Shown here: one piece after another, positions 1 through 64,000 of the stretch | Position numbering within the stretch: the first letter of the stretch is position 1 | Layout of the letters: every line of letters begins with the position of its first letter | Made by a program: the position numbers and the translations under genes | Notes under the pieces: generated by a model | Seen by the model: the letters and a program-made list of their open reading frames with translations, nothing else | What the model was told of the DNA's origin: nothing | Databases searched by the model: none | Assembly (NCBI RefSeq): GCF_001028665.1 | Contig: NZ_CP011503.1 | Coordinates: 3,286,001-3,350,000 of the forward strand | DNA length: 64,000 bases | Reading direction: 5' to 3' | From: Burkholderia pyrrocinia | GTDB lineage: Bacteria; Pseudomonadota; Gammaproteobacteria; Burkholderiales; Burkholderiaceae

Positions 1-345
1 GCCCTTGCTGAGCCGCCTGCGGAACGTGTCCGGCTCGACCGCGTTGAGCAGGAACGACTGCATCCGCACCGCGGGCCGCGCGGTTTCGCGGTCCACGCGG
101 CCGGTGCGGCGCCCGTCGGTCGTCAACACCACGCGCCGGTCGCCGTACGACACGTCGAGCGCACCCTCGAGCAGCAGCACGAGATGCAGGCCCGGTGAAC
201 ACTGCCCCGACATCACGGCGTCGAATTCGTCCGTTGCATCGTCCGAATGGATCCGCAACCCGGGCCGCACCTCGCGGGTCCGCGCGACGTGCGCATCGTG
301 TCGATAGCGATCGGAATGGGAAGCGGCTGGCGTCAGCGCTGTCAT
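1..345 (-). CDS. AraC-family siderophore-type regulator, N-terminal part
   Basis: Only the first 115 residues are in the window; the gene runs off the left edge without a stop. The N-terminal half reads like the sensor domain of PchR-type AraC regulators, with a GLHLVLLLEGALDVSYGD stretch near residues 49-66. The DNA-binding helix-turn-helix would lie outside the window. The ATG at 345 is chosen because the ATG at 353 is closed after two codons. It is divergent from the iron-transport operon that begins at 489, so it probably activates that operon when it senses the cognate ferri-siderophore. Family is fairly sure; the ligand is unknown. Confidence 0.7.
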   Translation of the reverse strand, partial: MTALTPAASHSDRYRHDAHVARTREVRPGLRIHSDDATDEFDAVMSGQCSPGLHLVLLLEGALDVSYGDRRVVLTTDGRRTGRVDRETARPAVRMQSFLLNAVEPDTFRRRLSKG

Positions 346-447
346 GTCGTCATACCCCCGCGCGCAGGCCTCTTGCGCCCGCACAAACTATTTTGGTGTT
401 CGATCAAACGGCCGATACCCCTTGCATGGCCTCGGCTCGGCTACAAT

Positions 448-470
448 TAAATGAGAATTGTTCTCATTTA
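448..470. promoter_or_regulatory. Fur box (23-bp perfect palindrome)
   Basis: Two perfect 10-bp arms (TAAATGAGAA and its reverse complement) flank a TTG centre. This closely matches the Fur consensus of AT-rich inverted repeats. A TACAAT hexamer at 442-447 directly abuts it and may be a -10 element, so bound Fur-Fe2+ would block transcription of the gene starting at 489. The divergent regulator starts only about 100 bp away and could be co-regulated. Confidence 0.88.
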
Positions 471-488
471 TATCGTATCGGGAGTCGC

Positions 489-1628
489 GTGAAAAAGACA
501 AGCGGAATGTGGGCCATGCTGGGCGTATGGCTGTGCGGCTGGCTCGTGATCCATGCCGCGCAAGCGGACACGACGACCGTCACCGACCTGGCCGGGCGGC
601 AGGTCCGGATTCCCGCGCGCGTCGAGCGCGTGCTGCTTGGCGAGGGCCGCCTGCTGCCGGCGCTGGCGGTGGTCGACGGCGAAGATCCGACGCGCCGCCT
701 CGTGGGCATGATGGGTGATTTCGAGCAACTCGATCCCGCGAGCTACGCGCAATGGCTCGCGCGCTTCCCGCGCCTGAAGGATGTGCCGCGCATCGGACGC
801 TCGCAGTCCGGCAGCTTCAGCGACGAGCGCGCGCTCGCGCTGCGTCCGCAGGTCGCGATCTTCGGGCTCGGCGGCGGCCACGGCCCCGGCGAGCGCGATC
901 GCGAAACGCTCGCGCGGCTCGAGGCGGCCGGCGTCGCGATCGTGTTCGTCGACTTCCGGCACGACCCGCTCGCCAACACGCCGCGCAGCATCGCGCTGCT
1001 CGGCCAGGTGCTCGGCTCGCCGCAGCGCGCGACGGAATTCAACACGTACTGGCAGCAGCAGCTAGACCTCGTCCGCACGCGGCTCGCGACCGCACGCCCG
1101 GTCGCACCGAGCGTGTTCCTCGAAAGCCGTGTCGGCCTGTCGGGCGACTGCTGCGACACGATGACCGGCATGATGGGCCACCTGCTCGACGCCGCCGGCG
1201 GCAACAACGTCGCGAAAGGCCGCGTGCCCGGCGAGCATGGCACGCTGAACCCCGAATACCTGCTGAGCCGCCAGCCCGATTTCTACATCGGCACCGCGAT
1301 CGGCTCGCTCCAGACGCTGCAAAGTGCGCCGCAGCGCATCGCGCTCGGCGCCGGCGTGCCGCGCGACGCCGCCGTCCGCTCGCTCGACCGTGCGCTGAAG
1401 CGGCCGCAGATCGCGCCGCTGCGCGCGATCCGCGAGCGGCGCGCGTATGCGATCTGGCATCACTTCTACAATTCGCCGTTCAACGTCGTCGCCGTGCAGG
1501 CGCTGGCCAAGTGGCTGCATCCGGCGCTGTTCGCCGATCTCGATCCGCGCGCCACGTTCGACACGATGGTGCGACGCTTCCAGCCCGTTGCGCTGCAAGG
1601 CGAATACTGGGTGCAGGAAGGGTCCTGA
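489..1628 (+). CDS. Iron-siderophore ABC transporter, periplasmic binding protein
   Basis: 379 residues. It begins with a signal peptide (VKKTSG, then a hydrophobic run, cleavage expected near HAAQA-D) followed by a TVTDLAGRQVRIP strand typical of the FecB/BtuF-like class III binding proteins. It would deliver ferri-siderophore to the permease encoded two genes downstream. The GTG at 489 is preferred over longer upstream frames because a GGGAG ribosome site sits at 480-484 and the signal peptide starts there; upstream starts would run through the Fur box. The next gene begins one base after the stop. Substrate cannot be told from sequence. Confidence 0.85.
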   Translation: MKKTSGMWAMLGVWLCGWLVIHAAQADTTTVTDLAGRQVRIPARVERVLLGEGRLLPALAVVDGEDPTRRLVGMMGDFEQLDPASYAQWLARFPRLKDVPRIGRSQSGSFSDERALALRPQVAIFGLGGGHGPGERDRETLARLEAAGVAIVFVDFRHDPLANTPRSIALLGQVLGSPQRATEFNTYWQQQLDLVRTRLATARPVAPSVFLESRVGLSGDCCDTMTGMMGHLLDAAGGNNVAKGRVPGEHGTLNPEYLLSRQPDFYIGTAIGSLQTLQSAPQRIALGAGVPRDAAVRSLDRALKRPQIAPLRAIRERRAYAIWHHFYNSPFNVVAVQALAKWLHPALFADLDPRATFDTMVRRFQPVALQGEYWVQEGS

Positions 1629-1629
1629 C

Positions 1630-2571
1630 ATGCGGATGCCCGCCTCCTCCATGCGCCGCTCCCTGCTCGTCGCCGGATTGGCCGGCCCGCTCGGCGGCCG
1701 GCTCGCGCCCGCGTGTGCCGCCGATACGCGTGCGTGGCCCGGCCTCGACGCCGCACCGCCGGTCTTCGTGCCGAACAGCCGCCAGTTCGACGTGACGATC
1801 GCCGGCCGCACGCGGCGTCTGTTCGTCGCGTTGCCGGCCGAGCGTTCCGGCTCGCTGCCCCATCCGGTGCTCACCGTGCTCGACGGTAATGCGCTGTTCC
1901 CGCTCGCGGCACAACTCACCCGCAATCGCCGCGCGCGGCCGGACGGCACGCGCGACGCCGAGGCCGTCGTGATCGGCATCGGCTATCCGGTCGATGGGCC
2001 CTACGACATGGCCGCGCGCGCGGACGACTACACGCTCGCGCTGTTGCCGAACGGCCGCGGCGTCGTCGCGGACCGCTTTCTCGACTTCATCGAGTACGAC
2101 GTGCAGCCGTGGCTCGCCCGCCAGCTGCCGGTCGATCCCGAGCGGCAGACGCTGTTCGGCCACTCGTACGGCGGCCTGCTGACGCTGTACGCGATGCTCA
2201 CGCGCGCGCACCTGTTTCGGCGCTACGTGGCCGCAAGCCCGTCGATCTGGTGGGGCGAGCGCATGCTGCTGCCTTTTGCCGACCGGTTCGCCGCGCAAGC
2301 CGCCCCGCTAGCACCACCGCTGCGCGTCCTCGTGACCGCAGGCAGCCTCGAGGAAGATGCACCGAACCCCGACGCCGAACGGATGCGCCGCCAGCAAGCG
2401 CGCAAGCAGGTCAGTTCCGCCCGCGACTTCGTCGCGCGGGTGGGCGGCCGCCCAGGGCTCGACGCTGCGTTCCGGCTGATCGACGGCGAAGATCACGGCG
2501 GCGTCGTGCTGCCGAGCCTCGCGCTTGCGTCACGCGTGGTTTTCGAGCCCGCATCCGGAGCGGCCGCATGA
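1630..2571 (+). CDS. Alpha/beta-hydrolase, siderophore esterase-like
   Basis: 313 residues with an N-terminal export signal (MRMPASSMRRSLLVAGLAG). The fold is that of the IroE/Fes-type esterase (putative esterase, PF00756). The nucleophile elbow GHSYGG puts Ser at about residue 179, and GEDHGG near residue 289 supplies the likely catalytic His. Established role of the family: hydrolysis of ester siderophores to release iron, or trimming of them. It lies inside the Fur-controlled transport operon, one base after the binding protein and overlapping the permease by four bases (ATGA). Export suggests that it acts in the periplasm. An unrelated esterase is possible but the context argues against it. 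Confidence 0.75.
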   Translation: MRMPASSMRRSLLVAGLAGPLGGRLAPACAADTRAWPGLDAAPPVFVPNSRQFDVTIAGRTRRLFVALPAERSGSLPHPVLTVLDGNALFPLAAQLTRNRRARPDGTRDAEAVVIGIGYPVDGPYDMAARADDYTLALLPNGRGVVADRFLDFIEYDVQPWLARQLPVDPERQTLFGHSYGGLLTLYAMLTRAHLFRRYVAASPSIWWGERMLLPFADRFAAQAAPLAPPLRVLVTAGSLEEDAPNPDAERMRRQQARKQVSSARDFVARVGGRPGLDAAFRLIDGEDHGGVVLPSLALASRVVFEPASGAAA

Positions 2572-3632
2572 GCACGACGACACCCGTTTCATCGCCGTCG
2601 CTGCGACTTCGCTACCGCGCGGTCGCCGCGCGGCGTGTCGGTGCGCTGGCCGCGCTCGCAGGCGTGCTCGTCGCGCTGCTCGTCGTCGACGTCTCGACCG
2701 GCCCGTCGCCGTTCCCGGTCGCCGACCTGCTCGGCGGCCTGTTCCGGCCCGACGGGCTGCCGCTCGAACAGCGCGTGATCCTGTGGGACGTGCGCCTGCC
2801 GTATGCGCTGATGGCCGTGCTCGTCGGCGCGTCGCTCGGGTTCGCCGGCGCCGAAATGCAGACCGTGCTGAACAACCCGCTCGCGAGCCCGTTCACGCTC
2901 GGCATGTCGGCCGCCGCAAGCGTCGGCGCGTCGCTCGTCGTGATTTCCGGCTGGCACCTGGTGCTGTGGAACGAGAACGTCGCGCTGTCGCTCGGCGCGT
3001 TCGCGTGCGCGAGCGCCGCGACGCTGCTGATCGTCTGGCTCGCGTGGCGCCACGGCGCGACGACCGAGACCGTCGTGCTGTTCGGCATCGGCCTGATGTT
3101 CAGCTTCGAGGCCCTGCTGTGGCTGCTGCAGTTCATCGCCGACGCGAATGCGTTGCAGCAGATCGTGTTCTGGAGCATGGGCAGCCTGGCGCGCGCGACA
3201 TGGGGCAAGATCGTGCTGCTGACCTGCGTGTTCGCGACCTGCACGCTATGGGCGAGCATCGACGTCGCGTCGTTGACGGCGCTGCGCGCCGGCGACGAGC
3301 AGGCGCGCAGCATGGGCATCGCGGTCGAACGGCTGCGGCTCGTCGCGCTCGCGCGCATCAGCCTGCTGTCCGCGACGGCGCTGTCGTTCGTCGGCACGAT
3401 CGGTTTCGTCGGCCTCGTCGGGCCGCACGTCGCGCGGCTGCTGGTCGGCGACGAGCATCGCTACTACCTGCCGGGCGCGGCGCTCGCCGGCGCGATCATG
3501 CTGGCCGGCGCGTCCGTGCTCAGCAAGACGCTGATTCCCGGCGTGACGCTGCCGATCGGCATCATCACCGCGCTGGTCGGCGTGCCGCTGTTCATGCTGC
3601 TCGTCAGCCGGCGCAGGAGGCTCGATGGCTGA
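2568..3632 (+). CDS. FecCD-family iron-siderophore permease
   Basis: 354 residues, very hydrophobic, about nine to ten membrane segments. It shows hallmarks of FecCD/BtuC permeases: an early RLPYALMAVLVGASLGFAGAEMQ motif, the NPLASPFTLG stretch, and a late GTIGFVGLVGPHVAR loop that contacts the ATPase. It forms the inner-membrane channel with the ATPase that follows. The start overlaps the esterase stop (ATGA), and its own stop overlaps the ATPase start by 8 bp, so translation is probably coupled. One permease is present, so a homodimer is expected. Confidence 0.92.
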   Translation: MSTTTPVSSPSLRLRYRAVAARRVGALAALAGVLVALLVVDVSTGPSPFPVADLLGGLFRPDGLPLEQRVILWDVRLPYALMAVLVGASLGFAGAEMQTVLNNPLASPFTLGMSAAASVGASLVVISGWHLVLWNENVALSLGAFACASAATLLIVWLAWRHGATTETVVLFGIGLMFSFEALLWLLQFIADANALQQIVFWSMGSLARATWGKIVLLTCVFATCTLWASIDVASLTALRAGDEQARSMGIAVERLRLVALARISLLSATALSFVGTIGFVGLVGPHVARLLVGDEHRYYLPGAALAGAIMLAGASVLSKTLIPGVTLPIGIITALVGVPLFMLLVSRRRRLDG

Positions 3633-4434
3633 GCCGATGCTGCAACTCGACGCGCTGTGCGTCCGCTACGGCGCCCGGGTCGTGCTCGACGGGCTGTCGC
3701 TCGCGCCAGTCGAGCCGGGCACGACGATCGGGCTGCTCGGGCCGAACGGCGTCGGCAAGTCGACGCTGCTGCGCGCGCTTGCGCGGCTCGCGTCCGCGAC
3801 CGGTCGCGCGGCATTCGGCAGCTTCGACCTGCTGTCCGGGTCGCGCCGCGAGCACACGCGGCAGGTCGGTTATCTGCCTCAGACCTTGCCGCAACCGTCG
3901 TCACTGCTCGTCTACGAAGCCGTGCGCAGCGCGTTGCGCGCCACCTGCGGCAGCCTGTCCGACGCGACGCACGACCGGCGTTTGCAACAGGTGTTCACGC
4001 GGCTGCGGCTGCACCCGCTCGCGATGTCGCCGCTCGACCGGTTGTCGGGCGGCCAGCGGCAGATGGTCGGGCTCGCGCAGGTGCTCGTGCGCGACACGCC
4101 GCTGCTGCTGCTCGACGAACCGACCAGCGCGCTCGACCTGCGCTGGCAATTGCTCGCGCTGGAGGCGGTCGGCGACGCGGCCCGCCGGCGCGGCGCAATC
4201 GTGCTGGCCGCGATGCACGACCTGAATCTCGCATCGCGTTTCTGCGACCGGCTCGTGCTGCTGAGCGCCGACGGACTCGTCGCGGACGGCGCGCCGGTCG
4301 ACGTGCTGACGCCGCCGAACCTGCGGCGCGCGTACCGCGTCGATGCAAGGATCGAGCGCACGGCGTCGGGCGATTACGTCGCGCTGGCGGAGCGGGCGAT
4401 TCCGGACGAGCCAGCGCTTGCTTGCGACGCTTGA
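3625..4434 (+). CDS. Iron-siderophore ABC transporter ATP-binding protein
   Basis: 269 residues, FecE/FhuC-like ATPase that powers the permease. Visible motifs are Walker A GPNGVGKST at about residues 39-47, the signature LSGGQRQ near 139-145, Walker B LLLLDEPTSALDL near 158, and the H-loop His in AAMHDLNLA. Length is usual for the family. It is the last gene of the operon; the 140 bp that follow hold no gene or clear terminator. Confidence 0.93.
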   Translation: MAEPMLQLDALCVRYGARVVLDGLSLAPVEPGTTIGLLGPNGVGKSTLLRALARLASATGRAAFGSFDLLSGSRREHTRQVGYLPQTLPQPSSLLVYEAVRSALRATCGSLSDATHDRRLQQVFTRLRLHPLAMSPLDRLSGGQRQMVGLAQVLVRDTPLLLLDEPTSALDLRWQLLALEAVGDAARRRGAIVLAAMHDLNLASRFCDRLVLLSADGLVADGAPVDVLTPPNLRRAYRVDARIERTASGDYVALAERAIPDEPALACDA

Positions 4435-4574
4435 GCGATTCAACGCTTGAGTACGGGCGGTGTCGGCCGGCCGCGTTGCACCCGCACGCTTCCGCTCACT
4501 GACGAGGCTCGACCGGCCAGCCGTCGGATTGAGCTATCGTTCAGGTTCCACTCACACGACGCGCCCTCCAAGCG

Positions 4575-5150
4575 ATGTCCATTCGCCTCAGTTTCGACGA
4601 CGGCCCGGGCCCGTCGACACCACCCTTGCTCGACGTCCTGCGCGACGCCTCGTGCAAGGCGACCTTCTTCCTGCTCGGCCAGAACCTCGCGGGCGCGCTC
4701 GACGTCGCGGCAAGAATGGCGCGCGAGGGTCATCGGCTCGGCAATCACACCCATTCGCACGCAAGGCCGGGCGCGCTGGCAGACGACGCGCTGATCGACG
4801 AGATCGAGGCGACCGACGCGCTGATTCGCGAGGCCTATCGCCGGGCCGGCGTACCCGCACCGGACGCGATCCCGCTGCGCCTGCCTTACGGGCTGGTACC
4901 GCAGGACAATCGCGTCGGCGTGCTCACGCGGCTGCAGCGCGAACACACGGGCTGGACCGCGATACTGGACGACTGGCAGCGGCCAGCACCGTCGCCCGAG
5001 GCACTGTGCGACGCGATGCGCGCGCATGTCGCCGACAGCGCAGCGCGGCACCAGGACGTGCTGTTCTGCATGCACGACGGATCGCGGCATGGAGAAGCGC
5101 GGCCCAATACGGTCGAAGCCGTGCGCCTGTTCCTGAATCGACAGAACTGA
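4575..5150 (+). CDS. Polysaccharide deacetylase (NodB-type) domain protein
   Basis: 191 residues. NodB motif 1 is FDDGP at residues 7-11 (catalytic Asp and metal-binding Asp) and motif 2 is HTHSH at 58-62 (metal-binding His pair). This carbohydrate esterase 4 family removes N- or O-acetyl groups from sugars. No signal peptide is visible, so it may be cytosolic and act on a small sugar intermediate rather than on the wall. It is short for the family and close to a single catalytic domain. It converges with the phosphotransferase that ends 13 bp further on and may belong with the accessory cluster to its right. Confidence 0.8.
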   Translation: MSIRLSFDDGPGPSTPPLLDVLRDASCKATFFLLGQNLAGALDVAARMAREGHRLGNHTHSHARPGALADDALIDEIEATDALIREAYRRAGVPAPDAIPLRLPYGLVPQDNRVGVLTRLQREHTGWTAILDDWQRPAPSPEALCDAMRAHVADSAARHQDVLFCMHDGSRHGEARPNTVEAVRLFLNRQN

Positions 5151-5162
5151 CCCGGTGGCCGG

Positions 5163-6128
5163 CTAGCGTCCAGGCGCCGCGCCGTCCAGCAACTGCCGCC
5201 AGCCACCGAGAAATCCGATGCCGGGCCCCGGCATCCACAGGCCGCGCTGCGCGGCTTCGAGGTGGATCAGCGTCTGGTCCACGCAGAACAGCGCCATCAA
5301 CGCATCGCGATTCGCGCGCATCCAGTCCGGCGCAGCATCGGGTCGCGTCGCTGCATAGGCTTGCAGGCCGGCCTCCCATCGCTGTGCATCGAAGACGAAT
5401 CGATCGTCCCTGCCCGCATCGCGCGACAGCGCGAACAGCGCAAAGGCCGCCTCGAGCCACTGCGCGCCCTGCCCGACATCGTCGAAATCGAGCACGCCGC
5501 TCACCGCACGCCCCACGTACAGCAGGTTGCCCGCGTGATAGTCGCCGTGCAGCCAATGCACCGACCCCGTCAGCCAGCGCGCCGCCGCGGCGAGATGCAT
5601 GCCGATCCGCCGGATCACCGTGTCGTAATGGCCATTCAAGTCGCCCGGCAACGACGGCATCGCGCGCGCCGACACACGCGCATGGCGCGCCGCCAACCAG
5701 GCCATCGGCGCGGATTCGCTCACTGGGATTGCCGCCAGCGCCGCATGCAGATGCGCGAGCGCGCGCATCGCATCGATCGCACCCGCTTGCGCATCGTCGG
5801 GCAGGCCGGGGCTGCCGTCGATATGCTCGAACAGGTGCAGCCAGCTTCCATCGGGGGCCTGCACACCGGATTGCGCGTCCACGGTCGGCCGCAGTCGCGG
5901 CAGCGCGGGCAGCATCGGCGCCGTGCGCGAACGGCCGAGATCGCCGAGTATCGACGCCTCGCGATGCACCTGCTCGACCGGCTTGCCGGACCACGACACG
6001 CGCAGCACCACGCGCTCCGAATCGCACTCGACGAGATACGTTTTGTTAGTATGGCCCGACGACAGCGCCTGCAGGCGCGCCGGCCCGAGGTTCCAGTGCC
6101 GGCGAAGCCAGGGTTCCAGCGTTTTCAC
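5163..6128 (-). CDS. Aminoglycoside phosphotransferase-fold kinase
   Basis: 321 residues from the GTG at 6128. The kinase catalytic loop HGDYHAGNLL (about 194-203) and the Mg-binding DFDD (214-217) place it in the APH/choline-kinase family, which phosphorylates small hydroxyl compounds. GTG at 6128 is preferred over ATG at 6155 because AGGAG lies four bases upstream and the longer form would overlap the divergent gene starting at 6154. Substrate unknown: a resistance kinase or a tailoring enzyme of the adjacent cluster are both possible. Confidence 0.78.
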   Translation of the reverse strand: MKTLEPWLRRHWNLGPARLQALSSGHTNKTYLVECDSERVVLRVSWSGKPVEQVHREASILGDLGRSRTAPMLPALPRLRPTVDAQSGVQAPDGSWLHLFEHIDGSPGLPDDAQAGAIDAMRALAHLHAALAAIPVSESAPMAWLAARHARVSARAMPSLPGDLNGHYDTVIRRIGMHLAAAARWLTGSVHWLHGDYHAGNLLYVGRAVSGVLDFDDVGQGAQWLEAAFALFALSRDAGRDDRFVFDAQRWEAGLQAYAATRPDAAPDWMRANRDALMALFCVDQTLIHLEAAQRGLWMPGPGIGFLGGWRQLLDGAAPGR

Positions 6129-6153
6129 GTCACTCCTACTCGTTGCATTGACC

Positions 6154-6843
6154 ATGTCAGAGCGTCCTTCGGCCCGCATGCGGGACATCAACATCGAATG
6201 GCTGACGCGCGCTGCCGAATTCGACCATCTGTTCCAGACGCGCTGGCTCGGCGAGCGCTTCTTCCATCTGCCCGGCGACATGCTCGCGCTCCAGGAACTG
6301 ATCTGGCGCGAGCGCCCCGACTGCATCGTGCAGACCGGCATCGCGGCGGGCGGCGGCGTCGTGTTCTCCGCGTCGATGCTGGAATTGGCAGGCGATCGCG
6401 GCCGCGTCGTCGCGATCGAACCGCGCCTGCGCGACGAGGTCAGGCAGCGCCTGCAATCGCACCGGCTCGCCGATCGCATGGTGCTGATCGAAGGCGAATC
6501 GTGCGCGGCCGACACGCTCGCGTCGGTGCGCGCACAGATCGCCGACGGCGCGCGCGTGATGGCGATCCTCGATCTCACGCATACGCACGCGCACGTGCTG
6601 CGCGAACTCGAATGCTATGCATCCCTCGTCACGCCCGGCAGCTACGCGATCGTGATGGACACCATCATGGAGTATCTGCCGGCATCGATGTTCGACGGCA
6701 AGCCGTACGGCAAAGGCAACAACCCGGCGACGGCCGCGCGCGAATTTCTCGCCCGCGACGACCGCTTCGAAGTCGACGAGGACATCGAGGATCGCGTGCT
6801 CATGACGCTGTCGCCAGGCGGCTTCCTGAGGCGAGTTCGCTGA
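6154..6843 (+). CDS. CmcI-like cephalosporin hydroxylase/O-methyltransferase family protein
   Basis: 229 residues. The CIVQTGIAAGGGVVFSASML stretch near residues 56-75 fits the SAM-binding loop of the CmcI/rhamnosyl O-methyltransferase family, and VMDTIMEYLP near 163 is the usual later motif. Members methylate sugar or antibiotic hydroxyls. Its start is divergent from the kinase gene (25 bp apart, leaving little room for separate promoters), and its 3' end overlaps the oppositely transcribed glycosyltransferase by 44 bp. No strong ribosome site precedes ATG 6154; ATG 6178 is an alternative start. Confidence 0.78.
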   Translation: MSERPSARMRDINIEWLTRAAEFDHLFQTRWLGERFFHLPGDMLALQELIWRERPDCIVQTGIAAGGGVVFSASMLELAGDRGRVVAIEPRLRDEVRQRLQSHRLADRMVLIEGESCAADTLASVRAQIADGARVMAILDLTHTHAHVLRELECYASLVTPGSYAIVMDTIMEYLPASMFDGKPYGKGNNPATAAREFLARDDRFEVDEDIEDRVLMTLSPGGFLRRVR

Positions 6844-8005
6844 TCAGGCGGGCAGCCTGCGCCGAGCCGTCGAGCGTGTAGCTCGCACGGATTCGCGCCG
6901 CGTGCTCGCGCAGCGGGCCGGGACGCAACAGGCGTTCGAGCGCAGCGGTAATGCCGGCGACGCCGGCCTGCTGCAGATCCAGCACGCATCCGGCGCCGGC
7001 CCGCTCGACGAAGTGCGCCGAATGGAACTGGTCGTTGCAGAACGGCGACAGCAGCATCGGCACACCGCACGCGAGCGACTCCATCACCGAATTCGCGCCG
7101 CCGTGGCTGACGAACGCGTGCGTGCGCCGCAGCAGCGCCAGTTGCGGCACATAACGCACCGCGACGACGCGCTCGTCATCGGCCGGCAGCAGATCCGAAT
7201 CGACCAGTTCGCCCACCGACAGCACCAGTTGCGCCGACGTCGCGCGCGTCGCGTCGATGACCTTCGCGAACACGTCCGGGTGGTAGTAAAGCTGGCTGCC
7301 GAGCGACATGTAGACGAGCGGGCGATCCGCGTCGAGGCGTTCCCACGGGAACGGCGTCTCGTCGCCGCGCGGGCCGGACGGCAGCGCGGGGCCGACCAGC
7401 TCGACACCCGGCGGCGGCGCGCCGACCAGCGCGTCGGTCGTGAACGCGAGCGTCAGATGCGGCGACAGGATGTCGCAACCGCGAAAACGCGCGTCGAGAC
7501 CGTAGCGCGCGAACAGGCGCGTGCGTTCCGGCGCGAGCCAGCGCACGGTGCGCAGCAGCTCCGAATCGAGATCGTCCGGCAGCACCGGATTCAGCGAATT
7601 GGACATCGACACCCACGGCAGCCCTTCCAGCTCGGCGGCGATCGCCGCCGCATAGAGCAGCGGATCGATCACGACCACGTCGGGCTGCCATTCGCGCAGC
7701 ACCGCGCGGATGCCGTCCACCTGCGCGGGCGCGAGGTCGATCAGCAGCGTGCGGATCCAGTGCCGCAGCCAGTCGGCGTCGCGGATGTTCGCGGCGAAGC
7801 TCGCGCCGCGCGACAGGTCGTGGCGTTCGGGGGTCTCGCGCGGCCCGACGAACGCGAAGTCGCCAGCGCCGTCGAGTTGCGCGCTGATGTCGGCCGGCGC
7901 GTAGAACGCGACGTCGCAGCCGGCGGCACGCAGATGCTGGGCCGGGCCGATGCACGGATTGACGTGCCCTTTTTCGGGCACCACGCAGAACAGGATGCGT
8001 TTCAT
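6800..8005 (-). CDS. GT-B glycosyltransferase (MGT/UGT type)
   Basis: 401 residues. The N-terminus MKRILFCVVPEKGHVNP has the acceptor-domain HVNP motif of macrolide/UDP-glucuronosyl glycosyltransferases, and HGGANSVMESLACGVPMLL near 299-317 is the donor-binding signature with HGG. It should move a sugar from an NDP-sugar to a small-molecule acceptor. ATG 8005 is chosen because it sits seven bases after the stop of the preceding gene; an upstream in-frame ATG would overlap that gene. It is the last gene of the five-gene leftward operon and overlaps the convergent CmcI-like gene by 44 bp. Confidence 0.85.
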   Translation of the reverse strand: MKRILFCVVPEKGHVNPCIGPAQHLRAAGCDVAFYAPADISAQLDGAGDFAFVGPRETPERHDLSRGASFAANIRDADWLRHWIRTLLIDLAPAQVDGIRAVLREWQPDVVVIDPLLYAAAIAAELEGLPWVSMSNSLNPVLPDDLDSELLRTVRWLAPERTRLFARYGLDARFRGCDILSPHLTLAFTTDALVGAPPPGVELVGPALPSGPRGDETPFPWERLDADRPLVYMSLGSQLYYHPDVFAKVIDATRATSAQLVLSVGELVDSDLLPADDERVVAVRYVPQLALLRRTHAFVSHGGANSVMESLACGVPMLLSPFCNDQFHSAHFVERAGAGCVLDLQQAGVAGITAALERLLRPGPLREHAARIRASYTLDGSAQAARLISELASGSRLATAS

Positions 8006-8012
8006 GAGCGGC

Positions 8013-9080
8013 TCAGGTTGGGCGATGCGCGGCATCGAAGTGGAAGTGGTCGAGATGATCGAGGAGCAGCGTCAGCGTCGCCCACAGCACGCGTTCGGTA
8101 TCCGCCTGCAGCGTGGGCGCGGCAAGACCGAGCGTGCCGGCGAGCGCGCGCGTGCGGTCGCGATCGAGCAGTGTCGTGAGGTCCATTGCCGGCGCGAGCC
8201 GCCCGCGCTTGGGGCCGTGCACGAGACGGTCCGGCAGGTTCAGGCGCGCACCGAGATCGCGCAGGCATTGTTTGTTCAGGTCGGGTTCGATGCTCGTCAG
8301 ATGCGCGACGACGGCGGCGTCGACAAACGGCGGATGCAGGTCGACCGACGCCGCATCGAACAACGCATGGCACAGCGGCAGGTAGTTGGCCGACCGGTCG
8401 CGGCGCAGCACCTGGTCCGCGCCGTCGCCGGTGATGGCCACCTCGATGCCGTCGGCGGCCATCGCCTCGGCCAGCAGCAGCTTCGCGACCGGATGCAGGT
8501 TGAACATCGGCTCCTCGACCGCATGGGTCGTTCTCGGCAGCGCGGCCACGAAATCGGCCTCGTTCGCGCGCACGATCTTCACCGTCGCCTGCATCTGCTC
8601 GGCCAGTTCGAGTGCCGCATCGCGTTCGCAATAGTCCGGCATGTCGGTCGCGAGGATGTAGGACGTGACATGCCGCTGCGCGCCGAGTTCGCGCAGCAAC
8701 GCGAGCAGCAGCGCCGAATCGAGCCCGCCGCTCAGCGCCAGCGCGACGCGCTTGCCGCTGTCGAGCGCGCGTTGCAGCGATGCGCGCAGCACGGTTTCCA
8801 GATCGCCGCGCTGCGGCCGCTCGGGCGCCGGCTGCACCGCGAACCCTTGCGGCGAACGGATCAGCGCATGGCCGGGCGGCACCGGCAGCACGTCGCGCAG
8901 CACGGTGCGACCGACGGGACGCTCGCCGCTCAGGTAGCCCGCGATGGCGGCCGTGTCCGGCGCGCCGGCCGGTTGCCCCGACGCATGCAGGACGGCCCTG
9001 ATGCCGGACGCCGACACGCCGCTGCGCGGATGGTAGTGCAGACGATCGAAACCGAACGGGTCGCGCGTGCCGACGATCAT
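8013..9080 (-). CDS. Asparagine synthetase-like ATP-dependent amide synthase lacking the glutaminase half
   Basis: 355 residues. The synthetase domain is clear: PP-loop SGGLDS at 117-122 and a later GDGADQVL motif. The N-terminus starts directly at RDPFGFDRLHYH (6-17), which aligns with the RDRFGIKPLYY strand late in the AsnB glutaminase domain; the first 150 or so residues, including the catalytic Cys2, are absent. Known relatives without glutaminase activity (beta-lactam and carbapenam synthetases, lasso cyclases) adenylate a carboxylate and close an amide with an amine. A similar intra- or intermolecular amidation is inferred here. The start overlaps the radical SAM stop (ATGA). Confidence 0.82.
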   Translation of the reverse strand: MIVGTRDPFGFDRLHYHPRSGVSASGIRAVLHASGQPAGAPDTAAIAGYLSGERPVGRTVLRDVLPVPPGHALIRSPQGFAVQPAPERPQRGDLETVLRASLQRALDSGKRVALALSGGLDSALLLALLRELGAQRHVTSYILATDMPDYCERDAALELAEQMQATVKIVRANEADFVAALPRTTHAVEEPMFNLHPVAKLLLAEAMAADGIEVAITGDGADQVLRRDRSANYLPLCHALFDAASVDLHPPFVDAAVVAHLTSIEPDLNKQCLRDLGARLNLPDRLVHGPKRGRLAPAMDLTTLLDRDRTRALAGTLGLAAPTLQADTERVLWATLTLLLDHLDHFHFDAAHRPT

Positions 9081-9955
9081 GGATAACGAGCCTTCAAGGT
9101 GTCCACTTCAATACGTTTGAGGATGCGATGCGGCGCCACCGGCGCGCTGCCGCCCTGGCAATGCAGGCACGCTTCCAGCGGCGCCTCGCGTTGCAGATAG
9201 GCGAGCATCGCGTCGAGCATGCCTGCGTCGTCGCGCAACGGCAGGCCGTCGGATTGAAAATCCTTCGCGCCCTTGTACAGCGTATGGAAATGCGCGGGAC
9301 GCGTACACGTGTAGAACATGCCGTCGCGAATCATATGGCAGCGCTCGCGGATCCAGCAATCGCGATAGAGGCGCTGCGCATCATCGCGGTCCGTGCCGGG
9401 CTGGGCGCGATTCATCGTCGTGAACACGTCTTGCACCTTCCAGTTCAGGCGGACGTCGAAGCGCGCGGCCTGGCGCTCGACAAGCGCGACCAGGTCGGGC
9501 GAAAGCGGCGGCTTCGGGTAGCGCGAGATCGTCAACGCATCCACCGCCTGCCAGAACGCGTCCGGCATCTCGCCGAGCTTCAGGCCGTTCGTCGTGACCG
9601 AGATCACGGGTGCGATGCCCGTGGCGCGCACGCGCTCGACGAGCTCGACGAGCGCCGGATGCAGCAGCGGTTCGCCGCCGACCAGCTTGAACATGCGCGG
9701 GCTCAAGACCTTCGCTGCTTTGCGCAGGTCGGCCTCTAGCGAATCGGGGCTCGCATACCACTCGGGCAACAGCGGCGACAGCGAGCAGCATTCCGCGCAG
9801 GTCAGGTTGCAGTGATCGACGATATGCGCTTCCAGCGAACGCGTCCGGACGCGGCCGTCTTCGACGCGATAGTCGCGATCCATCGGCGGCGGGAAGACAT
9901 GTTGCCGCTCGCCGGATGGCAGCGGGTTCGTGGCCCGGTTCAGATTCGCATTCAC
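9077..9955 (-). CDS. Radical SAM enzyme
   Basis: 292 residues from the GTG at 9955. The 4Fe-4S motif CNLTCAEC is at 49-56, followed by a further Cys57, and the SAM-binding GGEP at 93-96. A late CLHCQGG could hold a second cluster or an iron site. The sequence around HCNLTCAECCSLSP resembles radical SAM proteins found in sugar and antibiotic gene clusters. Two GTG starts are possible (9976 and 9955); AGGAAG seven bases before 9955 and the one-base gap after the kinase stop favour 9955. Likely role: epimerisation, dehydrogenation or carbon-skeleton change of the pathway intermediate. Confidence 0.85.
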   Translation of the reverse strand: MNANLNRATNPLPSGERQHVFPPPMDRDYRVEDGRVRTRSLEAHIVDHCNLTCAECCSLSPLLPEWYASPDSLEADLRKAAKVLSPRMFKLVGGEPLLHPALVELVERVRATGIAPVISVTTNGLKLGEMPDAFWQAVDALTISRYPKPPLSPDLVALVERQAARFDVRLNWKVQDVFTTMNRAQPGTDRDDAQRLYRDCWIRERCHMIRDGMFYTCTRPAHFHTLYKGAKDFQSDGLPLRDDAGMLDAMLAYLQREAPLEACLHCQGGSAPVAPHRILKRIEVDTLKARYP

Positions 9956-9956
9956 A

Positions 9957-10952
9957 TCAGCTTCCTGTTTCCACACAACGGGAAAAGAAATCGACGAGAC
10001 GGCCGCGCGCGTCCACCATCGCGGACGCCATCGTCACCGCCCCGTTCAGGTGCGCGGCGAAGCGCGACGGATCGTCGAACCAGCCTTGCACGACCCACAA
10101 CTTGAGCGCGTGCTGCAGACACGCGGCATCGACGGCCCACGCGATATGCGCGGGATTCACCGGCCGGACCCGCCGGTATGCATGCACGAAGGCTTCCGCC
10201 AGGTGTGGCGCTTCCAGCGGCAGATGATTCAGGCAACGCACCAGCTCGTATTCGCGCGGCGCGCCGATCGACGCTTCCCAGTCGAGGATGAGCGGCGGCG
10301 TGCGCGCGTCCGCGAACAGGTAGTTGAACTGGTTGTAGTCATTGTGGATCGGGTGCTGCGGATCGTCGGCGGGAAATGCTTCGACGCTGCCCGGATAGTA
10401 GCGGTCGATCATGCGCAGCGCGAGCTCGACATAGCGCCGCAGGTTCGCGGCGCCGTCGTTCGAGCGCGCGCGATCCCGCGCGTCGAGCAGGCTGCGGCGC
10501 ACCGCGTCCGCGTCGATCGCGGTCAGCCGCGCGCGGATCGTGTCGAGCGACGGCAGATGAAACCGTTCGAGGCTCAAATGCAACGCCGCCAGACTCGCGC
10601 CGAGCGCATCCCATTCCGCCGGCGAAAACGTGTCGTAAGTTCTGAACTGCCCCGCTTCCCAGCGCGTCAGCATCGCGTGCGCGCCGGTGCCGGTCCACAG
10701 CGGTTCGCCGGCCGTCGTGCGTTTCAGCGTCTGGACACGGAAGCGAGCATCACCGTGCGTCTCGAAATGGGCGAGTACGGCGGCTTCCTTGGCCGCACGC
10801 GCACGATGCTCCTGCGCATAGAGCTTGACCGCCACGCCGCCGTCGTCGGTCGGCAGATGCCACACGCGTTCGCCGACCTGCCGCGGCGGCCCGCTTTGGC
10901 CGAGCGCGTAGGCGTCGCGGATCTCGTCGAAGGTGACGGCGGGCTGATCCAT
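9957..10952 (-). CDS. APH/RdoA-type small-molecule kinase
   Basis: 331 residues. The catalytic loop reads HNDYNQFN (203-210) in place of the common HGDxxxxN, and LDWE (223-226) replaces the DxD motif. The same His-Asp-Asn geometry is kept, as in homoserine-kinase-II/RdoA-like members, so phosphotransfer is plausible. The start codon directly follows the FkbM stop and the gene ends one base before the radical SAM start, so it is translationally coupled within the operon. Substrate unknown; it could activate an intermediate or protect the producer. Confidence 0.78.
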   Translation of the reverse strand: MDQPAVTFDEIRDAYALGQSGPPRQVGERVWHLPTDDGGVAVKLYAQEHRARAAKEAAVLAHFETHGDARFRVQTLKRTTAGEPLWTGTGAHAMLTRWEAGQFRTYDTFSPAEWDALGASLAALHLSLERFHLPSLDTIRARLTAIDADAVRRSLLDARDRARSNDGAANLRRYVELALRMIDRYYPGSVEAFPADDPQHPIHNDYNQFNYLFADARTPPLILDWEASIGAPREYELVRCLNHLPLEAPHLAEAFVHAYRRVRPVNPAHIAWAVDAACLQHALKLWVVQGWFDDPSRFAAHLNGAVTMASAMVDARGRLVDFFSRCVETGS

Positions 10953-11702
10953 TCAGATGTGCTCGGCCGGCCCGTGCCGATACGGATGACCGCTCAGGAA
11001 CGTGTTGTGCCCGACGTAGCGCAGCTTGTACATCGCCGGCCGGAACAGCACCGAAGGATCGTTGTTCGCGATGCCGAGCAGCGGGTACAGGTCCTGCCGC
11101 ACGAAGAATGCGTTGTTGCCCATGTCGTCGCAGCAGACGAGCTCATAGCCCTTCTGCCTGCCGAGATGAACGAGCGATTCGAGGCTCGCGCCGTAATAGG
11201 TCGATCCGTCCCATTCGTGATCCGGATTGAAGCACATGACCCAGCGTTCGGGCGGCGTGTAGTACGGGTTGTATTCGATCACGACGATGCGCGGCTGAAA
11301 CGCCTGCAGGCCGCGCCACACCCAGTAGTCGTTGCCGTCGATATCGATCGACAGCAGGTCGAAGTCGGCCGGCGTGTTCGCATCGGCGAGCAACGCGTCG
11401 ATCGTGTCGGGCTGGACGCGGTCGTGGTGCAGACGCACGCGCTCCGCGCCCGCGTAGTGAGCGGCAAGCTTGCCGAAGCGGTACGCGCTGCCTTCCACCA
11501 GCACGCCCGCCCAATCCTGTTCACGCAGCAGCCGCGCGGTGTTGCTGTTGCGCAAGCCGTCGCTCGCGCCGATGTCGACGCAGAAGCGATTCGTCGGCGC
11601 GATCCGCTCCATCAGCCGCGCCAGGATGCTTTCCTCGGTGCCCTGCGCGTACAGGCTTGGCGCAAGGCCGGATAGATCGAGCGGGAGAGGATGGTCCTGC
11701 AT
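10953..11702 (-). CDS. FkbM-type SAM-dependent methyltransferase
   Basis: 249 residues. SAM motif I is FCVDIGASDG at 40-49; the acidic DLLSIDIDGNDYWVW stretch near 116-130 is typical of FkbM methyltransferases, which O-methylate sugars or polyketides. It is the first gene of the leftward operon. GGAG lies about ten bases upstream of the ATG at 11702. The terminator of the upstream ybiT gene separates it from the next transcription unit, so the operon promoter should lie between 11703 and 11830. Confidence 0.8.
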   Translation of the reverse strand: MQDHPLPLDLSGLAPSLYAQGTEESILARLMERIAPTNRFCVDIGASDGLRNSNTARLLREQDWAGVLVEGSAYRFGKLAAHYAGAERVRLHHDRVQPDTIDALLADANTPADFDLLSIDIDGNDYWVWRGLQAFQPRIVVIEYNPYYTPPERWVMCFNPDHEWDGSTYYGASLESLVHLGRQKGYELVCCDDMGNNAFFVRQDLYPLLGIANNDPSVLFRPAMYKLRYVGHNTFLSGHPYRHGPAEHI

Positions 11703-11833
11703 CGAGGGGCGGCTCCGGGTCGGGATGGGGAATGGGGATTGGTGTTCGGAGGGTAATTTACCCGAAGTCGATTGATGGGAGGAAACTGGAATGCGCGACG
11801 CTGCCGGGCTTGGCCGGCGGCGGAAATGAAAAA

Positions 11834-11863
11834 GCCCGCATCGACATTGCTGTCGATGCGGGC
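11834..11863 (-). terminator. Intrinsic terminator downstream of ybiT
   Basis: A perfect 13-bp stem (arms 11834-11846 and 11851-11863) with a four-base loop is followed on the minus strand by a run of five T. It lies 84 bp past the ybiT stop and shields the methyltransferase operon from read-through. Confidence 0.9.
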
Positions 11864-11946
11864 CTGATGCGTTTCTGGCGGTTTCGCTTTATGTGCTCGG
11901 CTTCGTATTGTCTAGCCGCGGCGCATGAACGGAAGCCTCAGGACAA

Positions 11947-13539
11947 TTACTCCTGCCCCTGGCTCGTCAGGAACTCCTCGTAATTCCCGCCGAAGTCGAA
12001 CAGGGTGCCGTCCGTCTTCACTTCGATGATCCGGTTCGCCAGCCCGCTCACGAACTCGCGGTCGTGCGACACGAAGATCAGCGTGCCTTCGAACTGCTCG
12101 AGCGCGATCTGCAGCGACTCGATCGATTCCATGTCCATGTGGTTGGTCGGCTCGTCCATCAGCAGCACGTTGTGGCGGCCGAGCATCAGCTTGCCCCAGA
12201 TCATGCGGCCCTTCTCGCCGCCCGACAGCACCTTCACCGACTTCTTGATGTCGTCCGACGAGAACAGCAGGCGGCCCAGCGTGCCGCGCACCATCGTTTC
12301 GTCGTCGCCGTCCTTGCGGTACTGGTCGATCCAGTCCATCAGCGTGATGTCGTTCGGGAACTCCTCGTACGTGTCCTGCGGCATGTAGCCGACATTCGCG
12401 TTCTCGGACCACTTCACCGTACCGTGCTCGAGCGCGAGCGCGCCGAGCAGCGAGCGCAGCAGCGTCGTCTTGCCCGCGCCGTTCTCGCCGATGATCGCGA
12501 TCCGCTCGCCCGGCTGCACCGACAGGTTGAAGTTCTGGAAGATCGTGCGCTCGTACTTCTTCGTGATGTCCTCGGCGACCACCGCGACGTTGTGCAGCTT
12601 CTTCTCGAACTCGAAGCGGATGAACGGGTTCTGGCGCGACGACGGCTTGAATTCCTCGATCTTGATCTTGTCGATCTGCTTCGCGCGGCTCGTCGCCTGG
12701 CGGGCCTTCGACTTGTTCGCCGAGAAGCGGCGCACGAAGTCCTGCAGTTCGGCCACGCGCTCCTTCGCGCGCGTGTTCGCCGCGGCCTGGCGCTCGCGCG
12801 CCTGTGCCGATGCGAGCATGTAGTCGTCGTAGTTGCCCGGCCAGACCTTCAGCGTGCCGAAGTCCATGTCGGCCATGTGCGTGCACACCGAGTTCAGGAA
12901 GTGACGATCGTGCGAAATGATGATCATCGTCGAGTTGTACTCGTTGAGCGTCTGCTCGAGCCAACGGATCGAGTTGATGTCGAGGTTGTTGGTCGGTTCG
13001 TCGAGCAGCAGCACGTCGGGCTTCGAGAACAGCGCCTGCGCGAGCAGCACGCGCAGCTTCCAGCCCGGCGCGACGTCGCTCATCGTGCCGCTGTGGAACT
13101 TCTCCTCGATGCCGATGCCGAGCAGCAGCGCGCCCGCGCGCGCCTCGGCGTCGTAGCCGCCGTATTCGGCGAACTTGCCCTCGAGCTCGGCCGCGTGCAT
13201 GTAGTCGTCGTCGGTGGCTTCCGGGTTCGCGTAGATCGCGTCACGCTCGGTCATCGCGGCCCACATCTCGGTGTGGCCCATCATCACGACGTCGAGCACG
13301 CGCACGTCTTCGTACGCGAACTGGTCCTGGCGCAGCTTGCCGAGACGGACGTTCGGCTCCAGCGCGACGTTGCCGGCGCTCGGCTCGAGGTCGCTGCCGA
13401 GGATCTTCATGAACGTCGACTTGCCACAGCCGTTCGCGCCGATCAGACCATAGCGGTTGCCCTCGCCGAATTTGACCGAGATGTTCTCGAACAGGGGCTT
13501 TGGCCCGAATTGCATCGTGATGTTGGCAGTAGAAAGCAC
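11947..13539 (-). CDS. ybiT: ABC-F family ATPase YbiT
   Basis: 530 residues, the same length as E. coli YbiT and similar from end to end (N-terminus [19 protein letters not shown]). Two ATPase domains are present: Walker [10 protein letters not shown] and GENGAGKTT, with Walker [12 protein letters not shown] and [11 protein letters not shown]. No membrane segments. ABC-F proteins act on the ribosome in translation; YbiT's exact role is not settled. The GTG at 13539 matches the conserved N-terminus; a longer frame upstream lacks similarity. It ends at the strong terminator at 11834-11863. Confidence 0.93.
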
Positions 13540-13707
13540 GGCAGGTCCCGTTAAAGGATAAATCGACGGAAAACCGTGTATTTTAGCAGGTGTCGGAGAA
13601 ACTGCCGACCATGCCGTTCCGGCAGCGCATTCCGACCCCAGGTCCGCCGCCCGGTGGCCCGCCAACACGACAGCACGCGCCCCACTGCCGTCTTACTGGA
13701 ATCCCGC

Positions 13708-14160
13708 ATGCTTGCCAGCCAGCTTCGCGAACAACTCGTCGGCGCTTGGCGCCTCGTGTCCTACGAAGTGCGCCCGCGCGACGGCAGCGCGGTCGCCTAT
13801 CCGCTCGGCCGCGACGTGCGCGGCTGGATTCTCTACACACCGGACGGCTACATGTCCGCCCAACTGATGGCCGCCGGTCGGCCGCCCTACACGGACGGCG
13901 ACCTGCACGGCGGCACCGTCGACGAGCGCGCGACCGCCGCCCGCGGCTACATCGCCTATTCCGGCCCCTTTCGCGTCGACGACGACGGCACGCTGACCCA
14001 CGAAATGGACGTCAGCCTGTACCCGAACTGGATCGGCAACGTGCAGCAGCGGGTCGTCATGCTTGACGGCGATCGCCTGCAACTCGGCACCGCCGCCCCG
14101 GCGCGGATCGACGGCCGGGAAGTCGACGCCGTGCTGCTCTGGGCGCGCGCGGGCCGCTGA
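13708..14160 (+). CDS. Lipocalin-like domain protein
   Basis: 150 residues, no signal peptide. The pattern LVGAWRLVSYEVRPRDG at the start, GWILYTPDGYMSAQLM in the middle and a closing R-D/E-VDAVLLWAR strand fits the bacterial lipocalin-like domain (PF13924). Members are small beta-barrels, often of unknown ligand. Divergent from ybiT across 168 bp, single-gene unit. Confidence 0.65.
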   Translation: MLASQLREQLVGAWRLVSYEVRPRDGSAVAYPLGRDVRGWILYTPDGYMSAQLMAAGRPPYTDGDLHGGTVDERATAARGYIAYSGPFRVDDDGTLTHEMDVSLYPNWIGNVQQRVVMLDGDRLQLGTAAPARIDGREVDAVLLWARAGR

Positions 14161-14278
14161 CGCGCCGCCGGCGGCCGCAACGGTTCGCCGGATCGGTGCG
14201 ACCGGACGGCTGGCCGTTGCGCGCACGCGCGGCGTGCGGCGCGGCTGCGTAGCACTCGCCTTGCGACGAGCGCACGCA

Positions 14279-16561
14279 TCACTTGCCGGCCTTCGCGGCC
14301 GCCTTCTGCGCGGCCTTCTCCTTCATCTGCCCGAACAACTCGGAGCACGGCACGTCCTTGTTATTGCTCGGCGCGATCAGCGGAATCAGCGCCGCGAACG
14401 GGTTGATCAGCCCGAGCCCGACCATCGCGCCGGCACGCAGCGCGAGCGCGCCCGCATCGACACCGACGTTCGGGTTCTTGAACGTGCCCTTCGCATACAG
14501 CGGCGAGCGCAGCGAGAAGATCCGGAAACCCTTCGTATGCGGATGGATCTTCAGGTCGAGCGTCTCGTCGCGCAGGCTGATCGGGCCGTCGACGTTGATC
14601 AGCGCGTCGTCGGTATCGAGCGCGAATACCTTCGGGTCGAGAATGCCGTTGGTCGCGACGAAGTCGATCGCCGCGCAGTTGATCTTCACGTCGTTGTTGC
14701 CGAACAGCTTCTCGTAGACGACGTTCGCGACGTTCAGCCCCGCCGCTTCCATCAGCAGGCGGCTGATGCGGCCGTCGGTGACGAGCGCCTTCACTTCGCC
14801 GGTCGACGTCGCGGCCAGCGCGGCCGGCGAGTTGCCGGTCGCCGACAAAGACGCGTCGCCGTTGATCTCGCCGAGCGCCGACTGCATGACCTTCTGCGTC
14901 GGGAACAGCTGCTTGAGCTTCAGGTGCCGCGCGGCCACCGTGAAGCGGCCCTTCAGCGGCGCGCCGCTGCCGTCGAGGTGCGCGGTCGTCGCGAGCGTGC
15001 CGCCCGCAACACCGAACTGCAGCGGTTCGAGCGACAGCACGCCGTCCTGCATCACGATGTGCGTGTAAAGGTTCGTGATCGGCAGGTTCGAACTCTTGAT
15101 CAGCTTGCGGCCCGTGAACTTGACGTCCGCGTCGATCTCGCGCCAGCGATCGGTACGGAACGTCTCGACCGGCAGCACGCGGCCCGGCGGCTGGCGCGTC
15201 GTGTCGCCGCGCTTGGCCTTGCTTGCGGCCGTATCCGCGCCGATCACCGGCGCGAGATCGGAGAACTGCAGCAAGTTCGACACGAGTTCGCCCGACAGCT
15301 TCGGCCGCGGCTCGCGCTGCTCGTACACCAGCGTACCGCCGAGATCGCTGCCGCCGACGCGGCCGTTGAAGTTCTCGTAGCGGAACGTGCTCGCGTGCCG
15401 CTTGAAGTTGCCGATCAGCCGCCCTTCGGTCGCGTAAGGCGGCGTGTCGGGCAGCGTGATGCCGGTGAGCTGGTAAAGGTGCGACATCGACGTGCCCTGC
15501 AGCCACAGCCGCAGGTCGATCGCCGCGAGATGCATCGGATCGGTCAGCGTGCCGACGATCGCAAGCCGCGTGTCGCCGGCCTTCACGTCGGCCTGCAGCG
15601 GGAACGGCCGCGACGCGTCCTGGATCGCGAGCACGCCGCCGAGCTTGCCGGTGCCGCTGATCGGCACGTTCTTGTAGCGGCCGTCGACCTTCAGCCCGAA
15701 CGCATAGGTCGGGCCGGACGGCTTCGCGGGCGCCGCGGCGCCGCTTGCGCCGGACGCGGCGGAAGCGGAGGAAGAAGCGGAAGACGCGGACGAAGCCGAA
15801 GCAACGACCGACGCACCCGAAGCACCCGACGCCGACACCGCACTCGCAGCCTGCGCACCCGACGCGCTCGACGCGGCTTCCGCGTTGGCCTTCGCGCTCA
15901 ACTGCGCGGCGCCGCGCTTGCCGACACGCTGCGCGGACGCCTCACGCGACGTCTGTTCCTGTTCCTTCAGCACGTCGCCGAGCGGAATCGGCTGCCCGAG
16001 CGTATCGATCGCGACGGTCAGGTCGGCCTTCGTGATCGCGTCGCGATACGTGACGGTGCCCTTCGCGAAGCCGAAGCTGTCGAGCCGCACCTTCCACGGC
16101 GACGGCTGCGACGATTGCTTGAACTGGAAGGTCCACGTGTTGCGGCCGTCGGCGAGCCGCTCGAGGTCGACGGCGGGATTCACGACGTCGATCGACGGAA
16201 TGACGATTTCGTGCGCGAGCAGCGGCAGGATCGCGAGATCGAAATGCGCGGCATCGAGCGTGACGAACCTGGGTACCTTCGCCCAGTCGGGATTGCCGAT
16301 CTCGAGCTGCGTGGCCGAAAAGCTCGGCCAGGGCACCCAGGCGCGCCAGCCGGTCTCGCCGTCGGGGCGACGCCAGCCGACCTTGAGGTCGCCGTTGATC
16401 GCGAACGGGCGGCCGAGTGCCGCACTCACCTGTTCGTTGACCCACGGCTTCGCGCGGTTCCAGTCGAACGTGAAAAGAAAGACGCCGGCCGCCGCGATGA
16501 GCACCGCGACGATACCGACGATCCATGCAGCCGATTTGCCGATGGCTCGGGTTAGCGTCAT
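14279..16561 (-). CDS. AsmA family protein
   Basis: 760 residues. One N-terminal membrane segment (AAWIVGIVAVLIAAAGVFLF) precedes a very long beta-rich periplasmic domain ending in the AsmA C-terminal region. AsmA-like proteins are thought to bridge inner and outer membrane and carry phospholipid. A Ser/Ala-rich low-complexity linker covers about residues 230-280. ATG 16561 is preferred (GGAACC upstream, membrane anchor follows at once) over a longer frame. Divergent from fetA. Confidence 0.85.
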   Translation of the reverse strand: MTLTRAIGKSAAWIVGIVAVLIAAAGVFLFTFDWNRAKPWVNEQVSAALGRPFAINGDLKVGWRRPDGETGWRAWVPWPSFSATQLEIGNPDWAKVPRFVTLDAAHFDLAILPLLAHEIVIPSIDVVNPAVDLERLADGRNTWTFQFKQSSQPSPWKVRLDSFGFAKGTVTYRDAITKADLTVAIDTLGQPIPLGDVLKEQEQTSREASAQRVGKRGAAQLSAKANAEAASSASGAQAASAVSASGASGASVVASASSASSASSSASAASGASGAAAPAKPSGPTYAFGLKVDGRYKNVPISGTGKLGGVLAIQDASRPFPLQADVKAGDTRLAIVGTLTDPMHLAAIDLRLWLQGTSMSHLYQLTGITLPDTPPYATEGRLIGNFKRHASTFRYENFNGRVGGSDLGGTLVYEQREPRPKLSGELVSNLLQFSDLAPVIGADTAASKAKRGDTTRQPPGRVLPVETFRTDRWREIDADVKFTGRKLIKSSNLPITNLYTHIVMQDGVLSLEPLQFGVAGGTLATTAHLDGSGAPLKGRFTVAARHLKLKQLFPTQKVMQSALGEINGDASLSATGNSPAALAATSTGEVKALVTDGRISRLLMEAAGLNVANVVYEKLFGNNDVKINCAAIDFVATNGILDPKVFALDTDDALINVDGPISLRDETLDLKIHPHTKGFRIFSLRSPLYAKGTFKNPNVGVDAGALALRAGAMVGLGLINPFAALIPLIAPSNNKDVPCSELFGQMKEKAAQKAAAKAGK

Positions 16562-16713
16562 GGCGGTTCCGTTGTTGTTCTGAAGTGTTGCCGCATCATG
16601 CCGGGCCGCTTGCGTGGACGAACGGCGCACGACACCCGCGGCTTTTCAATCGGTATTATGACGCACGCCGTAGTGACGTTTCGGCGCCATTAACGCTTTT
16701 TTTCATTTGTGAC

Positions 16714-17415
16714 ATGACAGCCCCCACCGGCCTCATCGATGCACAGCGCATCACGCGGCGCGACGCCAGCAGCGGCAAGACCCTGCTCGCCCCGACCGAT
16801 TTCAGCCTCGCAGCGGGATCGCGAATTGCCATCACGGGACCATCCGGATCGGGCAAAAGCGTGCTGCTGCGCGCGCTCGCACTGCTCGATCCGATCGACG
16901 GCGGCCACATCCTGTGGCGCGGCAGCCGGATCCGGCGCAGCGCGATCCCGCGCTACCGGCGCAGCGTCGCGTATGTGCGCCAGCGTCCCGCTCAGATGGA
17001 CGGCACCGTCGAATCGCAATTGCGCTATCCGTATTCGCTCGCGATCTATCGCGACGTCGCGTTCGATCGCGCGCGCGCCGAAGCGCTCGCCGCACGTGCC
17101 GGCCGCGGCCCCGACTTTCTCGACAAGCGCGCAAGCGACCTGTCGGGCGGCGAAGCCCAGATCGCCGCGCTGCTGCGCGTGCTGCAACTCGATCCCGATG
17201 TGCTGCTGCTCGACGAACCGACGTCCGCGCTCGATCCCGAATCGGCGCGCGCGATCGAAGCGCTCGTCGGCGCGTGGTTCGACGCGGCGCCCGACGCACG
17301 CGCGTACATGTGGATCTCGCACGACCCGGCCCAGGCCGCACGAATCGGCACGATGCGGCTCGTGATGCAGGCCGGCGTGCTGCACGTTGCCAACCCGGCG
17401 GAGGCTGCGCAATGA
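16714..17415 (+). CDS. fetA: ABC transporter ATP-binding protein FetA (YbbL)
   Basis: 233 residues. Walker A GPSGSGKSV, signature LSGGEAQ and Walker B LLLDEPTSALDPES are present. With FetB this family forms an iron exporter linked to oxidative-stress resistance in E. coli. The ATG at 16714 follows a T-rich leader; upstream in-frame codons extend into the divergent asmA promoter region. Its stop overlaps the fetB start (ATGA). Confidence 0.82.
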   Translation: MTAPTGLIDAQRITRRDASSGKTLLAPTDFSLAAGSRIAITGPSGSGKSVLLRALALLDPIDGGHILWRGSRIRRSAIPRYRRSVAYVRQRPAQMDGTVESQLRYPYSLAIYRDVAFDRARAEALAARAGRGPDFLDKRASDLSGGEAQIAALLRVLQLDPDVLLLDEPTSALDPESARAIEALVGAWFDAAPDARAYMWISHDPAQAARIGTMRLVMQAGVLHVANPAEAAQ

Positions 17416-18215
17416 GCCCGGCACTGCAGGACCTGAGCCTCGTCGACGTCGGCATCGCCGCCGCGCTCGTCGCTGTCAACGGCGGGATCTCGGCGGCACT
17501 GTCGCTCGGCCTCGGCCGCAAGCTCGCGCTCGCGGCGGTGCGCACCGTCGTCCAGTTGCTCGCGATCGGCTATGTGCTCGGCTGGGTGTTCGGCCATCCG
17601 CACTGGACCGTCGTGCTGCCGCTCACCGCGCTGATGACGCTGATCGCCGGCTTCGCCGGCGCGGGACGCGGCAAGCGCACGTACCGCGGCCAGCGCATCG
17701 ACAGCATTGCGTCGATCTGGTTCAGCAGCTGGTTCGTCGCGGCGGTCGGCCTGTTCGTCGTGATCCGCATCCATCCGTGGTATGCGCCGCAATACGCGAT
17801 CCCGATCCTCGGGATGATTCTCGGCAATACGCTGACGGGCGTGTCGCTCGGCGTCGAGCGGATGATGGAGGAGCTCACGGCACGCCGCGACCGCGTCGAG
17901 ACCGTACTCGCGCTGGGCGGGACACGCTGGGAAGCCGCGCAGGACGCCGCGCGCCAGGCCGTGCGCGCAGGCATGCTGCCGACGCTGAACCAGATGGCCG
18001 TCGTCGGCGTCGTGAGCCTGCCGGGGATGATGACGGGCCAGGTGCTGGCCGGCCAGTCGCCGCTGCAGGCCGTGCGCTACCAGATCGTGATCATGTTCCT
18101 GATTGCCGCGGCGTCCGCGCTCGGCACCGTCGGCGCGGTGCTGATGACCTATCGCCGGCTGTTCTCGGCCGATCACCGCTTTCTCGCAGCGCGGCTCGAA
18201 GAGCGCGCGCACTGA
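17412..18215 (+). CDS. fetB: Iron export permease FetB (YbbM)
   Basis: 267 residues with about six to seven membrane segments. The conserved GMILGNTLTGVSLGVERMMEEL and the LPGMMTGQVLAGQSPLQAVRYQI region are hallmarks of the YbbM/FetB family. It pairs with FetA through the four-base overlap. Inferred role: efflux of excess iron across the inner membrane. No terminator is evident in the 39 bp before the convergent next gene. Confidence 0.87.
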   Translation: MSPALQDLSLVDVGIAAALVAVNGGISAALSLGLGRKLALAAVRTVVQLLAIGYVLGWVFGHPHWTVVLPLTALMTLIAGFAGAGRGKRTYRGQRIDSIASIWFSSWFVAAVGLFVVIRIHPWYAPQYAIPILGMILGNTLTGVSLGVERMMEELTARRDRVETVLALGGTRWEAAQDAARQAVRAGMLPTLNQMAVVGVVSLPGMMTGQVLAGQSPLQAVRYQIVIMFLIAAASALGTVGAVLMTYRRLFSADHRFLAARLEERAH

Positions 18216-18254
18216 CGCGCGGCGGCGCCGCGCGATGCATTCGCGCGGTGGCGG

Positions 18255-18728
18255 TCAGCGCGCGCCGCGGCGCTTGCCGACCGCCTTCCGCAACGCGGCC
18301 GCGATGTCCGCGTCGGGCGCGAGCCCGTCGACCGACGCGACGAGCCGCACCGCACGCGGTGTCGTCACATAGGCGTGCGCGCCGACATAGCCACCGCTGC
18401 CGGCCGAGCGCGTCGTCACGACGAGCGCCTGCGGGGCCCGCGTGCCGAGGTCGGCCGTGTACGCATCGGTAACCGTGCCGTCGCGCGCATGCAGCGCACC
18501 GGTCACGTAGTCATCGGTATCGAAGCCGGGGGCAGCATGCGCGGTCGAATACACGCGCACCGCGTAGCTGCCGGTCGAGCACGGTTCGAGTGCGCCGCTC
18601 GACACGACCGCCACCTGCTGCCGCGCCGGCAGCTCGACCTTCTTCACGAAACTGCAATCGTCGGCCGCCTGCGCGTGCGCAGAGACGAACGCAGCGGCCA
18701 ACAGCAGCATGGGCATGCGGAATTTCAT
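18255..18728 (-). CDS. PliI-like periplasmic lysozyme inhibitor
   Basis: 157 residues with a signal peptide (MKFRMPMLLLAAAFVSAHAQA-A). The mature part has FVKKVELPARQQVAVVSSGALEP, GSYAVRVYST, DDYVTGALHARDGTV and RSAGSGGYVGAHAY, which match the PliI family that inhibits invertebrate (I-type) lysozymes. Two early Cys residues could pair. ATG 18728 is chosen because the signal peptide begins there. It converges with fetB. Identification is from motif memory, so moderately sure. Confidence 0.68.
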   Translation of the reverse strand: MKFRMPMLLLAAAFVSAHAQAADDCSFVKKVELPARQQVAVVSSGALEPCSTGSYAVRVYSTAHAAPGFDTDDYVTGALHARDGTVTDAYTADLGTRAPQALVVTTRSAGSGGYVGAHAYVTTPRAVRLVASVDGLAPDADIAAALRKAVGKRRGAR

Positions 18729-18967
18729 CGGGATATCGCTACGGAAGGAGGATGACGATCGCAAGCATAACGTAATATCCGTATGACGTCACGCAGGTCG
18801 CCACGCGACGCGCTCGCATCGCGAGCGGTTGCCGCAGCAACGTACTGCTAAGCAAGTTGCGGAGAAGCATCGTGACGGCGACACGCAACGGTCACGTGCC
18901 GCCCTGCCCGCCCCGCCAGCAGAATCCGGCGCGCACACCGGACGAAACGCCGGCCCGAGCGCACCGC

Positions 18968-19519
18968 TCAACGCTTGATCGACACCGTCACCTTCGTGCC
19001 GTCGCTCATCGTCACGGCCTTCGATCCGCCGTTGGTCGGAATCGACACCCACTTCACCTGGCTCACCGACACGACGTCCGGGCACTGCAGCGACTTGCCG
19101 CCGGCCGTCACGTTGCGCGTGCCCTTCGGCGCGGCCGCCTGGAAGCTCAACTGCACGTTCGCGATCCCCTTCGCGTCGACCGACGGCGCGAGCCGGACCT
19201 GGGTCTGGCGCACCATCGCGCCGTTCTCGTCGCGCGGCAGATTATCCGCATTCGGGCAACCGCCCGGCATCGCGACCGCGCCGCTCGGCGGCACCGACTT
19301 CCAGTTGAAGTCGTCCGTCTCGCCCGAGCGGATCTTGCGGGTCTCCTGCGTATTGCCGAAGGTCTTCGAGTCGACCTTGACGGTGTATTCGAGCTGTCCC
19401 GTACCGCCGCCCTTCAGGCTGCCCTTGACCGGCGGCGCCGCGAATACGCTCGCGCTGACGCACGCCGCCGCGAACACGGCCGACCACGATGCGGCGACCG
19501 ACAAGCTGCGTTGGCTCAT
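18968..19519 (-). CDS. Secreted protein of unknown function
   Basis: 183 residues. A signal peptide (MSQRSLSVAASWSAVFAAACVSASVFA-A) leads a soluble domain with two conserved-looking Cys (GGCPNADN and LQCPDVVSV) that may form a disulfide. An AGGAGG ribosome site lies four to five bases before ATG 19519, settling the start. I do not recognise the family with confidence. No operon partner: next genes are more than 150 bp away on both sides. Confidence 0.7.
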   Translation of the reverse strand: MSQRSLSVAASWSAVFAAACVSASVFAAPPVKGSLKGGGTGQLEYTVKVDSKTFGNTQETRKIRSGETDDFNWKSVPPSGAVAMPGGCPNADNLPRDENGAMVRQTQVRLAPSVDAKGIANVQLSFQAAAPKGTRNVTAGGKSLQCPDVVSVSQVKWVSIPTNGGSKAVTMSDGTKVTVSIKR

Positions 19520-19678
19520 GCTGACCTCCTTGTAATGCGGCGGCACGCGCGTGCCGCGCGGTTTTCGATGCATGATGCGTTGCCAGTCTACCGCCAAGCG
19601 GCATGCAATGCGCCGCAAACGCATCGGGTGTTACCCCGCTTGCGTTCGCGGCGCTGCAACCTTACGCGCGCTGCCGGC

Positions 19679-20695
19679 TCAGAAACCGCTCAGCACGAGC
19701 TTGCCGATCGTGCGCCCGGCTTCGAGCAACTGGTGCGCGCGGCGCACGTTCGCGGCATTGATCGCGCCGAGCTGTTCACCGAGCGTCGTGCGCAGCGTGC
19801 CGCTGTCGACGAGCCGCGCGACCTCGCCGAGAATCTTGTGCTGCTCGATCATGTCCGGCGTCTCGAACATCGCGCGCGTGAACATGAATTCCCAGTGAAA
19901 CGCGGCGCTCTTCGCCTTCAGCAGTTCGACCGGCACCGGCTTCTCGTTCTCGACGATCGTGCAAATGCCGCCCTGCGGCCGGATGACTTCCGCGGCGGCT
20001 GGGAAATGGCGGTCCGTGTCGTTGAAGATCAGCACGTAGTCGACGTTCGGATGCCCGGCCTCGCGCAACTGCGAAGGCAGATCGCCGAAATGGTCGACCA
20101 CCGCATCCGCGCCGAGCGAGCGCACCCATTCGGCCGACGCCGGCCGCGACGCGGTCGCGATCACGTGCAGCTTGCCGAGCGTCTTCGCGAGCTGGATCGC
20201 GATCGAGCCCACGCCGCCCGCGCCGCCGACGATCAGCACCGACTTGCCTGCATCCGCGCCCTGCGGCGACACGCGCAGCCGGTCGAACAGCGCTTCCCAC
20301 GCGGTCAGCGCAGTGAGCGGCAGCGCGGCGGCCGCGGCGAAGTCGAGCGTGCGCGGCTTCAGCGCGGCGATCCGTTCGTCGACCGCATGGAATTCGCTGT
20401 TCGCGCCGGGCCGCGTGATGCTGCCCGCGTAGAACACTTCGTCGCCGGGCCGGAACAGCGTGACGTCGGCGCCGACCGCGACGACCGTGCCGGCGGCATC
20501 CCAGCCAAGCACGCGCGGCGTCTCCTCGACCTGCGGCTTCGGCGCACGCACCTTGGTGTCCACCGGGTTCACGGAAACGGCCTCGACCTTCACGAGCAAG
20601 TCGCGCGGCCCCGGCACGGGCTGCGGCAGTTCCACGTCGAGCAAGGCCTGCGGGTCGTCGATCGGCAGATAACGGGTCAGTCCAACGGCTTTCAT
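19679..20695 (-). CDS. Zinc-type alcohol dehydrogenase-like NAD(P)H quinone oxidoreductase
   Basis: 338 residues of the medium-chain dehydrogenase/reductase superfamily. The N-terminal GroES-like domain has VEAVSVNPVDTKVR and LGWDAAGTV; the Rossmann motif is GGAGGVGSIAIQLAK near 155. Catalytic-zinc ligands are absent, as in the ZADH/quinone reductase branch, which reduces quinones or enones with NAD(P)H. AAGGAG seven bases before ATG 20695 fixes the start. It is divergent from a LysR regulator that very likely controls it. Confidence 0.85.
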   Translation of the reverse strand: MKAVGLTRYLPIDDPQALLDVELPQPVPGPRDLLVKVEAVSVNPVDTKVRAPKPQVEETPRVLGWDAAGTVVAVGADVTLFRPGDEVFYAGSITRPGANSEFHAVDERIAALKPRTLDFAAAAALPLTALTAWEALFDRLRVSPQGADAGKSVLIVGGAGGVGSIAIQLAKTLGKLHVIATASRPASAEWVRSLGADAVVDHFGDLPSQLREAGHPNVDYVLIFNDTDRHFPAAAEVIRPQGGICTIVENEKPVPVELLKAKSAAFHWEFMFTRAMFETPDMIEQHKILGEVARLVDSGTLRTTLGEQLGAINAANVRRAHQLLEAGRTIGKLVLSGF

Positions 20696-20788
20696 CACGA
20701 AACTCCTTTCAGGGAAACCGGACGGGCCGCGGCGCAGCCCCATGAACGTCATCGTAGGCAACCCGATCCTTCGAGAAAACCGCTATAT

Positions 20789-20809
20789 TTCCTGAAACAT
20801 TTTCAGGAA
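20789..20809. promoter_or_regulatory. Probable LysR-family operator (21-bp palindrome)
   Basis: Perfect 9-bp arms TTCCTGAAA and TTTCAGGAA flank a CAT centre. It sits in the divergent spacer, ends 11 bp before the LysR start and covers part of that gene's ribosome-site region. The layout fits autorepression of the regulator plus activation of the oxidoreductase. Inference from symmetry and position. Confidence 0.65.
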
Positions 20810-20819
20810 TTTCAGAATA

Positions 20820-21761
20820 ATGTCGTCCGATCCGATTCCGGCCCCCGACAAGCCGCTCGACCTGCTCGACGTCGCGCTGTTCGTGCGCGCGGCGCTGCTC
20901 GCGAACGTCACCGCGGCCGGGCGCGAATTCGGCGTGTCGGCCGCGGTCGCGAGCGCGCGCATCGCGCAGCTCGAGCGCCAGCTCGGCGCGCGGCTGCTGC
21001 ACCGCACCACGCGCCGCATCAGCCTCACGCAGGACGGCGAGATCTTCATGGCGCGCGCCGACGCGCTGCTGTCAGCCGCCGATGCCGCGCGCGCGTCGGT
21101 CGGCCGCGGCCGCAGCGAGCCGTACGGGCGGCTGAAGGTGTCGATGTCGTCGTCGTTCGGCCGTCAGCATGTCGCGCCGGTGATTCCCGCGTTCCTGCGT
21201 CGCTACCCGTCGGTGTCGCTCGACTTGCGGCTGTCCGACGAGATCGTCGATCTCGTCGACGACGGCTACGACGTCGCGATCCGCCTCGGCGCGCTGAAGG
21301 ATTCGACGCTCGTCGCGCGCAAGCTCGCGGTGAACCGCCGCGTACTGTGCTGCTCGCCCGCGTATCTCGCCGAACACGGCACGCCGCGCCATCCGGCCGA
21401 CCTCGCGCAGCACGAGTGCGTGATCCTCGGCGACCAGCGCTACTGGTCGTTCGCGACGCCGCAAGGCCCGCTGACCGTGCGGGTCGGCGGCCGGCTCGTC
21501 GCGAGCAACGGCGAGGCGATCCGCGAAGCGCTCGTCGACGGCTTCGGGATCGCGATCAAGTCGACCTGGGACGTCGGCCCGCTGCTCGCGAGCGGTGCGC
21601 TCGTCACGGTGCTCGACGACTATCCGTTCGCCGACGACGTCGCGATCTGGGCCGTCTATCCGAGCCGCGCGCACGTGCCGCTGAAGACGCTCGCGTTCAT
21701 CGCGTTCCTGGCCGAGCATTTCGGCGACTCGCCGTACTGGGACCGCGCGGACGAGCGATAG
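20820..21761 (+). CDS. LysR-family transcriptional regulator
   Basis: 313 residues. The N-terminal winged helix spans about residues 15-75 (VTAAGREFGVSAAVASARIAQLERQLGARLLHRTTRRISLT), followed by a LysR substrate-binding domain of the CrgA/DsdC-like subgroup. It is divergent from the quinone oxidoreductase, the usual arrangement for a LysR protein and its target. A GGAAT site lies before ATG 20820. Effector unknown; quinones or electrophiles are likely given the target. Confidence 0.88.
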   Translation: MSSDPIPAPDKPLDLLDVALFVRAALLANVTAAGREFGVSAAVASARIAQLERQLGARLLHRTTRRISLTQDGEIFMARADALLSAADAARASVGRGRSEPYGRLKVSMSSSFGRQHVAPVIPAFLRRYPSVSLDLRLSDEIVDLVDDGYDVAIRLGALKDSTLVARKLAVNRRVLCCSPAYLAEHGTPRHPADLAQHECVILGDQRYWSFATPQGPLTVRVGGRLVASNGEAIREALVDGFGIAIKSTWDVGPLLASGALVTVLDDYPFADDVAIWAVYPSRAHVPLKTLAFIAFLAEHFGDSPYWDRADER

Positions 21762-21962
21762 GTGCCGGCGTTCGGCTCGCGCCGCGGGCGTGCCGGTTCG
21801 AGTCGGGCCTCAGGATTCGTACCTGCCGCGACCGCCCGGCCCGGCCGACCGGCTACAATGGCGCGTTCGCGACGCAACGGCCCGCAGCCGAACGGGGCCG
21901 CGTCCGCAGGCGGCCGCCCGTTGGCCGCGCACGCATTTCATTCGCATCCCAATCATCCCGCC

Positions 21963-22808
21963 ATGACCCACAATCTCGTCATCCAGAGTCTTGCGCCGCT
22001 GTCGGACGCCCATCACAAACCGCTGCTCGCGCTGTCGCGCGGCACCCGCATCGTGCAGACCGACGATCACGCGCTGCGCGTCGAAAATGCGAACCCGGCG
22101 CAGCGCCTCGACATCGACGCGTACTGCGGCACGCACGCACTCGACTTCGCATTCGTCGAGGCCGGCCGCACGCTCGGCGATTTCGGGCTCGTCGTGATGG
22201 ACATGGATTCGACGCTGATCACGATCGAATGCATCGACGAGATCGCCGATTTCTGCGGGCTCAAGACGCAGGTCGCCGAGATCACCGAAGCGTCGATGCG
22301 CGGCGAGATCCGCGACTTCAACGAAAGCCTCACGCGCCGCGTCGCGCTGCTGGCCGGGCTCGATGCGCAGGCGCTCGAGCGCGTGTACGAGGAACGGCTG
22401 CAACTGTCGCCGGGCGCCGAGACGATGCTTGCCGGCGTGAAGGCGGCCGGCATGAAAACGCTGCTCGTGTCGGGCGGCTTCACGTTCTTCACCGAGCGGC
22501 TGAAGGCACGCCTCGGCCTCGACTACGCGCATGCGAACACGCTCGAGATCGTCGACGGCAAGCTGACCGGCAAGGTGCTCGGCGAGATCGTCAATGCGGA
22601 CGTGAAGGCGCGCATGCTGCGTGACACGTGCGCGTCGCTCGGCCTCGAGCCGAGCCGCGCGATCGCGATGGGCGACGGGTCGAACGACCTGAAGATGATG
22701 GGCGAAGCCGGGCTGTCGGTCGCGTTCCACGCGAAGCCCGTCGTGCGCGACGCGGCGACGGTCGCGTTCGACCACGTCGGCCTCGACGGGTTGCTGCGGC
22801 TGTTCTGA
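21963..22808 (+). CDS. serB: Phosphoserine phosphatase
   Basis: 281 residues. The haloacid-dehalogenase motif I is DMDST at 80-84; motif II is VSGGFT and motif III/IV is GDGSNDLKMM. It performs the last step of serine synthesis, hydrolysing phosphoserine. The N-terminal 70 residues form the extra domain seen in proteobacterial SerB. The 200 bp upstream hold a TACAAT -10-like hexamer (about 21854) but no gene. A strong terminator follows the stop. Confidence 0.95.
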   Translation: MTHNLVIQSLAPLSDAHHKPLLALSRGTRIVQTDDHALRVENANPAQRLDIDAYCGTHALDFAFVEAGRTLGDFGLVVMDMDSTLITIECIDEIADFCGLKTQVAEITEASMRGEIRDFNESLTRRVALLAGLDAQALERVYEERLQLSPGAETMLAGVKAAGMKTLLVSGGFTFFTERLKARLGLDYAHANTLEIVDGKLTGKVLGEIVNADVKARMLRDTCASLGLEPSRAIAMGDGSNDLKMMGEAGLSVAFHAKPVVRDAATVAFDHVGLDGLLRLF

Positions 22809-22830
22809 TCCCGCGCGACCTCGAATGAAA

Positions 22831-22863
22831 AACGCCGGCGCGATGTTGCATCGCGCCGGCGTT
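22831..22863. terminator. Bidirectional terminator between serB and metC
   Basis: A perfect 15-bp stem (22831-22845 with 22849-22863) has a three-base loop, with A-rich sequence to its left and T-rich sequence to its right. It serves both convergent genes. Confidence 0.92.
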
Positions 22864-22895
22864 TCGTTTTTCCGCGGGACCTTATCGGCCTGCGA

Positions 22896-24077
22896 TCAGC
22901 CGAGCGTGGCCTGCATCGCGCGCTCGATATCCGCGCGCAGGTCGGTTTCGTCCTCGAGACCGACATAGAAGCGCACCAGCGTGCCGCAATGCGGCCAGTC
23001 CGGACGCATCGACGCGACGTCGTAAGGCATTGCGAGGCTGCACGCGCCGCCCCAGCTCCAGCCGATCGCGAACAGTTCGAGCGCCTCGACGAAACGGTCG
23101 ATCTGCTCGGCGCTGTAGCGTTCGTCGAACACCACCGAGAACAGCCCGCCCGCGCCCGTGAAGTCGCGCACGAACGACGCGTGCCCCGGGCAGTCGGCAA
23201 TCTGCGGGTGCAGCACCGCCGCGATCTCCGGCCGTGCCTTCAGCCATTGCGCGAGCGCGAGCGCGCTCTTGCTGTGCGCATCGAAGCGCACCTGCATGCT
23301 CGGCAGGCTGCGCAGCACGAGCGAGCAATCGTCGACCGACACGCCGATCCCGCAGCGCATCCGCGCGAGCTTCAGCTTCGCGTGCAGCTCCGCGTTTGCG
23401 GTGATCGTCGCGCCCATCAGCACGTCGCTGCCGCCCGACTGGTACTTGGTCAGCGCCTGCACCGAGATGTCGACGCCGTGCTCGAACGGCTTGAACGCGA
23501 GCCCGGCCGAAAAGGTATTGTCGATCGCGGTGACGATGCCGCGCGCCTTCGCGGCCGCCGTGATCGCCTGCACGTCGGGCACTTCCATCGTCACCGAGCC
23601 GGGCGCCTCGATCCAGATCAGCCGCGTGTTCGGCTGGATCAGATCGGCGATGCCGGTGCCGACGAGCGGATCGTAGAAGCGCGCGGTGATCCCGAAATCC
23701 TTCGCGAGCCAGTTGCCGAAATCCGCGTTCGGCCCGTACACGTTGTGCGGAATCAGCACGTCGTCGCCGGCTTTCACGATGCCGAAGTAGACGTTCATGA
23801 TCGCCGCGAGGCCCGACGGCTGCAGCAGCGCGTGCGTGCCGCCCTCGATCTCGGCGAGCCGCTGCGCGAGCGCGAGCGACGTCGGCGTCGCATGCAGCCC
23901 GTAGCGCCACTGGTTGTCGTTGTGCCAGACGAGCGCGCGCATCGTCGCGAGATCGGGGAACACGACCGTCGACGCACGCGCGACCGGCGGCACGAACGAA
24001 CGGAAGCCTTCCGGAATGACGTCGTCGGGTTGAACGATGCGGGTTTGCAGCGCGCGCTTGGGAGTGGATGCAGTCAT
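22896..24077 (-). CDS. metC: Cystathionine beta-lyase
   Basis: 393 residues of the Cys/Met PLP-dependent family. The PLP lysine lies in ALTKYQSGGSDVLMGA, and the LLQPSGLAAIMNVYFGIVKAGDDVL phosphate-binding region is typical. It cleaves cystathionine to homocysteine in methionine synthesis. ATG 24077 is chosen because the family N-terminus starts there; a longer frame upstream runs into unrelated sequence. Specificity between beta-lyase and related gamma enzymes rests on overall similarity. Confidence 0.85.
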   Translation of the reverse strand: MTASTPKRALQTRIVQPDDVIPEGFRSFVPPVARASTVVFPDLATMRALVWHNDNQWRYGLHATPTSLALAQRLAEIEGGTHALLQPSGLAAIMNVYFGIVKAGDDVLIPHNVYGPNADFGNWLAKDFGITARFYDPLVGTGIADLIQPNTRLIWIEAPGSVTMEVPDVQAITAAAKARGIVTAIDNTFSAGLAFKPFEHGVDISVQALTKYQSGGSDVLMGATITANAELHAKLKLARMRCGIGVSVDDCSLVLRSLPSMQVRFDAHSKSALALAQWLKARPEIAAVLHPQIADCPGHASFVRDFTGAGGLFSVVFDERYSAEQIDRFVEALELFAIGWSWGGACSLAMPYDVASMRPDWPHCGTLVRFYVGLEDETDLRADIERAMQATLG

Positions 24078-24190
24078 GACAGGAAGCCGGGCACAAGGCC
24101 GTTCGGTTGCGGAATATGTCGCTAGATTAGCCAAAATCGGCGCATTTGGCCCGGTACAATGCGCGCCGCGCACGCCGAGCCAGCGCGGGC

Positions 24191-24733
24191 TCAGTCGTCG
24201 GTTCGCAGATTGACGACACCGCCCACCGTCTCGATTTCCTGCACGCGGCCGTCGCGCACCTGCAGCGCCGCGCGCTTGCCCGGCGCCAGGCGCAGCACGA
24301 CGGGCTGCGGGTCCGATTCGTCCGAGTTCATCCGGTCGGCCTTCAGGTCGCCCGTCGCGTCGAAGCGGCCGACCCACACGCCGGTGATGTTCGTGCCGTC
24401 GTTCGATTCCTCGATTTCAAGCGTATCGCCGTCGCGATCGCCCGCGAGCAGGACGACCTCGCCCGTATCGGCGAACTGGTATTCGCCGTGCACGCCTTCC
24501 TCGTCCTTCTTCGGGCCGAGATGCACGACGATCGGCCGGTCGCCGAGCGTGCCTTCGTAGCGCGGCAGGCGGGCGAATTCGGGATTCGGCCGCAGCGGCC
24601 GCGCGGGTGCCGCTTCATCCTGTTGCGCGCCCGGCGCGACGGCCTGCGCCGCGACCGCACCCGGCAGCGCGATACCCGCCGCCAGCGCGCATGCGACGAC
24701 GAGCGCCCGTTGCCATTCCGAATATCGACCCAC
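24191..24733 (-). CDS. Secreted protein of unknown function
   Basis: 180 residues from a GTG at 24733 with AAGGAG upstream. A signal peptide (RALVVACALAAGIALPGAVAAQA) precedes an acidic, beta-rich domain containing GDRPIVVHLGPKKDEEGVHGEYQFADTGEVV and TLEIEESNDGTNITGVWVGRF. I do not recognise it. It lies 18 bp after bktB on the same strand and could be cotranscribed with it. Confidence 0.65.
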   Translation of the reverse strand: MGRYSEWQRALVVACALAAGIALPGAVAAQAVAPGAQQDEAAPARPLRPNPEFARLPRYEGTLGDRPIVVHLGPKKDEEGVHGEYQFADTGEVVLLAGDRDGDTLEIEESNDGTNITGVWVGRFDATGDLKADRMNSDESDPQPVVLRLAPGKRAALQVRDGRVQEIETVGGVVNLRTDD

Positions 24734-24751
24734 CTTGCGTTGCTCCTTGCT

Positions 24752-25942
24752 TCAGATTCGCTCGAAAATCGCGGCGATGCCCTGCCCGCCGCCGATGCAC
24801 ATCGTCACGAGCGCGTATCGGCCGCCGATGCGCTGCAACTCGTACAGCGCCTTGACGGTGATCAGCGCGCCCGTCGCGCCGATCGGGTGGCCGAGCGAAA
24901 TGCCGGACCCATTCGGATTGACCTTTGCCGGGTCGAGACCCAGCTCTTTCGTCACCGCGCATGCCTGCGCGGCAAATGCCTCGTTCGCCTCGATCACGTC
25001 GAGATCCGCGACCGTCAGCCCCGCGCGCTCGAGTGCCTTTTGCGTAGCCGGCACCGGACCGATTCCCATGTAGGCCGGATCGACGCCCGCATGCGCATAC
25101 GCGACGAGGCGCGCGAGCGGCTTTGCGCCGCGCTTCTCGGCGACGCCGCGCTCCATCAGCAGCACCGCGGCCGCCGCGTCGTTGATGCCCGACGCGTTGC
25201 CGGCCGTCACCGTGCCGTTCTCCTTCACGAACACGGGCCGCAGCTTGGAGAAGTCGTCCAGGCTCGCGTCGTGGCGCACGTGTTCGTCGTGATCGAACAC
25301 GACCGGAGTGCCCTTCTTCGAGCCGATCAACTCGACCGGCAGGATCTGGTCCTTGAAGTAGCCGGCCTTCGCCGCGTGCGACGCGCGACGGTGCGATTCG
25401 AGCGCGAGCGCGTCCTGCGCGTCGCGCGAAATACCGTACTTCGCGGCGACGTTCTCGGCCGTCACGCCCATGTGGATCGTCTGGAACGGATCGTTCAGCG
25501 CGCCGACCATCATGTCGACCGCGCGCATGTCGCCCATGCGCTGCCCGAAGCGTGCAGCCGGAATCGAATACGGCGCGCGGCTCATGTTCTCCGCGCCGCC
25601 CGCGATCGCGATGTCCGCATCGCCGAGCAGCACGCCCTGCGCGGCCGACACGATCGCCTGCAATCCCGAACCGCACAGCCGGTTGACCGTGAGCGCCGGC
25701 GCATGCTGCGCGACGCCGCCGTTGATCGCGGCGACGCGTGCGAGATACATGTCCTTCGGCTCCGTGTGCACGACGTTGCCGAACACCACATGGCCGACCT
25801 CGTCGCCCGACACCTGCGCACGCTGCAGCACTTCGCGCACGACTTGTGCGCCGAGTTCGGTCGGCGCGATGTCCTTCAGGCTGCCGCCGAAATCACCGAC
25901 CGCGGTACGCACGCCGCTCACCACCACCACTTCACGTTGCAT
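24752..25942 (-). CDS. bktB: Beta-ketothiolase BktB
   Basis: 396 residues. It closely follows Cupriavidus necator BktB throughout. Catalytic Cys90 is in NRLCGSG; the His in GHPIGATG and the second Cys in CIGGGQG complete the thiolase triad. It condenses acetyl-CoA with acetyl-CoA or longer acyl-CoAs, feeding PHA monomers beyond C4 or running beta-oxidation in reverse. It is about 9 kb from the phaCABR genes on the same strand. Confidence 0.9.
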   Translation of the reverse strand: MQREVVVVSGVRTAVGDFGGSLKDIAPTELGAQVVREVLQRAQVSGDEVGHVVFGNVVHTEPKDMYLARVAAINGGVAQHAPALTVNRLCGSGLQAIVSAAQGVLLGDADIAIAGGAENMSRAPYSIPAARFGQRMGDMRAVDMMVGALNDPFQTIHMGVTAENVAAKYGISRDAQDALALESHRRASHAAKAGYFKDQILPVELIGSKKGTPVVFDHDEHVRHDASLDDFSKLRPVFVKENGTVTAGNASGINDAAAAVLLMERGVAEKRGAKPLARLVAYAHAGVDPAYMGIGPVPATQKALERAGLTVADLDVIEANEAFAAQACAVTKELGLDPAKVNPNGSGISLGHPIGATGALITVKALYELQRIGGRYALVTMCIGGGQGIAAIFERI

Positions 25943-26011
25943 GTTGCCTCCTCATCCTGCTCTTCGAATGAATCGATCGTGCGGGGCCGTGGCCGGCGTG
26001 CGTGTGCCGCG

Positions 26012-26938
26012 TCAGCCTTGCATCAGGCGCTCCACCGCATCGCGGTGCGGAATCGGCGCGACCGCGCCATAGCCCGTCGTCGACAGCGCCGCCGCCGCGT
26101 TCGCATAACGCGCCGCCGCGAACGGATCGTCGCCCGCGACGATCCGCGCGACGAAGGCGCCGCCGAAGCAGTCGCCCGCGCCCGTCGCGTCGACGGCCTC
26201 GACCGCGAAGCCCGGCACGACGCGCCGCTCGTTCGGCGTCGCCACATACGCGCCGTCCTTGCCGAGCTTCAGTGCGACGACCTGCGGCCCGTGTTCGAGC
26301 ATTGCGTCGACGATCGCGTCGCGATCGTTCGCGCCCGTGAGCGCCGTGACGTCGTCCCAGCTCGGCAGGCAGATGTCCGTCTGGCGCAGCGCCTCGCGCA
26401 TCACCGCACGAGCGCGCGGCAGCGGCCACAGCTTCAGGCGCAGGTTCGTGTCGAAGCTGACCTTCGCACCGTTACGGCGCGCATGGTCGATCGCCGCGAA
26501 CGCGGCGTCGCATGCGGCCGTGCTGATCGCGAGGCTGATGCCCGACAGGTGCACGGCCTTCGCGGCCGCCAGCGCGTCGAGCGGCAGGTCGCCCGCCGCA
26601 TAGCGGCTCGCCGCGGAGCCCGCGCGCAGATAGTCGAACTGGTGGCCGTCGGCGCCGTGCGTGACGAAATACACGCCGGTCGGCGCCGCGCGGTCGAGCC
26701 GCACGTACGTCGTATCGACGCGCTCGGCGCGCCACATGTCGGCCAGCAGGCGGCCGAACGGGTCGTCGCCGATCGCCGACACGAAGCCCGTCGACGCACC
26801 CTGGCGTGCCGCCGCGATGCAGAAGTTCGACGTGTCGCCGCCGAAGCCCTGCAGGAATTCGGGACGGCCCGGCTGCGACTGGTTGAATTCGATCATCGCC
26901 TCGCCGAGCGCGAGGATCTCCGGAAATGCGGCGGTCAT
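26012..26938 (-). CDS. kdgK: 2-dehydro-3-deoxygluconokinase (PfkB family)
   Basis: 308 residues. PfkB signature 1 appears as GGDTSNFCIAAARQG near residue 33 and signature 2 as DATGAGDCFGGAFVA near 250 with the catalytic Asp. The N-terminal LALGEAMIEFNQ is typical of KDG kinases. It phosphorylates KDG to KDPG in hexuronate/gluconate breakdown. It starts four bases after the rimO stop, an operon with no obvious functional link. Confidence 0.8.
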   Translation of the reverse strand: MTAAFPEILALGEAMIEFNQSQPGRPEFLQGFGGDTSNFCIAAARQGASTGFVSAIGDDPFGRLLADMWRAERVDTTYVRLDRAAPTGVYFVTHGADGHQFDYLRAGSAASRYAAGDLPLDALAAAKAVHLSGISLAISTAACDAAFAAIDHARRNGAKVSFDTNLRLKLWPLPRARAVMREALRQTDICLPSWDDVTALTGANDRDAIVDAMLEHGPQVVALKLGKDGAYVATPNERRVVPGFAVEAVDATGAGDCFGGAFVARIVAGDDPFAAARYANAAAALSTTGYGAVAPIPHRDAVERLMQG

Positions 26939-26941
26939 TGC

Positions 26942-28303
26942 TTACACCTCGCCCCACAGATCGTGACCGTCTGCGCCCGTGATCTTCACGGACACGAAAT
27001 CACCGACCTTGTAGCGCTTCGATGCCTTCGTCGCCGGCTCGACATAGACGACGCCATCGATCTCCGGCGCATCGGCTGCCGTGCGGCCGATGCCGCCTTC
27101 TTCGCTGACTTCGTCGATCAGCACCTTGAGGGTCTTGCCGACCTTGCGCTGGATGCGGTTCGCCGACACTTCCTCGGCGACTTCCATGAAGCGCGCGCGG
27201 CGCTCTTCCCGGACATCGTCGGGCAGCGCGCCGTCCAGTTCGTTCGCGGTCGCACCTTCGACCGGCGAATACGCGAAACAGCCGACGCGATCGAGTTCCG
27301 CCTCGCGGATGAAGTCGAGCAGCGTTTCGAACTGCTCTTCCGTCTCGCCGGGGAAGCCCGCGATGAACGTGCTGCGGATCGTCAGGTCCGGGCAGATCTC
27401 GCGCCACTTCTGCACGCGCTCGAGCACCTTCTCGGCGTTCGCGGGACGCTTCATGCGCTTCAGCACGTCGGGGTGCGCGTGCTGGAACGGCACGTCGAGA
27501 TACGGCAGCACGTGGCCCTTGAACGGACCTTCGGCCATCAGCGGAATCACTTCGTCGACGCTCGGATACGGATACACGTAGTGCAGGCGGACCCACGCGC
27601 CGTACTGCGCGGCGAGTTCGCCGAGCGCGGCGACCAGGTCGGTCATGCGCGTCTTGATCGGCTTGCCGTTCCAGAAGCCCGTGCGGTACTTCACGTCGAC
27701 GCCGTACGCGCTCGTGTCCTGCGAGATCACGAGCAGTTCCTTCACGCCCGACTTGAACAGGTTCTCGGCTTCCAGCATCACTTCGGCGACCGGACGCGAC
27801 ACGAGATCGCCGCGCATCGACGGGATGATGCAGAACGTGCAGCGATGGTTGCAGCCTTCGGAGATCTTCAGGTACGCGTAGTGGCGCGGCGTGAGCTTGA
27901 TGCCGGCCGCGGGCACGAGGTCGACGAACGGGTCGTGCGGCTTCGGCAGGTGCGAATGCACGGCCTGCATCACTTCGCCCACCGCGTGCGGGCCAGTGAC
28001 GGCGAGCACCTTCGGATGGACTTCCTCGATCAGGTTCGAGCCGCTGGCGCTCGACTTCGCGCCGAGGCAGCCGGTGACGATCACCTTGCCGTTCTCGGTC
28101 AGCGCTTCGCCGATCGCGTCGAGGCTTTCCTGCACGGCTTCGTCGATGAAGCCGCAGGTGTTCACGACGACGAGGTCGGCGCCGTCGTAGGTGCCGGAGA
28201 TTTCATAACCTTCGGCGCGCAACTGGGTGATGATTTGTTCGGAGTCGACTAACGCTTTCGGGCAACCAAGCGAAACGAACCCTACTTTAGGGGATTGGGA
28301 CAT
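26942..28303 (-). CDS. rimO: Ribosomal protein S12 methylthiotransferase RimO
   Basis: 453 residues. Order of domains: UPF0004 with Cys residues (GCPKA, NTCGF, GCLGA), radical [11 protein letters not shown] near 150, and a C-terminal TRAM domain. It methylthiolates Asp of ribosomal protein S12. The first 13 codons of this copy also exist, with synonymous changes only, in an orphan copy at 30591-30629. The start region and upstream DNA therefore probably came with the element described at 28266-30590, which means its promoter may be replaced. Confidence 0.95.
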
Positions 28304-28365
28304 CTGGATGTGTGGGGGCGTGGCAGCAAAAGCGTGAGTTTACAGCGATTTAGGGGCGGCGAGCC
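28265..28365. repeat. Left copy of direct repeat: rimO codons 1-13 plus upstream DNA
   Basis: It aligns over about 101 bp with 30591-30691, roughly 75-80 percent identical by eye, with an exact 18-base match at 28290-28307. It contains the functional rimO start (ATG at 28303 on the minus strand). Interpreted as one end of an integrated element. Confidence 0.8.
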
Positions 28366-28451
28366 AAAACAAGCGGGGGAAAACGGCCACGGAGTACGGG
28401 ATCGGACAGGCCGCCAGATCAGCGGTGGATCGGGGGATGGGGGTTGATACC

Positions 28452-28712
28452 TCCCGTTCTCTCCGGGACGAGGGTCTGTCGGCCTATCGACAGCGGTACG
28501 TCAGGCAAGGCGCGCTTGGCGTATTGCTGCGCGCCGTCGAGGACAACGAGGTGCCGACCGACTTGGTCCTGAAGTCGAGGGTCTGAATCGCCCAAGCCTC
28601 GCCAAGTGGCTACAGGCTCAGGCGCGGTTCGCGCAGATCATGAACGCCAGCCTCCCTGTCGTGACGGCCAGCGACGGCCGCGCGTACAACCGCGAGCAGC
28701 TGAAAGCGCTAC
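28452..28712 (+). pseudogene. Serine recombinase (resolvase) fragment
   Basis: Frame 1 (from about 28452) gives RDEGLSAYRQRYVRQGALG and LLRAVEDNEVPTDLVLK and stops at TGA 28584; frame 2 from 28583 continues LNRPSLAKWLQAQARFAQIM and VVTASDGRAYNREQLKA. Together they match the middle of a resolvase catalytic domain, in the order expected, with one frameshift. The N-terminal part with the catalytic Ser and the whole C-terminal half are missing. No function expected; it marks past mobility. Confidence 0.7.
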
Positions 28713-28897
28713 CGATCGGTCGTTTGCTGGCTGCACGAAGGCCGCGTCGGCTGTACCGGCGACCGGTACTTGATGCCCCTATGTGAGCGTTTCCGCGCTC
28801 CGTGGGACAGCATCAACACTGCGTGCGGCCACTGCCGGGAAATGAACCCGTGGGTCCGGATCATCGTATTCGAATGTAAGCGAGAACCACGGCAATG
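28704..28897 (+). pseudogene. Unrecognised phage-like fragment with Cys pairs
   Basis: An open frame with no good start (an internal ATG lies at about 28771) encodes VCWLHEGRVGCTGDRYLMP, then LCERFRAPWDSINTACGHCR. The Cys spacing suggests a small metal-binding protein. The stop overlaps the next small frame as ATGA, a spacing common in phage modules. Family not recognised; it may be a remnant. Confidence 0.35.
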
Positions 28898-29041
28898 ACG
28901 AAGCCGACCGAGATTGCCCGCACGGACAACGTGCCGTTCGTCGCGCCGATCACCAGCACGATCAGCACGGTCAGCTTTCACGGGTTGCGGCTCGCGACGC
29001 CGGACGGCGAGCCGGCGACGCTCACAGTGATCGATATGTAA
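28895..29041 (+). CDS. Small unknown protein, possibly phage-derived
   Basis: 48 residues (MTKPTEIARTDNVPFVAPIT at the start, ending TLTVIDM). It overlaps the preceding frame by four bases. No ribosome site of note. I cannot assign a family; it may be the start of a longer phage gene that has been cut. Confidence 0.35.
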   Translation: MTKPTEIARTDNVPFVAPITSTISTVSFHGLRLATPDGEPATLTVIDM

Positions 29042-29171
29042 AGGCGCATCATCGACTCAGGCCCGAACGTCACACGCGCAGTTCGAGATGACGCGATCAG
29101 GTTCTGTCGATGTTTCCTGATCGGCAGCAAATATCTTCGCGGATGATCAAAGCGGGCCCCTGCATGAGAAC

Positions 29172-29191
29172 AACGGCGCTTCGGCGCCGTT
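29172..29191 (+). terminator. Short intrinsic terminator inside the rimO island
   Basis: An 8-bp stem with a TTCG loop (arms 29172-29179 and 29184-29191) is followed by a short T-rich stretch. It would end rightward transcription from the phage-like frames before the propeller gene. Confidence 0.65.
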
Positions 29192-29322
29192 TTCGTTACG
29201 CCTGCCACTTAGCGCTTCGAGTGATCGAGCGTCGGCAATTCCATTGATCGCGCTACGTCCAGATCGCGTGGGCGCGTAATCGAGTGTAATGGCTCTGCCG
29301 CATGAACAAGACTACGTTTATT

Positions 29323-29349
29323 GCACGTGATTTTTCAAATTTCACGTGC
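29323..29349. promoter_or_regulatory. Interrupted palindrome upstream of the propeller gene
   Basis: Perfect 8-bp arms GCACGTGA and TCACGTGC are separated by 11 A/T-rich bases. It lies 54 bp before the propeller start. A second hairpin (CCGGCC with GGCCGG, 29349-29370) follows in the leader. It could be a regulator site; the regulator is unknown. Confidence 0.4.
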
Positions 29350-29403
29350 CGGCCCAAATAAATCGGCCGGTCCAGCTCCATTAATAATCCTGAGGGTCAT
29401 ATC

Positions 29404-30354
29404 ATGAATGACGAAAACCGGCTTGTTGACGAAGAAAACAACCAAGACATTTCCACTGCCGTCGCCCAGACAACGAATTGGCCTGCAATTGCCACGTTCA
29501 ATGGGAAGTTGTACTTGGTACACAAAGCTCAAGGTAGTACAAAAATGCAGTACCAAACATATGATGGTACGACCTGGACGCGCCCTGCCCCGGTCAACAA
29601 CATCGACACGACCAATCAAGCCATTGCATTAGCAGCACTCAACAATAATCTGTATATGGCTCACAAAAGTTCCGGGACCGACACCCAAGTTTATTACAAC
29701 TCAACCAATGGCACACAATGGGGGAATGACAGGGGCGTTCAGAATTGCAGAAGCGACAATCCGGTCGCACTGACGTATTTCAAGACGAAGCTGTACCTGG
29801 CGTTCAAACAGGCCTCCGGCACCAACATTTACACCACGACATTCGACGGCTCGAGCTGGGCGCCATCGCCGAACCAAGTCCTCTCGGGCGTCGCCAGGAC
29901 CACCCAGGCGGTTGCATTGGCCGCATTTGGCACGAAGTTGTACTTGGCGCATAAAGGGGCCACCGACTCCAAAATTTTCTACACGTCGTCATCCGATGGC
30001 ATTAACTGGGCAACGGAGAATATCGTACGACCCGAAATTGTCTCGACCAACGTGCCTGTTGCAATGGCGGCATTCAACGGGAATCTTTACCTGGCGTATA
30101 AAGGTGCCCCCGACTCCAACAACAACATCTATTACACATGGACCTCGGATGGTGTTAACTGGCAATTCCCGCGGGAACTTCTCCTGGGTGTTGCCCAGAC
30201 CACCGAACCGGTTTCATTGACTGTGTTTAACAACACTCTTTATTTGGTGCACCAAAGCGCCTCCGACTCGAGCATTTTTTACACGTCGACGTCCGATGGC
30301 GTTAACTGGCAACTGGAGCAACCGATCCCCTATGCATCAATGGAAGAACAATGA
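29404..30354 (+). CDS. Six-repeat beta-propeller, lectin-like protein
   Basis: 316 residues, no signal peptide or membrane segment. Six tandem repeats of about 48 residues run from residue 20 to near the end; each has a core like AxAAFNGKLYLAHKG and a second strand like IFYTSTSDGVNW. One repeat per blade predicts a six-bladed propeller. Aromatic and Trp positions recur, as in sugar-binding propellers, but it is not the short AAL/RSL type. GAGGG lies seven bases before ATG 29404. Codon use is clearly more A/T-rich than that of the neighbours, which suggests transfer. Ligand and export route unknown. Confidence 0.72.
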   Translation: MNDENRLVDEENNQDISTAVAQTTNWPAIATFNGKLYLVHKAQGSTKMQYQTYDGTTWTRPAPVNNIDTTNQAIALAALNNNLYMAHKSSGTDTQVYYNSTNGTQWGNDRGVQNCRSDNPVALTYFKTKLYLAFKQASGTNIYTTTFDGSSWAPSPNQVLSGVARTTQAVALAAFGTKLYLAHKGATDSKIFYTSSSDGINWATENIVRPEIVSTNVPVAMAAFNGNLYLAYKGAPDSNNNIYYTWTSDGVNWQFPRELLLGVAQTTEPVSLTVFNNTLYLVHQSASDSSIFYTSTSDGVNWQLEQPIPYASMEEQ

Positions 30355-30590
30355 TGCCACTCATCGCCAACGCGATTATTTGCGAGGTCTTCTCTTATCC
30401 CCGCCGGCCCGCTAGCGAGTCCGCATAAGAGGTCAGGCACGCATACGGCCGATAGCTGCAGCTTGGCTATCGGCCGACGCGACCAGCGCGGGAGCTGCCA
30501 GCCATCTGCCCGTCAACGCGGCCGCGCGCAAGTCTTTGCACAATTCAAACTGCCATACTGGTCAAGGTTATATTTAATAACTTCGACCAC

Positions 30591-30691
30591 CCCGAGGGAT
30601 ACGAACCCAACTTTGGGGGATTGGGACATCTGGCGTGTGAAGGCGGGCCGTCAACAGCGTGGGGTTACAGCGATTCATCGGTCAGCGAGCC
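30591..30691. repeat. Right copy of direct repeat: orphan rimO codons 1-13 plus upstream DNA
   Basis: On the minus strand from ATG 30629 it encodes [13 protein letters not shown], identical to RimO residues 1-13, then diverges (VVEVIKYN) and stops after about 25 more codons. The codons differ from those of rimO only at synonymous sites. Upstream DNA to 30691 also matches. It is probably the original rimO 5' end and promoter region, displaced by the element. Confidence 0.8.
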
Positions 30692-30910
30692 CAAGCCGGC
30701 GGTTGCGACGATACGGACCACGACGTCAATGTGCGCCTCGCGCGGCCGCCCCGAGTCGATAGCCGAACCAGATCCGTCCCTTTCAGGGCGACGCAATGAG
30801 ATGACGGGCACGATCGGCGAACGCCACCGCGCCGGAATCACCCCGGAATCGCCCCGTGACTATGCGAAAATCGCAGCGTCCGCTCTCTTCAATTACCCAA
30901 CGGGGTTCGC

Positions 30911-31162
30911 ATGACCACCCACATCACGATCGAATTCACCGAGCACGCTGCCGAAACCATCGGCGAACAAACCAGCACCAGCTTTTCCTACGATCAAGGC
31001 GCGCACGTGCCGCAGCCCGGCGACTTCGTCGAACTCGAGAATTCGCGGCAGACGTTTCTCGTGATCGGCCGCGTGTTTTCGCTCAAGGCCAACTACAGCG
31101 CCGTCAAGCTCGTGCTCGACCTTCCTCCGCACGACGACGAGCAAGGATTCCCGGCGCTGTGA
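30911..31162 (+). CDS. Small protein of unknown function
   Basis: 83 residues, acidic, no signal peptide (MTTHITIEFTEHAAETIGEQ at the start, a central PQPGDFVELENSRQTFLVIGR). It looks like a compact beta-rich domain. GGGG precedes the ATG at 30911. Its promoter should lie between 30692 and 30900, next to the displaced rimO upstream region; nothing else was seen there. Function unknown. Confidence 0.6.
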   Translation: MTTHITIEFTEHAAETIGEQTSTSFSYDQGAHVPQPGDFVELENSRQTFLVIGRVFSLKANYSAVKLVLDLPPHDDEQGFPAL

Positions 31163-31257
31163 AGCAATCCGGGCCGGTACCGTCGACGTTGCCGCCGGCA
31201 TTCGCACACGTCCGGCCCGCGTTGCGTGAAATCGCTCGAGCGACGAGGCCGTAAAAA

Positions 31258-31275
31258 AGCCCGCCGGAGCGGGCT
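31258..31275 (-). terminator. Terminator after the LprI-like gene
   Basis: Arms AGCCCGC and GCGGGCT with a four-base loop, followed on the minus strand by a T-tract. It lies 17 bp past the stop of the leftward gene. Confidence 0.85.
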
Positions 31276-31291
31276 CGATCCAGTCCTGCCC

Positions 31292-32128
31292 TCACGGAAA
31301 CATCGCCGCGGTCAGACACCGCTCGAACCACACCGCATCGTCGCCATCGCCGATCGGCCACATTTCCGCATCGAGTTGCGGTAAACCGGTTGCCGGCGCG
31401 GACGCACGCTTATCGTCACCGGACACCCCCGCGCGCATCCACCCCGATTGCGCGCCCCCGTTATCGCACGCATGCCCATGCGCCTGCGCCTCGCAGAACG
31501 CCACCGGGCGCACTTTCCCACCATCGGCCGCGCTCACCGAGCGGTACTGATAAACCGCGCCGGTCGCCCAGTCCTCGCTCTGGCTGCAAACCCGTGCACG
31601 ATGCTGCACATGAACCGCGCCGAAACACGCATATGAAACGTGCGCGCCACGCGCATCGTCCGGAATGAAATCGCAGTTTCCATCGAAACCGGTCAACGGG
31701 CCGCCCGTGTATTTCGCGAGCCACTGGCGCTCGGCCAGCGCTCGCGCGTTCAGTCCTTTACCGGACTGATCGGCCAGCTCGGCGGTGCGCCGGTCGATTG
31801 CCTTGCGCACTTCGTCGACGGCCAGCGGATGGCCATCGTAATCGGCGTTGAGCCGGTTGTTGCGCGCATCGATCCAGCGGCGCTGGCTGCGCACCAGCAT
31901 GTCGTGGATAGCGGCGTCCGGCGCGGCCTTCAGCGCGCCTGCATAGGCCGAATTCATTCGCGCATCGGCCGCACGCAACGCACCGTTCGCACAGATGCGC
32001 TTCTCGATCGGCTGAGCGGCTTTCACGCAATCCATCGCAAAGCCCGGAACGGCCAGGCCAACGCCAAACATGAACATCGCAGCAAGACCGGCCAGCCTGC
32101 CGGCCGATGCCATTCGAATCCCTCGCAT
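31292..32128 (-). CDS. Secreted LprI/DUF1311-family protein
   Basis: 278 residues with a signal peptide (GRLAGLAAMFMFGVGLAVPGFA-M). The first 110 residues of the mature part match the LprI/DUF1311 pattern: DCVKAAQPIEKRICANGAL with spaced Cys, then a helical SQRRWIDARNN. The C-terminal half has more Cys and is not recognised. Some members inhibit lysozyme. ATG 32128 and ATG 32113 are both possible; GAGGG favours 32113, conserved context does not decide. Confidence 0.65.
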   Translation of the reverse strand: MRGIRMASAGRLAGLAAMFMFGVGLAVPGFAMDCVKAAQPIEKRICANGALRAADARMNSAYAGALKAAPDAAIHDMLVRSQRRWIDARNNRLNADYDGHPLAVDEVRKAIDRRTAELADQSGKGLNARALAERQWLAKYTGGPLTGFDGNCDFIPDDARGAHVSYACFGAVHVQHRARVCSQSEDWATGAVYQYRSVSAADGGKVRPVAFCEAQAHGHACDNGGAQSGWMRAGVSGDDKRASAPATGLPQLDAEMWPIGDGDDAVWFERCLTAAMFP

Positions 32129-32556
32129 GCTTTCTCTCAGTGGGTTTGTTTTTCTCAGCCGCACCGCGTCGACGCGGCATCGAACATCTTGTCGTGCCCG
32201 GGACCCGATACAGCGATTCGCCAAAAGCCGCATCGACACATCGCGTCTCGGCCGTATCGGATGCGGCAGGCAGACACCCGCATCGGCACAAGCGCGCACG
32301 GTCGGGCGCAGCGTGTCCCGGCATTCTATTCGCTTGCTGACTGGATCTCGATCGACTGGACAACGGTCATGCCCGCCCCATACGCGGCGCAAGCATGTCG
32401 TGCCGACGATCATGAACGATCGTCGGCGATATCTTCCGGCAGGCGGCAGCCGCGCATCGTCGTGCCCGGGCACGCGATCGGCCGCCCCGCGCCACCTTGC
32501 TTCGCGGCACCGACGCCCGACGGCTCGCGCCGCCGCGGCCGGCCGGCCGCGAATCG
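32129..32556. other. Intergenic region without a gene
   Basis: 428 bp between the LprI-like gene and phaR. It holds an inverted repeat with 10-bp arms (32402-32411 and 32418-32427) without a T-tract, and presumably the promoter of the leftward LprI-like gene. No coding sequence is supported. Confidence 0.5.
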
Positions 32557-33123
32557 CTACTTCTTCTCCGGCTCCGACGCGCCCGGCTGCTTGAACGGGA
32601 ACGTGCTGAACATCGACTTCGCCTGGTTCTGCATCTGCTCCTGCATCTGCACGAACATGTTCTTCGACTGCTCGATGTAGCTCGTCATCATCCCTTGCAT
32701 CATCGGCGCCTGCATGTTCATGAACTGCGACCAGACTTCCGGATTCATCGCGTTGCCTTCGTACAGATTCTTCGACTGATCCGCGAGCTTGTTCTGGATG
32801 TCGATGAACGCCTGGATGTTCTTTTCCAGGTACGTGCCCATCATGCCCTGCATCGCGTGACCGTAGAAACGGATGATCTGCGACAACATCGACGACGAGA
32901 ACATCGGCACGCCACCGCTTTCCTCTTCGAGGATGATCTGCAGGAGGATGCTGCGCGTCAGGTCTTCGCTGGATTTCGCGTCGACGACCTTGAAATCCTC
33001 CTGCTCCAGCACGAGTTGCTTCACGTCGGTGAGCGTAATGTACGTGCTTGTCTCGGTATCGTAGAGCCGGCGGTTCGGGTACTTCTTGATGAGCCGTTCG
33101 GCCGTCTTCTTTGTAGTAGTCAT
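32557..33123 (-). CDS. phaR: Polyhydroxyalkanoate synthesis repressor PhaR
   Basis: 188 residues. The N-terminal PHB/PHA accumulation regulator DNA-binding domain contains RLIKKYPNRRLYDTETSTYITL near residues 10-31, followed by the PHB-binding region and a Met/Gln-rich amphipathic C-terminus suited to coating granules. PhaR represses phasin and its own gene until PHB granules titrate it. AAGG lies six bases before ATG 33123. It closes the phaC-phaA-phaB-phaR order. Confidence 0.95.
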   Translation of the reverse strand: MTTTKKTAERLIKKYPNRRLYDTETSTYITLTDVKQLVLEQEDFKVVDAKSSEDLTRSILLQIILEEESGGVPMFSSSMLSQIIRFYGHAMQGMMGTYLEKNIQAFIDIQNKLADQSKNLYEGNAMNPEVWSQFMNMQAPMMQGMMTSYIEQSKNMFVQMQEQMQNQAKSMFSTFPFKQPGASEPEKK

Positions 33124-33242
33124 GTAACGCCTTTCAGTGCAGCGTAGCGCAAGTGACGAATCCCCGCCGCCCGAATCCGGGAGGCGGGGGCCTTCGGAAC
33201 ACACCCGGCTGCGCGGCCACCCGGCCCGCGCAGCCCGGGCGT

Positions 33243-33983
33243 TCAGCCCATGTGCAGGCCGCCGTTCAGCGAGAAGTCGGCGCCCGTCGCGAAGCCTGAA
33301 TCGTTCGACGCAAGCCACGCGACGATCGAGCCGATTTCCTCCGGCCCGCCGAGACGCCGCACCGGGATCGTCGCGACGATCTTCTCGAGCACGTCGGGGC
33401 GGATCGCCTTCACCATGTCGGTGCCGATGTAGCCCGGCGACACGGTGTTGACCGTCACGCCCTTCGTCGCGACTTCCTGCGCGAGCGACATCGTGAAGCC
33501 GTGAATGCCGGCCTTCGCGGTCGAATAGTTGGTCTGGCCGAATTGCCCCTTCTGACCGTTCACCGACGAAATGTTGATGATCCGGCCCCAGCCACGCTCG
33601 ACCATCCCGTCGATCACCTGCTTCGTCACGTTGAACAGGCTCGTCAGGTTGGTGTCGATCACGGCGGTCCAGTCTTCGTGCGACATCTTGCGGAACACGA
33701 CGTCACGCGTAATGCCCGCGTTGTTGACCAGCACGTCGATCTCGCCGACTTCGGCCTTGACCTTGTCGAACGCGTCCTTGGTCGAGTCCCAGTCGCCGAC
33801 GTTGCCTTCCGACGCGATGAAATCGTACCCGAGCGCCCTCTGATCCTCGAGCCATTTCACACGGCGCGGCGAGTTCGGGCCACAGCCCGCGACGACCTTG
33901 AAGCCATCTTTCAACAGACGCTGGCAGATGCTGGTGCCGATGCCGCCCATCCCGCCCGTTACGTACGCAATTCGCTGAGACAT
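33243..33983 (-). CDS. phaB: Acetoacetyl-CoA reductase
   Basis: 246 residues, short-chain dehydrogenase. Cofactor motif VTGGMGGIGTSI at residues 8-19, NNAG, and the catalytic Ser, YSTAK Tyr and Lys are present. It makes (R)-3-hydroxybutyryl-CoA with NADPH for PhaC. GGAG lies eight bases before ATG 33983. It follows phaA by 122 bp. Confidence 0.95.
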   Translation of the reverse strand: MSQRIAYVTGGMGGIGTSICQRLLKDGFKVVAGCGPNSPRRVKWLEDQRALGYDFIASEGNVGDWDSTKDAFDKVKAEVGEIDVLVNNAGITRDVVFRKMSHEDWTAVIDTNLTSLFNVTKQVIDGMVERGWGRIINISSVNGQKGQFGQTNYSTAKAGIHGFTMSLAQEVATKGVTVNTVSPGYIGTDMVKAIRPDVLEKIVATIPVRRLGGPEEIGSIVAWLASNDSGFATGADFSLNGGLHMG

Positions 33984-34105
33984 AGATCTCACTCCATTTT
34001 TTTGGTTTCGAGAGCTGCCGGAGGCCCGCTCTGACTTCACGTGGCGCCGGCCGAAACCGCAATCGGCCGGCGCCCGGATTCGGTTCGCCGGTAACGGACG
34101 ACCGG

Positions 34106-35287
34106 TTACGGACGCTCGACCGCGAGCGCGACGCCCATCCCGCCGCCGATACACAGCGACGCCAGCCCGCGCTTCGCATCGCGCTTGGCCATCTCGTGCA
34201 GCAGCGTCACCAGGATCCGGCAACCCGACGCACCGATCGGGTGACCGATCGCGATCGCGCCGCCGTTCACGTTCACCTTCGACGTGTCCCAGCCCATCTG
34301 CTTGTGCACCGCCAGCGCCTGCGCCGCGAACGCTTCGTTGATTTCCATCAGGTCCAGGTCGCCCGGCGTCCAGCCCGCGCGCTCCAGGCACCGGCGCGAT
34401 GCCGGCACCGGGCCCATCCCCATCACGCTCGGATCCACGCCCGCGTTCGCGTACGCCTTGATCCGCGCGAGCGGCGTCAGGCCGAGCGCCGCCGCCTTCT
34501 GCGCCGACATCACCAGCACCGCCGCCGCGCCGTCGTTCAGGCCCGACGCGTTCGCCGCCGTCACCGAACCGTCCTTCGAGAACGCCGGCTTCAGCCCCGC
34601 CAGCGATTCCGCCGTCACGCCGTGACGCACGAATTCATCGGTCGCGAACTGCAGCGGCTCGCCCTTGCGTTGCGGAATCGACACCGGCACGATCTCGTCG
34701 TCGAAGCGCCCGGCCTTCTGCGCGGCTTCCGCCTTGTTCTGCGACAGCGCCGCAAACGCGTCCTGCTCTTCGCGCGTGATCCCGTATTCCTTCGCGACGT
34801 TCTCCGCCGTGATGCCCATGTGGTACTGGTTGTACACGTCCCACAGGCCGTCGACGATCATCGTGTCGACCAGCTTCGCGTCGCCCATCCGGAACCCGTC
34901 GCGCGAGCCCGGCAGCACGTGCGGCGACGCGCTCATGTTCTCCTGGCCGCCCGCGATCACGATCTCCGCGTCGCCCGCGACGATCGCATTCGCCGCCAGC
35001 ATCACGGCCTTCAGGCCCGAGCCGCACACCTTGTTGATCGTCATCCCCGGCACTGCCGCCGGCAGCCCGGCCTTGATCAGCGACTGCCGCGCCGGGTTCT
35101 GCCCCGAGCCGGCCGTCAGCACCTGGCCCATGATCACTTCGCTCACCTGCTCCGGCTTCACGCCGGCGCGCTCCAGCACCGCGCGGATCACCGTCGCGCC
35201 CAGCTCCGGCGCCGCAATCTTCGCAAGCGAGCCGCCGAATTTGCCGACCGCGGTCCGCGCGGCCGATACGATCACTACGTCCGTCAT
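34106..35287 (-). CDS. phaA: Acetyl-CoA acetyltransferase
   Basis: 393 residues. Catalytic Cys88 in NKVCGSG, His in GHPIGASG and the second Cys in CIGGGMG form the thiolase triad. It condenses two acetyl-CoA to acetoacetyl-CoA. The GGAGGAAAGGG ribosome site directly before ATG 35287 is strong. It lies between phaC and phaB. Confidence 0.95.
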
Positions 35288-35386
35288 TTCCCTTTCCTCC
35301 AGGCCCGCACGACACGGCGCATCGTTACCGGCCCTGTTAAAAAAACTGCGGTGCATCGGACAGCGTGCGCCGCTGTCCGGTTTTCG

Positions 35387-37252
35387 TCAATCGCGCTGCA
35401 ACACGTAGCGGCCCGGCGCCGGCTCGATCACCGGGAACTGCGCGGAACCGGGCTTGGCGGGCGGCGCCACCTTACGGCCGCCGTACTGGTCGAGCCATTC
35501 GACCCACGTCGTCCACCAGCTTCCCGGCTGCTCGGTCGCACCGGCGAACCAGTCGTCCGCGGCTTCGGGCAGGTCGCTGTCGTTGACCCAGTAGCTGCGC
35601 TTCTTCTTCGCCGGCGGATTGATCACGCCCGCAATGTGACCCGACGCGCCGAGCACGAACTTCAGCGGGCCCGACAGGATCGACGTCGACGCGTAGGCCG
35701 TCTGCCACGGCACGATATGATCCTCGCGCGAGCCATAGATGAAGGTCGGCACGTCGACCAGCGACAGGTCGACGGATTCGCCGCACACGGTCAGCGCGCC
35801 CGGCTCGCGAAGCTTGTTCTCGAGATAGGTATTGCGCAGGTACCACGCGTACATCGGGCCCGGCAGGCTGGTCGAATCGCTGTTCCAGTACAGCAGGTCG
35901 AACGGCGCCGGCGTGCGGCCCTTCAGGTAGTTGTCGACGACGTAGTTCCACACGAGGTCGTTCGGCCGCAGGAACGAGAACGTGTTCGCGAACTCGACGC
36001 CGCGCATCAGCCCCGGTTGCGTGCCGTTCTTGCCGCCGATGGTCTGCTCGCGCATCTGCACGTGCGCCTCGTCGACGAACACGTCGAGAATGCCGGTGTC
36101 GGTGAAGTCGAGCATCGCGGTCAGCAGCGTCATCGACGCGGCCGGATGTTCGCCGCGCGCGGCGAGCACCGCCAGCGCGGTCGCGAGCATCGTGCCGCCG
36201 ACGCAGAAGCCGAGCGTGTTGATCTGTTCGCGGCCGCTGACCTGCTGCACGGCATCGATCGCCGCGAGCAGCCCTTCGTTCATGTAGTCGTCCCACGTCT
36301 TGTGCGCGACCGATGCATCCGCATTGCGCCACGACACGAGGAACACCTGATGGCCGTTCGACAGCGCGTGCGCGACGAGCGAATTCTCGGGCTGCAGGTC
36401 GAGGATGTAGAACTTGTTGATGCACGGCGGCACGATCAGCAGCGGCCGCTCGAACACCTTGTCCGTCTTCGGCGCGTACTGGATCAACTGGATCAGGTCG
36501 TTCTCGTAGACGACCGCGCCTTCAGTACACCCGAGGTTCTTGCCGACCACGAACTGCGATTCGTCGGTCTGCGAAATCTTGCCGCGCTGCAAGTCGCCGA
36601 GCAGGTTCATCATCCCCTGCCGCAGGCTTTCGCCCTGCGTCTCGAGAATCGATTTCTGCGCGTCGGGATTGAGTGCGAGGAAGTTGCTCGGTGCGGCGGC
36701 GGCCGTCCATTGCTGGACCGTGAAACGGATGCGCTCGCGCGTCTTCGGATCGGTCTGAAGCGCGTCGGCCAGTTCCTGCAGGTAGCGTGCGTTGAGCAGA
36801 TACCAGGCAGCCGCGAACGCATGCGCCGGCGACGCCTTCCACGCATCGCCGCTGAAACGGCGGTCCTTCAGTTCGGGCGACTCGAGCTTCGCGGCGGCCG
36901 CTTGCTGCATCAGCGCCATGCAATCGCGCGCGTAGTCGGCCTGCAGCGTCTGCAACCGTTCGGGCGGAATCGCGGCAACCGGCAGCTTCAGCCCCGCGAA
37001 CGGCGACGCCATGCTGCCCAGATCGGGCATCGACGGCACCTGGAACGGAAACGAAGTCGGGAACTGGAATGTCGCGAACGGATTGACGGTGGCCGACGCA
37101 GTCGCGGCGCGCGCCGGATCTGCAAAACCGCGCCACGCGTTCAACCACGATTCGAACATCTGCTGCATCGGCTGGGCAACCGGATCGAAGCCGGTGCTGC
37201 CTGCGGAAGTGCCCGCCTGAGCGGACGTCGACGAATTTTTCGATGCTGTCAT
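35387..37252 (-). CDS. phaC: Class I poly(3-hydroxyalkanoate) synthase
   Basis: 621 residues, usual for class I. The lipase-like box GFCVGG places the nucleophile at Cys350; REDHIVPW holds the Asp region and SGHIAG the catalytic His. It polymerises hydroxyacyl-CoA on the granule surface. The N-terminal 25 residues are Ser/Ala-rich and variable. First gene of the pha operon; the 360 bp upstream carry its promoter. Confidence 0.95.
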   Translation of the reverse strand: MTASKNSSTSAQAGTSAGSTGFDPVAQPMQQMFESWLNAWRGFADPARAATASATVNPFATFQFPTSFPFQVPSMPDLGSMASPFAGLKLPVAAIPPERLQTLQADYARDCMALMQQAAAAKLESPELKDRRFSGDAWKASPAHAFAAAWYLLNARYLQELADALQTDPKTRERIRFTVQQWTAAAAPSNFLALNPDAQKSILETQGESLRQGMMNLLGDLQRGKISQTDESQFVVGKNLGCTEGAVVYENDLIQLIQYAPKTDKVFERPLLIVPPCINKFYILDLQPENSLVAHALSNGHQVFLVSWRNADASVAHKTWDDYMNEGLLAAIDAVQQVSGREQINTLGFCVGGTMLATALAVLAARGEHPAASMTLLTAMLDFTDTGILDVFVDEAHVQMREQTIGGKNGTQPGLMRGVEFANTFSFLRPNDLVWNYVVDNYLKGRTPAPFDLLYWNSDSTSLPGPMYAWYLRNTYLENKLREPGALTVCGESVDLSLVDVPTFIYGSREDHIVPWQTAYASTSILSGPLKFVLGASGHIAGVINPPAKKKRSYWVNDSDLPEAADDWFAGATEQPGSWWTTWVEWLDQYGGRKVAPPAKPGSAQFPVIEPAPGRYVLQRD

Positions 37253-37612
37253 TACCTGCCTTACCGGTGATTCGTGAGCGTCTATCGTGAAATCCTGCTC
37301 GCGCGCGGCGTGCCGGCTGCGAGCCGGGCCGTCATGCTCTGGAGAGGCGTCTCCAGATTCTGCCGCAGTGCGGTATTTTTATCATTATCGTTTTCCCCAT
37401 GTGAAGCGCCATGTCAAACCGCTGAACATTTCTGCACGGAGATAATCCGTGCGCAACAGACGGGACAAGGGTTCCGGCGAAACATAAAATATTCTGATCG
37501 ACTTGACTTCGGGATTTTTCATTCAACTGCGCATGCAACGCCGTATTGCCGCCTAAATATCGAGATACCCGATTTCGCGGCGCAACAAAACCATGCGCGC
37601 ATGCGCATGCCG
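37253..37612. promoter_or_regulatory. phaC upstream region
   Basis: 360 bp between phaC and pgeF, more A/T-rich than its surroundings. On the minus strand it has a TTGACA hexamer (37412-37417) and a GATAAT hexamer (37384-37389), 22 bp apart, which is too wide for a normal sigma-70 pair, and a CCGCA-G-TGCGG palindrome near 37366. No gene is seen. The promoter is assumed, not proven. Confidence 0.4.
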
Positions 37613-38452
37613 TCAATCCGCCAGCCAGATCGCCGCCGCCATGCGGCCCGTCACCCGGTCGCGCCGGTACGAATAGAAGCGCGCTTGTTCGGCGAACGTA
37701 CAGGCCGTTCCGCCGCTCACGTTCGCCACGCCCGCACGCGCGAGGCGCAGGCGCGCGAGCGCATAGAGATCGGCAAGAAACTTGCCGGGCGTGCCGTCGA
37801 TCGCGACGAACGCATGACGGGTTTCATCATGCTCTGACTGCGGGGCCGTGTCGAGAAACGCGTCGCGCACGTCGGCGCCGACTTCGAACGCCTGCGGGCC
37901 GATCGCCGGCCCGAGGTACGCATGAAGCGTGTCCGTCGCGCCGCCCGCCAGCGCCGCGACGCGCGCCGCGGTCTGCTCGACGATGCCGGCCGCGAGCCCG
38001 CGCCAGCCCGCATGCGCGGCACCGACCGCCCGGCCCTGTGCATCGCACAGCAGCACGGGCAGGCAATCGGCCACCATCACGACGCAGACGGCACCCGCCC
38101 GGTCCGTGACGCTCGCGTCCGCCTTCACCGGCGCCGCGGCCGCGGGCGCCGCCGCGATCACCTCGTCGGCGCGCACGATCTGCGCGCCGTGAACCTGCTC
38201 GAGCCATGCCGCGCTCGACTGGCCTGCCAGCGCGAGCAAGCGCGCGCGATTCCCGGCGACATGGCCGGGATCGTCACCGGTATGCAGGCCGAGATTCATC
38301 CCGCCTGCCAACGCCGCACCATCCTGCCAGCGCCCGTACGGGCCTTCGCTCACACCGCCGTCGCGCGTCGTGATCAGCGCACGCACGCGCGGCGACACCT
38401 GCCAGTCGGGCTGCACGCAGTCCTGCCACGTCAACGGCGCCAGGTTCGTCAT
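37613..38452 (-). CDS. pgeF: Peptidoglycan editing factor / multicopper polyphenol oxidase (YfiH/PgeF)
   Basis: 279 residues. The metal-ligand motifs of the family are WLEQVHG, ADCLPVLL and AHAGWRG. Family members have been reported as purine nucleoside phosphorylase, laccase-like and as a peptidoglycan-proofreading factor. ATG 38452 is taken; GTG 38458, which directly follows the rluD stop, is equally open. It is coupled to rluD, as in many proteobacteria. Confidence 0.88.
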   Translation of the reverse strand: MTNLAPLTWQDCVQPDWQVSPRVRALITTRDGGVSEGPYGRWQDGAALAGGMNLGLHTGDDPGHVAGNRARLLALAGQSSAAWLEQVHGAQIVRADEVIAAAPAAAAPVKADASVTDRAGAVCVVMVADCLPVLLCDAQGRAVGAAHAGWRGLAAGIVEQTAARVAALAGGATDTLHAYLGPAIGPQAFEVGADVRDAFLDTAPQSEHDETRHAFVAIDGTPGKFLADLYALARLRLARAGVANVSGGTACTFAEQARFYSYRRDRVTGRMAAAIWLAD

Positions 38453-38458
38453 CGGCAC

Positions 38459-39667
38459 TCACTCCTCCTCATCGTCCAGGTACGGCTCATCGTCGTGATA
38501 CTCGCCGCCGAAATCGTCATCGTCGTAGACACCGTCGTCGTCGTCGAATTCCTCGTCGCCCTGCCCGAAGCCGAGCGCCGCGACGAGTGCGTTCATGTCG
38601 TCCGGCAGCGGGCAGCGCCACTGCATCGCCTTGCCCGTGACCGGATGCACGAGGCCGAGCCGCCATGCATGCAGCGCCTGTCGCGCGAACCCGTCCGGCA
38701 GCGGCGCGACCGAGCGCTTGCCGCGCGCGCGCCCGTAGACGGGATCGCCGAGCAGCGGGTGCCCGGCGTGCGAGCAGTGCACGCGGATCTGGTGCGTGCG
38801 GCCGGTTTCGAGGTCGCACTGGATCGCCGAAACCGGCTGACGTTGCCACACGCATGTGTCAACCGTGCGGAAATGCGTGCGCGCGGGCTTGCCCGACGCG
38901 CCCGTGACGACGGCCATGCGCGTACGCTCGCGCGGATCGCGGCCGATCGGCGCATCGATCGTGCCTTCCTCGGGCATCGTGCCCCACACGAGCGCGAAAT
39001 AGCGGCGCTTCACCGTGCGGGCCTGCAACTGGCGCACGAGGTCGGTCTGCGCGGCCAGCGTGCGCGCCACCACCATCAGGCCGGAGGTCTCCTTGTCGAG
39101 CCGGTGGACGATCCCTGCACGCGGCAGGCCGGCCGCCGCGTCGCCGTAGCGATGCAGCAGCCCGTTCAGGATCGTGCCGCTCCAGTTGCCGGCCGCCGGG
39201 TGCACGACGACGCCGGCCGGCTTGTTGATGACGACGAGCGCGTCGTCCTCGTAGATGACGTCGAGCGGCACGGGCTCCGGCGTGAACGCGAGCTGCTCGG
39301 GAAGCAGGTCGGGTACGAGCTCGATCTTTGCGCCGAGCGGCACCGGCTGGCGGATCTTCGCGGGCGCGCCGTCGACCAGCACGCGCTGCGCCTCGATCCA
39401 GCTCTGCAGGCGGCTGCGGGAGAATTCGGGGAACAGCTGGGCGAGCGCCTTGTCGAGGCGTTCGCCCGCGAGCGACAGCGGCACTTCGACGACGCGCGGC
39501 GCGTCATCGCCCGCCGCGGACGGCACCGCGGGCGGTTGCAATGCGTCGCCGGTCAGATCGTCATCGAGGGAATCCCCCGAGGCAGCGTCGGCGGGCCGAC
39601 CGCTTGGGCTATAATCTTCGCGATTTGGTGTGCCCGGCTGGGCATTCTGCGAACTTGAACGGGTCAT
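38459..39667 (-). CDS. rluD: 23S rRNA pseudouridine synthase RluD
   Basis: 402 residues. It has an S4 RNA-binding domain (about 65-130) and the RluA-type catalytic motif HRLDKETSG with the Asp nucleophile. It modifies uridines in helix 69 of 23S rRNA. About 60 extra N-terminal residues and an Asp/Glu-rich tail (last ~35 residues) make it longer than E. coli RluD. Divergent from bamD by 41 bp, a common pairing. Confidence 0.93.
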
Positions 39668-39708
39668 TTAGACTGGGTCACCGAGACTTGAAGCTAGGAC
39701 ATGCGAGC

Positions 39709-40533
39709 ATGATGAATTCGACCAAACGTACGGCCAGAACCGTCGCCGCCCGAGCTGCGGCGGTAGCGGCCGCGGCCCTCATCGCCGGCTGCCACGGCTT
39801 GCCGCAGAAGCAGGACGAGACGGCTACCTGGTCGAACAACAAATTATACTCAGAGGCCCAGGATGCACTGTCCGGCGGCGACTGGGGCAAGTGCGCGAAA
39901 TATTTCGAATCGCTGCAAGGTCGCGATCCGTTCGGCCATTTCGCGCAACAGGCACAGATCAACGTTGCATACTGCAACTGGAAGGACAACGAAGCGGCAG
40001 CCGCCGACCAGGCCGTCGACCGCTTCATCCAGCTCCACCCGGATCATCCGGATATCCCGTACGCGTACTACCTGAAGGGGATGATCCACTTCAACGACGA
40101 TCTCGGCCTGTTCGGCCGCTTCTCCGGCCAGGACATGAGCGAACGCGATCCGCAGGCACTGCGCGAATCGTACGATGCGTTCAAGGTCGTCGTCGACCGC
40201 TTCCCGAAGAGCAAGTACGCGCCCGACGCGGCCGCGCGGATGCGCTACATCGTCAACGCGCTCGCGTCGCACGAAGTGCACGCGGCCGACTACTACTACC
40301 GGCGCGGTGCGTATGTCGCGGCCATCAACCGCGCGCAGCTCGCGATCAAGGACTACAAGGGTGCGCCGGCGATCGAGGACGCGCTGCACATCATGATCCT
40401 GTCGTACGGCAAGCTGAACCAGCCGGAACTCGCCGAGGACACGAAGCGCGTGCTCGCGGGCACGTTTCCCGACAGCCCGTACGTGACGGGCCACTCGCGC
40501 CCCGGCGCGAAGAAGTCGTGGTGGCAGTTCTAA
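39709..40533 (+). CDS. bamD: Outer membrane assembly lipoprotein BamD
   Basis: 274 residues. The lipobox LIAGC puts the acylated Cys at residue 28. Tetratricopeptide-like helices fill the rest (SEAQDALSGGDWGKCAKYFESL, FIQLHPDHPDIPYAYYLKGM). It is the essential lipoprotein of the BAM complex that inserts outer-membrane barrels. Two adjacent ATGs (39709, 39712) are possible. A strong terminator follows. Confidence 0.95.
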   Translation: MMNSTKRTARTVAARAAAVAAAALIAGCHGLPQKQDETATWSNNKLYSEAQDALSGGDWGKCAKYFESLQGRDPFGHFAQQAQINVAYCNWKDNEAAAADQAVDRFIQLHPDHPDIPYAYYLKGMIHFNDDLGLFGRFSGQDMSERDPQALRESYDAFKVVVDRFPKSKYAPDAAARMRYIVNALASHEVHAADYYYRRGAYVAAINRAQLAIKDYKGAPAIEDALHIMILSYGKLNQPELAEDTKRVLAGTFPDSPYVTGHSRPGAKKSWWQF

Positions 40534-40566
40534 AGCACTGCGCGACGCAACACCCGTTGCACAAAC

Positions 40567-40596
40567 AAAAAACCCGGCCATCGAGCCGGGTTTTTT
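40567..40596. terminator. Bidirectional terminator after bamD
   Basis: AACCCGGC pairs with GCCGGGTT (40571-40578, 40585-40592), flanked by A and T runs that extend the stem. It ends bamD and also the convergent helicase gene. Confidence 0.95.
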
Positions 40597-40654
40597 GTTG
40601 GCACCGCATGCCGGCGGCACAGGTGCAGGCGCGCGGCAGCCGCCGCGCATGCCG

Positions 40655-42904
40655 TCACGTGCGTTTTTCCGAGCGGTGCTCGTCGAAGAAGTCCTGGACG
40701 ACCGCGATCTCGCGGGTCCGCTTGAACGGCGGCAGGCTCTGCCAGATCCGGCGCCCGTAAGGCTTGTCGACGAGCCGCGTGTCGCAGATCATCAGCACGC
40801 CGCGATCGGTCTCCGCGCGAATCAGCCGGCCCGCGCCCTGCTTCAGCGTGATCACGGCCTGCGGCAACTGGTGCACGGCGAACGGGCTCAGGCCCTTCTT
40901 CGTCAGCGCGTCGAGCCGCGCGGCCAGCACCGGATCGTCCGGCGGCGCGAACGGCAGCTTGTCGATCACGACGAGCGACAGCGCGTCGCCGCGCACGTCG
41001 ACGCCTTCCCAGAAACTCTGGCTCCCGACCAGGATCGCATTGCCGTACGCGCGGAAGCGATCGAGCAGCTCGGTGCGGCTCGCATCGCCCTGCACGAGCA
41101 GCGGCGTATTCCAGCCGCGCGACTCGATCACGTCGCGCAGCTTCGACGCGATCCGGTCGACCGCGCGCAACGTCGTGCACAGCATGAACACGCCGCCGCC
41201 GGACGCCTCGATCGCCGGCAGCGCGGCATCGAAGACGGCATCGGTAAACGCCGGCGAAGACGGCTGCGGCAGGTTGCGCGGCACGTACAGCAACCCCTGC
41301 GACTGGTAGTCGAACGGGCTTGCGAGCGTCATCGAGCGACGCGAGCTGAGGCCCATCTGTGCCGCGTAGTGCGTGAAATCGCCGCGCACCGACAACGTGG
41401 CCGACGTGAACACCCATGCACGCGGCACGCCTGCGCGCTGTTTCGCAAAGATCGGCGCAACCGACAGCGGCGTTTCGTGCAACTGCACGGTATGCGCGAA
41501 CACCTCGACCCAGCGCACCTTCTCGTTCGGATCGCCGTCGGACGCCGCCTTGTCGCCGGCTGCCGCCGCGTCGGCCTTCGCGGCCGCTTCCGCCGCGCCG
41601 GGCGCGACCCAGCCGGCCAGCAGATCCTGCAACTCGCGTGCGCGCCGCAGGCACGCGCCGAGCGATTCCGCCCGCTCGGCCTGGCTCGCGAGTGCCGACG
41701 CGAGCGCGTCAAGCGCTGCCTCGAGCGCGTCGAGCGCACCGAACATCGGGTGATCGTCGCCGAGCTGGGCGAGCGACATGCGGACAATCTGGTCGTTCGC
41801 GAACGCGAGGCGCAGGTCGCGTGCCGCGCGTTCGAGATCGCCGCCGAGCTTCACCCACTCGACCGCGTCGCGCGCATGGCTCAGGCCTTCGGCCACCGTG
41901 TCGCGCGCGAGTTCGAGAATCTGCGTCGTCGACAGCGTCTCGCCGAAGAACAGCGTCGCCGTCTCCGGCAGCTGGTGCGCTTCGTCGAAGATGACCGTGT
42001 TCGCGTTCGGCAGCAACTCGGCCATTCCCGTGTCGCGCAGCATGATGTCCGCGAAGAACAGGTGGTGATTGACGACGACGACGTCGGCCTGCTGCGCCTC
42101 GCGCCGCGCCTGCATCACGAAGCATTCCTTGTAATGCGGGCATTCCTGGCCGAGGCAGTTGTCGCGCGTCGACGTGACCATCGACCACACGGGCGCCGTT
42201 TCCGGCACGCTCGCGAGTTCGGCCTTGTCGCCGCTCTTCGTGATCTTCGCGAAACGGACGATTTCCTGCAGGTAGGCCGTGTCCTGCCGCGACGGCAAGC
42301 GGCCGTTGTCGGCCGTGCGTTGCAGGTAGTAGTGGCACAGGTAGTTTGCGCGGCCCTTGAGCATCGCGACCGTCACCGGCACCGCGAGCGCGTTGCGCAC
42401 GGTCGGGATGTCGCGCTGGAACAACTGGTCCTGCAGGTGCTTCGTGCCGGTCGACACGATCACCTTGCCGCCCCACAGCATCGCGGGCACGAGATACGCA
42501 TAGGTCTTGCCGGTACCCGTGCCGGCTTCGACGATCAGCGTGTTGTCGCCTGCGTCGTTATCGGATTCGGCCGCAGCAGCAGCGTCCGCACCCGGTTCGG
42601 CCGTCTTGTCGCCGTCGCCGAGGCGGCGCGCCGGCCGCTTGCGGGTCTCGAAGATCTCGGGCTCGGGCATCCGGCGCGCGGACGCTTCCATCGCGGACGC
42701 GACCGCACGCGCCATTTCGATCTGCGACGTACGCGGCCGATAGCCGTCGAGCGCGCGCGCCAGCAATCCGCCTTCGCCGAAGATCGTGTCGAGCTCGTCG
42801 ACGCGCTTGCGGCTCAGCTCGAAGGTGCCTTCGGGCGCACGAACGCGCCCGGCGGACGATGTGTCTCGCCGGGCATCGGGGGTGGCTTCAAGCGGTGAAT
42901 TCAA
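40655..42904 (-). CDS. DinG/YoaA-type ATP-dependent DNA helicase
   Basis: 749 residues of the XPD-like superfamily 2. Walker A is EAGTGTGKTYAY near 125-136, Walker B DEAH at FDEAHQLPE, and four Cys (YLCHYY, NCLGQECPHYKEC) form the iron-sulfur site. The late QGAGRLIR is motif VI. It unwinds DNA 5' to 3', probably in repair. Two Ala-rich insertions are seen. YoaA and DinG cannot be separated here. Confidence 0.88.
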   Translation of the reverse strand: MNSPLEATPDARRDTSSAGRVRAPEGTFELSRKRVDELDTIFGEGGLLARALDGYRPRTSQIEMARAVASAMEASARRMPEPEIFETRKRPARRLGDGDKTAEPGADAAAAAESDNDAGDNTLIVEAGTGTGKTYAYLVPAMLWGGKVIVSTGTKHLQDQLFQRDIPTVRNALAVPVTVAMLKGRANYLCHYYLQRTADNGRLPSRQDTAYLQEIVRFAKITKSGDKAELASVPETAPVWSMVTSTRDNCLGQECPHYKECFVMQARREAQQADVVVVNHHLFFADIMLRDTGMAELLPNANTVIFDEAHQLPETATLFFGETLSTTQILELARDTVAEGLSHARDAVEWVKLGGDLERAARDLRLAFANDQIVRMSLAQLGDDHPMFGALDALEAALDALASALASQAERAESLGACLRRARELQDLLAGWVAPGAAEAAAKADAAAAGDKAASDGDPNEKVRWVEVFAHTVQLHETPLSVAPIFAKQRAGVPRAWVFTSATLSVRGDFTHYAAQMGLSSRRSMTLASPFDYQSQGLLYVPRNLPQPSSPAFTDAVFDAALPAIEASGGGVFMLCTTLRAVDRIASKLRDVIESRGWNTPLLVQGDASRTELLDRFRAYGNAILVGSQSFWEGVDVRGDALSLVVIDKLPFAPPDDPVLAARLDALTKKGLSPFAVHQLPQAVITLKQGAGRLIRAETDRGVLMICDTRLVDKPYGRRIWQSLPPFKRTREIAVVQDFFDEHRSEKRT

Positions 42905-42959
42905 GGCAAGCGTTCCTGTGTCCAGCGCCCGTGCGGCGCCGGCGCTTGCCAGGCCGCGC

Positions 42960-43175
42960 TCAGGCGCGCTTATCCGGTTCCAGCTGCGATTGCAGCAAGA
43001 TGATTTTGTCCTTGGCTGCCAGCTTTTCCTTCTTCAGCCGGTGCAGCGTGATGTCGTCGATGTCGGAGTGTCCTTCCTTCAGCTCGATCTCCCGAGCAAG
43101 CTGCTGGTGCTGCTCCTGCAATGCAGCCAAACGGTTGTGCAATTCCTGCTGCTGTTCCGTGAGACGGTTTTGCAT
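42960..43175 (-). CDS. DUF465 (YdcH-like) small coiled-coil protein
   Basis: 71 residues, mostly charged helix rich in Gln, Glu and Lys, with HSDIDDITLHRLKKEKLAAKD, typical of the YdcH/DUF465 family. Function unknown. Separated by 55 bp from the helicase. Confidence 0.78.
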   Translation of the reverse strand: MQNRLTEQQQELHNRLAALQEQHQQLAREIELKEGHSDIDDITLHRLKKEKLAAKDKIILLQSQLEPDKRA

Positions 43176-43251
43176 GTTTGCCTCCTCATCGAAGCAGCGC
43201 GCCGACTGGCGTGCCGACGCGCACGAGACTGATCCCGATCAATCCAACACG

Positions 43252-44001
43252 TTACTGCCCCTGCTGTTGCTGCTTGGCCTTCTCTGTCGCTTCCTGCTGG
43301 CGCCGCTCGACATCGGCCTTGTGCTGCGCGGCTTCCTTCTGCTTCTGTCCGTAGCGCGCGGCATTGTCCGCCCGCTCCTGCGCCTTCTGCGCCGCCTGCT
43401 GGTGCGCCTGGTCGAGCTTGCGCTGGAAGTCGGCCTGCTTCTGGTCGTATGCCTGCTTGCTCGCCGCGCGCTGCGGCCCTTCCGCGCCGCGCTGCGCCTG
43501 CTTCAGTGCATTCTGCTCCTGCTTGTCGCGGAACGCAGCCGCGTTCGCCGCGTCGTTCGCCGCGCGCTGCGGCGCTTCCGCCGCATTCTGCGCCTGCTTC
43601 AGCGCCTGCTGCTGGTCGCGCTGCTGCGCGCGCACCGCACGCTGCTCGTCGTCGAGCGCGAGCTGTTCCTGGCGGATGCTCGCGCGCTCGTCGCGCATCT
43701 GGTCGCGCGCCTTGCCGAGACAGTGATTGACGAAAAACTTGCTGTAGCAATCGTGCTCGGCCACCGCATAACGATAATCGTTTTCCGCGGAGCGTTGATT
43801 GAGCACTTTTTGACGGGCGTCGAAATCCGGTGCGGCTGTGGACGTAACGGGCGCGGCTGCGGAGGCGGCCGGCGCGGTTGCGCCCGAGGCCTGCGCGAAC
43901 GCGCCGGAAGGCCCGGCGGACAAAGCCGCGGCGAGCGCTGCGCCGAGCGCGACGAGAGAAATGCGGGAAGTTGGCAACGTCGTAGGAAAGCTGCGGGACA
44001 T
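43252..44001 (-). CDS. Exported Gln/Ala-rich coiled-coil protein
   Basis: 249 residues. A signal peptide ([22 protein letters not shown]) and an Ala/Pro/Thr-rich spacer lead to a domain with two Cys ([19 protein letters not shown]) and then a long helix of Gln, Ala and Lys with repeated [23 protein letters not shown] units. It probably lies in the periplasm as a coiled coil. Family not recognised. Confidence 0.7.
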
Positions 44002-44161
44002 GTGTCAAATTCTATCACCCCCGGCTGGACGCTCCGTCATTTATGGCAAAATGCCCCGCTTCACCCACCCGCGGCATCTGGCCCGTCGGGCCCGCCATGC
44101 AGCCCGCCGCGCCGGGCCTGCCGGCCCGCGCCGCGATTTCAGCAGGCAGATCATCCACGAC

Positions 44162-46486
44162 ATGACGGAAACCGTAGCACTCAAGATCGTACAGCGCATC
44201 GCCACCGAACTGTCCGTCCAGCCGCGCCAGGTCGCGGCGGCCGTGCAACTCCTCGACGAAGGCTCGACCGTTCCGTTCATTGCCCGGTACCGCAAGGAAG
44301 TGACCGGCAATCTCGACGACACGCAATTGCGCCAGCTCGAGGAACGCCTCCTGTATCTGCGCGAGCTCGAGGATCGCCGTGCGGCGATCCTGTCGAGCAT
44401 CGACGAACAGGGCAAGCTGACCGACGAACTGCGTTCCGCGATCGAGGCGGCCGACAGCAAGCAGGTGCTCGAAGACCTTTATCTGCCGTACAAGCCGAAG
44501 CGCCGCACGCGCGCGCAGATCGCCCGCGAAGCCGGCCTCGAGCCGCTCGCGCACGCGCTGCTCGCGAACCCGCTGCTCGACCCGCAGGCCGAGGCGGCCG
44601 CGTATGTCGACGCCGACAAGGGCGTCGCCGACGTGAAGGCCGCGCTCGACGGCGCGCGCGACATCCTGTCCGAACAGTTCGGCGAGACGGCCGAGCTGCT
44701 CGGCAAGCTGCGCGACTACCTGCACAACCAGGGCGTCGTGTCGTCGGCCGTCGTCGAGGGCAAGGAAAACGAGGAAGGCGAGAAATTCCGCGACTATTAC
44801 GACTACGCGGAAACGATCAAGACCGTGCCGTCGCACCGCGCACTCGCGCTGTTCCGCGGCCGCAACGCGGGCGTGCTGACGGTCAAGCTCGGCCTCGGCG
44901 AAGAGCTCGACGCACAGGTGCCGCATCCCGGCGAGGCGATGATCGCGCGCCATTTCAGCATTGCGAACCAGAACCGCCCGGCCGACAAATGGCTGTCCGA
45001 CGTATGCCGCTGGTGCTGGCGCGTGAAGGTGCAGCCGCATATCGAGAACGAGCTGCTCACGCAACTGCGCGAGACAGCCGAAGCCGAAGCGATCCGCGTG
45101 TTCGCGCGCAACCTGAACGACCTGCTGCTCGCGGCACCGGCCGGCCCGAAGGCCGTGATCGGTCTCGACCCCGGCCTGCGCACCGGCGTGAAGGTCGCGG
45201 TCGTCGACCGCACCGGCAAGGTACTCGCGACCGACACGATCTACCCGCACGAGCCGCGCCGCGACTGGGATGGCTCGATCGCGAAACTCGCGCGCATCGC
45301 CGCGCAGACGCAGGCCGAACTGATCAGCATCGGCAACGGCACCGCGTCGCGCGAAACCGACAAGCTCGCCAGCGAACTGATCGCGAAACACCCCGAGCTG
45401 CGCCTGCAGAAGATCGTCGTGTCGGAAGCCGGTGCGTCGGTCTACTCGGCGTCCGAGCTCGCGGCGAAGGAATTCCCCGAAATGGACGTGTCGCTGCGCG
45501 GCGCCGTGTCGATCGCGCGCCGCCTGCAGGACCCGCTCGCCGAGCTCGTGAAGATCGAGCCGAAGGCGATCGGCGTCGGCCAGTACCAGCACGACGTGAA
45601 CCAGCGCGAACTGGCCCGCTCGCTCGACGCGGTCGTCGAGGATTGCGTGAACGCGGTCGGCGTCGATGCGAACACGGCATCGGCCCCGCTGCTCGCACGC
45701 GTGTCGGGCCTGAACGCGACGCTCGCGCGCAACATCGTCGACTACCGCGATGCGAACGGCCCGTTCCCGTCGCGCGAGCACCTGCGCAAGGTGCCGCGCC
45801 TCGGCGACAAGACGTTCGAACAGGCCGCCGGCTTCCTGCGCATCAACGGCGGCGAGAATCCGCTCGACCGCTCGTCGGTTCACCCGGAAGCCTATCCGGT
45901 CGTCGAGCGGATGCTCGCGAAGATCAACAAACGCATCGACGACGTGCTCGGCAACCGCGAAGCGCTGTCAGGCCTGTCCCCCGCGGAATTTGTCGACGAA
46001 CGTTTCGGCCTGCCGACCGTGCGCGACATCCTGTCCGAACTGGAGAAACCGGGCCGCGATCCGCGTCCGGAATTCAAGACGGCGACGTTCCGCGATGGCG
46101 TCGAGAAAGTGTCGGATCTCGTGCCGGGCATGACGCTGGAAGGGGTCGTGACGAACGTCGCCGCGTTCGGCGCATTCGTGGATATCGGCGTCCACCAGGA
46201 CGGCCTCGTCCACGTGTCCGCGATGTCGACGAAGTTCATCAAGGACCCGCACGAAGTCGTGAAGGCCGGCCAGGTCGTCAAGGTGAAGGTGATCGACGTC
46301 GACGTGAAGCGCCAGCGCATTGCGCTGACGATGCGCCTCGACGACGATGCGGCAGCACCCGGCATGTCGTCTCGCGGCGGCCAGGATCGCGGCAACGCGG
46401 GACGCGGCGCCGCACGCCCGCCGCGTTCACGCGAACCGGAACCGGCCGGCGCAATGGCCGCGGCATTCGCGAAGCTGAAGCGCTGA
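44162..46486 (+). CDS. tex: Transcription accessory protein Tex
   Basis: 774 residues. Helical N-terminal domain ([30 protein letters not shown]), YqgF-like nuclease-fold domain ([18 protein letters not shown]), helix-hairpin-helix repeats (near [20 protein letters not shown]) and a C-terminal S1 domain ([21 protein letters not shown]). It binds nucleic acid and affects transcription. ATG 44162 is the family start; the frame is open upstream but unrelated. The Gly/Arg-rich tail is short. Confidence 0.95.
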
Positions 46487-46513
46487 GCGCGCGAAAGCCG
46501 TCGACGCACGAAC

Positions 46514-46537
46514 AGCCCGCCGCAAGGCGGGCTTTTT
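46514..46537 (+). terminator. Terminator after tex
   Basis: AGCCCGCC pairs with GGCGGGCT around a GCAA loop and is followed by a T-tract. The 210 bp beyond it hold no gene. Confidence 0.95.
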
Positions 46538-46749
46538 CATTGCTGCCGCGAACGCGCACGGCTCGACGCGCGCTGGCGCCTGCGCGCGCAGTCGGCTACC
46601 GGATTGGATGGTTTGGCTTGTGCGGAACACGCAGCGCGATGCGGCTGCGTTTGCTTTTGCGGTGACGGCCGGCGATGCGAACGATCGCGGCCCGTCCAGA
46701 CGGTCGACAGACGCGGCGCGCGGCCAGGAGGCCCGCGCGCCGCGCCCGG

Positions 46750-48666
46750 TCAGATCTCGATCTTCGTGCCGAGCTCGACGACACGGTTCGCCGGAATCGA
46801 GAAGAAGTCGGTCGGCTTCGCCGCGTTCTGATGCATCCACGCGAACACGCGCTCGCGCCAGATCGACATCCCGGGCAGATGCGTCGGCACGACCGTTTCG
46901 CGCGCGAGGAAGAACGACGTGTCCATCAGCTCGAACGTCATGTCGTGCGTGCGGCCGAATTCCTCGAGCACGGCCTTCACGTCCGGCGTCTCGTTGAAAC
47001 CGTATTCGGCCTTCACGATGTACAGTCCGCCACCCGCATCGCGCGAGCTCAGGCGCTTGTCGTCGCGCACGTAAGGAAAGTCGCGTGTGACGAACGTCAG
47101 GAAAATGGTCCGCTCGTGCAGCACCTTGTTGTGCTTCAGGTTGTGCAGCAGGCTGACGGGCACGAGCTTGTCATTGCCGGTCAGGTAGATCGCGGTGCCC
47201 GACACGCGATGCGGCGGATGCGCGAGCAGCCCCTGCAGGAACGGCTCGAGCGGAATGCCGTCGGCCGCCGTGCGCTCCTTGACGATGTGGCGCCCCTTGT
47301 ACCAGGTCATCAGCAGGAAGAACAGCAACGCGCCGATGCCGAGCGGCAGCCAGCCGCCCTGCGCGACCTTCAGCAGGTTCGCGCCGAAGAAGCCGAGATC
47401 GACCGCGAGGAACACGGCGATGATCGCGCCGACCAGCAGGCGGTTCCAGTTCCACACCTTCACCATCACGACGGCCGCAAGCACGGTCGTGATCACCATC
47501 GTCGCCGTCACCGCGATGCCGTACGCGGCCGCGAGGTTGTCGGAGCTCTTGAAGCCGACCACGATGCAGAGGATCACGAACAGCAGCAACCAGTTCACGA
47601 CCGGCACGTAGATCTGGCCGATCGCGAGGTCGGACGTATGCAGCACCTTCATGCGCGGCACGTAACCGAGCTGGATCGCCTGCGACGTCAGCGAATACGC
47701 CCCCGAGATCACGGCCTGCGACGCGATCACGGTCGCGACCGTCGACAGCACGACGAGCGGCAGCAGCCCCCATTCGGGCGCCAGCAGGAAGAACGGGTTC
47801 TCGATCGCCTTCGGGTTCTGGATCAGCAGCGCGCCCTGGCCGAAGTAGTTCAGCACGAGCGACGGCATCACGAGCCCATATGCGGCGAGGCGGATCGGCT
47901 TCGCGCCGAAGTGGCCCATGTCCGCGTAGAGCGCTTCCGCGCCGGTCAGCACCAGCACGACCGAGCCGAGCACGACGTAGGCCTGCAGCACGTGCTCCGA
48001 CATGAACGACGCGGCGTAATACGGGTTGATTGCCGCGATGATGCCCGGCACGCGCACGATGTGGTACACGCCGAGCGCGGCAATCACGATGAACCACAGC
48101 ACCATGATCGGGCCAAACAGCTTGCCGACCAGCGCGGTGCCGTGGCGCTGGATCCAGAACAGCGCGATCAGGATCACGATCGTGATCGGCATCACGAGAT
48201 GGGACAGGTGCGGCGTCGCGATTTCGAGACCTTCGACTGCCGACATCACCGAGATCGCCGGCGTGATCACCGCGTCCCCGTAGAACATGCACGCGCCGAA
48301 TATCCCGAGCGCCATCAGCGCGCCCGCGACACGGGTTTTCGAGTCGAGCGGCCGCAGCGACAGCGCCATCAGCGCGAGCACGCCGCCTTCGCCGTTGTTG
48401 TCTGCCCGCATCACGAACAGCAGGTACTTGATGCCGACCACCAGGATGATTGCCCAGAACAGCAGCGAGATCACGCCGAGAATCGAGCCTTCGGTGAGCG
48501 GGATGCCGTGCGCCGGACTGAACGCCTCCTTGAGCGAATACAGCGGGCTGGTGCCGATGTCGCCGAACACGACGCCGATGGCTGCTATCGCTAGCGCCCG
48601 CATCGAGTGTTGGTGCGTCGAGTGCGGCGCGTGTGCTGCGTCGGTCGCGTGGATCGTGTCGTTCAT
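46750..48666 (-). CDS. kup: Low-affinity potassium transporter Kup
   Basis: 638 residues with about twelve membrane segments and a soluble C-terminal domain. The start of the membrane part [21 protein letters not shown] is the Kup hallmark; also [23 protein letters not shown]. It imports K+ with H+. ATG 48666 is chosen; an upstream frame lacks similarity. Upstream 48667-48880 holds no gene. Confidence 0.95.
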
Positions 48667-48889
48667 ATGAAGCGTAATAATCGGGTCCGGGTCGGACAAA
48701 ACGAGCGCTATTCTACTCGCGCCCCCGTGAAACGCCGCCCTGCTCTGTTGCCGTGAAACCACGTGATCCACGCTGCGCATGCAATCCGGCGCGAGCTGTG
48801 GCAGGGCTGCCATCATAGCCGGGGCGGCGCCGTCTGCCTACCGGATACGCAGGGCACGCCGCGTCGCGCAAACGGTGCCGCAATGAAAA

Positions 48890-48911
48890 ACGGCGCCGCA
48901 AACGGCGCCGT
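48890..48911 (-). terminator. Terminator of the purA-phosphoribosyltransferase unit
   Basis: A 9-bp stem (48890-48898 with 48903-48911), loop CAAA, followed on the minus strand by a T-tract. It is 30 bp past the phosphoribosyltransferase stop. Confidence 0.88.
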
Positions 48912-48940
48912 ACAAGGCTTTCCTTCGATCGGCCGGCCGC

Positions 48941-49537
48941 TTACGCGCCCGAACCGTCGCGCTGCGCGCGACCGCGCTTGATCCACGCCTCGAGGTTGTG
49001 CGGACGAACCGTGTCCCACTCCTCGAACGGCTGATGAATCCACGGATTCGTCGGCAGATACTGCGTGTGATAGTCCGGCTTGACCTTCGAGCAACCCTTG
49101 TACCAGAGCACGGCCGAACGCACGGCCGTCACGGCCGGATAGCGCTCCTTCAGGTGCTCCTGCACGCGCGCGAGCGTGACGCCCGAATCGACGAGATCGT
49201 CGACCAGCAGCACGTTGCCCGCGAGGTTGCCGCGCGTCATCGTGATGTACTGCGCGATATCGAGGTCGCCCTGCTCGGTGCCGGCCGCTTCCCGGTACGA
49301 ACTCGTCGCAAGGATCGCGAGCGGCACGTCATAGATGCGCGACAGCTGATCGCCGACGCGCAGGCCACCGCGCGCGAGGCACAGGATCTGGTCGAACTTC
49401 CAGCCCGATGCGTGCACGTGGAGCGCGAGCAGCTCGATCAGACGGTGATACTCGTCCCAGCCCACCCACAGGTTCTTGTCGTCGTTGCGCGGATCGGTCA
49501 TCAAGTCTGCCGCCGTCATCGTGATTTGCTGCGTCAT
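48941..49537 (-). CDS. Phosphoribosyltransferase (hypoxanthine/xanthine type)
   Basis: 198 residues. The PRPP-binding motif VLLVDDLVDSGVTL is near 109-122, and LCLARGGLRVGDQLS is the usual early strand. It salvages a purine base with PRPP; base specificity is not clear. It begins six bases after purA, so the two purine genes form an operon. Confidence 0.85.
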   Translation of the reverse strand: MTQQITMTAADLMTDPRNDDKNLWVGWDEYHRLIELLALHVHASGWKFDQILCLARGGLRVGDQLSRIYDVPLAILATSSYREAAGTEQGDLDIAQYITMTRGNLAGNVLLVDDLVDSGVTLARVQEHLKERYPAVTAVRSAVLWYKGCSKVKPDYHTQYLPTNPWIHQPFEEWDTVRPHNLEAWIKRGRAQRDGSGA

Positions 49538-49543
49538 CTCGGG

Positions 49544-50899
<1,356 letters not shown>

Positions 50900-51003
50900 T
50901 TAGCTGGTTAAAAACGTATTCTACCTATGTTCGCGGGCGATTCCGAATTTTTCCGTTTCGCTTCAACGATATGCACGCCGAAGCACGGCCCGCGAACGCC
51001 TGA

Positions 51004-52152
51004 TTATCGGGGTTCGACCACCCATGCGCCGTTGCGCTCGACGAGCGAACGGTCGCATGCGAACTCGTCGAGCACGTGGTCGTGGCCGGGCAGCGCCTGG
51101 ATCACGACCTCGCCCGCATCGCGCAGCGCCGCGACGGCCGCGCCCAGCGCGTCGTCCTGCGCCCACGGCGCGAGAATCGCGGTGCCGCGCGCCTCGACCG
51201 GCGAAATCCGCGCGAGCTCGCGCAGGTCGAGCGAGAAGCCCGTGGCCGGACGGGCGCGACCATACGCCTGGCCCACGTGGTCGTAGCGGCCGCCGCGCGC
51301 GATCGCGTTCGGCACGCCGTCGATGTAGGCGCTGAACATCGCACCGCTGTGGTACGCGTAGCCGCGCAGGTCGGCGAGGTCGATCGCCACTTCGGCGCCC
51401 TTCGCCTGTGCGGCGAGCTGCGCCAGATCATCGAGCGCCCGCGTGATTTCGGGCAACACCGGCAATCGTGCGCGCGCCTCGGCGAGCACGCTCGCGTCGC
51501 CGTAAAGGTTCGGCAACGCGCGCAGCGCCGCGCGCGTATCGGCGCCGAGATCGTCGGTCAGCTCGTTCAGCAACGGCACGTCCTTGCCCGACAGCGCGTC
51601 GTACAGCGACTCGCCGCGCTCGGCAGCCTGTGCGTCGCGCGCCAGCAGCGCCGCGAGCACACCCGCGTGGCCGAGGTCGAGACGGATACGCGACAGGCCC
51701 GCGAGATGCAGCGCGTCGAGCATCAGTTGCTGGATCTCGAGATCGGCTTCCAGCCCGGCGTGCCCGTAGATTTCGGCGCCGATCTGGATCTGCTCGCGCG
51801 TCGCGTGCAGGCCGCGCGGGCGCGTATGCATCACGTGGCCCGCATAGCAGAGGCGCGTCACGCCCTGACGGTTCAACAGGTGCGCGTCAATCCGCGCGAC
51901 CTGCGGCGTGATGTCCGCGCGCAGGCCGAGCGTACGGCCCGACAGCTGGTCGACCAGCTTGAAGGTGCGCAGGCGCAGATCGGCGCCGCCGCTCGTCAGC
52001 AGCGACTCGAGATACTCGAGCAGCGGCGGCATCACCATTTCGTAGCCGTACGAACGGAAGCGGTCGAGCAGCCTGCGGCGCAGCTCCTCGATCTTGCGCG
52101 CTTCCGACGGCAGTACGTCGGCGATATTCTCGGGAAGTAACCAGGTCGACAT
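51004..52152 (-). CDS. hisZ: ATP phosphoribosyltransferase regulatory subunit
   Basis: 382 residues, histidyl-tRNA-synthetase-like fold but without the aminoacylation motifs. N-terminus [32 protein letters not shown] and [16 protein letters not shown] are typical. It complements short-form HisG. ATG 52152 has AGGA eight bases upstream. The true HisS lies 7.7 kb to the right. Confidence 0.93.
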
Positions 52153-52264
52153 CGGTACGGTCCTACGACGGGAAACAGCGCGCGACACGCGCGCCGCGAT
52201 GTGAATCGGAAATTCGAAATCGGGCGGGACGAACGGCGGATGCGCCGTCCGGATCAGGTGCCGG

Positions 52265-52456
52265 TCAGGTGGCGATCAGCAGCAGCACGAGCCCGAGCAC
52301 CATCACGATCAGCCCGCCGATCCGGATATGATGCGGCGGCCGCTCAGCTATTCTACGAAACGTGTCGCGCCAGGCGACGGGAAACACGAAGGGGAACGCC
52401 CCCTCGATGATCAGCATCAGCGCTACTGCGAGCAACAACGAGCCAGCCAGGTCCAT
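52265..52456 (-). CDS. DUF2065 (YjeT-like) small membrane protein
   Basis: 63 residues with two membrane segments ([19 protein letters not shown] and [15 protein letters not shown]) joined by a [11 protein letters not shown] loop. DUF2065 members commonly follow hflC, as here, 36 bp downstream. Function unknown. Confidence 0.88.
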
Positions 52457-52492
52457 GCGAGCGACGGCGCCGCTCGACGCGGCGCCCCAAGG

Positions 52493-53392
52493 TCAATGTT
52501 TGCGGGGAGCAGGCGCCGCCGGTGCGGCACCGCCCGTCGGGCTGCGCATGAAGCGGAAGAACTCGCTGTCGGGATCGACGACGATGATGTCGTTCCGCTT
52601 GAACGTGTTCCGGTAGGCCTGCAGGCTCGCGTAGAACTGATAGAACTGCGGATCGCGGCCGAACGCATCGGCGGCGATCGTCGCGGCCTTCGCGTCGCCC
52701 TCGCCCTTGATCGTCTGCGCGGATTTGTACGCGTTCGCGAGCACGGCCTGCTGTTCGCGTTCCGCTTCGGCCTTGATCTGCTCGACATCAGCCGCGCCTT
52801 CCGCACGCACCTGCGCCGCCTGCTCGCGCAGCGCGCCGATCATCCGCTGATAGACGGCATCCGTCTGCGCGGCCGGCAAGTCGACGCGCGTCAACTGGAC
52901 GTCGACCACGTCGACGCCGAAACCGGACGCCTTCGCCTTCGCCGCATCGCGGGCCGCATCGGCGATCGCGCGCTGACCGCCGAGGGCGTCGTCGAGCGCA
53001 CGCTTGCCGAATGCGTCGCCGAGCGCGCTCTTCAGCGCGCCGGCCAGGCGTTCGGTGGCTGCCGCCGGGTCGCCGCCCGTCGCCGTGAAATATTTCAGCG
53101 GATCGCTGATCCGGTACTTCACCGCATACGCGACGAGCAGGTCGTGCTTGTCTTCCGTTGCCAGTTGCAGCGGATCGGACGACTCGAGCGATTGCAGGCG
53201 CGTGTCGATCAACGTGGCCGTCTGCAGCGGCGGCGGCAGCTTGAAATGGATGCCGGGCCCGGCGAGTTCGGGCTGCGCGCCGTCGCGGCCGGACAACACG
53301 GCCGTATGGCGCGGATCGACGGTCAGGACCGTCGAGGACGCCGCAAAGGCAACGATCACGATTGCGACGACAAGCGCAATGATTCGGTTCAT
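52493..53392 (-). CDS. hflC: HflC protease modulator
   Basis: 299 residues: one N-terminal membrane segment, an SPFH/prohibitin domain, a coiled coil (AEREQQAVLANAYKSAQTI) and a C-terminal tail. With HflK it forms a membrane complex that restrains FtsH. It begins 15 bp after hflK. Confidence 0.95.
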   Translation of the reverse strand: MNRIIALVVAIVIVAFAASSTVLTVDPRHTAVLSGRDGAQPELAGPGIHFKLPPPLQTATLIDTRLQSLESSDPLQLATEDKHDLLVAYAVKYRISDPLKYFTATGGDPAAATERLAGALKSALGDAFGKRALDDALGGQRAIADAARDAAKAKASGFGVDVVDVQLTRVDLPAAQTDAVYQRMIGALREQAAQVRAEGAADVEQIKAEAEREQQAVLANAYKSAQTIKGEGDAKAATIAADAFGRDPQFYQFYASLQAYRNTFKRNDIIVVDPDSEFFRFMRSPTGGAAPAAPAPRKH

Positions 53393-53407
53393 GTTCTGCG
53401 CTCCCCG

Positions 53408-54748
53408 TTACTTCACATCGTCTTCACGCGACCGGCTGCGGAACGCTTCACGCGATCGCAGCACGTCGGTGCTCGACGCCGCGGCGGCCGGTGCCGCGCT
53501 CGCGGGTACGGCTGCCGCCGGCGCGACGGCCGCCGGTGCCGACGCCGCATCGGGCGCGGTTGCGCCGGTGGACGTCGCGGCGTTTTGTCGCCCCTGCTCG
53601 ACGAGCTTGTCGAGCGGCAGGTACACGACGCTGTTGCCGCCCTTGTTGCCGACGAACACCTTCGTCGCGTTCGAATAGATTTCCTGCATCGTCTCGAGGT
53701 ACATCCGCTCGCGGATCACCGCCGGCGCCTTCGAGTACTGCGCGTAGACCTGCTTGAAGCGATCGGCATCGCCTTCGGCTTCCGTGACCACGCGATCGGA
53801 ATACGCCTTCGCTTCGTCGACGAGCTTCGCGGCATCGCCCTGCGCCTTCGGCAGCAGGTCGCTTGCGTACGCCTGCGCGGCGCGCTTCGCAGCCTCGCGC
53901 TCGTCGCGCGCCTTCGCGACTTCACCGTAGGCGGCCTGCGTCTGCTCGGGCGCCGCGACACTCTGCATCGTGACGGCCGTCACCTCGAGCCCCGACTGGT
54001 AACGATCGAGATCGCGCTGGATCGCGGTGGAAAGCTGCTCGCGCAGCGCGTCGCGGTCCTGGTTCAGCACGTCGGCCGCGCTGCGCGTACCGACGATCGC
54101 ACGCACCGCGGCCTGCGCGGCCTGCGACACGCTGCGCTCGGGATCGACGCTGCGGAACAGGTAATCGGTTGCGGAACGGATCCGGTACTGGACGACGAAG
54201 CGCACGTCGACGATGTCGGCATCGCGCGTCAGCATCGCCGCTTCCTTCACGTTCGCGAGACGCACGACGTTGTTGCGGCCGATCTCGATCGAGCGGACCT
54301 GCGACGTATCGACGATCTCGTGCGACGCGAACGGATACGGCGCGCGCCAGTGCACGCCCTGGCCGACCGTGCCCGACAGCTTGCCGAACTGCAGCACGAC
54401 GCCCGTCTGGCCTTCCTGCACGACGAACAGCCCGCTGCCCGCGTAGACCGCGACCAGCACGCCGATCACGATGCCGACGCCGACCCGCGCCGCCCGGCCG
54501 TTGTCAGGACGGAAGCCGTTGCCGCCCTTGCCGCCGAAAAGGCCGCTCAGGCGCCGGTTGAAGTTGCGCCACATCTCGTCGAGATCGGGCGGACCTTCGC
54601 CGTCGCCGCCTTGCGGACGCTTCGATTCGTTCGCACGGGGACGGGATCCGTCTTTGCCATTGCCCTCGCCGCGTCCCCAGCGGGGATCGTTGCTCGACAG
54701 CAAGGCGCGCATCCGCCGCCAGGTACTCCGCTCGTTGTATTCGTTCAC
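53408..54748 (-). CDS. hflK: HflK protease modulator
   Basis: 446 residues. A Gly/Arg-rich charged N-terminus, a membrane segment (VGVGIVIGVLVAVYAGSGLFV) and an SPFH domain beginning VQEGQTGVVLQFGK are present; the coiled coil ends in an Ala/Pro-rich tail. Partner of HflC on FtsH. Confidence 0.95.
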   Translation of the reverse strand: MNEYNERSTWRRMRALLSSNDPRWGRGEGNGKDGSRPRANESKRPQGGDGEGPPDLDEMWRNFNRRLSGLFGGKGGNGFRPDNGRAARVGVGIVIGVLVAVYAGSGLFVVQEGQTGVVLQFGKLSGTVGQGVHWRAPYPFASHEIVDTSQVRSIEIGRNNVVRLANVKEAAMLTRDADIVDVRFVVQYRIRSATDYLFRSVDPERSVSQAAQAAVRAIVGTRSAADVLNQDRDALREQLSTAIQRDLDRYQSGLEVTAVTMQSVAAPEQTQAAYGEVAKARDEREAAKRAAQAYASDLLPKAQGDAAKLVDEAKAYSDRVVTEAEGDADRFKQVYAQYSKAPAVIRERMYLETMQEIYSNATKVFVGNKGGNSVVYLPLDKLVEQGRQNAATSTGATAPDAASAPAAVAPAAAVPASAAPAAAASSTDVLRSREAFRSRSREDDVK

Positions 54749-54795
54749 CAGAGTTTGTTCACCAGATTAGACGCCGGCGAACCGGCCGGGACCGG

Positions 54796-55974
54796 TTAGC
54801 GCCCGTGTTCGGAAATCGTGCGGTCTTCGTGTGGTTCAACGGACGCGCCGTCAAGCGGCATCGCACTGGAAAGGTGTTCCGCGGAGGCGATCTCGGCGAT
54901 GGCGGCGCGCAACGCGTCAAGACCCTGACCGGTGCGCGCGCTCAAAAAGACGCGCGAAATATTACCATACTCGTCCCGCTCGACCGCGTCGCCGCGGGCC
55001 GCCAGCTCGGGCACGGCATCAATCTTGTTGAACACCAGCACCTGTCGGATCGTGTCCGCGCCGATCTCGTGCAACACGCCGTTGACCTGCTCGATCTGCT
55101 CGAGCCTGACCGCGCTCGACGCATCGACCACGTGCAGCAGCAGATCGGCGTGGATCGTTTCCTCGAGGGTCGCGCGGAACGCCGCGACGAGTTGGTGAGG
55201 CAGCTCGCGGATGAACCCGACCGTATCCGACACGACGATCTGGCCGACCTCGTCGCCGAGGTAGACGCGCCGCGACGTCGTGTCGAGCGTCGCGAACAGC
55301 TGGTCGGCCGCGTAGGCCTGCGCTTTCGTCAGCGCATTGAACAGCGTCGACTTGCCCGCGTTCGTATAGCCGACGAGCGACACCGACATCGTGCCGCTGC
55401 GCGCGCGCTGCCGGCGTTGCGTGCTGTGTTGCCGGCGCAGCCGGTCGAGCCGCGACTTCAGCATCTTGATGCGCTCGCCGATCAGCCGGCGGTCGGTTTC
55501 GAGCTGGGTTTCGCCGGGGCCGCGCAGGCCGATACCACCCTTTTGCCGTTCGAGGTGGGTCCATGCACGAATGAGCCGCGTCGACAGGTATTGAAGCTGC
55601 GCGAGCTCGACCTGCAGCTTGCCTTCGTGGCTGCGGGCGCGCTGCGCAAAGATGTCGAGGATGAGGCTCGTGCGATCGACGACCCGCCTGTTAAGCGCCC
55701 GCTCCAGATTGCGTTGCTGGGCCGGCGCCAGTGCGTGGTTGAAGATGACGATTTCGACGTTGTGCGCGTCGCAGGCAAGCCGCAGTTCTTCGGCTTTGCC
55801 GCTGCCGATGAACATCGCGGCATCGGGACTGGCGCGACGCCCGGTGAGGGTGACGGCGGGACGGGCCCCCGCGCTGGAGGCGAGAAGACTGAGTTCTTCG
55901 AGACTGGCTTCGAAATCGGTCTTGCCGAAATCGATGCCGACGAGCGCTGCGTTGATCAAATTATCGGGTGTCAA
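54796..55974 (-). CDS. hflX: Ribosome-associated GTPase HflX
   Basis: 392 residues as given from TTG 55974. The N-terminal HflX domain holds GSGKAEEL and GGIGLRGPGETQLETDRR; the GTPase domain has GYTNAGKSTLFN, DTVGFIRELP and NKID. It splits or rescues stalled ribosomes. No ATG or clear ribosome site is available; TTG 55959, giving LINAALVGIDFGK, is an alternative start. Upstream hfq is 57 bp away. Confidence 0.92.
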   Translation of the reverse strand: MTPDNLINAALVGIDFGKTDFEASLEELSLLASSAGARPAVTLTGRRASPDAAMFIGSGKAEELRLACDAHNVEIVIFNHALAPAQQRNLERALNRRVVDRTSLILDIFAQRARSHEGKLQVELAQLQYLSTRLIRAWTHLERQKGGIGLRGPGETQLETDRRLIGERIKMLKSRLDRLRRQHSTQRRQRARSGTMSVSLVGYTNAGKSTLFNALTKAQAYAADQLFATLDTTSRRVYLGDEVGQIVVSDTVGFIRELPHQLVAAFRATLEETIHADLLLHVVDASSAVRLEQIEQVNGVLHEIGADTIRQVLVFNKIDAVPELAARGDAVERDEYGNISRVFLSARTGQGLDALRAAIAEIASAEHLSSAMPLDGASVEPHEDRTISEHGR

Positions 55975-56031
55975 GATAAGGCGGCTGGCATCGGTCGCTC
56001 GCGGCGACCGGATGCCGGCCGCTGCAATAGG

Positions 56032-56271
56032 TTAGGACGTAGCTTCCGCGTCCGGGTGGAAATTCACCGGGCGCGCCGGCACGACCGTCGAGATGGCGTG
56101 CTTGTAGACCATCTGGGTCACCGTATTACGGAGCAACACGACGTACTGGTCGAACGATTCAATGTTCCCTTGGAGCTTGATGCCATTGACGAGGTAGATC
56201 GAAACGGGAACGTGCTCTTTGCGCAGTGCGTTCAAAAACGGGTCTTGTAACAATTGCCCTTTGTTGCTCAT
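56032..56271 (-). CDS. hfq: RNA chaperone Hfq
   Basis: 79 residues, the compact form without the long C-terminal tail. The Sm1 ([22 protein letters not shown]) and Sm2 (VYKHAISTV) motifs are intact. GGAG lies six bases before ATG 56271. It joins small RNAs to mRNAs. Confidence 0.98.
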
Positions 56272-56413
56272 GGCGTACTCCATCTTTTTTTGCAGGTTGA
56301 TCTGGATTGGCGACGAAGAAAAAGAGATCCGGCGCCAATCGCTACACTATAGCCGATTTTGCCTGCCCCACCCCGGGCATAGGCCTTGCGGCCTATCCGT
56401 TGCGGGGCGTGCT

Positions 56414-57751
56414 TCAGCCCTTGTCCGCGTACGGGTTGTTCGACGAACGGAACTCTATGCGCAATGGAGTCCCGGTCAGCGAGAAAGTTTCGCGGAACCG
56501 GTTTTCCAGGTAGCGCTTGTACGTTTCCGTCACGGCGTCGAGCGCGTTGCCGTGGATGACGATGATCGGCGGATTCTGGCCGCCCTGGTGCGCGTAGCGC
56601 AGCTTCGGACGCACCGGGCCGCGACGGCGCGGCTGCTGGAATTCGACGGCCTCGATCAGCGCACGCGTGAGCTTCGGCGTCGGCAGCTTCGCCATCGCCG
56701 CCGCATACGCGTCGTCGACCGAGCGCATCAGTGTGCCGATGCCCGTCTTCTTCGCAGCCGAAATGAAGTGCGATTTCGCGAAGTCGAGGAATTTCAGCTT
56801 GCGGGTCAAATCCGCTTTCGCACGATCGCGCGCGTGGTCGTCGAGCCCGTCCCACTTGTTGACGCCGATCACGAGCGCACGGCCCTGCTCGACGACGAAG
56901 CCGGCAATGTGCGCGTCCTGGTCGGAGATGTCCTGCTGCGCATCCAGCAGAAGAATGACGACGTTCGCGTCGGAGATCGACTGCAGCGTCTTCACGACCG
57001 AGAACTTCTCGATCGCTTCGAAGACCTTGCCGCGGCGCCGCAGGCCGGCCGTGTCGATCAGCGTGTATTTCTTGCCGTTACGCTCGAAGTCGACGTAGAT
57101 CGAGTCGCGCGTCGTGCCCGGCATGTCGAACGCGATCACGCGATCCTCGCCGATCAGCGCGTTCACGAGCGTCGACTTGCCGACGTTCGGACGGCCGACG
57201 ATCGCGATCTTGATGCCGCGCGACGGGTCGTTGTCGTCTTCCTCTTCCGGCTGGTCCGCGTACGCGACTTCCAGCGCCTCGTTGATCATGTCGGTCACGC
57301 CGTCGCCGTGCGCGGCCGAGATCGCGCGCGGATCGCCGAGCCCGAGCTCGTAGAAGTCCGTCGCGACCGCCGTGTACTTCATCCCCTCGGCCTTGTTGAC
57401 GACGAGGAAGATCGGCCGGCCGGTCTTGCGCAGGTAGTCGGCGATCGACTTGTCCTGCGGCGCGAGCCCGTTGCGGCCGTCGACGATGAACACGACGACG
57501 TCGGCTTCCTCGACCGCCTGCCGCGTCTGGCGCGCCATTTCGTGCAGGATGCCGTCCTTCGCGACGGGTTCGAAGCCGCCCGTATCGACGACCAGGTACG
57601 GCCGCTCGCCGACGCGCCCTTCGCCGTAATGGCGATCTCGCGTCAGGCCCGGCAAGTCGGCAACCAGCGCATCGCGCGAGCGCGTGAGCCGGTTGAACAG
57701 CGTGGATTTCCCCACATTGGGGCGCCCAACTAGGGCAATGACCGGTTTCAT
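56414..57751 (-). CDS. der: Ribosome biogenesis GTPase Der (EngA)
   Basis: 445 residues. Two consecutive GTPase domains each begin GRPNVGKST (about residues 8 and 184), followed by a KH-like C-terminal domain. It acts in 50S assembly. No good ribosome site precedes ATG 57751; a 12-bp hairpin lies about 20 bp upstream. Confidence 0.97.
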
Positions 57752-57771
57752 CTGTGTTTTCTACGGTGAAG

Positions 57772-57798
57772 CGCAGCAGCGGGAGGCCCGCTGCTGCG
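57772..57798. other. Hairpin in the der leader
   Basis: A perfect 12-bp stem (CGCAGCAGCGGG with its complement) around an AGG loop, 20 bp before the der start on the minus strand. No T-tract, so not a simple terminator; it could mask translation or slow decay. Confidence 0.5.
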
Positions 57799-57908
57799 GG
57801 CGGCTGCGCTGAATGAAAATATCACGAATTCGCGCAGCGCCGGATGCGCGCGCCGGGCGCGCGTTGCGCGCCGTCGTCTTTCGTCTCGAACTGCCTTTCA
57901 AATACCGA

Positions 57909-57929
57909 GCGGCCGGGAACACCGGCCGC
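57909..57929 (-). terminator. Possible weak terminator after bamB
   Basis: An 8-bp GC stem (57909-57916 with 57922-57929) followed on the minus strand by a broken T-tract. 70 bp past the bamB stop. Confidence 0.4.
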
Positions 57930-57998
57930 CTTCATGTCGCGCGGCCGGGGCGAGCGGGACAAACCCGCCGCGCCGCGGCTGCGCATGTTTCCTGCTCG

Positions 57999-59144
57999 TC
58001 AGCGCGGACGGAACCCGTACAGGCCGCCGTCCTTCGTCTGCACGACGAGCGTATTGCCCGCGAGAACCGGTGCCGCCGTAATCGCGCTGCCGTCGGTCTT
58101 CATCCGCGCGATGAAGCTGCCGTCTTCGCGCGACAGGAAGTGCACGACGCCCTGGTAGTCGCCCATCACGACCGCATGCCCGAGCAGGTAAGGCACGCCG
58201 ACGTCGCGGCTCTTCAGCTTGTCGTTGCGCCAGAGCTGGTTGCCCGAGGCCGCGTCGTACGCCGTCACGACCGACCAGTCGTCGCCGCCGGCGACCACCG
58301 AGTCGTCCTGTGCGAGGCCGCTGCGGCTCGAGAACGCCTTTTCCCACAGCGGGCGGCCCGAGTTCGCATCGAAACAACCGAGCTGACCCTGGAAGGTCAC
58401 CGCGCAGGCTTCGGCGCCCACGAGCGTCGGCGGACCGCTGACGTCGTTGATGCGCTCGACCTCGGTCACACCCTTCGGGAACGACACGGGCGTCTGCCAG
58501 AACGGCTCGCCCGTCTGCAGGTTGATCGCGACGAGACCGCCGCCCGGGAAGCCCGCCAGCACCGCCGCATCTCCCGCGAACGTCATGCCGGCCGACACGC
58601 GCAGGTTCAGCGGCACCGCGCGGTTGCGGTAGTTCCACTTCTGCTCGCCCGTCTGCGCGTTGAACGCGATCACCTGGCCGTCGATCGTGCGGACGACCAC
58701 GAGGCCGTTGCCGACGAGCGGCGGCGAGAAGATCTCGCCCTGCACGCTGGTCTTCCACAGTTGCTTGCCGTCCGGACCCAGCACGAACACGCCGCCCTTC
58801 AGCGCGCCGACCGCGGTCAGGTTGCCGTCGCTGCCGACACCGGCCGACAGGTCCGAACCGACCTTCGAGCGCCAGATCGTCTGGCCCGTCTTCGCGTCGA
58901 TCTTCTCGACCGAACCGTTTTCGCCCGCCGCGTAGACGGCGTCGCCCACGGCAACCGGCGAGAACAGGTAGCGTCCGCCCTTGCCGACGCTTGCCTTCCA
59001 GACCTGTTGCACGTCCATCACGGACTTGAACTCGGTGAGCGGCGTCGGCACGCGGCGCGCATCCTTCGACGACGAGCAGGCCGCCAATGCCAGGACAGCC
59101 GCCGCGCAGGCAACGGGCACAGCGTAACGTTTCAGCAAATTCAT
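57999..59144 (-). CDS. bamB: Outer membrane assembly lipoprotein BamB
   Basis: 381 residues. The lipobox LAAC puts the acylated Cys at residue 23. It has repeated PQQ-like beta-propeller blades (KTGQTIWRSKVG, QTGEQKWNYRN, NSGRPLWEKAF). It helps BamA in the BAM complex. It follows yfgM, as in E. coli. Confidence 0.95.
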   Translation of the reverse strand: MNLLKRYAVPVACAAAVLALAACSSSKDARRVPTPLTEFKSVMDVQQVWKASVGKGGRYLFSPVAVGDAVYAAGENGSVEKIDAKTGQTIWRSKVGSDLSAGVGSDGNLTAVGALKGGVFVLGPDGKQLWKTSVQGEIFSPPLVGNGLVVVRTIDGQVIAFNAQTGEQKWNYRNRAVPLNLRVSAGMTFAGDAAVLAGFPGGGLVAINLQTGEPFWQTPVSFPKGVTEVERINDVSGPPTLVGAEACAVTFQGQLGCFDANSGRPLWEKAFSSRSGLAQDDSVVAGGDDWSVVTAYDAASGNQLWRNDKLKSRDVGVPYLLGHAVVMGDYQGVVHFLSREDGSFIARMKTDGSAITAAPVLAGNTLVVQTKDGGLYGFRPR

Positions 59145-59185
59145 CGGTTAGCGAAGCAGAGTTAAGAGGTTGAGGGGGCCGGGGT

Positions 59186-59815
59186 TCAGCCGCCGAGCGC
59201 GTCCAGCTTGAACTGCACGAGCTGGCGCGCGGACTGGTCGTCCTTCGACAGGCCGTCGAGCGCGAGCTTGTAAGCGGCGCGCGCGTCGTCGGTCTTGCCT
59301 TGCGCGGCAAGCAGATCGCCGCGGCGATCGGCCACGAGGCCCTTGAATGCATCGAGCGGCGTACCCGACAGCAGCGCGAGGCCCGCGTCGTACGCCTTCT
59401 CGTCGAGCAGCAGCGACGCGAGACGCAGCTTCGCGATCTGCTTGTACTCGTCATCCTTGGCGTGATCGACGGCCCATTGCAGCTGCGTCTTCGCACCTGC
59501 GGCGTCGCCGGCCGCGTACAGCACCTTCGCGGCCGCGAGCGCCGTCATCTGCGCATACGGCGTGCTGCCGAACTTGTCTTCCATGTCGGCGGCCGCGCGG
59601 GCCATCGTCGCCTTGTCGTTCGCGGCGGCGGCCTTCTGGACCTGCTCGTACAGCCCGGACGCCTCGGCAGCCTGACGGCGCTGCCAGTAGTTCCAGCCGT
59701 TGAAACCGGCCGCGACGACGAGCGCCGCGAGCACGATCCACGTGGTGAGGTTGCCCCAGCGGGCCCACCACGCCTTGAGACTTTCAATCGATTCTTGTTC
59801 GTCGTGATAACTCAT
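59186..59815 (-). CDS. yfgM: YfgM-like tetratricopeptide membrane protein
   Basis: 209 residues. A short cytosolic N-terminus (MSYHDEQESIESLKAWWARWG) is followed by one membrane segment and a periplasmic TPR domain. YfgM is an ancillary SecYEG and chaperone partner. It lies between hisS and bamB. Confidence 0.9.
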   Translation of the reverse strand: MSYHDEQESIESLKAWWARWGNLTTWIVLAALVVAAGFNGWNYWQRRQAAEASGLYEQVQKAAAANDKATMARAAADMEDKFGSTPYAQMTALAAAKVLYAAGDAAGAKTQLQWAVDHAKDDEYKQIAKLRLASLLLDEKAYDAGLALLSGTPLDAFKGLVADRRGDLLAAQGKTDDARAAYKLALDGLSKDDQSARQLVQFKLDALGG

Positions 59816-59870
59816 CGGCGAGCGATTCCTTCCTGTTCAGGCCTTTCTAGTCGAGCGATTGCCGGCGCGA

Positions 59871-61211
59871 TCAGTCGTCGCCGTCTTCGGCGGATGCAAC
59901 CATCGCATTGATTAGGAATTCGGTCAAGCTTTCGACCGGTACGGTCTGCTGAACGTTCTTTTCCCCGTCTTCGGCCGCACCGCGCAGTGCTTTCACGCCC
60001 ACCGTGCCGTTCGCGACCTCTTCTTCGCCGAAGATCACCGCGAATGCCGCGCCGCTTGCATCGGCCCGCTTCATCTGCGACTTGAAGCTCGCCGGCGCGC
60101 CGTCGGCGCTGCAGTGGAAGATCACGTCGAGACCCGTGTCGCGCAGGCGCTCGGCCGCGATGAACGCCTGTTCGCGTGCGGTCTCGCCCTGGTGCACGAC
60201 GTACACGTCGACACCTTCCTGCTCCGGCGCCAGATCCTCTTCCTTCAGCAGTTCGAGGATGCGCTCGATACCCATCGCCCAGCCGCACGCGGCGGTCGGC
60301 TTGCCGCCGAGCTGCTCGATCAGCGGATCGTAGCGACCGCCGGCCGCGACCGTACCCTGCGCGCCGAGCTTGTCGGTCACCCACTCGAACACGGTCAGGT
60401 TGTAGTAGTCGAGGCCGCGCACGAGACGCGGGTTGATCTTGAACGGAATGTTGTTCGCGAGCAGCAGGCGCTGCAGCCCTTCGAAGTGCGCGCGCGATTC
60501 GTCGCCGAGGAAGTCGATCAGCTTCGGCGCGTTCTGCGCGATCTCCTGCAACGCGGGATTCTTCGTGTCGAGCACGCGCAGCGGGTTCGTATACAGGCGG
60601 CGCTTCGCGTCCTCGTCGAGCACGTCGGCAAACTGCTCGAGGTACTTGATCAGTTCGACGCGGTGCGCGGCGCGCTCTTCGGCGAGGCCGAGCGAGTTGA
60701 TCTCGAGCTTGATGCCGGTCAGGCCGAGGTCGTCCCACAGGCGCTGGCACATCATGATGATCTCGGCATCCGCATCGGGGCCCGCGAAGCCGAGCGCCTC
60801 GACGCCGACCTGGTGGAACTGGCGGTAGCGGCCGCGCTGCGGACGCTCGTGACGGAACATCGGGCCGATGTACCACAGGCGCTTCGGGCCGTCGTACAGC
60901 ATGTTGTGCTCGATCGACGCGCGCACGACGGCCGCGGTGTTTTCCGGGCGCATCGTCAGGTTCTCGCCGTTCAGCGCATCGGTGAAGCTGTACATCTCCT
61001 TCTCGACGATGTCCGTGACTTCGCCGATGCCGCGCGTGAAGAGCTGCGTGTTTTCGACGATCGGCGTGCGGATGTTCTGGTAGCCGTACGCGCGCAGCAG
61101 CGATTTCACGGTGGCTTCGAAGAATTCCCACAGGCCGGCATCCTGCGGAAGGATGTCGTTCATGCCCTTGACGCCGGTGAGCTTCTCGATCTTGCGTTTC
61201 TGTTCAGTCAT
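59871..61211 (-). CDS. hisS: Histidyl-tRNA synthetase
   Basis: 446 residues, class [19 protein letters not shown] at the start, motif 2 [17 protein letters not shown] and the histidine-A signature GLDYYN are visible; the anticodon domain closes the protein. It is followed by yfgM. Confidence 0.97.
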
Positions 61212-61227
61212 CGTGTGTGTGGACGAA

Positions 61228-62547
61228 TTAGTTCACGGCCGCGTCGGCGCGGCCATAGTTGCGTGCGACGTAGTCGCTGACGATCTGCTGGAATTCCTCG
61301 GCGATCCGCTCGCCGCGCAGCGTCTTGACCTTCTCGCCGTCGATGAAGACGGGCGCGGCCGGGTTTTCGCCCGAACCCGGCAGGCTGATGCCGATGTTCG
61401 CGTGCTTCGATTCGCCCGGGCCGTTGACGATGCAACCCATCACCGCGACGTTCATCTTCTCGACGCCCGGATACTCCTTGCGCCAGGCCGGCATCTGCTC
61501 GCGCAGGTAGGTCTGGATCTGCATCGCGAGCTCCTGGAACAGCGTGCTCGTCGTCCGGCCGCAGCCCGGGCACGCGATCACCATCGGCGCGAACGAGCGC
61601 AGGCCCATCGTCTGGAGGATTTCCTGGCCGACGATCACCTCGCCCGTGCGCGACGCGCCCGGTTCCGGCGTCAGCGAGATGCGGATCGTGTCGCCGATCC
61701 CTTCCTGCAGCAGCACGCCGAGCGCGGCCGTCGATGCGACGATGCCCTTCGAGCCCATGCCGGCCTCGGTCAGCCCCAGGTGCAGCGCAAAGCCGCAGCG
61801 GCGGCCGAGTTCGCGGTATACGGCGATCAGGTCCTGCACGCCGCTGACCTTGCACGACAGCACGATGCGATCGCGGCCGAGACCCAGCTCGACTGCACGC
61901 TCGGCCGAGCCGATCGCCGACTGGATCAGCGCCTCGTACATCACGCTTTGCGCGTCCCACGGCTGCGAGCGCGCGCCGTTCTCGTCCATCATGCGCGCGA
62001 GCAGGTCCTGGTCGAGACTGCCCCAGTTCACGCCGATCCGCACGGGCTTGTCGTACTTGGCCGCGGCTTCGATCATCTGCGCGAACTGCGTATCGCGCTT
62101 CGCACCCTGACCGACGTTGCCGGGGTTGATCCGGTACTTCGACAGCGACTCCGCGCAGCCCGGGTAGTCGCGCAGCAGCAGGTGGCCGTTGTAGTGGAAA
62201 TCGCCGACGAGCGGCACGGTCACGCCCATCCGGTCGAGCTGCTCGCGGACCGCCGGCACGGCGGCCGCGGCCTCGGGCGTGTTGACCGTGATGCGCACCA
62301 GTTCGGAGCCCGCGTTCGCGAGTTCCTTGATCTGGATTGCGGTGCCGATCGCGTCGGCCGTGTCGGTATTCGTCATCGACTGCACGCGCACCGGCGCGTC
62401 GCCGCCGATCGTCACGAGCTGCCCGCCCCAGCGGACATCCACCGCATGCGACACGCGGCGGGGCTGATGCCCGCCGAACACCGGTTCGGTTGAACAAATC
62501 TGACTGCTGCGTGGGGATTGAGCTTCGGATTGCATCGATAGATCCAT
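61228..62547 (-). CDS. ispG: 4-hydroxy-3-methylbut-2-enyl-diphosphate synthase
   Basis: 439 residues from ATG 62547, or 435 from ATG 62535. The iron-sulfur Cys residues are in [10 protein letters not shown] and [13 protein letters not shown]-barrel part begins VQSMTNTDT. It makes HMBPP in the MEP isoprenoid pathway. hisS follows after 16 bp. Confidence 0.96.
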
Positions 62548-62586
62548 TTACGCGGAATGCGCCGCGACGCGGCGCATGAATTGAAA

Positions 62587-62643
62587 AAGCGCCGTGTCCT
62601 CACGGCCTGTCGATATCGACGACAGGCCTTCGCCACGGCGCTT
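62587..62643. other. Two-tier hairpin between rodZ and ispG
   Basis: Outer arms of 10 bp (62587-62596 with 62634-62643) enclose an inner 8-bp stem (62604-62611 with 62621-62628). On the minus strand, the way rodZ-ispG is read, a T-rich stretch follows the outer stem, so it could attenuate transcription. Confidence 0.55.
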
Positions 62644-62647
62644 GACG

Positions 62648-63667
62648 TCAGGGCAACGTGAACCGCGCCACATTACCCCGCGCTGCCGAATATTTTGCCG
62701 GATCGACAGGTTTTCCGTCGAACGCAACCGCGTCGAGGCCTGCCTTGTTGCCGATCGTGACCTTGAACGGCCCGTCGCCGGCGACCTGCTTCGTCTCGCC
62801 GGCCCGCACCAGCGCCGAGAACAGCTCCTTGCCGTTCTTGTCGCGCACGCTGAACCAGCAATCCTGCTTGACCTTCAGTTCGACCATCGACTGGCCTGCC
62901 GCGACCACGACGCTCGCCGGCTCGGCCGGCGCAGCGGCACTCGCCGCCGCCGTTGCCACGACAGGCTGCGATGCAGCCGCCGTCGCGACCGGTGCCGCAG
63001 GCGCCGGGACAGCGGACGCAATCGCCTGCGCCGGGGCGGCAGACGCAGCGGCCGGGGCCGAAATCTCATTGGCGGCTACGGTCGACGCGCCGCTCGCGGC
63101 CGCCTCGTCGACGGACGACGAGGATGCCGCCGGTGCGCTTGCGGCCGACGCATGCTCCGCGTCGCTGCCCTTGAAGCGCGCGAGCAGGCTCGACGAATCG
63201 CCGCCAGTGTGCCACATCAGTACGGCAACCACCGCGACGACGACGATCGCCGTCCCCCACAGCCACGGGTGGTGGCGCGACGAACCGCCCAGCGGAATCG
63301 ACACGCGGCCGCGCGGCAGATCCGTCCCCGATGATGCGGGCATCGACAGATCGACTTCCGGCACCCCGCGCTCACGGCGCAACGCCTGCGCGAACGGTTC
63401 CGGATCGACGCCGAGCATCTTTGCGTAGCTGCGCACGACACCGAGCGCGAACGTCGCGCCAGGCAAATGGCTGATGTCGCCGGCCTCGAGCGCCCGGAGC
63501 TTCTGCGGTGCGACCTTGAGTCGCGCCGATACGTCGTCGACCGTCCAGCCCTTCGTCTCCCGAAGCTGCGCCAGCCGGCTGCCGACTGCCGCCAGCGATT
63601 CCAGTCCCGCCGGTGCCGGCTTCGCGGCATTCGTCTCTGCGCCGTTAGTCGGCTGCGGCTCACTCAT
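62648..63667 (-). CDS. rodZ: RodZ-like cell-shape protein
   Basis: 339 residues. The N-terminal Cro/xre helix-turn-helix (LAQLRETKGWTVDDVSARLKVAP and YAKMLGVDPEP) is followed by a basic stretch, one membrane segment (WLWGTAIVVVAVVAVLMW), an Ala/Pro/Ser-rich periplasmic linker and a DUF4115 beta domain. RodZ links MreB to the wall machinery. Placed between rlmN and ispG as usual. Confidence 0.88.
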   Translation of the reverse strand: MSEPQPTNGAETNAAKPAPAGLESLAAVGSRLAQLRETKGWTVDDVSARLKVAPQKLRALEAGDISHLPGATFALGVVRSYAKMLGVDPEPFAQALRRERGVPEVDLSMPASSGTDLPRGRVSIPLGGSSRHHPWLWGTAIVVVAVVAVLMWHTGGDSSSLLARFKGSDAEHASAASAPAASSSSVDEAAASGASTVAANEISAPAAASAAPAQAIASAVPAPAAPVATAAASQPVVATAAASAAAPAEPASVVVAAGQSMVELKVKQDCWFSVRDKNGKELFSALVRAGETKQVAGDGPFKVTIGNKAGLDAVAFDGKPVDPAKYSAARGNVARFTLP

Positions 63668-63845
63668 CCTTGTCCTCGCGTCGATTCTTCTTCACTGGCG
63701 GCCGCCGCCGGCTCCCGCCGGCCGGCACCCGCAACTGTTCATACCATGCGCGGCGCCGTGGCGCCGCGACCGATCGCTATTCGCGTGTTGTACTGCCAAT
63801 AGGTTCGGGCATCCCCGGACGGGCACCCCCGACTAGGCGTCCCCG

Positions 63846-64000
63846 TCAAATCGCCCGAACTTCGATGATTTTTGCTGCTGCGCCCGTTCGTTCCGCGAGG
63901 CGCGTGCGGTCCTTCACCGCGCCGGCCAACTGGCCGCACGCGGCATCGATATCGTCGCCGCGCGTCTTGCGCACGGTCGTGACGACACCCGCGTCGATGA
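63846..64000 (-). CDS. rlmN: 23S rRNA (adenine-2503) methyltransferase RlmN, C-terminal end
   Basis: Only the last 51 residues are in the window. [24 protein letters not shown] is the typical RlmN ending with its conserved late Cys; the radical SAM core lies past the right edge. The 178 bp to rodZ hold no gene. Confidence 0.88.

Follow-up and report, generated by a model that had tools for sequence, protein, structure and literature searches.

What does the gene cluster around a radical SAM (rSAM) gene in Burkholderia pyrrocinia make, and do its genes form one pathway? The window that we analyzed is a stretch of 64,000 nucleotides (NZ_CP011503.1, positions 3,286,001 to 3,350,000). In it, a first-pass annotation had noticed five leftward genes, for a methyltransferase, a kinase, an rSAM enzyme, an amide synthase and a glycosyltransferase, and had proposed that they act together to make a glycosylated, methylated amide. 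We computed gene content, co-inheritance, selection, family and fold, and catalytic motifs for this locus and its relatives. The named genes were all recovered in the families given for them, by Pfam or, for the rSAM enzyme, by fold, and the proposed product would be compatible with these families. No description of this gene combination was found in open-access papers (the subscription literature lay mostly outside the search).

Layout and co-inheritance of the eight-gene block

By Pfam, window positions 4575 to 11702 hold eight genes which, read leftward, encode FkbM, APH, rSAM, short AsnB, GT1, CmcI, APH and NodB-like proteins (Table 1). The five leftward genes are spaced by 0, -20, -4 and +7 nt. 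Thus, the spacing of no more than seven bases noted earlier holds at three junctions but not between the first kinase gene (APH1) and the rSAM gene, whose 20-nt overlap rests on an uncertain rSAM start (GTG at 9976; residues 1 to 23 of the structure model are of low confidence). The second kinase gene (APH2) and the CmcI-like gene are present as annotated, whereas the deacetylase gene, taken previously as a border, lies inside the unit. The CATG at the CmcI and APH2 starts was found in 16 of the 17 loci with a motif-placed start, window included (20 loci were examined). An in-frame stop precedes the CmcI ATG in all seven Burkholderia relatives shown, although it is absent in the window itself. 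Terminator-like hairpins were found at two sites, fewer than the 3.7 that chance alone would give, so the hairpin beyond the FkbM gene hints only weakly that the leftward run could start its own transcript.

Table 1. Features of the block and its surroundings (window coordinates)
Feature	Coordinates	Strand	Evidence
FkbM-family methyltransferase, 249 aa, leads leftward run	10953..11702	-	PF05050, 3.6e-8
APH1, APH-fold kinase, 331 aa	9957..10952	-	PF01636, 3.1e-12
HygY/SpeY-type twitch radical SAM enzyme, 299 aa	9077..9976	-	Fold; Pfam Radical_SAM, 28 bits
Short AsnB-like synthetase without glutaminase-domain front, 355 aa	8013..9080	-	Pfam Asn_synthase
GT1 glycosyltransferase (UGT/MGT-type), 401 aa	6800..8005	-	PF00201, 2.2e-19; translation
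CmcI/rhamnosyl-O-methyltransferase family methyltransferase, 229 aa, inferred start	6154..6843	+	RMNT_CmcI PF04989, 4.5e-61; translation
APH2, APH-fold kinase, 330 aa, inferred start	5163..6155	-	PF01636, 1.4e-19 (shorter version); translation
NodB-like carbohydrate de-N-acetylase (polysaccharide deacetylase), 191 aa	4575..5150	+	PF01522, 2e-22
GT/CmcI tail-to-tail overlap, 44 nt	6800..6843		44 nt in 27/28 relatives, 47 in one
CATG common to likely start codons of CmcI (+) and APH2 (-)	6153..6156		Translations
Terminator-like hairpin, 15 pairs, after upstream ABC-F gene	11832..11865	-	Weak

The whole block occurs with identical order and orientation in 28 of the 30 relatives examined, and the remaining two are cut by contig ends, so that every relative in which the block is whole keeps the arrangement. 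The rSAM, AsnB and FkbM genes are distributed all or none across the same 31 of 65 Burkholderia genomes; this distribution covers three of the eight genes, whereas the count for order and orientation covers all eight. The genes are thus a compact set, as had been proposed, and a scattering of the genes among other genomes, which would have spoken against this, was looked for within Burkholderia and not borne out. All eight genes are under purifying selection (median omega, 0.08 to 0.26 in 16 Burkholderia relatives). Their divergence is correlated across 26 loci (r = 0.91 to 0.98), a correlation that shared ancestry alone also yields. In a sample of the host order the block is rare (2 of 399 genomes, one of them the window's own), and the Fec uptake genes that lie beyond the NodB-like gene adjoin it in only 7 of 30 relatives. 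Taken together, these data strongly support the eight genes as a co-inherited compact set, found in the same order across several bacterial families, with related sets further away. The clustering is more than chance, and the NodB-like gene belongs to the block.

Enzyme families and catalytic motifs

The rSAM protein scores 28 bits against Pfam Radical_SAM, just below the cut-off of 29.5, and its fold settled the assignment. Its CX3CX2C motif for the SAM cluster is present in 31/31 loci, window included, and the twitch four-cysteine set (C207-X16-C224-X42..46-C270-X2-C273, whose ligand role is assigned by homology) in all 40 aligned rSAMs. The enzyme is of the HygY/SpeY aminoglycoside type, with an identity to characterized types of only 31 to 37%. 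The upper value, over 264 aligned positions, is to an rSAM on a Streptomyces sp. SAT1 plasmid (L101:5251-6282). This protein is annotated as "radical SAM protein"; we infer that it is HygY from its neighbors, which include a predicted APH(7'')-Ia, AroB/DOI-synthase-like and GmhA-like proteins and aminotransferases and make its cluster hygromycin-B-like. The two rSAMs share the SAM-cluster motif and a cysteine before a histidine, C213 in the block enzyme and C183 in the SAT1 protein. They differ in that the cluster-borne rSAMs carry an extra cysteine, C64, and have CWxRxRC where the SAT1 protein has CxIAHVWRC. The SAT1 AroB/DOI-synthase-like, aminotransferase and GmhA-like genes are without counterpart in the block, and no similarity was found between the block GT1 and one of the two SAT1 glycosyltransferases (L101:4401-5240).

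C213 is invariant in the 40-sequence alignment and present in all 15 cluster-borne rSAMs in which the region is covered, as well as in two rSAMs (L036 and L063) around which the stretch covered contains none of the other cluster genes. C64 is the one further invariant cysteine after CX3CX2C in the cluster-borne enzymes. Cys183 of HygY is presumably the hydrogen donor in epimerization, and SpeY belongs to the spectinomycin pathway. In contrast to the block enzyme, SpeY, a twitch rSAM dehydrogenase (PDB 7wzv, 7wzx and 7x0b), has no cysteine at the C213 position, a difference that fits the prediction of an epimerase rather than a dehydrogenase. In the rSAM epimerase NeoN, according to one report, Cys249 donates a hydrogen; the reference list there includes a HygY paper whose title states that a single-cysteine mutation reveals dehydrogenase activity (PMC10991966). 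The block enzyme is therefore predicted to be a HygY-type epimerase, with C213 as its putative hydrogen donor.

The AsnB-like protein starts inside the glutaminase domain, residue 1 of its structure model aligning to residue 133 of E. coli AsnB. The model corresponds to the synthetase portions of AsnB, beta-lactam synthetase and CarA, with 17 to 19% identity, and the SGGxDS loop and synthetase fold of the PP-loop ATP pyrophosphatase superfamily are present. In contrast, the first ~115 to 132 residues of these proteins, including the N-terminal cysteine, have no equivalent in the block protein; beta-lactam synthetase and CarA are full length, with a glutaminase-derived N-terminal domain. None of 31 loci encodes a cysteine, such as the catalytic one of a glutaminase, close to where the aligned segment begins, and relatives of the short protein are mostly ~340 to 365 aa among the 120 matches listed. 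The cluster formerly also included a second, full AsnB, which later left it; at its new site the start of the neighboring glycosyltransferase gene still lies beside it in three genomes.

Motifs of the remaining enzymes are also retained. Both motifs searched in FkbM are kept in 31/31 loci, window included. APH1 has the H-N/D-D-x-x-x-F-N loop in 30 and the D-W/F-D/E motif in 27 of 31 loci, while HGDxHxxN is found in APH2 at 29/29. GT1 keeps GHxNP in 28 and HGGANxxME in all of 29 loci, and the NodB-like protein keeps FDDGP in 29/29 and the NHTHSH-type motif in 26/29. The best solved relatives of the NodB-like enzyme are peptidoglycan GlcNAc deacetylases; no close relative was found among solved structures for the kinases, FkbM or CmcI.

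Further away, GT1 accompanies the rSAM at nine of 14 distant places, together with a PIG-L deacetylase at all nine and a short AsnB at eight. PIG-L belongs to the GlcNAc-PI de-N-acetylase family, and its replacement of the NodB-like gene, which is the deacetylase gene of the proteobacterial version, points to an N-acetylaminosugar. Four distant clusters encode an AMP ligase that by eye resembles CapK/PaaK. Where a kinase would be expected, distant clusters have a family for which kinase character could not be established, and a phosphorylation step therefore does not count as a proven part of the core.

A proposed aminosugar pathway and its rivals

The reading that we favor, which we put close to an even chance, is that the eight genes form a self-contained unit that makes a small molecule of the aminosugar type, a glycosylated, de-N-acetylated, epimerized, O-methylated and phosphorylated amide. 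We infer all substrates, the step order, the GlcNAc donor and the epimerase outcome. GT1 would transfer a sugar, most likely GlcNAc, onto a small acceptor, from which the NodB-like enzyme would strip the N-acetyl group. The rSAM enzyme would abstract a hydrogen from the glycoside at a carbinol carbon, and Cys213 would return one on the other face, an epimerization as in HygY. The short AsnB may adenylate a carboxylate with ATP and couple it to the substrate amine without glutamine. FkbM and CmcI would methylate hydroxyls, and the two APH-fold kinases could phosphorylate an intermediate or the product, for activation or self-protection. None of the eight genes encodes an acceptor-making enzyme, a transporter or a regulator.

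Similar logic is found in aminoglycoside biosynthesis, where GlcNAc transfer and de-N-acetylation are paired in BtrM/BtrD and NeoM/NeoL, and in pactamycin biosynthesis, where PtmJ/PtmG act alongside the rSAM PtmC. GenM1 likewise transfers GlcNAc and GenD deacetylates afterwards, as described in PMC12689558. The likeness, drawn by family, extends to a glycosyltransferase and a de-N-acetylase, both families being present in the block, and to a sugar-type rSAM and APH-fold kinases. In contrast to GenM1/GenD-type pathways, the eight products include no cyclitol-forming enzyme, aminotransferase or dehydrogenase, and 2-deoxy-scyllo-inosose synthase, the 2-deoxystreptamine hallmark, is absent among them. 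Somewhat more tentatively, the block may represent an undescribed natural-product family that spans Proteobacteria and lineages further away (Planctomycetota, Myxococcales and Kofleriaceae relatives), in which a HygY-like rSAM would epimerize a de-N-acetylated glycoside and a shortened asparagine synthetase, working without glutamine, would acylate it. Another activated group would come, in some lineages, from a second, full AsnB or instead from an AMP-forming ligase.

The main rival, though an unlikely one, is that the enzymes decorate a cell-surface glycan or glycolipid (a sugar of lipopolysaccharide, of exopolysaccharide or of a lipid-linked glycan) instead of making a free small molecule. 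NodB and the peptidoglycan deacetylase relatives act on polymers, the patchy occurrence (31/65) also fits surface variation, and four distant clusters have the CapK/PaaK-like ligases. A Rubrivivax exopolysaccharide cluster combines CapK and a polysaccharide deacetylase with asparagine synthases (wbpS) and glycosyltransferases, and the paper on it mentions FkbM once (PMC3684757). However, radical SAM was not found in that paper, and the nearest rSAM of solved structure and the nearest one on a plasmid both belong to aminoglycoside pathways. Moreover, a flippase, a polymerase and a polyprenyl-phosphate transferase are all absent among the eight products, which would still be compatible with decorating a glycan whose synthesis is encoded at another site, and the sole glycosyltransferase is of the UGT/MGT type.

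It is improbable that the block instead makes a conserved intracellular metabolite, a glucosaminide amide that the cell itself would use as a redox buffer like mycothiol or bacillithiol, an osmolyte or a cofactor. The mycothiol/bacillithiol scheme consists of a glycosyltransferase, a de-N-acetylase and a ligase, which the block matches; the block also lacks an exporter, and one distant cluster has a PIG-L protein with weak resemblance to BshB1 (E = 1e-4). Nevertheless, the block is carried by about half of one genus and is rare in the order sample, and its two methyltransferases and two kinases, to our knowledge, have no part in those thiol schemes. A resistance or detoxification island of separate enzymes is very improbable: enzymes that inactivate antibiotics do occur in the MGT and APH families (all matches fell below curated cut-offs), but three genes are co-distributed, order and overlaps are fixed, and the rSAM and AsnB genes are central. 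We give slightly less credence still to a RiPP pathway, in which the AsnB-type protein as a cyclase and the twitch rSAM would act on an overlooked small precursor peptide. The eight products include no peptidase, and positions 4575 to 11702 leave no room for a precursor gene.

The block looks like an apparently undescribed pathway for building and decorating an aminosugar-type small molecule. As an additional pathway type, it is compact, with eight genes and no polyketide or peptide synthetase, and it places aminoglycoside-type enzymes in Gram-negative bacteria. For enzymology, it offers an epimerase predicted to be of the HygY type, in which the putative hydrogen-donor cysteine is marked and a further cysteine is invariant, and an amide synthase that is under purifying selection although the front of the glutaminase half has been lost. 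It also preserves an unusual evolutionary record, in which a full AsnB departed from the cluster and the start of a glycosyltransferase gene was left as a trace at the new site.

Layout of the block and its gene starts

The genome comprises four contigs (7.96 Mb in total), the window being part of contig 1. A contig scan with rSAM, the HygY/SpeY-type twitch radical SAM protein, identified Burkholderia (e.g., B. cepacia, B. lata, and B. cenocepacia) as the closest named relatives at the block locus. The eight genes of the block touch or overlap their neighbors, with a leftward run of FkbM, APH1, rSAM, short AsnB, and GT1 being followed by genes on alternating strands, namely, CmcI (+), APH2 (-), and a NodB-like deacetylase (+). 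Since all 7 Burkholderia relatives listed (but not the window) have an in-frame stop ahead of the CmcI ATG, this ATG is probably the start of CmcI. It shares one CATG with the likely APH2 ATG. Of the 20 loci examined, motif search placed the start in 17, among them the window, and 16 of these keep the CATG; we infer that APH2 also starts within it in the window. A hairpin after the upstream ABC-F gene lends weak support to a separate transcript. The Fec uptake genes adjoin the block in 7/30 relatives.

Coordinates of features in the window and in two loci from other genomes
Feature	Position	Strand	Remark
Fec uptake genes	480-4434		FecB-type binding protein, esterase, FecCD permease, ABC ATPase; siderophore/haem-type uptake operon
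Block	4575-11702		Eight genes
Shared CATG	6153-6156		CmcI ATG and likely APH2 ATG
CmcI start (probable)	6154	+	
rSAM C64 codon	9785-9787	-	Directly after CX3CX2C
RimO-like gene	26942-28303		Assigned by eye
ORF with repeated LYLxHK-like units	29404-30354		Propeller-like by eye; in the window's low-G+C patch (~0.55)
NRPS-like ORF (by eye); additional glycosyltransferase-like ORF	L049:2289-7535		In a single genome (Luteibacter-MAG genus), upstream of the block
GT-start remnant	L086:9499-9386		After the AsnB stop

Conservation of the eight genes

The eight genes form one unit. The rSAM scan of genome contigs yielded 33 loci. Gene order was compared in 30 relatives (L003 to L030, plus L049 and L050, two genomes from the genus of a Luteibacter MAG), which cover Burkholderia, Paraburkholderia, Trinickia, Chitinasiproducens, Bordetella, Achromobacter, a proteobacterial MAG (L029), and L049/L050. 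The complete block was identical in order and orientation in 28/30 relatives, with L016 and L030 being cut by contig ends. The tail-to-tail overlap of GT1 and CmcI is 44 nt long in all but one of the 28 relatives (47 nt in the remaining one), a length kept despite protein identities down to ~60%. Among 65 Burkholderia genomes, rSAM was present in 31, and short AsnB and FkbM were found in the identical 31 (three of the eight genes were searched). Median omega ranged from 0.08 to 0.26 for each of the eight genes across 16 Burkholderia relatives. An order-wide sample of 399 genomes gave two rSAM matches, one from the genome of the window itself and a second at 33% identity (L036), around which no further cluster gene was found within the 3.7 kb examined.

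A second AsnB and clusters in distant bacteria

A full AsnB lies between short AsnB and GT in L029, L049, and L050; its start is visible before the contig end in L030, and the Trinickia copy (L026) is located past NodB. Four of the 65 Burkholderia genomes, all block positive, carry a full AsnB 66 to 67% identical to that of L029 but sited away from the block, and none was found at E 1e-100 in the other 27/31 block-positive genomes. At three of these four sites (L086, L087, and L088; compared with L085 and L026), similarity to the beginning of the cluster GT persists in the sequence after the AsnB stop, with local scores of 60, 43, and 58 versus maxima of 26, 28, and 29 in 50 shuffles, and the ATGA stop/start overlap of L029 is retained. 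At the fourth site, L085, the score of 24 (shuffle maximum, 33) was within chance. These GT-start remnants indicate that the full AsnB once lay upstream of a GT and later moved out.

Relatives of rSAM occurred in 6/282 genomes of a phylum set seeded by a Kofleriaceae MAG and in 7/294 genomes of a set seeded by a Planctomycetota MAG, both counts taking in genomes already known from the contig scan. When profiles were run over the sequence around 14 distant rSAM places (L033, similar to L034, was left out of the tabulation), GT1 was found at nine (L035, L051, L060, L061, L062, L073, L074, L075, and L079), all of which also carry an unassigned family, U270, and a PIG-L de-N-acetylase. Short AsnB was found at 8/9, the exception being L074. 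Full AsnB occurs at five (L051, L061, L062, L073, and L074) and an AMP-forming ligase at the other four (L035, L060, L075, and L079), the two never together (0/9). L064, a 3.9-kb contig, holds rSAM and CmcI only, and no further cluster gene was found at L063, L076, L077, or L078 within the 19.9, 19.9, 3.2, and 9.2 kb examined. A kinase identity sought for U270 was not shown. The U188 family (~190 to 230 aa) lies near the ligase in L035, L060, and L079; a Pfam scan of two members gave no match.

Enzymes and proposed product

The short AsnB motifs SGGLDS and GDGADQ are kept in 30/31 loci, the exception being cut by the contig, and the protein (structure model pLDDT, 93.7) starts at a point aligning to E. 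coli AsnB residue 133, beta-lactam synthetase residue 130, and CarA residue 115. Since beta-lactam synthetase and CarA form amides without glutamine, the likeliest reaction of short AsnB would be ATP-driven amide formation with an amine. Cys64 of rSAM is invariant in the 16 cluster-borne rSAMs listed, whereas the HygY-like SAT1 protein and SpeY lack a corresponding Cys. GT1 is nearest to UGT/MGT-type enzymes (GHxNP in 28/29 loci), and the best solved relatives of the NodB-like protein (second motif in 26/29) are peptidoglycan GlcNAc deacetylases. The block CmcI weakly resembles the cephalosporin hydroxylase CmcI. APH2 has a single, marginal solved relative, and none was found for APH1 or FkbM; catalytic motifs are kept in 30/31 and 27/31 loci for APH1 and in 29/29 and 27/29 for APH2.

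The main rival explanation is surface-glycan decoration by these enzymes. In Rubrivivax, an exopolysaccharide cluster does combine asparagine synthases, CapK, a polysaccharide deacetylase, and glycosyltransferases, although the paper describing it makes no mention of a radical SAM enzyme (PMC3684757). Assignment as a 2-deoxystreptamine cluster was ruled out because the block has no DOI synthase.

For a small-molecule product, an N-acetylaminosugar is proposed mainly because NodB, in the block, and PIG-L, in the distant clusters, both belong to families of N-acetylglucosamine deacetylases. Transfer followed by deacetylation has a precedent in gentamicin (GenM1 and GenD; PMC12689558), and a pactamycin cluster combines rSAMs with a glycosyltransferase and sugar-modifying enzymes (PMC13402214). 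The block enzymes would most likely act on one small molecule, which would undergo, in no implied order, glycosylation, de-N-acetylation, epimerization, amide formation, O-methylation, and phosphorylation.
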